Shown: positions 1-24,684 of the stretch, piece after piece | Position numbering within the stretch: position 1 is the stretch's first letter | Layout: each line of letters begins with the position of its first letter | Source: a virus | DNA length: 24,684 bases | IMG/VR virus record: IMGVR_UViG_3300032242_000600 | Coordinates: 1-24,684 of that record | Strand: one strand, 5' to 3' | The notes under the pieces: generated by a model | The model's database searches: none | Seen by the model: only the letters and a program-made list of their open reading frames with translations | Told to the model about the DNA's origin: nothing | Position numbers and translations under genes: made by a program

Positions 1-113
1 AACTCTAATACGCCGATAACAGTGGATGTGTACAGCGTCTCGTCATACTTGTGTATCACTTCAAGCAGTTCATCTACCAAACCGCCAGCGACTTTGCCTT
101 GGTTAAGAATCAT
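1..113 (-). CDS. small conserved phage protein, N-terminal part
   Basis: This minus-strand reading frame starts with ATG at 113 and runs off the left edge, giving 37 residues (MILNQGKVAGGLVDELL...). It has a good SD (AAGGAGA) just upstream at about 119-126. Its start overlaps the stop of the next gene upstream by four bases (ATGA), so the two are probably translationally coupled. The visible part looks helical, and the TSTVIGVLE stretch resembles small phage proteins I recall without a known function. It is truncated by the window, so length and function cannot be given. Confidence 0.7.
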   Translation of the reverse strand, partial: MILNQGKVAGGLVDELLEVIHKYDETLYTSTVIGVLE

Positions 114-592
114 GTGTTCTTCTCCTTAAGGTCCGTCATAGCGGTCGTTTTGAACAAGTTAGGTCTGTTTTGTCCGCTATGGCTTATACTCTCTTTCTCC
201 AACTTAGCCAGTCGGTCACCCAACTCACGCACAAAGTTTTCCAACACACGAATGTAGTCACGCATCTCAAGCACAGCTTCAGTCGGCACTTCATACACGG
301 CGGGTTTGCTTATCTTTTCTTCGCGTGTGGTTTTGCGCATTTTTGTCCCGATCGGGGCATTTTTTATCACTTCAGAGTGTTTTTGTGCATTTATGACCTG
401 ATCGGGATATTTTTCAGGCTCTTCCGCAGGCCAACAACGGATGTGCCACTGCTCGCCATACTCTTTAATTGTCAGAAGTGGGTAGCCTTTTCTGACAATC
501 CACTCACTCATCTGCCCATCTGTCTCGGGGTCGTAGATAGCAGGGAATCCGTATTTCCAACCTTCGGGCGGGTCAACCCATAATTTAGTCAT
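110..592 (-). CDS. hypothetical phage protein with C-terminal coiled coil
   Basis: A 160-aa protein. The N-terminal half is rich in Trp, Pro and Gly (WVDPPEGWKYGFPAIYD) and may be a small globular fold. A basic linker follows at about residues 85-95. Residues about 105-135 (LENFVRELGDRLAKLEKE) have heptad spacing typical of a coiled coil, suggesting oligomerisation. The start follows the previous stop (TAG at 595-597) by two bases; the SD is weak (GGCGG within the upstream end). It lies in the leftward operon and shares ATGA with the next gene. I do not recognise a named family. Confidence 0.75.
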   Translation of the reverse strand: MTKLWVDPPEGWKYGFPAIYDPETDGQMSEWIVRKGYPLLTIKEYGEQWHIRCWPAEEPEKYPDQVINAQKHSEVIKNAPIGTKMRKTTREEKISKPAVYEVPTEAVLEMRDYIRVLENFVRELGDRLAKLEKESISHSGQNRPNLFKTTAMTDLKEKNT

Positions 593-594
593 TG

Positions 595-1122
595 CTAACC
601 GCCAAATATCTTCTTGAGTTGGTCGTACAGAGCGCGTGCTTCAACTACTGACATCGTATCCAAGATGTTTGCCTTTGCTTCTTGTGGCTTCTTGATAACT
701 TTGAGCGGTCTACCAACTTTATTTTTCTTTTTGGTTTTGCTTGGGCTTGCCAGATTCTTTTGGCGTGCCGCCCTCATCTTCTTTAGCTTGTCTTCTTGAG
801 AGCACTTTGGATACTCATCACCCACCACATAGTTTTTGATAGGAAATGCTTCCTTGTCTTGCGTAATTAGTCCACGCTTTACCAGTTGATTGATACGCGT
901 TGCTACATTTTTGTAGTCAGGTATTGTCTTATTTGCGGCTACATCACGCGCAGCACAACCGGGGTTATCCCTAATAAACCGCCAAATAATTTCAGTTTGG
1001 TTAGTAGTATCTTCTTCGACTGTAACCTCAACAGTTGCATTTATGTCGTCATCAAATTTGAGTTCGTTAAGTTTCATTTTGGGTAAAACCTTTCTAAAAA
1101 TTTCAGTTTGTAAGTCAGCCAT
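595..1122 (-). CDS. winged-helix DNA-binding protein with AT-hook-like motif
   Basis: A 175-aa protein. Residues about 41-92 (TEIIWRFIRDNPGCAARDVA, then RINQLVKRGLI) have the helix-turn-helix plus wing pattern of small MarR/PadR-like winged-helix domains. Residues 128-145 are strongly basic and contain KVGRPLK around residue 135; GRP is the core of AT-hook minor-groove binders. The last 25 residues form another helix. SD GGAGAAG lies five bases before the ATG at 1122, and the upstream stop abuts the start. A second ATG at residue 16 is possible but less well placed. Inference: a phage transcriptional regulator or nucleoid-associated factor. The family is not identified. Confidence 0.75.
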   Translation of the reverse strand: MADLQTEIFRKVLPKMKLNELKFDDDINATVEVTVEEDTTNQTEIIWRFIRDNPGCAARDVAANKTIPDYKNVATRINQLVKRGLITQDKEAFPIKNYVVGDEYPKCSQEDKLKKMRAARQKNLASPSKTKKKNKVGRPLKVIKKPQEAKANILDTMSVVEARALYDQLKKIFGG

Positions 1123-1413
1123 TTACTTCTCCAGTTGATATTCCACAAGTACAGCAACAAACAAGTCCTTGACTTCATTTATTGAACTGCACACCTTGGT
1201 CTTTGATATGTCTCCATTGAACCGACCCGACCTCAAGATGAAGCCGTTGTCTACGCGCTCCACAGAGAAGTGCGCTGTTGGGTTTGGTTGGAGAGTTTGT
1301 TGTGAGAGCATAGGGCCGTGATACGGTGCTGTGTTGCTTATCGTTGCATTATTTCCACCATTCCCAAGCATAATGCCAGTGATGCCTTGTGCGTGTGGGT
1401 TAATAACTGCCAT
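1123..1413 (-). CDS. hypothetical phage protein
   Basis: A 96-aa protein from the preferred start at 1413 (MAVINPHAQG...); an in-frame ATG two codons upstream (1419) is the alternative. The 1413 start is preferred because the SD-like GAAAGG lies nine bases before it but only three before 1419. It overlaps the end of the DUF3310 gene by 14 bases. The N-terminal third is Gly/Asn rich and probably flexible. The C-terminal half (VERVDNGFILRSGRF, then a helix ending VEYQLEK) looks like a small beta-beta-alpha fold. No function recognised. Confidence 0.65.
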   Translation of the reverse strand: MAVINPHAQGITGIMLGNGGNNATISNTAPYHGPMLSQQTLQPNPTAHFSVERVDNGFILRSGRFNGDISKTKVCSSINEVKDLFVAVLVEYQLEK

Positions 1414-1675
1414 TGTCATCAGCCTTTCGTTTGAGGCACTCTACCAACTTCTCTAAGTAGTGGAGACCTTTGCCTACCTCTTGCACTTCGTCGTCCTTGT
1501 TGCCCATACGCATGATGTACTTGAGAGCCCCGCCACGGTAGTAACCGATCTGTTGTTCGATAGGCCACGTGTCAACTACATCCCACGGTTGAACTTTGAG
1601 TTTCTTGTAGTGATCTCCACCCACTTGGCGTAGGCTTGGTTGCGTGATAGGTGATTTGATTCTTATGTCAGTCAT
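1400..1675 (-). CDS. DUF3310 family protein
   Basis: A 91-aa protein whose residues 17-80 match the DUF3310 pattern widely seen in phages: VGGDHYKKLKVQPWDVVD at 18-35, then a helix with GGALKYIMRMG (48-58) and a final helix GLHYLEKLVE. The length is normal for this family, which is often fused or adjacent to nucleotide-metabolism genes; its biochemical role is not established to my knowledge. SD AGGAT is eight bases before the ATG and sits in the end of the upstream gene, which stops at 1680. Family assignment is strong, function unknown. Confidence 0.9.
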   Translation of the reverse strand: MTDIRIKSPITQPSLRQVGGDHYKKLKVQPWDVVDTWPIEQQIGYYRGGALKYIMRMGNKDDEVQEVGKGLHYLEKLVECLKRKADDNGSY

Positions 1676-1679
1676 AGTC

Positions 1680-2330
1680 TTATCCTAGTTTTGCGCTTAC
1701 TGCGGCGGCAGTGATGTTATCTGTTTGCATCTGAGCAAGAATCTCAGCGGCTCGTGATACTGTTGCACCACGTGATACTTTGTCGTTGACACGTGAGATG
1801 TATGAATCGCTGATATACAAAGCCAATGCAGGCCACAGTTTGAGTGCTTCGTTCAATGACTTAGCAGAGCGTAAGAATTTAATCACTTGCTCTTTGATGT
1901 CATTCCACTTGACATTGATCTCGTCATGAGTGCGTCTGCTTTCGACTAGTTCAGTTGCAAACTGTTTAACAAACGGATGATCTTCGTACACCTTGATGTT
2001 GGCGTTGTTGTAACCATTGCTACGAAAGTTAGGCACAAGAAACTGTTTGTCTTTTGCTCGTATAGCAAAACTTGTGTCATGTGGTTGGTCATTGAACTTG
2101 TATGTAATGTTTACATAAATAGCATCGACTAACTGAGTCCAATCTTCAGGCAATGTACTTTTAAGGTGCGCATACTCACCCCATGTAATATTTGTTGCTA
2201 TTGGATCATCGTGATTAATCTTCATCTCCGTTACGGGTGAAGGCAGTTGGGTTTTCTCGCGGTCTTTCATACGAGAGATGTTGTGTTCGGTCTCACTGAG
2301 GAGAGCCTGAGATATTGCTACATACGCCAT
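1680..2330 (-). CDS. hypothetical phage protein
   Basis: A 216-aa protein. The middle (residues about 75-115) is beta-rich with FAIRAKDKQFLVPNFR. The C-terminal half is helical (residues about 120-200, with VIKFLRSAKSLNEALKLWPA and a final RAAEILAQMQ helix). SD TGGAG is eight bases before the ATG and overlaps the stop of the preceding gene (2332). The overall shape resembles phage proteins I have seen next to DUF3310 genes, but I cannot name a family. There is no membrane segment or catalytic motif. Confidence 0.75.
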   Translation of the reverse strand: MAYVAISQALLSETEHNISRMKDREKTQLPSPVTEMKINHDDPIATNITWGEYAHLKSTLPEDWTQLVDAIYVNITYKFNDQPHDTSFAIRAKDKQFLVPNFRSNGYNNANIKVYEDHPFVKQFATELVESRRTHDEINVKWNDIKEQVIKFLRSAKSLNEALKLWPALALYISDSYISRVNDKVSRGATVSRAAEILAQMQTDNITAAAVSAKLG

Positions 2331-2331
2331 G

Positions 2332-2904
2332 TTAATACTCCAGTTCTAGGGTTAATAAATCATTAGCAATGATGCTCTCGCACACTGCTTCGTCACTTGT
2401 CAGGGAGTTGTACTCCTCTTGTAATTCACGGTACAACTCTCTCATGTATCCACGAATATGTTCTTTCATTTCTTCGGCTAGGTTTCCAAAATGATACTGG
2501 TCTATCTTTGCTTTCCAGATGTCATGTCTTAAGTCGTCAGGGTCATACGGATTCCACTCATCATCAAGATGTGTGTCATTGTCAAACCAAACGCTTCTCT
2601 CGTGGTAGTAGTGCCCCCTATGTGTCCAGTTCATTTGCCAGTAATCTTCAGCAAGGTCGTGGAGTATAGGGTCGTCGTATCCTATGCTTTGTAAGTACTT
2701 TCCCCAATCCTCAATTCTTCCTTCAAAACATGCACCATCACCTTGAGACCAGAATCCATTGAAATAAATTTTATGTACAAAGATTCCTTTACTCTCCATC
2801 CTTTTCTCAAAGCTTTCTTCTACATAATCCCACCAATCGTGCTGTATATTGATATCTCTATGTGTCTCAATAAGTTCTTTAGGTATGTGTGGCTTGGTCG
2901 ACAT
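2332..2904 (-). CDS. conserved phage protein with FxGFWSQGDGACF motif
   Basis: A 190-aa acidic protein. Residues 46-62 carry IYFNGFWSQGDGACFEG, a conserved block I recall from many phage proteins annotated only as hypothetical (occasionally as antitoxin-like). The preceding HDWWDYVEESFEKRMESKG is part of the same conserved core. The middle is unusually rich in W, H, Y and D (residues about 88-120), which could suggest metal or ligand binding. The C-terminal third is helical. The start is well supported: GGAGG lies seven bases upstream. It overlaps the preceding small coiled-coil gene by 26 bases. Function unknown. Confidence 0.8.
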   Translation of the reverse strand: MSTKPHIPKELIETHRDINIQHDWWDYVEESFEKRMESKGIFVHKIYFNGFWSQGDGACFEGRIEDWGKYLQSIGYDDPILHDLAEDYWQMNWTHRGHYYHERSVWFDNDTHLDDEWNPYDPDDLRHDIWKAKIDQYHFGNLAEEMKEHIRGYMRELYRELQEEYNSLTSDEAVCESIIANDLLTLELEY

Positions 2905-3088
2905 TCTTGCCCTCCAGTTTTTCTATACGCATAAGTAGGTCATAGACTATGGTTGTCAGCATATTGATCTCTATCTCTAGAGTCTTTTGTCGATGCAAAG
3001 TCCAACGCACAGATTCTTGTTTGGCTCGGCTCTTCTGTTCTAAATTGTTGAAGTCGTCGTGCTCTAGTGGCGATGCTAATTCGATCAT
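2879..3088 (-). CDS. small coiled-coil protein
   Basis: A 69-aa protein. From residue about 16 to 60 it is one long amphipathic helix (LEQKSRAKQESVRWTLHRQ, then IVYDLLMRIEKLEGKN), so it probably dimerises. Its start shares ATGA with the stop of the 297-aa gene (3085-3088), which suggests coupled translation. Its end overlaps the next gene by 26 bases, containing that gene's SD. No function recognised; it may partner with one of its neighbours. Confidence 0.6.
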   Translation of the reverse strand: MIELASPLEHDDFNNLEQKSRAKQESVRWTLHRQKTLEIEINMLTTIVYDLLMRIEKLEGKNVDQATHT

Positions 3089-3978
3089 ACTTTTATCCTT
3101 TCAAGTCCATCGGTTGTTTCATAGATGTAACGGCGTAACAGCTTCATGCCATTCTCGAGCGCATTGTCGATCAGCATAGCGCGTCGCTCTTCTTCCGATC
3201 GTTTAGTCCATGAGCCGTTGATGTATACGCTTTTATCAGGTCCAGTTGATTTCTCAAGACCGATCAAGAATACTGATTCAGCATCACTACCTAGTGGGGT
3301 TTTGTAGTTAACCTCTGCTAGATTGATTTCTCTCCTCGCACTGTGGTGCCACACGCGGTCAAGTTTGTCTTGAATCTGTTGATCAAATACACCAAGTCTT
3401 GCCATGCCACGAATGAGTACACGGATAAGTTTGGTATCTGCTTTGGCTTGCTGAATGGCTTCGTTCTTGACTAACAACTTGATATCTTCTTCTACTGTGA
3501 TTAACTCGGTTGGGTCTCCGTTGGCGTCCATGCGGAACTGCATGCCAGTAGAGAATGGTATGTTTGCTTTTGTCCAAGACTCATACGGTGGACACCACGG
3601 CATAACTTTCCTACCACTCCACGATTTGCCAGACACACGAACCTTGTGCGTACTGGTTCTATGATGCGATGTATCAGAGTACACCTCCATACCAATAATT
3701 TTACCTAGGCGATTCATAGAGGTCTGACATACCCCATGCTTGAAAAGAATAGTTAATACATTATCAGTTGTGATGTGTGCTAGTGGCTTACGCTCACCTC
3801 GTACATTTTTTCCCTTGCCTGTTGCTGGGTCTCTCTCCCAAATGTTGTACGCCCAATAGAGGTTGAACGATCCATCATCTTGTTTGATAAGGTCGCAGTC
3901 TCTGAATAAGCGTTTGCAGTCTGCATTCTTGCGTTTGCGTTTCCAGAATGTTTCATAGTCTTGCCAATTAAATCCCAT
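3085..3978 (-). CDS. hypothetical phage protein (297 aa)
   Basis: A 297-aa protein starting MGFNWQDYETFWKRKRKNAD, with a clear SD (AAGGAGA) seven bases before ATG 3978. The N-terminal half is rich in basic and aromatic residues (for example SGKSWSGRKVMPWCPPYESW at about 118-137). Residues about 165-215 form a helical segment, and 255-290 a second one (SEEERRAMLIDNALENGMKL). I see no Walker motif, nuclease signature or membrane segment. Its place directly downstream of the VWA/metallopeptidase gene means it could be a fourth member of that module. This is inference from position only. Confidence 0.75.
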   Translation of the reverse strand: MGFNWQDYETFWKRKRKNADCKRLFRDCDLIKQDDGSFNLYWAYNIWERDPATGKGKNVRGERKPLAHITTDNVLTILFKHGVCQTSMNRLGKIIGMEVYSDTSHHRTSTHKVRVSGKSWSGRKVMPWCPPYESWTKANIPFSTGMQFRMDANGDPTELITVEEDIKLLVKNEAIQQAKADTKLIRVLIRGMARLGVFDQQIQDKLDRVWHHSARREINLAEVNYKTPLGSDAESVFLIGLEKSTGPDKSVYINGSWTKRSEEERRAMLIDNALENGMKLLRRYIYETTDGLERIKV

Positions 3979-3997
3979 GACTTTCTCCTTATAAAGA

Positions 3998-5101
3998 TTA
4001 CTCTAACTCGAAGTGAATGTTCTCACCGTGCGGGGCTTCAATGTCTGAGGAGATACACCACACGATGGGATATCCCTGATCAACTCCAAAATCTGTATAG
4101 CCGTCTGTGAGACATACAAATACCTGAGGGTCAATACCATGTTCAGCGCAATACTCAAACCCAGCAGGCATATGAGTACCCCCACCACTAAAGAACTCAA
4201 GGTTAACTTCTTCACCGCATTCAAACTCATCATGTCGTTGTACCTCTGTGTCTGTATAAAGAACGTGAACTTTGTCTGGTCTGCATTGGGCAATGATGCG
4301 TGATAGGTGACCGTTGTAATACGCTAGTTCAGTCTTAGAGATTGATCCAGACACGTCGACTTGCACAACAAGTTCTCCCATCTGTGGCAACTTATCTGTC
4401 GATGGTAGATAGTCCTCGAACCTACGATTGCGACGACGCCATGTCTGCCCTTGCTGTACGCATGAGGTCATGTACTTCTCGAGGATGTCGTGCCAAGGAG
4501 TCTTGACTTCCAATAAGTCGGACACAATCTCGGCTAACTTGCCTGATAACTTACCGCGCATCTTGGCAGCCTGTGCCGCTTCTGCGATCTCTACCTTCAT
4601 ACGACCCTCGATCTCTCGTATCTCATCAGGTGTAAGGGGCTTGCTATCTTTGCCCACACCATCTCCATAGATGATGTCTTCACCCGTACCATCGGGACCG
4701 TCTTGACCTTCAGGCAGTGAGTCGTATATCTGCTCAGTAGTCTGATCTTTGCTACCTTTCATGTCCACGCAGTTGGGTATACGCTGTCCGACATTAGAGT
4801 CATCGAGTGTGTCATTGATCCACGCATCACCTGCATAGTTCCACTTCTTGGCGTTACGAGTCCCGAGTCGAAGTGCATGCTGTGCGATCACATGACCTAC
4901 CTCATGACATAAGCCCCATACGATCTGAGGGACAGTAAGTCCTTCAACGAACTTGGCGTTGTAATAGATATTGCCACGAGCATCGACTGCCAGTGTTGGT
5001 ATCTCAGTAGTCTCGATCAACTTACGACGCAACAGGATTGCCGCGAAGAACGGATGATCTAGCACAATCTGTGCTTTTGCTTTGTCTAACTTGGTAGCCA
5101 T
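3998..5101 (-). CDS. metallopeptidase-like/VWA-like protein (DUF2201 type)
   Basis: A 367-aa protein with two recognisable parts. Residues 57-97 resemble the zincin-like N-terminal domain of DUF2201 proteins: LCHEVGHVIAQH holds an HExxH site (H66, E67, H70), and GDAWIND follows with D92 as possible third ligand. Residues 240-367 are a von Willebrand factor A-like domain with an apparently complete MIDAS: D249, S251, S253 (QVDVSGSIS), T309 (GGGTH) and D333 (LTDG). A linker rich in D, G and E (110-160) and a helical segment (160-215) separate them. SD AAGGAGG is seven bases upstream and overlaps the previous stop. VWA proteins of this kind pair with MoxR AAA+ ATPases, and one is encoded two genes upstream. 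Whether the peptidase site is active is unknown. Confidence 0.88.
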   Translation of the reverse strand: MATKLDKAKAQIVLDHPFFAAILLRRKLIETTEIPTLAVDARGNIYYNAKFVEGLTVPQIVWGLCHEVGHVIAQHALRLGTRNAKKWNYAGDAWINDTLDDSNVGQRIPNCVDMKGSKDQTTEQIYDSLPEGQDGPDGTGEDIIYGDGVGKDSKPLTPDEIREIEGRMKVEIAEAAQAAKMRGKLSGKLAEIVSDLLEVKTPWHDILEKYMTSCVQQGQTWRRRNRRFEDYLPSTDKLPQMGELVVQVDVSGSISKTELAYYNGHLSRIIAQCRPDKVHVLYTDTEVQRHDEFECGEEVNLEFFSGGGTHMPAGFEYCAEHGIDPQVFVCLTDGYTDFGVDQGYPIVWCISSDIEAPHGENIHFELE

Positions 5102-5110
5102 GTGTCCTCC

Positions 5111-5989
5111 TTAAGGTGTCATACCAAACATTGCCATTTTCTTGGCAATCTCATCTAACTTCTTAGCCGCTTGCTCTCTGACGATTGGCGACTGGCGCAA
5201 TACATCTTTGTTGTTGTCATACATCTTGATAGAAGCCATGAGCACATCAGCCATGTTGTCCACGTCACTATCGCCATTGATGTTGAGCATCTTGGCTCGC
5301 TTCAAGCCCTCGACTACATTCTCCACAGCCGTGTCACGGAAGATAGAGTTCTCAGTACCAATCGGTTTGTTCAACTTCTCGACTAAGTGTTGCAATGGTT
5401 CCAACATACCCTTGATGACCTCAGTCCTCGCACTACGCGCCACGGAATCCATCGACTCATTGAATGCTTTCATGTCATCGTCGCTGATATCGAAGAGGAA
5501 GTGCTTAGCATCAGGTAGTGGAGTGAATCGCATATCGAACCCCATACGGCTTTGGAATTCCTCTGAACTAGGATAGTCTTCTACCTTGGCTCTGGAGTTC
5601 GGACTTAGGCTTCTGTGTTGTATGTCAAGTTGTACATATGTGTCGTACTTAGGCATATGCAGTGCCATCATATTGTCCATGCCGTTGATGCGTTGGCGCA
5701 TGGCTGTTGTGTAGTCCATGTACTGCTCGTTAGGCAGAATGCGTGGACCCTTGTCAATGTATGGCAGTGTGTGCGTTTTGTGATAGGTATAGACCTCTGA
5801 CGCGGCAGTCATGATTTTGTTGATGGGGTTGAGTTTGTCCCTAAACAATTTAGAGTTGACAACCAATGAGGTATCGTCCATCTGTTGTTGGATCACAGCC
5901 TCGGCTATCGTGTCTCGCTTGGTTAGGTTGGCTCGGCGCACAGTCAGTTTGACTAACATCGCTTTGGATGCAAGGGTGGTTAATTCCAT
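5111..5989 (-). CDS. DUF3150-like protein of MoxR/VWA cluster
   Basis: A 292-aa protein, mostly helical. Residues 13-100 follow the pattern I recall for DUF3150: an N-terminal VKLTVRRANLTKRD segment, a KLNPINKIMTAASEVYTYH helix, then TLPYIDKGPRILPNEQYMDY (74-93) before another helix. DUF3150 genes commonly sit beside CobS/MoxR-type ATPases and VWA proteins, which is exactly the context here. The C-terminal half (residues about 165-285) is helical and may be an adaptor surface. SD GGAGA lies six bases before the ATG at 5989. The family call is from memory of motif order and context, so moderate. Biochemical role unknown; inferred adaptor between ATPase and VWA protein. Confidence 0.75.
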   Translation of the reverse strand: MELTTLASKAMLVKLTVRRANLTKRDTIAEAVIQQQMDDTSLVVNSKLFRDKLNPINKIMTAASEVYTYHKTHTLPYIDKGPRILPNEQYMDYTTAMRQRINGMDNMMALHMPKYDTYVQLDIQHRSLSPNSRAKVEDYPSSEEFQSRMGFDMRFTPLPDAKHFLFDISDDDMKAFNESMDSVARSARTEVIKGMLEPLQHLVEKLNKPIGTENSIFRDTAVENVVEGLKRAKMLNINGDSDVDNMADVLMASIKMYDNNKDVLRQSPIVREQAAKKLDEIAKKMAMFGMTP

Positions 5990-6005
5990 TAGGGTTCTCC
6001 AGTGG

Positions 6006-7010
6006 TTAAGATAAGACGCTAGCGTTCTTCACAGCCCATGCTACGAATGCTTTGGTATTGACGATCTCAGGCTTGATCTTCTTGGAATCCAATACACACA
6101 TAACTTGGAACTCGGGGGGCATACGGCCGATGTACTCGCATACACGATCGAAGTTGTCTTTGCTAACACGATGAGCAAGCGCACCAGTCAACGCAAACAA
6201 CACGGGCATATCGTCAGGCACATCTGCCTTGGCGGGGTTCATCAAGATACTGTCCACATCGGGCAAGTTCTCGAAGATACGTTTGAAGCCTGTGTACTCA
6301 GCCGCCGCACCCTCACCGACCAGACCTGCGATGTTGCCAAAGTACAAGTCGCTAGGTAAGTCAGGGGCAACCTCATTGACCGCCGCCCATGACCTCGGAG
6401 TTGGATTGATTGAACGGTTGGCATCGAAGTCAGACAAGAGGTTAGGTCTGAATCGTATGAACTGAATGAGTTCCACGGCTAGGTTATTGTCCAATGCCCA
6501 ACTACACCAGTCGTCCAAGTTCTCGTCGAAGGTCAGTTGTTGTAAGCGATTGCCCAGTTTGGTAGTCATACGGGTTGCGCCAGACTTGTCCTCTGTACGA
6601 TTGCCTGTCGCAATGATGTGCAACTTAGGGTGCAACTTCAACTCACCGGCATAGCGATCAAGCACTACCCTACACATCGGATTTTGCATAGGTATCGGGG
6701 CATCTGTGAACTCCTCTAATATAAGAGCACACGGTTGGTCAGTCCCGTCATCGCGCAGTCGATAGAACTCTGAGGGTGGAACCCATCGAGAGAACTCACC
6801 GTCAGTCTTGGGCAAGCCCATGATGTCCACAGGATCACGCAACGATGGATTGAATTCAGTAACCCGCTCAGGGTTAATACCTAGTTCCTTCACAATGTCA
6901 CGGGCTAGTGAACTCTTACCGCCCCCGGGCTTACCGAGGATTGCAGGCACAAGTTGGTTACCTCGTTGGAAGTTAGCCAATACAGATGTTTTAATGTCTG
7001 AGTATTTCAT
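6006..7010 (-). CDS. MoxR-like AAA+ ATPase
   Basis: A 334-aa AAA+ ATPase. Walker A is GKPGGGKSS at 26-34. Walker B is ALILEEFTDA at 95-104, with Glu-Glu rather than Asp-Glu. Sensor 1 is ATGN at 134-137, a probable arginine finger is R155 in KLGNR, and sensor 2 is R206 in PTPRSW. The insert between Walker A and B (FNPSLRDPVDIMGLP) is typical of MoxR-group enzymes, which remodel protein complexes with a VWA partner. It is the first gene of the three-gene set; the DUF3150-like gene follows after 16 bases. The SD is weak (AAAGAAAGA). Target unknown. Confidence 0.9.
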   Translation of the reverse strand: MKYSDIKTSVLANFQRGNQLVPAILGKPGGGKSSLARDIVKELGINPERVTEFNPSLRDPVDIMGLPKTDGEFSRWVPPSEFYRLRDDGTDQPCALILEEFTDAPIPMQNPMCRVVLDRYAGELKLHPKLHIIATGNRTEDKSGATRMTTKLGNRLQQLTFDENLDDWCSWALDNNLAVELIQFIRFRPNLLSDFDANRSINPTPRSWAAVNEVAPDLPSDLYFGNIAGLVGEGAAAEYTGFKRIFENLPDVDSILMNPAKADVPDDMPVLFALTGALAHRVSKDNFDRVCEYIGRMPPEFQVMCVLDSKKIKPEIVNTKAFVAWAVKNASVLS

Positions 7011-7108
7011 TTCAGTCTTTCTTTAAGTTGATGAGGGTTGAGGGGTTGGTTGATTCGTGCCGCGCCCCTCGTCGCGGTAGTTAAGGTGGCATCCAGCCAA
7101 ACAGTCTC

Positions 7109-7189
7109 CCCGTAGTGGAAACTAGATACCTCAAGGCGTCAGTCACATCACCCACGCTAGACGCCCTGATGCTTTATGACCACTACGGG
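7109..7189 (-). other. nested inverted repeat, possible structured RNA
   Basis: Outer arms CCCGTAGTGG (7109-7118) and CCACTACGGG (7180-7189) pair over 10 bp. Inner arms GGCGTC (about 7135-7140) and GACGCC (about 7160-7165) pair over 6 bp. They lie in the 172-base gap between the MoxR gene and the small membrane protein gene; the outer right arm overlaps that gene's stop codon. No T-run follows, so it is not a classical terminator. It could be an attenuator, an RNA processing signal or a leader structure for the MoxR operon. Confidence 0.5.
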
Positions 7190-7281
7190 TTAAGCAATCC
7201 AAAAATTAAGCCAATAGTGGCAAGCGCCACAGCCACGCACCATATGATTTTGAATTCGGTTAGGTCGTCAGTTGGTTTCAT
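7183..7281 (-). CDS. 32-aa single-pass membrane protein
   Basis: A very small open reading frame with strong start evidence: SD GGAGG eight bases before the ATG at 7281, and an ATGA overlap with the stop of the preceding gene. The 32 residues have a polar N-terminus (MKPTDDLTEF) and one hydrophobic segment at about 12-30 (IIWCVAVALATIGLIFGLL), so it is predicted to be inner-membrane anchored. The stop TAG (7183-7185) lies inside the right arm of the inverted repeat. Function unknown; phage micro-membrane proteins can act in takeover, superinfection exclusion or lysis control. Confidence 0.65.
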   Translation of the reverse strand: MKPTDDLTEFKIIWCVAVALATIGLIFGLLNP

Positions 7282-7538
7282 AGTGATTCCTCCAAGCGTT
7301 GGTTTACGAAGTAGGCGGTAGCGTAGGCTTTGGCTTCCTTGAGTGTTTTAAAACTGTAGTTACCAAGTTCAAACGCATCGGGTCCGTTCGGTAGGATTTC
7401 GTATCTGTAATCCGCTTCCAAGTCGGGGATGTAGCGTATGGTGCAGACATCTGCATCGTCAATGATGAGATACCAAAATGCCCACCCCGCTCTATGTGTG
7501 TTGGCTTTGGGGTTGTATTTAAGTTTTGACCATTTCAT
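7278..7538 (-). CDS. small hypothetical phage protein
   Basis: An 86-aa protein. The N-terminal part is aromatic and beta-prone (AGWAFWYLIIDDADVCTIRY), and the C-terminal helix is FKTLKEAKAYATAYFVNQ. This looks like a compact alpha/beta domain. SD AGGAGA is seven bases before the ATG at 7538. It is coupled by ATGA to the 32-aa membrane protein gene. No family recognised. Confidence 0.75.
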   Translation of the reverse strand: MKWSKLKYNPKANTHRAGWAFWYLIIDDADVCTIRYIPDLEADYRYEILPNGPDAFELGNYSFKTLKEAKAYATAYFVNQRLEESL

Positions 7539-7603
7539 GATGTCTCCTAAATACCCATCGGGAATCTATCCGTGTGGACAGCCATATGCTTAACTCACGG
7601 CAT

Positions 7604-7885
7604 TCATCTTGCAGTAAGGGCATGCGCTTCCTCCAATCGTCTAAGAACTTGTTTGGCTACATACTCATCGGTGATAAGTTCTGCACCATTGGCCAAGTTG
7701 AGTGTGTGTGAGGCTACTGTTTGCCAACCGCCATCGCTAGTCTCTATGCGCGCTCTTTTAAGCGTCACTTGCCAACACATCACGCCACGGGTTACATGGT
7801 CAGGGTCCTCTACATACCGCCATTCAGCCGAGTCTGCTTTGTATCGGCGCACTAAGTCCACTAGATGTACTTTGGTCTTTCTCAT
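7604..7885 (-). CDS. small hypothetical phage protein
   Basis: A 93-aa protein starting MRKTKVHLVDLVRRYKADSA, with a basic N-terminus, a central beta-like part (WQVTLKRARIETSDGGWQTV) and a C-terminal helix (EYVAKQVLRRLEEAHALT). The ATG at 7885 lies inside the end of the preceding gene (overlap ATGA, 7882-7885), with SD-like GAGAGA seven bases upstream. No family recognised. A 65-base gap with no visible gene follows. Confidence 0.75.
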   Translation of the reverse strand: MRKTKVHLVDLVRRYKADSAEWRYVEDPDHVTRGVMCWQVTLKRARIETSDGGWQTVASHTLNLANGAELITDEYVAKQVLRRLEEAHALTAR

Positions 7886-8088
7886 GTCATTCTCTCGTGG
7901 GCTAAGGTTCTGATCTCAGGCGGGGGATACTCAAGTGTTGCCACCATTTGGGCTAGGTACACATCGGGCTTGGTTTTGGAGTTGTTGAGGTAGTACCTGT
8001 ATAGGCGTTGGATTGCATCCTCTGCATCTGTACCTACACGCGCTAGTACTTTGTCTTCGCAGATAAGTAAATACTCTCCGTTTGTCAT
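7882..8088 (-). CDS. small hypothetical phage protein
   Basis: A 68-aa protein (MTNGEYLLICEDKVLARVGT...). It has a beta hairpin-like start, then a helix (DAEDAIQRLYRYYLNN) and a Pro-rich turn near the end (EYPPPEIRTL). SD GGAGG is five bases before the ATG at 8088, encoded in the last codons of the preceding gene, with which it shares ATGA. Function unknown. Confidence 0.75.
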   Translation of the reverse strand: MTNGEYLLICEDKVLARVGTDAEDAIQRLYRYYLNNSKTKPDVYLAQMVATLEYPPPEIRTLAHERMT

Positions 8089-8264
8089 AGTTCCTCCACT
8101 GTGCGTTTGGCTTCGACTTTATAGCCTAGTTGTTTGATGAGTTGGATTGCGTGATAGGTGAGCGTGGTTGTCTCTGCTATCTTGGCAAACAGTTTGGCTT
8201 GCTCGCAGATGGGGTAATACAGGGTATTCCCGTATACGCTTTTGGGTTCAATCGTTATCTTCAT
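8085..8264 (-). CDS. 59-aa conserved small phage protein
   Basis: A 59-aa gene between 8264 and 8085. The product begins MKITIEPKSVYGNTLYYPIC and continues EQAKLFAKIAETTTLTYHAI to a C-terminal QLIKQLGYKVEAKR. I recall small phage proteins with the same layout: a VYG..YYPxxExA start, a TKTLT-like turn, and an IKxLGYxVE end. Their function is unknown. SD GAGGTG is six bases before the ATG. It overlaps the upstream gene by 17 bases and the downstream gene by ATGA, filling what would otherwise be a gap. Confidence 0.8.
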   Translation of the reverse strand: MKITIEPKSVYGNTLYYPICEQAKLFAKIAETTTLTYHAIQLIKQLGYKVEAKRTVEEL

Positions 8265-8442
8265 ATGGCACCTCTTTAAAACCAGCGATGGATAGGATTA
8301 CTTCTTTACAGTTAGTATCAAACCCATATGTTTGGGCTAGATGATCCCAATCGTGGGGCAGTAGTTCTGGGTCGATGCGTATCCACCCGCTCTTGCCTAA
8401 GATGGTGAACCCAGCCTTCTCAAGTTGCTTCTTGGTTAACAT
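8248..8442 (-). CDS. small hypothetical phage protein
   Basis: A 64-aa protein (MLTKKQLEKAGFTILGKSGW...). The N-terminal helix KKQLEKAGF and the following beta-like segments suggest a small alpha/beta domain; the C-terminus is acidic (EVPYEDND). SD AGGAGAG is six bases before the ATG at 8442. It overlaps both neighbours (23 bases upstream, 17 downstream). No family recognised. Confidence 0.7.
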   Translation of the reverse strand: MLTKKQLEKAGFTILGKSGWIRIDPELLPHDWDHLAQTYGFDTNCKEVILSIAGFKEVPYEDND

Positions 8443-8671
8443 AAGTTACTCTCCTGTTGGGGTTGATAGAGTCCATGAAGGCGAACTGCTCTTCAAAGTT
8501 ATAGGGAAAGCGTCCACGCTCATCAAAGAATCGCCACATGTCACAGGTGTAGCACCCGATCTCGTATGACTTGCATCGTTTGTCGGTGTATCCACGCTCG
8601 TATGAGCCCTTGAACTCTTCGCAGTGTTGCTTGACTGAATAAGCCCTACGCTTGTGTGCTCGTTGATTCAT
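8420..8671 (-). CDS. small Cys-containing basic protein
   Basis: An 83-aa protein from the preferred ATG at 8671 (MNQRAHKRRAYSVKQHCEEF). An in-frame ATG at 8689 has no SD, whereas AAAGGA lies eight bases before 8671. Residues include H and C in KQHCEEF and a later cluster RCKSYEIGCYTC, so a zinc site with four ligands is possible but unproven. The N-terminus is strongly basic. Overlaps: 26 bases with the upstream gene, 23 with the downstream one. Confidence 0.65.
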   Translation of the reverse strand: MNQRAHKRRAYSVKQHCEEFKGSYERGYTDKRCKSYEIGCYTCDMWRFFDERGRFPYNFEEQFAFMDSINPNRRVTYVNQEAT

Positions 8672-8885
8672 CTTGAAAGTCCTTTTCATGTAGCACAGGG
8701 TTGTCCAGTGCTTCTTTCATCCATTTAAGGATTCCATGCAAGTCATTGACTGATTCGCTACCAATACAAACATCGGAGTAGGCTAGGAGTTCGCGTTTGT
8801 CGTTATAAAAGACTTCCTTGAACTCGAGCCAGTTCTCTCCGCCATTTTCAGATGGGCAGTTGACTACCCTGATATTCCATTTCAT
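8646..8885 (-). CDS. conserved small phage protein (MKWNIRVVNCPSE type)
   Basis: A 79-aa protein starting MKWNIRVVNCPSENGGENWL, then beta-like EFKEVFYNDKRELLAY and a helix LHGILKWMKEALDNPVL. I recall this start in several phage proteins annotated as hypothetical, always small and near replication genes; no activity is known to me. SD AGGTGGA is six bases before the ATG, and it shares ATGA with the zinc-ribbon gene upstream. Confidence 0.75.
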   Translation of the reverse strand: MKWNIRVVNCPSENGGENWLEFKEVFYNDKRELLAYSDVCIGSESVNDLHGILKWMKEALDNPVLHEKDFQDESTSTQA

Positions 8886-9103
8886 AGTGATCCACCTTTG
8901 TGTGATGAGTTGAGTCCGAGCAGTAATGATTTGTCAGTTACTACTATGTAATTACTTTTTGGCATGGGCACGATGGTGTGCTTGCGTTGCTTGGCTAAGA
9001 TTTCTCCACAATCCATACATGTAGGGCGTAGAGTCTTTGCCCTGTGTGGTTCGACACGGACTGCATAACAGTGTGTGCATATGGGCAAGTGATAGTCTTC
9101 CAT
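8882..9103 (-). CDS. zinc-ribbon-like small protein
   Basis: A 73-aa protein with two CxxC pairs, C9-x2-C12 (ICTHC) and C29-x2-C32 (TCMDC), spaced as in a small zinc ribbon. The rest contains a short beta segment (SNYIVVTDKSLLLG) and a polar tail. This arrangement is common in phage proteins of unknown role and could bind nucleic acid or a host RNA polymerase subunit. No SD is visible before ATG 9103, although the reading frame and both pairs are intact. Start therefore less certain. Confidence 0.7.
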   Translation of the reverse strand: MEDYHLPICTHCYAVRVEPHRAKTLRPTCMDCGEILAKQRKHTIVPMPKSNYIVVTDKSLLLGLNSSHKGGSL

Positions 9104-9118
9104 GATAGGTGCGCGCGT

Positions 9119-9280
9119 TTACGAGGTTTCCCAGTCAGCATATATAAACATGCCTACGATCGTGGCTGTGCACCCAGAGTAGAAGAAACAGATATCTCTA
9201 AGATATCCATCGAAGTGGAGTCCAAAAGCGAATGACGCGCATGATATGGCTGTGGTTAGCACAAGGTGTATAGATTTCAT
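9119..9280 (-). CDS. 53-aa two-segment membrane protein
   Basis: A small gene with ATG at 9280 and TAA at 9119-9121. Start evidence: SD AAGGA about ten bases upstream and an ATGA overlap with the preceding stop. The product has two hydrophobic segments, about residues 5-21 (HLVLTTAISCASFAFGL) and 29-47 (DICFFYSGCTATIVGMFIY), with a short polar loop HFDGYLR. Both ends are therefore predicted on the same side of the inner membrane. Four Cys residues are present. It could be a holin-like or exclusion protein, but nothing in the sequence proves it. Confidence 0.65.
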   Translation of the reverse strand: MKSIHLVLTTAISCASFAFGLHFDGYLRDICFFYSGCTATIVGMFIYADWETS

Positions 9281-9435
9281 GACCAGATTTCCTTATAGGT
9301 TGCGTTGATGGCATCGTCCAATGATTCGGTAGTCTCATCGGTGTTTGGTGTGTATTCGCATACGAATTCCTCATCGTCCATGAAGTCCAATGGGTTATCG
9401 GTTGTGCGTGGAATGACTAGATACATTAAAGACAT
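9277..9435 (-). CDS. small acidic phage protein
   Basis: A 52-aa protein (MSLMYLVIPRTTDNPLDFMD...), acidic in the second half. Start chosen at 9435: SD AAAGGA lies six bases upstream. The frame stays open back to 9531, but that extension reads through a GTGTGGC repeat and has no SD, so it is probably not translated. It is the first gene after the repeat region and so may head the transcript that runs left. Function unknown. Confidence 0.65.
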   Translation of the reverse strand: MSLMYLVIPRTTDNPLDFMDDEEFVCEYTPNTDETTESLDDAINATYKEIWS

Positions 9436-9516
9436 GAGCGTTCCTTTGATTGGTGTGGCAATTGTGTGTATGTAAATACACGGGTGAAATAGACGAGCGT
9501 CTATATGGGTGTGGCA

Positions 9517-9536
9517 GATGTATGTATACATACATC
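9517..9536. repeat. 20-bp perfect palindrome
   Basis: GATGTATGTA followed directly by TACATACATC. It lies within the second GTGTGGC repeat copy. A symmetric site of this length fits a homodimer binding site. Confidence 0.7.
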
Positions 9537-9550
9537 AAACCTTGTGGTAC

Positions 9551-9571
9551 ACTTCTGCCATAGGCAGAAGT
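9551..9571. other. 9-bp hairpin
   Basis: Arms ACTTCTGCC and GGCAGAAGT with a three-base loop (ATA). No T-run on either side, so terminator function is unlikely. It sits just before the third GTGTGGC copy. Confidence 0.5.
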
Positions 9572-9598
9572 AGGTGTGGCGATTGTGTGTATATCGAT

Positions 9599-9620
9599 AC
9601 TGTATTTGCATACAGTTTTT
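9599..9620 (+). terminator. weak terminator-like hairpin
   Basis: Arms ACTGTAT (9599-9605) and ATACAGT (9610-9616), loop TTGC, followed by a short T-run. The stem is AT-rich and therefore weak. No plus-strand gene lies upstream, so it may simply be part of the palindromic repeat system. Confidence 0.3.
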
Positions 9621-9640
9621 GCTGAGTTGAAAATTGACCA

Positions 9641-9912
9641 ACAAATTCAAACCCAATAGGCATGCGGGTTGCGAGAGAATTTGTGAATTTGCGGTGTTTT
9701 CCAGAGGGTCAGACGGGTTACGCGATTATGTGAATGTGTGTATGTCATACACACCTCTGCGCATGTATCCAATACATACACTCTCTATATCTTTCTGACC
9801 CTTAATATATATAACAAATTCACAAATTCACAAATTACCCCTTGGCAACCCGCATGAAATCGACATTCTTGAATTTGCTGATGAATTTGCTACTTTTGGA
9901 CACAACAAATTC
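9641..9912. repeat. iteron-like GAATTTG/CAAATTC cluster
   Basis: Copies of the 7-mer occur at 9642, 9677, 9685, 9815, 9823, 9871, 9883 and 9906, with a near copy at 9831. Three 8-bp units (ACAAATTC, ACAAATTC, ACAAATTA) are in perfect tandem at 9814-9837, next to the AT-rich run TTAATATATATAAC. Initiator-binding iterons beside an AT-rich unwinding element look like this, so a replication origin is the leading idea. Confidence 0.5.
9736..9754. repeat. 19-bp palindrome
   Basis: Arms GTGTGTATG (9736-9744) and CATACACAC (9746-9754) around one central T. It matches the GTRTGTAT half of the dispersed repeat but lacks the GTGTGGC box. A smaller related palindrome (ATGTAT, CCA, ATACAT) follows at 9763-9777. 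Confidence 0.6.
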
Positions 9913-10135
9913 AAAGGTGTGGCACATGTATGTATACACACGCACTAGGTTTATGTGTGTCGCGGCGATCTTTGGATATGCGCTTGTCGCGTTTGGACGC
10001 AGATGCCCAACGCTTGTATGGTGTTCGGTTCGGCTCAGGGGGCAAGCCCCCTTGAACCTTCCGATTGTTTTCGCCGTCACGAAGTTTCGGCATTGGGGCG
10101 ATTGATACGCCCCGTGGCAAGGTGTGAACCCGCAT
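9911..10135 (-). CDS. possible small basic protein
   Basis: A 74-aa reading frame (MRVHTLPRGVSIAPMPKLRD...) with a strongly basic middle (RWASASKRDKRISKDRRD). Its ATG overlaps the stop of the 143-aa gene by one base (TAATG), a pattern used repeatedly in this genome. Against it: no good SD, and the last ten residues are encoded by a copy of the GTGTGGC repeat. If real, a basic DNA- or RNA-binding role would be possible. If not, the gap 9436-10134 is wholly non-coding. Confidence 0.4.
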   Translation of the reverse strand: MRVHTLPRGVSIAPMPKLRDGENNRKVQGGLPPEPNRTPYKRWASASKRDKRISKDRRDTHKPSACVYIHVPHL

Positions 10136-10566
10136 TAAGCATCAACTGTGTCAGACTTAGCAGACTCAGCGATACGCTCGACCAAGCCATACAAGAATGC
10201 GTTCTGACCTTTGAGGACAAAAGACTTACCTGCTTGCTCTGCTTTCATGCGCTTAACTTGCACAGACTTTTCGACATACTCACACAGTTGCATGAGGTTA
10301 GCCTTAGGCACTGGACCAGTTGGAGGAATGAATGCTTGAGCAACTTCACCCACGGCTTTCGGTAACAAAGACGATGACAAGATGTCATTGACGATAGGGC
10401 GGTATGTGCCATTTGACAACTGGTTTACATAGATCATGCTTGAGAGATTCAAGCGTGACTGACGATCTGCAAAAGCAATAGCCTTAGCAAAAGAACCAGT
10501 TTTGCCAGTCTTGGTAGACATGACGACAGACTGCTCACCGTTAAACAATGCGATAGCATTAGACAT
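10135..10566 (-). CDS. hypothetical phage protein (143 aa)
   Basis: A 143-aa, mildly basic protein. The N-terminal half is mixed (MSNAIALFNGEQSVVMSTKT, then FADRQSRLNLSSMIYVNQLS). After a PPTGPVPK turn at about residue 82, the C-terminal half is helical (LMQLCEYVEKSVQVKRMKAE). SD AAGGGG is seven bases before the ATG. It is the first gene of the leftward module and sits between the two repeat regions, so an early regulatory or origin-binding role would fit, but no DNA-binding motif is visible. Confidence 0.8.
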   Translation of the reverse strand: MSNAIALFNGEQSVVMSTKTGKTGSFAKAIAFADRQSRLNLSSMIYVNQLSNGTYRPIVNDILSSSLLPKAVGEVAQAFIPPTGPVPKANLMQLCEYVEKSVQVKRMKAEQAGKSFVLKGQNAFLYGLVERIAESAKSDTVDA

Positions 10567-10688
10567 AAAAATCCCCTTGAGTTAGGTTTCAAAGTAAATA
10601 CTGCACCATGCAATACCTACTTAAAAACCCACCGCCACACTTTGCCGAGCGTGTTTAGGCCATGTCACGATTACATGAGTTAGGCCAT

Positions 10689-10921
10689 GCGGTAGGGTTT
10701 ACCGCTCGCTTGCTTCACCCAAAGCGAGAAAAAGTTAGGCCCATAGTATTACAAAGTAATACCGACACCCGAAAATAAATTGTTAAAAATCGATACGATC
10801 ACGAAAAGAACACCATGCGACCCATACATGAATGCGATAGAGTTACCCATGCAATGCGATATACGGACACAATGAACAATCGTTGCCATAAGGCGTGACG
10901 CTGAGAATGCGATGATTCTCA
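10689..10921. repeat. series of four short hairpins
   Basis: Stems: GCGGTA/TACCGC (10689-10705), CTCGCTT/AAGCGAG (10705-10728), GTATTAC/GTAATAC with an AAA loop (10746-10762), and TGAGAAT/ATTCTCA (10902-10921). The first two abut, sharing one base. Arms of 6-7 bp suit dimeric operators as well as RNA structure. Confidence 0.5.
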
Positions 10922-10986
10922 CTATGAGGTGGGCAAGTAGGTTTTAACTAATCGACCAGTCTCACTATTAGGTGGCAGGGTAGGTT
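10917..10986 (+). repeat. imperfect direct repeat TCTCACTATKAGGTGG
   Basis: Copy one starts at 10917 and copy two at 10960. Both read TCTCACTAT, then G or T, AGGTGG, a variable GCA-containing part, and end in GTAGGTT. The distance of 43 bases is about four helical turns, which would place bound proteins on the same face of the DNA. Confidence 0.55.
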
Positions 10987-10987
10987 C

Positions 10988-11011
10988 GGGCGGCAGGGGG
11001 TGGAGGGAGGG
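10988..11011 (+). other. G-quadruplex-like G-run
   Basis: Four runs of three or more G (10988-10990, 10996-11000, 11005-11007, 11009-11011) are separated by loops of 5, 4 and 1 bases. This satisfies the usual G3+N1-7 rule on the plus strand. It is followed by a GC-rich stretch (GGCGGGCCCCGCGCC). Confidence 0.5.
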
Positions 11012-11075
11012 ACACGGACAAGGCGGGCCCCGCGCCTGTTTACGTATGGCGCACATAACAAGGTCAATTTTTTAG

Positions 11076-11099
11076 GAACATACATACATTCGCCACACG
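11076..11099 (-). repeat. fifth GTGTGGC repeat copy, reverse orientation
   Basis: The minus strand reads CGTGTGGC, GA, then ATGTATGTATG, matching the four copies at 9452-9945. It lies about 63 bases upstream of the GNAT gene start with its GTGTGGC box towards that gene, mirroring the arrangement on the other side of the control region. Confidence 0.65.
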
Positions 11100-11161
11100 T
11101 GCTCCCATACAGCTCTATGATTTAGTCATTAAACCTAAACAAACCCAGCGATAATGCGGGC

Positions 11162-11590
11162 ATGGCGTATAAAATCCAGAGAGCAAATTTAGGTTGCCTA
11201 GACGCGCAGCTGGCATTAACTCGACTCCAAAAACAGTGTTTACCCTATGACAAACCTTTTTCAACGATGGTGGGTTACTGGTGGATTGCCTACTCTGAAA
11301 GTGGTGTACCAGTTGGTTTTGCTGGTGTCGTTCCTTCTCAGCGCTGGAGTGATTGCATGTATTTGTGCCGCGCAGGTGTGCTATCTAGTCATCGTGGACA
11401 AGGACTGCAGAAACGATTTATTAGGGCCCGTATTAAGTTGGCTAAAGAAAAACATATGAATTGGCTTGTAACGGACACCAACGACAACCCAGCGTCAGCC
11501 AACTCCCTAATATCTTGTGGATTTAAAATGTTTGATCCAACTATTCCGTGGGCAGCCAAGGGTGCGTTGTACTGGCGCATGAAACTTTAA
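11162..11590 (+). CDS. GNAT-family N-acetyltransferase
   Basis: A 142-aa protein of normal GNAT length. Motif A is clear: CRAGVLSSHRGQGLQKRFIR with RGQGL at 78-82, the acetyl-CoA pyrophosphate loop. Motif B follows with DTNDNPASANSLISCGFKMF (105-124), where N114 and the SCGF turn are typical. The N-terminal acceptor part is aromatic (GYWWIAYSESGVPVGFAGVV). Substrate unknown: phage GNATs may modify proteins, aminoglycosides or nucleotides. No good SD precedes ATG 11162 (only GCGGGC). It is the first rightward gene after the divergent region, so early expression is plausible. Confidence 0.85.
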   Translation: MAYKIQRANLGCLDAQLALTRLQKQCLPYDKPFSTMVGYWWIAYSESGVPVGFAGVVPSQRWSDCMYLCRAGVLSSHRGQGLQKRFIRARIKLAKEKHMNWLVTDTNDNPASANSLISCGFKMFDPTIPWAAKGALYWRMKL

Positions 11591-11646
11591 TGGATCATAT
11601 ATAGACCGTTAAGCCACTTAATGACACATTAATAGATCATATATGC
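11587..11646 (+). repeat. 17-bp direct repeat at GNAT end and HNH start
   Basis: TTAATGGATCATATATA at 11587-11603 and TTAATAGATCATATATG at 11630-11646 differ at two positions and are 43 bases apart. The first contains the GNAT stop codon, the second the HNH start codon. The GATC core is AT-flanked. It may mark insertion or duplication around the HNH gene, or be a regulatory site. Confidence 0.5.
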
Positions 11647-12032
11647 CCTATAAAGACCCAGACAAACGTAAAGCCGCATCTGCAAAAGGGTCTGCAACCT
11701 ATTATGAAAAAAACAAAGAAGCTGTAAAAGCAAGAACCAAGAAAAAGAGAAAGCAACAAAATGCAGAATGGCGGGCCTTTAAAGCAACGCTAAGTTGTAG
11801 CCAGTGCGGGTTTAGCCACCCAGCGGCTATGGACTTTCACCATACAAACAAAGACGACAAAGAAGGCGGAGTGCACGAATTTGCCCGTATGCGTAACTAC
11901 AAAAAAGCCTACGAAGAAATAAAAAAATGTATCGTATTATGCGCAAATTGCCACAGAATTGTTCATTATACTGACCATTATCAAAAGAAAGCCGCCAAAA
12001 AAGCCAAGAAAAACGGGGCCGAAGCCCCGTGA
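11643..12032 (+). CDS. HNH endonuclease-like protein
   Basis: A 129-aa protein. The N-terminal 45 residues are very basic (RTKKKRKQQN) and probably contact DNA. The HNH part runs from about 50 to 108: zinc pair C52-x2-C55 (CSQCG), catalytic-type DFHH at 64-67, second zinc pair C100-x2-C103 followed by H104 (CANCHRIVH). This matches the small phage HNH proteins. In several phages an HNH protein next to terminase helps packaging; in others it is a homing enzyme. No SD is visible before ATG 11643. The last codons form the left arm and loop of a strong hairpin, so the gene end and the terminator of the convergent gene overlap. Confidence 0.85.
   Translation: MPYKDPDKRKAASAKGSATYYEKNKEAVKARTKKKRKQQNAEWRAFKATLSCSQCGFSHPAAMDFHHTNKDDKEGGVHEFARMRNYKKAYEEIKKCIVLCANCHRIVHYTDHYQKKAAKKAKKNGAEAP
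12004..12030 (-). terminator. intrinsic terminator for the acidic gene
   Basis: Arms ACGGGGC (12013-12019) and GCCCCGT (12024-12030). On the minus strand the loop is TTCG, a very stable tetraloop, and the stem is followed by a T-run (CCGTTTTTCTT). It lies just past the end of the convergent acidic gene and inside the end of the HNH gene. Confidence 0.8.
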
Positions 12033-12052
12033 AATACGGAATCTAAACCCGA

Positions 12053-12415
12053 TTATTTTTCTTCTGGAGCTTGAGTAATGTTGAAAATGTATGTATTTCC
12101 AGCGTCTTCTCCGACAGTTTCGTCTTCTTCTTCTGGATCGACTTCAAACCACTCGTCAGTTTCTGCATCGTATTGATACCATGCGTCATTCTCTGCATCA
12201 TAGAAATAATCGCCGTCTTCGTCTTCGAACTCTTCATCTTCGGCTTCATCTTCGTCTTCTTCGGTTACGACGTCATAGTCCACAGCCCAGCCGTGGTCTT
12301 TTTGGAAGTCGATAAATTCTTTGATGATTTCAATCTTGTCGAAATCAAAGGTCTCGATAGTCATTACTTCGTCTTCGGTACCCCAAGCGCTGAGGTCAAT
12401 GGTGATTTTGTACAT
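12053..12415 (-). CDS. strongly acidic protein, possible DNA mimic
   Basis: A 120-aa protein from ATG 12415 (MYKITIDLSAWGTEDE...). This start has SD GGAGA four bases upstream; the longer frame to 12472 lacks one. By my count 46 of 120 residues are D or E, with about five K and no R. Residues about 1-50 look like a small alpha/beta domain. Residues 70-92 are almost continuous acid (TEEDEDEAEDEEFEDEDGDY), followed by two related aromatic units, YDAENDAWYQ and YDAETDEWFEV. It is a lone minus-strand gene inside the rightward region, with its own terminator. Such acidity could mimic DNA, as Ocr-type anti-restriction proteins do, but no homology is claimed. Confidence 0.8.
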   Translation of the reverse strand: MYKITIDLSAWGTEDEVMTIETFDFDKIEIIKEFIDFQKDHGWAVDYDVVTEEDEDEAEDEEFEDEDGDYFYDAENDAWYQYDAETDEWFEVDPEEEDETVGEDAGNTYIFNITQAPEEK

Positions 12416-12518
12416 AGGTTCTCCAAGGTTAAAAGGGATACAGCTTTGGGGCTGTAACGACATGCTAGACAACCTTTATTACTTCTGCAAGACAACACTT
12501 TAGTTTTAAATTTTGTGT

Positions 12519-12527
12519 TGATATACT
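12519..12527 (+). promoter_or_regulatory. extended -10 promoter element
   Basis: TGATATACT contains TG-N-TATACT, five of six matches to TATAAT plus the extended-10 TG. A weak -35 (TTTAGT) lies 17-18 bases upstream. It faces the late genes. Moderate support. Confidence 0.5.
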
Positions 12528-12640
12528 ACGCTTGTGCAGTTGTCAAACCGGCGTAATGGGGACGAAGAACTTGGTTATTTTCCGGTTTTCTTACCAAGGT
12601 TCAACGAAATGGCAGGCGAGCTTCTTACCCGTTACTGCAC

Positions 12641-12668
12641 TTGACACACCATTTTTTGGCGTTAACAT
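12641..12668 (+). promoter_or_regulatory. sigma70-like promoter for late small genes
   Basis: Perfect -35 TTGACA (12641-12646), 16-base spacer, -10 TAACAT (12663-12668; four of six). It ends about 30 bases before the start codon at 12699. The same spacing occurs in the promoter at 17605-17632. Confidence 0.6.
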
Positions 12669-12698
12669 ACACACGTCATTAACCAACAGGAGTTTTCT

Positions 12699-12869
12699 AT
12701 GGCCAGCAAAATGCCCCCAGCCCTTATGGCGAAGTTCAAAGGTAAAGAGACTAAAAAAGAAGAAAAGGGCGAGAAAAAAATGCCTCCAGCTCTGTACAAA
12801 AAGGGCGAGAAAATGGAAGAAGCCAAAATGAAAAAGGCTGGTAAGCCCGTCATGAAGGGTAAGTACTGA
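12699..12869 (+). CDS. 56-aa lysine-rich protein with internal repeat
   Basis: The product begins MASKMPPALMAKFKGKETKK, and a second copy of the KMPPAL unit appears at about residue 27 (KMPPALYKKGEK). About 18 of 56 residues are lysine. SD AGGAG is seven bases before the ATG. It ends TGATG, overlapping the next start by one base. Similar short K-rich proteins occur before terminase genes in other phages I recall, with no established role; a nucleic-acid- or virion-associated function is inference. Confidence 0.7.
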   Translation: MASKMPPALMAKFKGKETKKEEKGEKKMPPALYKKGEKMEEAKMKKAGKPVMKGKY

Positions 12870-13021
12870 TGGCCGCCAAGCCCGGACTTTATGCAAATAT
12901 CCACGCCAAGCAAAAGCGTATAGCTGAAGGCTCGGGCGAGAAGATGCGTAAGGTTGGCACCAAGGGTGCCCCTACCAAACAAGACTTCATCAAGTCGGCA
13001 AAAACCGCGAGGAAGAAATAA
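12869..13021 (+). CDS. 50-aa conserved basic phage protein
   Basis: Product MAAKPGLYANIHAKQKRIAE, then GSGEKMRKVGTKGAPTKQDF and a basic tail. The order GLYANIHAKQKRI, SGEKMRK, KGAP is one I recall from small proteins of many environmental phages, annotated only as hypothetical. SD-like AAGGGT lies eight bases before the ATG. It starts in the stop of the previous gene (TGATG) and ends TAATG, overlapping the next start. Probably a virion or DNA-associated peptide. Confidence 0.75.
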   Translation: MAAKPGLYANIHAKQKRIAEGSGEKMRKVGTKGAPTKQDFIKSAKTARKK

Positions 13022-13200
13022 TGGCTACTAAAAATTGGATTGCTGGCGCTATCAAAAAGCCCGGCCAATTACACAAAGACTTGGGCGTACCAAAAGGCGA
13101 AAAGATTCCAGCTAAAAAACTCAAGGCTGCTGAAGCCAAGGGCGGCAAAGTTGGTCAACGTGCTCGACTGGCTGAAACCTTAAAAGGTATGAAGAAGTGA
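13021..13200 (+). CDS. 59-aa conserved basic phage protein
   Basis: Product MATKNWIAGAIKKPGQLHKD, then LGVPKGEKIPAKKLKAAEAK and GQRARLAETLKGMKK. The pattern NWI.GAIKKPG.LH..LGV...IPA.KL...ARLAETL is widespread in phage genomes as a small protein of unknown function. SD AGGAAG is five bases before the ATG. It is coupled to both neighbours (TAATG upstream, GTGA downstream). Confidence 0.8.
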   Translation: MATKNWIAGAIKKPGQLHKDLGVPKGEKIPAKKLKAAEAKGGKVGQRARLAETLKGMKK

Positions 13201-13400
13201 TTGGCTACATTCAAAAACAAATCGACGCTAGCGAAAAACTGTTCGAGATGATGCGAGCTGATCATAAAGAACGGATGACGCAAGTGTTGGTTTGGGCCGA
13301 CATGAACGAGAGCCTACTTCGCAAATTAGAAGAACGTGACCGTGAGATTGAGCGTTTGCAAGGTCTTTTAAAAGCGCACGAAACTGCGGAGAAGCTGTGA
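13197..13400 (+). CDS. 67-aa coiled-coil protein, GTG start
   Basis: The frame starts with GTG at 13197, overlapping the previous stop by four bases (GTGA). The product MIGYIQKQIDASEKLFEMMR and onward is almost entirely helical with a coiled-coil end (RKLEERDREIERLQGLLKAH). GTG start is chosen because no ATG is near the beginning and GAAGAA upstream may serve as SD. It may act as an oligomerising partner of a virion or packaging protein. No family recognised. Confidence 0.65.
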   Translation: MIGYIQKQIDASEKLFEMMRADHKERMTQVLVWADMNESLLRKLEERDREIERLQGLLKAHETAEKL

Positions 13401-13540
13401 TGAAACGGTACAACTTTTTCTTACCCGACTCTGTTATAGAAGCTTTACGCCAAGAGGCGCATCGCTCTGGCTTGACCATTTCGGAGATCATTCGAAAAGT
13501 CTTGACGGTCTATACCAATAAGTTGACTGAGAAGAAATGA
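13400..13540 (+). CDS. 46-aa ribbon-helix-helix protein
   Basis: Product MKRYNFFLPDSVIEALRQEA, then HRSGLTISEIIRKVLTVYTN and KLTEKK. This is the CopG/Arc pattern: a short beta strand (residues 2-8), helix A (10-22), a turn at SGLT, helix B (27-41). Such proteins bind DNA as dimers, with the strand in the major groove. It starts in TGATG with the previous gene and shares ATGA with the TerS gene. Its place just upstream of terminase suggests local regulation of late genes, or a packaging-site binding role; this is inference. Confidence 0.75.
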   Translation: MKRYNFFLPDSVIEALRQEAHRSGLTISEIIRKVLTVYTNKLTEKK

Positions 13541-14028
13541 CTGATGACATCAGCCACTATGCTGAACATTCTGAGTTTGCACTCTCACCAAGCGCGCCAG
13601 AAGCCCACGTTACTTTAGACGTACCACCCCAGTTAATCTGGGAGTGTGCGGCAGGGCTGGAAGACCCTGACTCCATTGCGGCGAGGTTTAATTTTGAGGG
13701 TGCGAAGTGGGAGCGGCTCAAACAGTGGCCGCCTTTCATACATGCAGTTCAGAACCAGAAAGCGGAGTTTGACCGTAACGGGATGACTTTCCGCCTCAAG
13801 GCCGGACTCATGGCTGAAGAGATGATGACCCAGATGTTCAAGCAGGCCATAAGCCACGACAGCTCGATACTGCAGAAACTCAGTGTGTTTAATTCTCTTG
13901 TAGACGTAGCTGGCTTAAAGCCTGACAAAAAGGCTGTGGATACAAACGTGCAGTCAGCTCCGAAATTTAGTATCACGATCAACATACCACAAGCGACGGC
14001 CCCAACGCCGATCACCATAGATGGCTAA
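13537..14028 (+). CDS. small terminase subunit-like protein (TerS)
   Basis: A 163-aa protein directly upstream of, and overlapping by eight bases, the TerL gene. Residues about 30-70 (WECAAGLEDPDSIAARFNFE, then KWERLKQWPPF) look like a helix-turn-helix that would bind the packaging site. Residues 75-125 are helical, suited to oligomerisation, and the C-terminus (SITINIPQATAPTPITIDG) is a likely TerL- or portal-facing beta tail. Length and order match TerS genes, which are poorly conserved, so the call rests on context plus HTH. SD GAGAAG lies just before the ATG. Confidence 0.75.
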   Translation: MTDDISHYAEHSEFALSPSAPEAHVTLDVPPQLIWECAAGLEDPDSIAARFNFEGAKWERLKQWPPFIHAVQNQKAEFDRNGMTFRLKAGLMAEEMMTQMFKQAISHDSSILQKLSVFNSLVDVAGLKPDKKAVDTNVQSAPKFSITINIPQATAPTPITIDG

Positions 14029-15421
14029 CCTAGTCTACACACCACCCGTCTCGGTGGTCCCATTTTTAACATCAACTAAGTTTGCTAACTTTATTGTGGG
14101 CCCCGTGGGCTCGACAAAGACAACAGCGTCGCTCATTAAGATCGGGTACGAGGCGGCGAAAGTGAAAGCCAGTCCGGACGGCATACGGCGTAGTCGATGT
14201 GCTGTAATTCGTAACACGCGTCAGATGCTGTGGGATACGACCATACCTGACTTTTTAAAATGGTTCCCAGATCAAGAGGCAGGTATCCTTGAAAAAACTA
14301 ACTCAAAATTTATTCTTAAGTTTGATGACGTTGAATGCGAAATACTTTTTCGTGGTCTTGATGACGCTAATGACGTTCGTCGCTTGCTTTCTTTGCAGCT
14401 TACTTTTGGTGTCATGGATGAGTTTAGAGAGATTAACCCAGATATTTACAACGCGCTTACGGGCCGTTTGGGACGCTATCCAGACAAAACGATGAACGGT
14501 GTCGGCGCTTGCGATGATGAAGGCAAGCAAGTTCATAAGGTGTGGGGCGCGACTAACCCGCCAGACGCTGATACGTTTTGGGAGACCATGCTGGCCGACC
14601 CGACAGATAACATGCACGTAACGATCCAGCCTTCGGGTTTATCCCAAGAGGCGGACTGGGTGCAATACTTGCCAGACGGTTACTATGAGAACCTGTGTGA
14701 AGGCAAATCGGAGGATTGGATCGATGTCTACGTCCACGGAAAATTTGGTAAATCGTTATCAGGGCAGCCTGTATTCCGAGCTTTTGATCGAGATACACAC
14801 GTCGCCAAACAAACCCTTAACCACATCAAACTACAAACACACCCACTCATCATCGGCATGGACTTTGGACTCACGCCTGCATGTTCAATCAATCAAATCG
14901 ATGCCCAAGGAAGATTTCTTACCTTCGCTGACTTGGTCTCAGAAGGTATGGGTACGCTACGTTTCTGTCGTGAGAAACTTAAACCTCTACTGGCTAACCG
15001 TTTTCCGGGGATGAACGTCCTGATTGTGGGCGACCCGGCCGGGCAGCAGAGAGCTCAGACTGATGAGCGAAGCGTGTTTGACATCCTTAGAGCCGAAGGG
15101 TTTCGGGTCATTTCAGCTAAATCCAACAGTGTTGTAGCACGTGTTAATGCAGTCGACAAGTTGTTAACACGTACGGTAGATGGCAAGCCCGGTCATTTGA
15201 TCGATCCAAGCTGCACACATTTAATTGCTGCACTGCGTGGCGGATATAGGTATAAAATACGACAAAATGGGGAAGCGGACGACAAACCCGAGAAAAATTC
15301 CCATTCACACATTGCAGATGCCCATCAATACGCGTGTCTGCACGCTGATGGAAACGTCACAGGTGATGCGTGGACCCGTAAGGCCGTCGAAGTGAAACGA
15401 GTTGACTACGTGTGGACTTAA
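14021..15421 (+). CDS. large terminase subunit (TerL)
   Basis: A 466-aa packaging motor. The ATPase half has a variant Walker A, GPVGSTKTT (27-35), in which T32 replaces the usual G before K33. Walker B is FGVMDE (129-134) with D133 and catalytic E134. The coupling motif is WGATNPP (175-181). The nuclease half (RNase H-like fold) has three acidic residues: D281 (GMDFGL), D338 (VGDPAG) and D433 (HIADAHQY). Domain order and length are normal. It cuts concatemers and pumps DNA into proheads through the portal, encoded next. Confidence 0.93.
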   Translation: MANLVYTPPVSVVPFLTSTKFANFIVGPVGSTKTTASLIKIGYEAAKVKASPDGIRRSRCAVIRNTRQMLWDTTIPDFLKWFPDQEAGILEKTNSKFILKFDDVECEILFRGLDDANDVRRLLSLQLTFGVMDEFREINPDIYNALTGRLGRYPDKTMNGVGACDDEGKQVHKVWGATNPPDADTFWETMLADPTDNMHVTIQPSGLSQEADWVQYLPDGYYENLCEGKSEDWIDVYVHGKFGKSLSGQPVFRAFDRDTHVAKQTLNHIKLQTHPLIIGMDFGLTPACSINQIDAQGRFLTFADLVSEGMGTLRFCREKLKPLLANRFPGMNVLIVGDPAGQQRAQTDERSVFDILRAEGFRVISAKSNSVVARVNAVDKLLTRTVDGKPGHLIDPSCTHLIAALRGGYRYKIRQNGEADDKPEKNSHSHIADAHQYACLHADGNVTGDAWTRKAVEVKRVDYVWT

Positions 15422-15469
15422 AAGTAGACTCGGCCCCCATATACTACCCATATACGAAGTGACGCACAT

Positions 15470-17608
15470 ATGCAATTAGGTTTGAACATTACTAATTCGA
15501 ACGCCCCGGGTACTGTTACCACGGGTGGTATGGTCACCATTAAATCATTGAAAGCGTTGCAAGATGAGCAGCGCACAGCCGCGCAGCAACAGAACTCACA
15601 GCCTGTTGTCCAAGCCCTAGCTGGATATATTCGTAAAACTTGGATGTCATCAATGATGGCAAAACAGCAGACATCCGAGATCAAAATGTTGAAGTCTGTT
15701 CGCGCGCGACGCGGAGAGTACGACCCCGATAAGCTTGCTCAGCTTCGGGAGCAGGGCAGTTCCACCATCTATATGATGTTGACATCGAACAAATGCCGTG
15801 CAGCATCGAGCTGGTTGCGCGACACGCTGGTGACTTCTTCTGATGAGAAGCCTTGGACAATTAAGCCCGGTGCGATTCCTGATATTCCTCCAAATCAGAT
15901 CGAGAGCATCATGCAGCAGGCTCAGCAAGAAGTTGAGCAGTTATACGCAGCAGGCCAACCACCTACAGATCAGCAAGTGCGCGAGCGTTTGCTAGAGATG
16001 AAAGATATGGCGATGTCTCATTTAAAAGACATGGCGACCCGCACTGCAGAACGCATGGAAGTCAAGATGACTGACCAGCTGCAAGAAGGCGGCTGGAGCA
16101 AAGCGTTTAGCGATTTCCTAGACGACATTACTACATTCCCATCAGCATTTATTAAGGGGCCAGTTGTTCGCAAGCGCCCTAAGATGAAGTGGATACCAAC
16201 GCAAGACGGCCAGTACCAGATCGACATCCAAGATCAGTTGTGCCTCGAGTGGGAACGCGTTGATCCTTTTAATATTTATCCTGCTGCAGATGCAAATGAC
16301 GTCAACGATGGCTCATTGATTGAGAGACATAAGCTACAACGTAGCGACTTGCAAGCCCTGATGGGCGTTGAGGGTTATAGCGACGGCGCGATTCGCATGG
16401 TGCTCGAGGAGTACGGCAAGGGCGGACTGCGCGATTGGATTTACGTTGACATGAACAAGGCTTCGGCTGAAGGCAAGTCAACAATGGGTGTGCAGCAAAA
16501 CCCATCGGCATTGATTGATGCTCTACAGTACTGGGGTAATGTACAAGGCCAGTTGCTACGCGACTGGGGCATGACAGAAGACGAAATCCCTGATCCTCTA
16601 ATGGACTATGCGATTGAAGCATGGGTTATTGGGCATTGGGTTATCAAGGCTGTGCTAAATCCCGATCCACTGGGTCGTAAACCTTACTACAAGGCGTCAT
16701 ATGAAGAAGTTCCGGGAGCATATTGGGGTAACTCTGTTGCTGATCTCGCTAGGGATGCCCAAGATATCTGTAACGCTGCCGCGCGTGCGCTGGTAAATAA
16801 CATGTCGATCGCCTCGGGTCCACAGGTGGTCTATAACATTGATCGTTTACCACAGGGCGAGAACATCACACAGATGTATCCTTGGAAAGTCTGGCAAGTC
16901 ACAAGTGATCCAATGGCCGGTGGTGCAGCTCCTATGCAGTTTTTCCAGCCTAGCTCGCTCTCCCAAGAGTTGATGGCTGTGTATGAGAAATTCTCTGTAT
17001 TAGCCGATGAATATACGGGTATACCCCGATATATGACGGGCGATAGCGCTGCAGGCGGCGCAGGCCGTACAGCCTCAGGTATGAGTATGCTCATGTCTAA
17101 CGCTGGCAAAGCCATCAAGCAAGTTATTGCGTCTATTGATGAGAATGTGATTCGCTTAGCTATTGAACGGTTGTATTTTTACAACATGCGCTACGGAGAT
17201 GACCCAGATTTGAAGGGCGATGTCAACATTGTTGCTCGCGGAGCCGTTTCGTTATTAGTTAAAGAACAAGCTCAGATGCGCCAGACTCAGTTCTTGCAAA
17301 TTGCTTTGTCTAACCCGATGACTGCTCAAATTGTTGGAGTAGAAGGTATTGCAGAACTCTTGCGTCAGTCTGCTAAGACTCTAGACTTAAACCCAGACAA
17401 TATCGTGCCCCCCATCGAAATCATTAAAGCTCGCATGGCGCAGCAACAACAGCAAGCGGCTATGCAACAACAGCAGTTGGAGATGGCTCAACAAGGCGGG
17501 CAAGCGCAGGCAGGCGGCACCCCACCTAAAGCACAACCCGGAGCAACATTACAGAATGGAGCCCCGGTCACAAACAATTTTGCTCCAATGAGCGGAGTTG
17601 GCTCTTGA
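15470..17608 (+). CDS. portal protein
   Basis: A 712-aa protein placed between terminase and scaffold/capsid, the usual portal slot. The long helical middle, the DEYTGIPRYMTGD segment (about residue 510-530) followed by AAGGAGRTASGMSMLMSNAG, and the helical RLYFYNMRYGDDPDL region match podovirus-type portals I recall. The C-terminus from about residue 655 is Gln-rich (RMAQQQQQAAMQQQQLEM) and Gly/Pro-rich, a flexible barrel tail. The size suits a P22-like or related dodecameric portal. No SD is evident before ATG 15470. Its stop codon lies inside the -35 of the next promoter. Confidence 0.88.
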   Translation: MQLGLNITNSNAPGTVTTGGMVTIKSLKALQDEQRTAAQQQNSQPVVQALAGYIRKTWMSSMMAKQQTSEIKMLKSVRARRGEYDPDKLAQLREQGSSTIYMMLTSNKCRAASSWLRDTLVTSSDEKPWTIKPGAIPDIPPNQIESIMQQAQQEVEQLYAAGQPPTDQQVRERLLEMKDMAMSHLKDMATRTAERMEVKMTDQLQEGGWSKAFSDFLDDITTFPSAFIKGPVVRKRPKMKWIPTQDGQYQIDIQDQLCLEWERVDPFNIYPAADANDVNDGSLIERHKLQRSDLQALMGVEGYSDGAIRMVLEEYGKGGLRDWIYVDMNKASAEGKSTMGVQQNPSALIDALQYWGNVQGQLLRDWGMTEDEIPDPLMDYAIEAWVIGHWVIKAVLNPDPLGRKPYYKASYEEVPGAYWGNSVADLARDAQDICNAAARALVNNMSIASGPQVVYNIDRLPQGENITQMYPWKVWQVTSDPMAGGAAPMQFFQPSSLSQELMAVYEKFSVLADEYTGIPRYMTGDSAAGGAGRTASGMSMLMSNAGKAIKQVIASIDENVIRLAIERLYFYNMRYGDDPDLKGDVNIVARGAVSLLVKEQAQMRQTQFLQIALSNPMTAQIVGVEGIAELLRQSAKTLDLNPDNIVPPIEIIKARMAQQQQQAAMQQQQLEMAQQGGQAQAGGTPPKAQPGATLQNGAPVTNNFAPMSGVGS

Positions 17609-17632
17609 CAACTGTAGAATGTTGTACATAAT
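17605..17632 (+). promoter_or_regulatory. sigma70-like promoter at the portal stop
   Basis: -35 TTGACA (17605-17610) contains the portal TGA (17606-17608). The spacer is 16 bases; -10 is CATAAT (17627-17632, five of six). It would start transcription just upstream of the small gene at 17659 and feed scaffold and capsid genes. One of the best promoter matches in the window. Confidence 0.7.
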
Positions 17633-17658
17633 CGCACCTAACCTAACGGAGTAAATCC

Positions 17659-17850
17659 ATGAAAGCAATCAACCCGAACGAGAAGCGCTCACAAGAGTAT
17701 TCTCAAGAATCTGCCAAAACAGACGGCATGTCTAAAGGCCCAGCATCACAAGGTGCAGGTGGCAATGATGGCAACATCATTAATTTAGGCAAGCGTGGTG
17801 GTTCTGAGTACACCGCTGAAGTTGCTAAGACCGACGGAATGTGTAAATAA
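17659..17850 (+). CDS. 63-aa protein with internal repeat
   Basis: A small hydrophilic protein (MKAINPNEKRSQEYSQESAK...). A unit of about 12 residues occurs twice: EYSQESAKTDGMSK at 13-26 and EYTAEVAKTDGMCK at 50-63. Glycine-rich residues 28-48 link them. SD GGAG is eight bases before the ATG. It lies directly after the promoter at 17605-17632. I recall no family; a capsid-associated role is possible from position. Confidence 0.7.
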   Translation: MKAINPNEKRSQEYSQESAKTDGMSKGPASQGAGGNDGNIINLGKRGGSEYTAEVAKTDGMCK

Positions 17851-17852
17851 AA

Positions 17853-18083
17853 ATGGTGCGAGTTGACGAGCGTGTTGCTCGTTGCCTTACACTATTGAAA
17901 TCGCAAGAGTTTCAACCACTGGTAGAATACTTGCAACTGATTCACGCAGATACGCTTCAGCGCCTAAGTGAGTCAAAAGATAAAGATGAAATGTGTCGGC
18001 TTCAGGGCCGCGCATTGCAGGTGAAGGACCTCCTTGACCTTGTTGACACAGGTAGTACTTTGTTAACTAAACTTCGCAGATAG
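17853..18083 (+). CDS. 76-aa helical protein
   Basis: A small, mostly helical protein (MVRVDERVARCLTLLKSQEF...), with a second helix DKDEMCRLQGRALQVKDLL. It starts two bases after the previous stop. The SD is poor (only GGAATG further upstream), so translation may depend on coupling. It lies between portal and scaffold, where several phages encode small proteins of unknown function. Confidence 0.7.
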   Translation: MVRVDERVARCLTLLKSQEFQPLVEYLQLIHADTLQRLSESKDKDEMCRLQGRALQVKDLLDLVDTGSTLLTKLRR

Positions 18084-18205
18084 TCCGCAGACCGTAAAGT
18101 CGGAGCAGACAATCAAAATTTAAACGTAGTAGCTGACCGTAAGCGATGTGGTAGCAGACCGTAACTGGAGCTGCCTAGCGTAGTCGGAGCGAAGGAGATA
18201 GAGAT
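18084..18205. repeat. leader with GCAGACCGTAA and AGTCGGAGC repeats
   Basis: The 122 bases before the scaffold gene contain GCAGACCGTAA twice, a related GCTGACCGTAAG once, and AGTCGGAGC twice. No reading frame is supported. A strong SD (AAGGAG) precedes the scaffold start. The repeats may shape the leader RNA or be remnants of local duplication. Confidence 0.45.
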
Positions 18206-19165
18206 ATGGCATTGCCACGTGCTGTTCAACAGCAAGTTGAAGACGCTGACGCACTTGTTGCGCAGATGAATGGAACCCAACCTGTAAATCCAGACACTGG
18301 GGAACCGATAGTCACAGACCCTCAACCTACACCCGAACCACAACCGCAACCGATCTCGCAAGAGATAGAACCGAAGCCAGCGGTACCTGAAGAAACGTGG
18401 GAGCAACGCTACCACTCACTGAAAGGTAAGTTTGATGCTGAAGTGCCCCGTCTATACGCGCAAACGCGTGAGCTGAATGACCAAATCAAACAGCTTATTG
18501 CAGAAAACGCAGTAGCCAAAGCACAACCAGTTCAAGCTGATCCGGCCCCGGGAAAAACTCTTATCACTGAACAAGACAAAGAAGCATTTGGTTCTGATCT
18601 GATTGATCTAATCGAGCGAGCAACTGAGCAAAAATTAGCGGGCAACCGCCAACTAGAAGCCCAGCTACGCGCAGAGATTGATGAATTGAAGGGCAAGCTA
18701 GGTAATGTTTCAGATCGTCAAGTAGTGTCTGATAAAGATCGCTATGAGACTTCTCTGACAAACGCAGTACCAGATTGGCAAGTCCTCAATGTAGACCAAG
18801 GTTTCTTGAATTGGTTAGCAGAAGTAGACCCTGTTTACGGTATGCCACGCCAGTATGCGTTAACAAACGCGTATGAAGCACTGGATGCCACACGCACGGC
18901 CACCATCTTTAATCAGTACAAGAAGTCTATTGCGCCTGCACAAAATCAGCCAGCAAGACCTAATCTTCAGAGTCAAGTAGCACCGACCCGCTCGCGTACA
19001 TCGCCAGCTCCTACGAATCCAAACGTAGACAAACGTGTTTATAGCCAACAGGATATAGATTCGTTTTACACCGAATGGAGACGCGGGTTCATCGATGAGG
19101 CAGAAGCGGTGCAGATTGAAAAAGATATTCATGCCGCCACGACGGAAGGACGTATTCGCTACTAA
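18206..19165 (+). CDS. scaffold-like head assembly protein
   Basis: A 319-aa protein directly before the major capsid gene. Features typical of scaffolds: an acidic, Pro/Gln-rich flexible N-terminus (about residues 22-60, PQPTPEPQPQP), then helical coiled-coil segments (RYHSLKGKFDAEVPRLYAQT, and about 140-170 RQLEAQLRAEIDELKGKLG). A second disordered linker (about 245-275) and a basic, helical C-terminus (DIDSFYTEWRRGFIDEAEAV) follow, the end that usually contacts capsid. SD AAGGAG is ten bases before the ATG. Identity rests on position and composition. Confidence 0.82.
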   Translation: MALPRAVQQQVEDADALVAQMNGTQPVNPDTGEPIVTDPQPTPEPQPQPISQEIEPKPAVPEETWEQRYHSLKGKFDAEVPRLYAQTRELNDQIKQLIAENAVAKAQPVQADPAPGKTLITEQDKEAFGSDLIDLIERATEQKLAGNRQLEAQLRAEIDELKGKLGNVSDRQVVSDKDRYETSLTNAVPDWQVLNVDQGFLNWLAEVDPVYGMPRQYALTNAYEALDATRTATIFNQYKKSIAPAQNQPARPNLQSQVAPTRSRTSPAPTNPNVDKRVYSQQDIDSFYTEWRRGFIDEAEAVQIEKDIHAATTEGRIRY

Positions 19166-19184
19166 GCAGCGTTCCCAGACATGG

Positions 19185-19203
19185 CGGTAACCAAACCGTT
19201 TTT
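19185..19203 (+). terminator. weak hairpin with T-run before capsid gene
   Basis: A 4-bp stem (CGGT/ACCG) with a six-base loop, followed by five T (19199-19203). Too weak for a firm terminator; possibly a partial attenuator between scaffold and capsid genes, or chance. Confidence 0.25.
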
Positions 19204-19220
19204 AAACAAAGAGGACCATC

Positions 19221-20243
19221 ATGTCTACAATTACCGCAGCAGCAGCGTATCCCATTAACTCCGGTGGCTTTAACACCCCCGGCGGTCAGGTAGCCTATTC
19301 AGGCACCGCATATTCTGGTTCATTCATTCCAGCCCTCTGGTCTGGTAAATTGGCTCAGAAATTCTATGCAGCCACAGTGTTCGGCGAAATCGCTAACACC
19401 GACTGGCAAGGCGACATCACCGGAATGGGTGATACCGTCATTATCAACACGATCCCTTCGATCACTATCAACAGCTACTCCATCGGTCAAAACTTGGCTT
19501 ATGAAGTTCCTGCCCCTTCAACCATTTCTTTGGTTATCAACAAGGGTAAGTATTTTGGCGTGAACGTCAACAACGTGTTGGAACTCCAAGCAAAGCCTAA
19601 ATTGATGGACATGTTCACCAATGACGCCGCAATGCAAATGAAGATCAACATCGACAAAGACGTGTTGTATACCAACTTCAACCAAGGCGACTCAAACAAC
19701 CAAGGCGCTACCGCTGGCGCAATCTCTGGTTCTTTCAACCTCGGTGTTGATACAGCCGCAATCACATTGACCGCTTCTAACATTTTGCAAAGCATTACTG
19801 CCTTGTCTAGCGTGTTGGACGAAGCCAACGTGCCTGAAACAGATCGTTGGTTGATCATCACCCCAACAGAGCGTCAAATCTTGATGCAATCGAACTTGGC
19901 TCAAGCCCAGTTTATGGGTGACGCATCTAGCGTTTTGCGTAACGGCAAGATCGGCATGATCGACCGCTTCACTGTGTATGTATCTAACTTGGTACCACGT
20001 GGTGCAGCTGGTAAGACTTGGATGAACCCAAATACCGGTACTGACGCTACATCTTCTAACGCTGTTAAGCGTCACGCTGTTATCGCTGGCCACAAGTCTG
20101 CAATCACTTTCGCTTCGCAAATCGCTAAAGTTGAGAGCTTGCAAAACCCTAACGACTTCGGTACTTTGGTCCGTGGTTTGAACGTGTACGGTAGCCAAGT
20201 TGCTCAGCCTAAAGGCTTGGCATTGTTGGTCGCTGCAGGTTAA
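19221..20243 (+). CDS. major capsid protein
   Basis: A 340-aa protein in the canonical slot after scaffold, with SD AAAGAGG eight bases upstream. The N-terminal part (residues about 30-60, SGSFIPALWSGKLAQKFYAA) is the start I recall for HK97-fold capsid proteins of this phage type. Middle segments (INIDKDVLYTNFNQGD, then SVLDEANVPETDRWLIITPT) fit the long helix and A-domain strands. The C-terminal NPNDFGTLVRGLNVYGSQVA is the usual end pattern. Codon use looks smooth and favours highly expressed forms. No protease domain is fused. Confidence 0.9.
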   Translation: MSTITAAAAYPINSGGFNTPGGQVAYSGTAYSGSFIPALWSGKLAQKFYAATVFGEIANTDWQGDITGMGDTVIINTIPSITINSYSIGQNLAYEVPAPSTISLVINKGKYFGVNVNNVLELQAKPKLMDMFTNDAAMQMKINIDKDVLYTNFNQGDSNNQGATAGAISGSFNLGVDTAAITLTASNILQSITALSSVLDEANVPETDRWLIITPTERQILMQSNLAQAQFMGDASSVLRNGKIGMIDRFTVYVSNLVPRGAAGKTWMNPNTGTDATSSNAVKRHAVIAGHKSAITFASQIAKVESLQNPNDFGTLVRGLNVYGSQVAQPKGLALLVAAG

Positions 20244-20252
20244 TAGTGCAGG

Positions 20253-20268
20253 TGGGGCTTCGGCCCCA
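20253..20268 (+). terminator. TTCG hairpin after the capsid gene
   Basis: Arms TGGGGC and GCCCCA with a TTCG loop, followed by a broken T-run (TCTCTTT). It is placed ten bases after the capsid stop. Likely a partial terminator or 3' end stabiliser that keeps capsid mRNA abundant while allowing read-through. Confidence 0.6.
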
Positions 20269-20299
20269 TCTCTTTAAACCATTACACATAGGATTTATC

Positions 20300-20671
20300 A
20301 TGTCTCAAGAATATAAAGTTGTCGGACAAGGTATCTGGGGTGAAGCAACTCAGCAGTTAATTATTGGTGACGTTTTGACTGGTCAAACAGCCAACGCTAC
20401 TACACAAGCAACTGCTACTGCAATCACCGCTGATATCACTGTTTTCTCTACCGTTGCCTCTACTGGCGCAGCAATTTTGCCTAACAACTCAAGCGCTGCT
20501 GACATTCTGGTAATGAATGGCCAAGCTACCAACGCTTTGATCGTGTTCCCACCTGTTGGCGGCACTATCAATGGCGGTTCAGCCAATGCATCTTACTCAC
20601 AAGCCGTTTCTAAATGCGCTCGTTATGTAACTGCTGATGGTTTGAACTGGTACGCCATGATCTCGGCCTAA
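20300..20671 (+). CDS. small head protein, possible decoration protein
   Basis: A 123-aa protein from ATG 20300 (MSQEYKVVGQGIWGEATQQL). SD AGGA lies six bases upstream. The frame extends back to 20246, but that start would put the TTCG hairpin inside the gene. The product is rich in Ala, Thr and Asn with beta-like segments and no charged clusters. Its position just after the capsid gene, bracketed by two TTCG hairpins, fits a decoration or cement protein made in large amounts. This is inference; no family recognised. Confidence 0.7.
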   Translation: MSQEYKVVGQGIWGEATQQLIIGDVLTGQTANATTQATATAITADITVFSTVASTGAAILPNNSSAADILVMNGQATNALIVFPPVGGTINGGSANASYSQAVSKCARYVTADGLNWYAMISA

Positions 20672-20674
20672 TCA

Positions 20675-20696
20675 AATAGGGGCTTCGGCCCCTATT
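20675..20696 (+). terminator. second TTCG hairpin
   Basis: A 9-bp perfect stem AATAGGGGC/GCCCCTATT with a TTCG loop. It shares the GGGGCTTCGGCCCC core with the hairpin after the capsid gene. No long T-run follows, so partial termination or mRNA protection is more likely than full stop. Confidence 0.55.
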
Positions 20697-20711
20697 ACTT
20701 GAAAGAAGTGC

Positions 20712-21401
20712 ATGGGTACGGTAACCGCGAAAACCATTATTGACAAAGCTTCGATTCAGTTAATTGACTTGACCAACATCCGTTGGACGCGAGCCGAATT
20801 GCTATCTTGGCTCAACGATGGAATGCGCCAAATCGTACTTATTCAGCCGAGCGCTTCATCGACTACCTCTGTAATTTCTTTGCAGTCTGGTACTAGACAA
20901 TACATCCCAGACGACGGATGGTTGTTGCTCAACATCTACAGAAATATGGGGACTACTGGGTCAACACCCGGGCGTGCTATCCGTATTATTTCTCGTGAGG
21001 TATTGGATAACTTCAACCCGAACTGGCACACGGCTACTGCTACAGCAGAAGTTCGCAACTACATGTATACCAACCAAGACCAGTTGGCGTTTTACGTGTA
21101 CCCACCAAATACAGGCACGCAGAAGATTGAAATCAATTACTCTGCGCAGCCAACAGACTTGACTTCTGAATCGCAAGCCATTCCAATTTTTGATGTGTTC
21201 CAGTCTGCTTTAGTGGACTACATCATGTACCGCGCTTGTAGTAAAGACGCCGAATACGCTCCGGGCGTGCAGTTGTCTCAGAGCTACATGGCTACATTCG
21301 TTGCTGCGGTTCAAGGCAAGACACAGTCTGAAATCTCTAACGACCCATCGCAAGCGCTCAACCCGCCTAACCCCGCAGCCCGTGGAAGTACCTCAGCATG
21401 A
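20712..21401 (+). CDS. head-tail adaptor-like protein (DUF6682 type)
   Basis: A 229-aa protein. The N-terminus KTIIDKASIQLIDLTNIRWT, then RAELLSWLNDGMRQIVLIQP, matches phage adaptor proteins annotated as DUF6682, which I recall in the same position. The middle is beta-rich (INYSAQPTDLTSESQAIPIF), followed by the helical DVFQSALVDYIMYRACSKDA and a disordered tail. Such adaptors bind the bottom of the portal and extend the tail channel. SD-like GAAAGAAG precedes the ATG, which is preferred because it gives the conserved start. Confidence 0.8.
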   Translation: MGTVTAKTIIDKASIQLIDLTNIRWTRAELLSWLNDGMRQIVLIQPSASSTTSVISLQSGTRQYIPDDGWLLLNIYRNMGTTGSTPGRAIRIISREVLDNFNPNWHTATATAEVRNYMYTNQDQLAFYVYPPNTGTQKIEINYSAQPTDLTSESQAIPIFDVFQSALVDYIMYRACSKDAEYAPGVQLSQSYMATFVAAVQGKTQSEISNDPSQALNPPNPAARGSTSA

Positions 21402-22048
21402 CCGCAGTTTCATACGAAGTCTTTTTGCCGGAAGTTATGCCATATGTGCACGACGCGCCCGAGATCGTGGCGGTGCAGGCTATTCGAAATGCGTGCATTG
21501 AGTTTTGCGAGAAGACACACTACCTACAAGAAAAACTTGACCCAATCACTGGAATCAAGGGGATTGGGTTGTACGACCTAGATTCAAACGATAACAACTA
21601 CAAAGTTGTAGAAATCATGCAGGCGTACTACGGGGATCAATTATTGATCCCAAAGGCGCAAGAAGAACTTAACCAGATTTACCGCACATCAAACTGGGAA
21701 AACCTAAGTGGGAACCCTTATTATTATTTTCGCACAAGGGCAGGCGAGATTCGTTTAGTAACAATACCAACAGTGACAGAAGCAAACAAGCTAAACGTAA
21801 AAGCCGCAATTGCCCCGAAAAGGGCATCTACTACAGTTGATGACGAGATGTTTGAGCGCTTTTTAGAATATATTTCTTACGGCGCACGCGCACGTTTGTA
21901 CAATACACCTAATCAACCTTACTACGACGCCAAGACTTCTATGGAATATACCAAGAGGTTTTACGATGCGATTGGTGAAGTACGCACACGAGTGTACAAA
22001 GGGTTAACCCGTACAGCAGTGAACATCGAATTCCAGAGGTTTGTATGA
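21398..22048 (+). CDS. head-tail connector/tail tube-like protein
   Basis: A 216-aa protein coupled by ATGA to the adaptor gene. N-terminal helix EIVAVQAIRNACIEFCEKTH, a beta-rich middle (GEIRLVTIPTVTEANKLNVK), and a C-terminal helical part (YGARARLYNTPNQPYYDAKT). The layout resembles proteins that follow DUF6682-type adaptors in other podovirus-like phages, variously annotated as tail tubular protein A or connector. Family from position and general shape, not from a specific motif. Confidence 0.7.
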   Translation: MTAVSYEVFLPEVMPYVHDAPEIVAVQAIRNACIEFCEKTHYLQEKLDPITGIKGIGLYDLDSNDNNYKVVEIMQAYYGDQLLIPKAQEELNQIYRTSNWENLSGNPYYYFRTRAGEIRLVTIPTVTEANKLNVKAAIAPKRASTTVDDEMFERFLEYISYGARARLYNTPNQPYYDAKTSMEYTKRFYDAIGEVRTRVYKGLTRTAVNIEFQRFV

Positions 22049-22377
22049 CCGATAAAATCAAACTTGTTCAAGACGACACCCGCCCAGCGCTGGTTTGCAC
22101 AATTACAGACGATACCACTGGTGCGGTTGTTGCTCTGACTGGAGCTACAGTTTTATTGAAGTTCCGAGCCGCTGGTTCTACAACCCTGCAAGCCACTGTA
22201 ACTGGAACTGTGACTGACGGCCCCAATGGTGTTGTTGCGTTCTATCCAGCTTCTGCCCCAACTATGCTTAGCGGGGATGCAGGGGACTACGAAGGCGAAA
22301 TCCAAATCACGTTTGCTGATGGCCAAATTCAAACTGTGTATGACCTATTGAAGTTCAAGGTGCGGAGTGACTTTTAA
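22045..22377 (+). CDS. BppU-like N-terminal domain protein
   Basis: A 110-aa all-beta protein. The order VQDDTRPALVCTITDDTTG, then VVALTGATVLLKFRA, GDYEGEIQITFADGQIQTVY and LLKFKV is the pattern of BppU-type N-terminal (immunoglobulin-like) domains, which attach receptor-binding proteins to baseplates or tails. It is a single domain without the rest of BppU. Coupled upstream by ATGA; its end abuts the next start by one base (TAATGG). Confidence 0.75.
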   Translation: MTDKIKLVQDDTRPALVCTITDDTTGAVVALTGATVLLKFRAAGSTTLQATVTGTVTDGPNGVVAFYPASAPTMLSGDAGDYEGEIQITFADGQIQTVYDLLKFKVRSDF

Positions 22378-23066
22378 TGGCCGCACAAATTACCGGCAAT
22401 AGCACTTCTGCGACAGTTGCTTCGGTAAAACTGCGGGCAAGCGTATCTACGGTTGTTCCAGTAGTAGGTCTTACTAGGGTTTACCCTGTAGCAGACGTAG
22501 CGTACATACTTTTAGCCGTAAGCGCGTATTTAGACACAACAGGTCGGTTCAAGTACACCACTGACGTCTTTAGCGTTGCTGATGCAACTGCGCTTAGTAC
22601 AAGCAAGACGGCTGATGCTGATTCTTTCTCATTGGCCGACGGTCAAGTATTCAGCACAGCCAAAGCAGTTACAGACACGGCCACGATAGGCGATAGCGTA
22701 GCAACAGTTCTGATCTTCATTCGCCAGTTTGACGATACAACAAGTCTTGCAGACGCTAAGACGCTGCTTATTAGTCCAGCTTATTCAGATACATTCACTA
22801 CAAGTGAGACGACTGCATTCTCAATAAGTAAGGCTTTATCTGATTCTTTTGCACTGAACGACTTGTCGGATGCAAACGGGCCCGACTGGTCATTTTCGGA
22901 CTACACAAACAACACAGTATCAACCTCGGATAGCGCTACGGTGACCAACACCAAAGGGCTTTCAGACTCGCTTTCTTCGTCGGACAGTGGTACATTAATA
23001 TCCCAAGGATATTGCGATATCACCTACTTCGCCGAAGACTACGTCGGGGACTACAGAACTTTTTAA
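22377..23066 (+). CDS. structural protein with ~18-residue Asp/Ser repeats
   Basis: A 229-aa protein. From residue about 63 to 209 it consists of about eight degenerate units of around 18-20 residues built on a D-S/T-F-S-x-x-D core and ending SKAL, AKAV or TKGL (for example ADSFSLADGQVFSTAKAV, SDTFTTSETTAFSISKAL). The C-terminus QGYCDITYFAEDYVGDYRTF is a block I recall at the end of similar phage structural proteins. Such repeats probably form a beta-solenoid or extended stalk. Its place among fibre-like genes suggests a tail or head fibre part. Confidence 0.75.
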   Translation: MAAQITGNSTSATVASVKLRASVSTVVPVVGLTRVYPVADVAYILLAVSAYLDTTGRFKYTTDVFSVADATALSTSKTADADSFSLADGQVFSTAKAVTDTATIGDSVATVLIFIRQFDDTTSLADAKTLLISPAYSDTFTTSETTAFSISKALSDSFALNDLSDANGPDWSFSDYTNNTVSTSDSATVTNTKGLSDSLSSSDSGTLISQGYCDITYFAEDYVGDYRTF

Positions 23067-23079
23067 GCAGGAGTAATTC

Positions 23080-23526
23080 ATGGTAAACGATAGCATCAAA
23101 ATTACCGGTGACGTCAAGATTGACATCATCGGCGCAGACGGAGCCGTGAAGGACTCCCGCGAGATTAAGAATCTAGTTGTCACTTCAGGCAAGACCTTCA
23201 TTGCTTCTCGTATGGTTGGCGTTGCGTCTACCGTTATGGGCTGGATGGAGCTTGGAACTGGAACTACAGCAGCTGCTGTTGGTGACACTGCATTGCAAAC
23301 TGCCATCTCTGGCTCACGCGTAACGCTGACAAGTGGTACAAGCTCAACCAACGTAGTTACATATGTAGCAAGCTTCCCAGCTGGTACAGGTACAGGCGCT
23401 GTTACTGAAGCAGGCGTGTTCAACGCGTCCAGCGCAGGCACAATGCTTTGCCGCACAGTGTTCTCAGTTGTCAACAAAGGCGCAGCTGATGCGATGAGCA
23501 TCACTTGGACAATCACTGTCAGCTAA
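23080..23526 (+). CDS. virion structural protein, fibre-associated
   Basis: A 148-aa beta-rich protein. Residues about 15-45 (IDIIGADGAVKDSREIKNLV, then VTSGKTFIASRMVG) and the GWMELGTGTTAAAVGDTALQ block resemble virion proteins found near tail fibre genes in many phages. SD AGGAG is seven bases before the ATG. No enzyme motif. Likely a small appendage or neck component. Confidence 0.7.
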   Translation: MVNDSIKITGDVKIDIIGADGAVKDSREIKNLVVTSGKTFIASRMVGVASTVMGWMELGTGTTAAAVGDTALQTAISGSRVTLTSGTSSTNVVTYVASFPAGTGTGAVTEAGVFNASSAGTMLCRTVFSVVNKGAADAMSITWTITVS

Positions 23527-23536
23527 GGATTAGTTA

Positions 23537-24115
23537 ATGTCAACCATCGTTCTTCGTTCGGTTAAAGGGTCTCCGTTGACCAACACGGAGGTCGATACAA
23601 ACTTTAGCAATCTAAACACAGACAAGTATCAAGCTGGAGGGGCGTTAGGTACGCCTGCTTCCGGTACGATGACTAACGTCACTGGCCTTCCGCTTACTAC
23701 TGGTGTTACAGGCACACTGCCTATTGCTAACGGCGGTACAGGTCAGACCACACAAGCTGCTGCGTTAACTGCTCTTGCAGGTACTCAAGTCGCTGGATAC
23801 TATTTACGCTCAAACGGTACTGCTACTTCGTTAACAGCAATAGTTGCCTCAGACGTACCTACGCTCAACCAAAACACTACTGGTACTGCAGCAAACATAA
23901 CTGCAACGAGCAACTCCACACTAACTACGTTAAGTTCATTAAGCCTGCCCGGATCACAAGTATCCGGAAACATTTCAGGCAATGCAGCAAACGTAACTGG
24001 AACAGTAGCAATAGCGAACGGCGGTACAGGAGCTACAACGGTAGCAGCCGCACAAACGAATTTGCAGGTCGATCCTGCTGGAACTGCGATTGCGATGGCA
24101 ATTGCTCTGGGGTAA
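23537..24115 (+). CDS. short tail-fibre-like protein
   Basis: A 192-aa low-complexity protein. The N-terminus (LRSVKGSPLTNTEVDTNFSN, then LNTDK) is a standard attachment segment of phage tail fibres. IANGGTG occurs at 63-69 and 159-165, the usual repeat of fibre shafts. It is far shorter than typical fibres and ends without a receptor-binding tip, so it may be one module of a multi-gene fibre. SD-like AAGGA precedes the ATG. Confidence 0.75.
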   Translation: MSTIVLRSVKGSPLTNTEVDTNFSNLNTDKYQAGGALGTPASGTMTNVTGLPLTTGVTGTLPIANGGTGQTTQAAALTALAGTQVAGYYLRSNGTATSLTAIVASDVPTLNQNTTGTAANITATSNSTLTTLSSLSLPGSQVSGNISGNAANVTGTVAIANGGTGATTVAAAQTNLQVDPAGTAIAMAIALG

Positions 24116-24118
24116 CAA

Positions 24119-24445
24119 ATGGCAAATACATTCACGCGGTACACATCAAAGTCAGTAGGAACTACTCCGGTAGTTCTAGTTACTGCAGCTTCGTCTACAC
24201 AGACTACGGCTGTAGGTTTGACCTTGTCTAATACGACAACAAGCCCTGTTACTGTGGATGTTTATGTAACGGCTTCAGCAGTTAACTACTACCTTGTCAA
24301 AGCAGCATCAGTAGCAGTAGGCGGATCATTAGCCCTGTTTGGCGCTGACGGCAAACTGGTGTTGAACACCGGTGACGCGTTTACTGTAGTGTCTAGCACT
24401 GCTTCTTCTGTTGACGCAATTCTCTCTGTACTGCAAATAACATGA
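24119..24445 (+). CDS. small beta-sandwich structural protein
   Basis: A 108-aa protein (MANTFTRYTSKSVGTTPVVL...), all beta-like, with a central LTLSNTTTSPVTVDVYVTAS and a final DAILSVLQIT. This pattern is frequent in small virion proteins encoded between fibre genes. It starts three bases after the previous stop and shares ATGA with the next gene. Function in the virion is unknown; a fibre or baseplate accessory is inferred. Confidence 0.7.
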   Translation: MANTFTRYTSKSVGTTPVVLVTAASSTQTTAVGLTLSNTTTSPVTVDVYVTASAVNYYLVKAASVAVGGSLALFGADGKLVLNTGDAFTVVSSTASSVDAILSVLQIT

Positions 24446-24684
24446 GTTACATAGGCAATACCGCAACCACTCAGGCTTTCACGCCAGCCATTGATTACTT
24501 CAGCGGTAACGCAAGTACGACCGCATTCACCCTGTCTCGCCCAGTTGCGTCTGTGGCGCAGGTGCAGGTGGTGGTTAACAATGTAGCACAAAACCCATCT
24601 AGCGCTTTTACAGATAGTAACAACACAATCACATTTACTTCCGCACCATCCAGCGGGACTAACAACATTTATGTTTACTACACA
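24442..24684 (+). CDS. tail-fibre-like protein, N-terminal part
   Basis: The frame opens at ATG 24442 and runs off the right edge (81 codons). The product begins MSYIGNTATTQAFTPAIDYF and continues with SGNASTTAFTLSRPVASVAQ and TITFTSAPSSGTNNIYVYYT. This is the N-terminal domain I recall from many phage tail fibres or tail appendage proteins (SGNGSTTAFTLSR...SAPSSGTNNI). The receptor-binding part would lie beyond the window. Start coupled by ATGA to the gene before. Confidence 0.8.
   Translation, partial: MSYIGNTATTQAFTPAIDYFSGNASTTAFTLSRPVASVAQVQVVVNNVAQNPSSAFTDSNNTITFTSAPSSGTNNIYVYYT

What the first reader, a model, noticed from the sequence alone, without database searches (positions are those of the whole stretch)
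9452..11099. Five-copy dispersed repeat GTGTGGC-N2-WTGTRTGTAT, mirror-oriented about the control region
Copies at 9452, 9508, 9573 and 9916 (plus) and at 11076-11099 (minus). In both arms the GTGTGGC box faces the outward genes. A shared, oriented element flanking a divergent region suggests a specific binding protein, phage promoter type or origin element. I do not recognise it from any described system.
Basis: partly seen in the sequence, partly recalled or inferred. Interest (0 to 1): 0.75.

Follow-up and report, generated by a model that had tools for sequence, protein, structure and literature searches.

The report
Operator sites of a phage repressor
The repeated DNA motif is real and is most likely the landing site of a tiny DNA-binding protein that the phage itself encodes to time its genes; this kind of system is known, but here it appears in a group of phages whose gene control is undescribed as far as we could find.

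Summary
In detail: five exact copies, positions and orientations as stated, 0.17 expected by chance even with 3 mismatches. The motif is conserved in relatives (portal identity 72-99%). Its core is a half-site, ATACAYAC (other strand of the motif), followed 10-11 bp on by a second half, GCCACAC or TACAYAC.

Outside the finding's coordinates, the half-site also covers the -10/+1 region of the sigma70-like late promoter (TTGACA-16-TAACATACACAC, window 12641-12674). A scan of IMG/VR for this composite gave 47 sites: 23 before the late operon, 19 before a PD-(D/E)XK exonuclease gene, 5 elsewhere.

The late operon encodes a 46-aa ribbon-helix-helix (RHH) protein, present in 65 of 67 testable relatives. 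Best reading: the motif is this regulator's operator, and it probably represses the leftward, exonuclease and late operons. Binding and repression are inferred.

Against: 6 of 55 loci with the RHH gene lack an exact half-site (5 of them of one group); co-variation is underpowered. A phage-polymerase promoter is not supported. An origin role remains possible as a side role: four copies flank a giant palindrome, but relatives keep the palindrome without them.

The parts
9453..9471 (+). Motif copy 1, 17 nt before the start codon (9435, minus strand) of the first leftward gene
9509..9527 (+). Motif copy 2; its half-site is part of the palindrome GATGTATGTATACATACATC, 9517-9536
9574..9592 (+). Motif copy 3
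9736..9754 (.). Perfect palindrome of two half-sites, GTGTGTATG-T-CATACACAC, without a GTGTGGC box
9772..9779 (+). Further half-site ATACATAC
9917..9935 (+). Motif copy 4, overlapping an inverted pair of half-sites at 9928 (-) and 9934 (+)
11080..11098 (-). Motif copy 5 = site 1, the copy shared by most relatives, right border of a conserved noncoding block
12641..12668 (+). Sigma70-like late promoter TTGACA-16-TAACAT
12667..12674 (+). Half-site ATACACAC on the -10/+1 region = site 2
13400..13540 (+). 46-aa ribbon-helix-helix protein, proposed binder of the motif
   Evidence: Pfam RHH_1 22.3 bits, cut-off 20.5; model pLDDT 91; best PDB fold match CopG
9593..9916 (.). Giant palindromic AT-rich noncoding region between copies 3 and 4, possible replication origin (inferred)
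   Evidence: z -6.9, 0 of 100 shuffles; counterparts in relatives

Best explanation
The motif is the operator of a phage-encoded DNA-binding regulator, most likely the 46-aa ribbon-helix-helix protein of the late operon. SHOWN by sequence: the half-site ATACAYAC recurs (a) with a second half 10-11 bp on in a conserved block before the late genes, (b) on the -10/+1 region of the late promoter, (c) on the -10/+1 region of the exonuclease promoter in part of the clade, (d) in the window's subclade as four copies plus palindromes before the leftward operon; the RHH gene is present in nearly all relatives that could be tested. INFERRED: RHH dimers bind the half-sites, two side by side and cooperatively on the bipartite motif; cover of the -10/+1 sites blocks host RNA polymerase; the protein, made from the late promoter, also represses its own operon; the left array does the same to the leftward operon. 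One small protein would thus set the timing of several operons.
For: Terminase-fetched relatives: RHH gene in 65 of 67 loci with at least 700 bp upstream; of 55 distinct loci with at least 300 bp before the RHH frame, 46 have site 1, 43 site 2, 49 any half-site. IMG/VR scan for TTGACN-N15/16-TAACATACACAC: 47 sites, 23 with the RHH gene downstream, 19 at the exonuclease gene (18 by reading frame, 1 by identical promoter), 5 neither. Half-site within 150 bp upstream of sixteen other gene families: 3 of 448. TAMCATACAYAC in 17 of 33 records, reversed control 0 of 33; in 13 of 16 records with RHH E<1e-15 and 4 of the other 17. A more distant exonuclease group keeps a TTGACA...TACCAT promoter without the half-site, so the two are separable. 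RHH: Pfam cut-off passed, R3 and N5 of the predicted DNA-contact strand invariant in 32 aligned rows, CopG and Arc among fold matches. Bipartite site with one helical turn between halves fits two adjacent RHH dimers (general knowledge). Four more distant records have a site-1-like place before an RHH gene. Works like SvtR, an archaeal-virus RHH protein that represses its own gene and a late structural gene from an upstream site (PMC5569661, passages).
Against: No binding data. 6 of 55 loci have the RHH gene but no exact half-site: L275 has only about 490 bp, L080 and L077 only 482 and 918 bp upstream, but L295, L297, L298 are long enough; their block is conserved and reads TTGTGTATATTAGCCACAA instead. 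RHH proteins with the same KRYNFY strand (L078, L082) have site 1 but no site 2. Co-variation of RHH residue 2 with the second half-site rests on 2 independent pairs, p 0.5; residue 7 with operator base 9 on 3, p 0.5, and the IRHNFF group contradicts the latter. In the protein-fetched exonuclease set only 14 of 61 distinct upstream stretches carry the half-site. 4 records with weak or no RHH match carry the composite (3 are fragments of 36-41 kb). No promoter was recognised at the left array. Counts are not corrected for relatedness. RHH proteins can also activate (AmrZ, PMC3325190, passages).
Confidence: 0.6

Rival explanations
1. The motif is an operator, but of another phage or host regulator; the RHH protein is unrelated to it.
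For: Conserved RHH with lost or changed sites in the L297 group. Another candidate exists: window 595-1122 resembles MarR-type regulators (E 1e-5).
Against: The RHH gene lies in the operon whose promoter bears site 2, and site-bearing records are mostly those with a strong RHH match. The MarR-like match was seen in PHROGs only; Pfam gave no such family for it.
Confidence: 0.2
2. The array is part of a replication origin: iteron-like initiator sites around a giant palindrome.
For: Four same-way copies flank 9593-9916, a palindrome that folds far better than shuffles, with counterparts in relatives; T-A skew maximum near it in 5 of 5 long relatives, G-C skew minimum within about 3 kb in 3 of 5.
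Against: Relatives with the palindrome have no array there (L050, L083, L044: no exact half-site in the 4.2 kb left of site 1 other than site 1 itself or one overlapping it). Copy 5 and the promoter sites lie 1.2 kb and more away. Skew is confounded by the switch of gene direction.
Confidence: 0.1
3. The motif is a promoter of a phage-encoded or phage-modified RNA polymerase.
For: The element is oriented with the outward genes and its half-site lies at a fixed place on promoters.
Against: No polymerase found (control empty); the half-site lies on sigma70-like promoters at the exonuclease gene and, in many relatives, at the late operon, while the bipartite copies lack such boxes.
Confidence: 0.05
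4. The copies act as RNA: hairpins followed by GCCACAC in the leader of the leftward transcript.
For: The leader folds better than shuffles, z -5.1; in L101 copy 1 another inverted repeat stands before GCCACAC (by eye).
Against: Copy 5 has no hairpin before it; promoter-borne half-sites lie at or before the transcription start.
Confidence: 0.05

Closest known systems
Arc and Mnt repressors of phage P22
   Same: Small phage RHH proteins; Arc is among the fold matches and weak sequence matches; operators with paired half-sites (recalled)
   Different: Other operator sequence; here the gene is within the late operon, and sites lie on late and exonuclease promoters
SvtR of archaeal virus SIRV1
   Same: RHH protein that represses its own gene and a late structural gene, with an upstream site and spreading proposed (PMC5569661, passages)
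   Different: Archaeal virus, other consensus, different promoter machinery
CopG plasmid copy-number repressor
   Same: Best fold match, probability 1.00, E 0.023
   Different: Plasmid control; no operator comparison made
HMO-2011-type and RHph_TM phages
   Same: Portal 25-28% (HMO-2011 type) and about 40% (RHph_TM), capsid up to 43% identity; similar gene set in relatives
   Different: RHH profile found nothing in the parts of four such isolates that were read (RHph_TM3_14A, HMO-2011, HTVC115P, phiM6)

Membership tests
Ribbon-helix-helix proteins (the 46-aa protein) | Sequence match to the RHH family | tested here: met
   Pfam RHH_1 E 1.2e-4, 22.3 bits over cut-off 20.5
Ribbon-helix-helix proteins (the 46-aa protein) | N-terminal strand, then two helices | tested here: met
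   Helices 10-23 and 27-45 at pLDDT 91; no strand is assigned in the lone chain, expected only in the dimer; CopG, Arc, NikR among matches, none with E<=0.001
Ribbon-helix-helix proteins (the 46-aa protein) | Dimer that inserts the strands in the major groove | not testable with these tools
   Single-chain prediction only
RHH repressor-operator system | Repeated operator near own promoter | tested here: met
   Site 2 on the promoter of the operon with the RHH gene: 43 of 55 distinct loci; site 1: 46 of 55
RHH repressor-operator system | Protein binds the operator and represses | not testable with these tools
   Needs bench work; co-variation underpowered
Phage RNA polymerase promoter | Phage encodes the polymerase | tested here: inconclusive
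   0 of 10 records for PF00940, control empty; N4-type signature absent in 5 giant proteins
Iteron-type origin | Repeats belong to the origin region in relatives too | tested here: not met
   Palindrome kept without the array in other subclades

The most novel reading that the evidence does not exclude
One 46-aa RHH protein couples replication and transcription: in the window's subclade its sites have been recruited around a giant conserved palindrome that is the phage's replication origin, so the same protein gates origin firing and the leftward, exonuclease and late operons.
Probability: 0.17. Interest if true: 0.7.

Novelty: new member of a known kind. Interest (0 to 1): 0.45.

Why it matters
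For these phages, met here in metagenomes only, my searches of the open paper library found no described gene-control system (listings only). A defined protein, a defined site and a short list of target promoters make their gene timing testable with purified parts and reporter plasmids, without a cultured phage. The half-site on promoters of unrelated operons, and around a possible origin, shows how one small regulator can take over several control points.

Tried and rejected
Phage-polymerase promoter: see rivals. Packaging site (cos/pac) for the late block: suggested by its G-rich tract and by three loci that start 75-84 bp before the motif (L010, L024, L026); a sequencing gap at the G tract explains that as well; not pursued.

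RHH residue 7 tracking operator base 9: a lead, contradicted by the IRHNFF group. Residue 2 with the second half-site: suggestive only. The automatic site picker took site 2 in part of the loci, so the labels were set by hand.

Host by genome scan with the portal: 7 pattern hits, none a relative. Whole window against named phages: no near match. RHH protein against named phages: only two records of one Gordonia phage, E 0.3, in one of them annotated Arc-like repressor. Papers: 'HMO-2011' with 'promoter' 4 listed; RHH with late promoter terms none; 'HMO-2011-type' with 'freshwater' 2 listed; broader RHH terms 30 found, 10 listed and 3; sRNA name none. Only PMC5569661 and PMC3325190 were opened, for passages.

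The exonuclease count of 14 of 17 is biased, since most of those loci came in by the promoter pattern; one search gives 14 of 61. In one search the start taken from the alignment is too far downstream in many rows, so distances there are approximate. (23 of 31 records with the motif at up to 2 mismatches, reversed control 2 of 31) includes records fetched by the motif itself.

Full report
The observation. GTGTGGC-N2-WTGTRTGTAT has five exact copies at 9453, 9509, 9574, 9917 (+) and 11080 (-); 100 shuffles give 0.17 matches at up to 3 mismatches. The window is a whole virus record of 24,684 bases, classed linear and perhaps a fragment. Rightward genes include terminase, portal and capsid; leftward ones an ATPase and an HNH-like gene. 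Named relatives are RHph_TM Rhizobium phages (portal about 40%, capsid 43%) and the HMO-2011 type (portal 25-28%).

Relatives. The best 80 loci were fetched by portal, 80 by exonuclease, 80 by terminase, and 23 stretches by the exact motif. Of those 23, 18 belong to this phage group; L090, L092, L093, L096 and L104 show no shared context with it. Most relatives have one copy, before the rightward operon; the four-copy left array was seen in the window, L006 and L084 only, with L101 partial: two exact left copies, one with GTGTGGC alone, the fourth missing.

The unit. Read on the other strand the motif is ATACAYAC followed by GCCACAC; in other groups the second half is TACAYAC or similar, at 10-11 bp. 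In the left array the first half is often part of an inverted pair. At copy 1 the pair keeps its symmetry in L084 with changed letters, which suits a symmetric protein, though a hairpin too.

A second fixed place. In many relatives the half-site also completes the -10 box of the late promoter and runs into its start region, TTGAC...TAMC-ATACACAC; some (L009, L014, L010, L095, L073) have no clear TTGAC. From site 1 to site 2 it is 47 bp (L033) to 1,641 bp (L084); in the window 1,587 bp, with a GNAT gene, an HNH gene and an sRNA between. In long relatives more half-sites lie in short gaps before other genes. Scanning IMG/VR for TTGACN-N15/16-TAACATACACAC gave 46 stretches with 47 sites: 23 with the RHH gene within 3.2 kb downstream; 19 at the PD-(D/E)XK exonuclease (16 by reading frame, L135 and L144 through the same contigs, one of the two L149 sites by identical promoter sequence); 5 neither (L136, L148, L156, L157, L161). 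In the exonuclease set fetched by protein, 14 of 61 distinct upstream stretches carry the half-site; a more distant group has TTGACA...TACCAT without it.

The proposed binder. Between the late promoter and the next long gene (13537) lies a 46-aa frame, too short for my ORF list at 60 aa. It passes the Pfam RHH_1 cut-off; AlphaFold pLDDT 91, pTM 0.64; Foldseek's first matches are CopG and StnY, Arc from rank 9, E 0.02-0.1, none at 0.001 or better. The sequence profile search of the PDB puts designed helical proteins first and RHH proteins (9kkd, NikA, AvtR, Mnt, Arc, CopG) at E 0.0016-0.43. Of the 80 terminase loci 67 have at least 700 bp upstream; 65 of these have the RHH gene, L015 and L286 (773 and 1,008 bp) do not. 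Of 55 distinct loci with at least 300 bp before it, 46 have site 1, 43 site 2, 49 any half-site. The six without are L275, which is short, and five with KRYNFY-type proteins: L077 and L080 (short upstream), L295, L297, L298. In the last three the block is conserved but reads TTGTGTATATTAGCCACAA.

Controls. Half-site within 150 bp upstream of sixteen other gene families: 3 of 448 distinct stretches; two further families 2 of 12 and 3 of 17; the RHH gene itself, in mid-operon, 0 of 47. TAMCATACAYAC: 17 of 33 records, reversed 0 of 33; 13 of 16 records with RHH E<1e-15 (absent in G024, G032, G034), 4 of the other 17. In G037, G038, G040 and G042 a half-site in a site-1-like place lies before an RHH gene; in the first three TAACATACACAC also lies before ribosome-binding sites of other genes; G040 14603 and G042 9642 show no gene behind them. 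Counts are not corrected for relatedness.

Co-variation. On a tree of 44 loci, RHH residue 2 against second half-site gives 2 independent pairs, residue 7 against operator base 9 gives 3; none goes the other way, p 0.5 in both, so nothing is shown.

The palindrome. 9593-9916 as single-stranded DNA: z -6.9. In a rough scan (250-nt windows, 12 mononucleotide shuffles) 12 of 13 loci have their strongest window at 1,225-1,600 bp left of site 1, L095 weakly (z -3.2); L022 has it at 725 bp. L050 z -11.8, L082 z -4.8. A core like AGGGTCAGACGGGTT recurs in several. T-A skew maximum near it in 5 of 5 long relatives, G-C skew minimum within about 3 kb in 3 of 5 (G024, G020, G014) and not in G005 and G021; gene direction switches there too. 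That it is an origin is inference.

Mechanism. RHH dimers on half-sites, two per bipartite motif, would cover the start regions of the late and exonuclease promoters. Made from the late promoter, the protein would hold down these operons and its own; the left array would act on the leftward operon, where I could not recognise a promoter. Repression is inferred from the overlap with -10/+1. SvtR works this way (PMC5569661, passages); AmrZ both activates and represses (PMC3325190, passages).

Verdict. A real, conserved element, best read as the operator of a phage RHH regulator: a new member of a known kind. The link from protein to site is the weak step.

Noticed in passing
window 12532-12638 (+); L022 7142-7247; L034 3334-3439: Rfam Atu_At1 (RF02496), described as a Rhizobiales sRNA, above the gathering score in 3 of 5 sources searched, just before the late promoter.
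   Followed up: no
window 9593-9916; counterparts in L050, L082 and others: Giant concentric AT-rich palindrome with repeated GAATTTG-like or GAATATTC-like units and a recurring AGGGTCAGACGGGTT-like core; possible replication origin.
   Followed up: partly
window about 10950-11098 and counterparts: Conserved noncoding block left of copy 5: G-rich tract that could form a quadruplex, GGGACACGG, a GC run that flips between G and C, TTTACSTATYGC, ACAAGG, T run, motif.
   Followed up: partly
L028, L030, L057 and others, about 150-200 bp left of site 1: GTTAAAGAGC, the reverse complement of an rRNA-type boxA (recalled), in the leftward leader of several relatives; not in the window (by eye).
   Followed up: no
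window 11162-11590 and 11643-12032 (+): GNAT acetyltransferase and HNH endonuclease genes between site 1 and the late promoter; several relatives lack such an insert.
   Followed up: no
L082 and L078, left edge of the palindrome: Strong sigma70-like promoter (TTGACA or TTGACT-17-TATACT) with a hairpin at its start, reading towards the palindrome (by eye).
   Followed up: no
L109 863-10144 (-) and counterparts in other long relatives: Giant 2,500-3,100-aa late proteins; the C-terminus of the one scanned matches DarB-like antirestriction families, the rest nothing firm.
   Followed up: no
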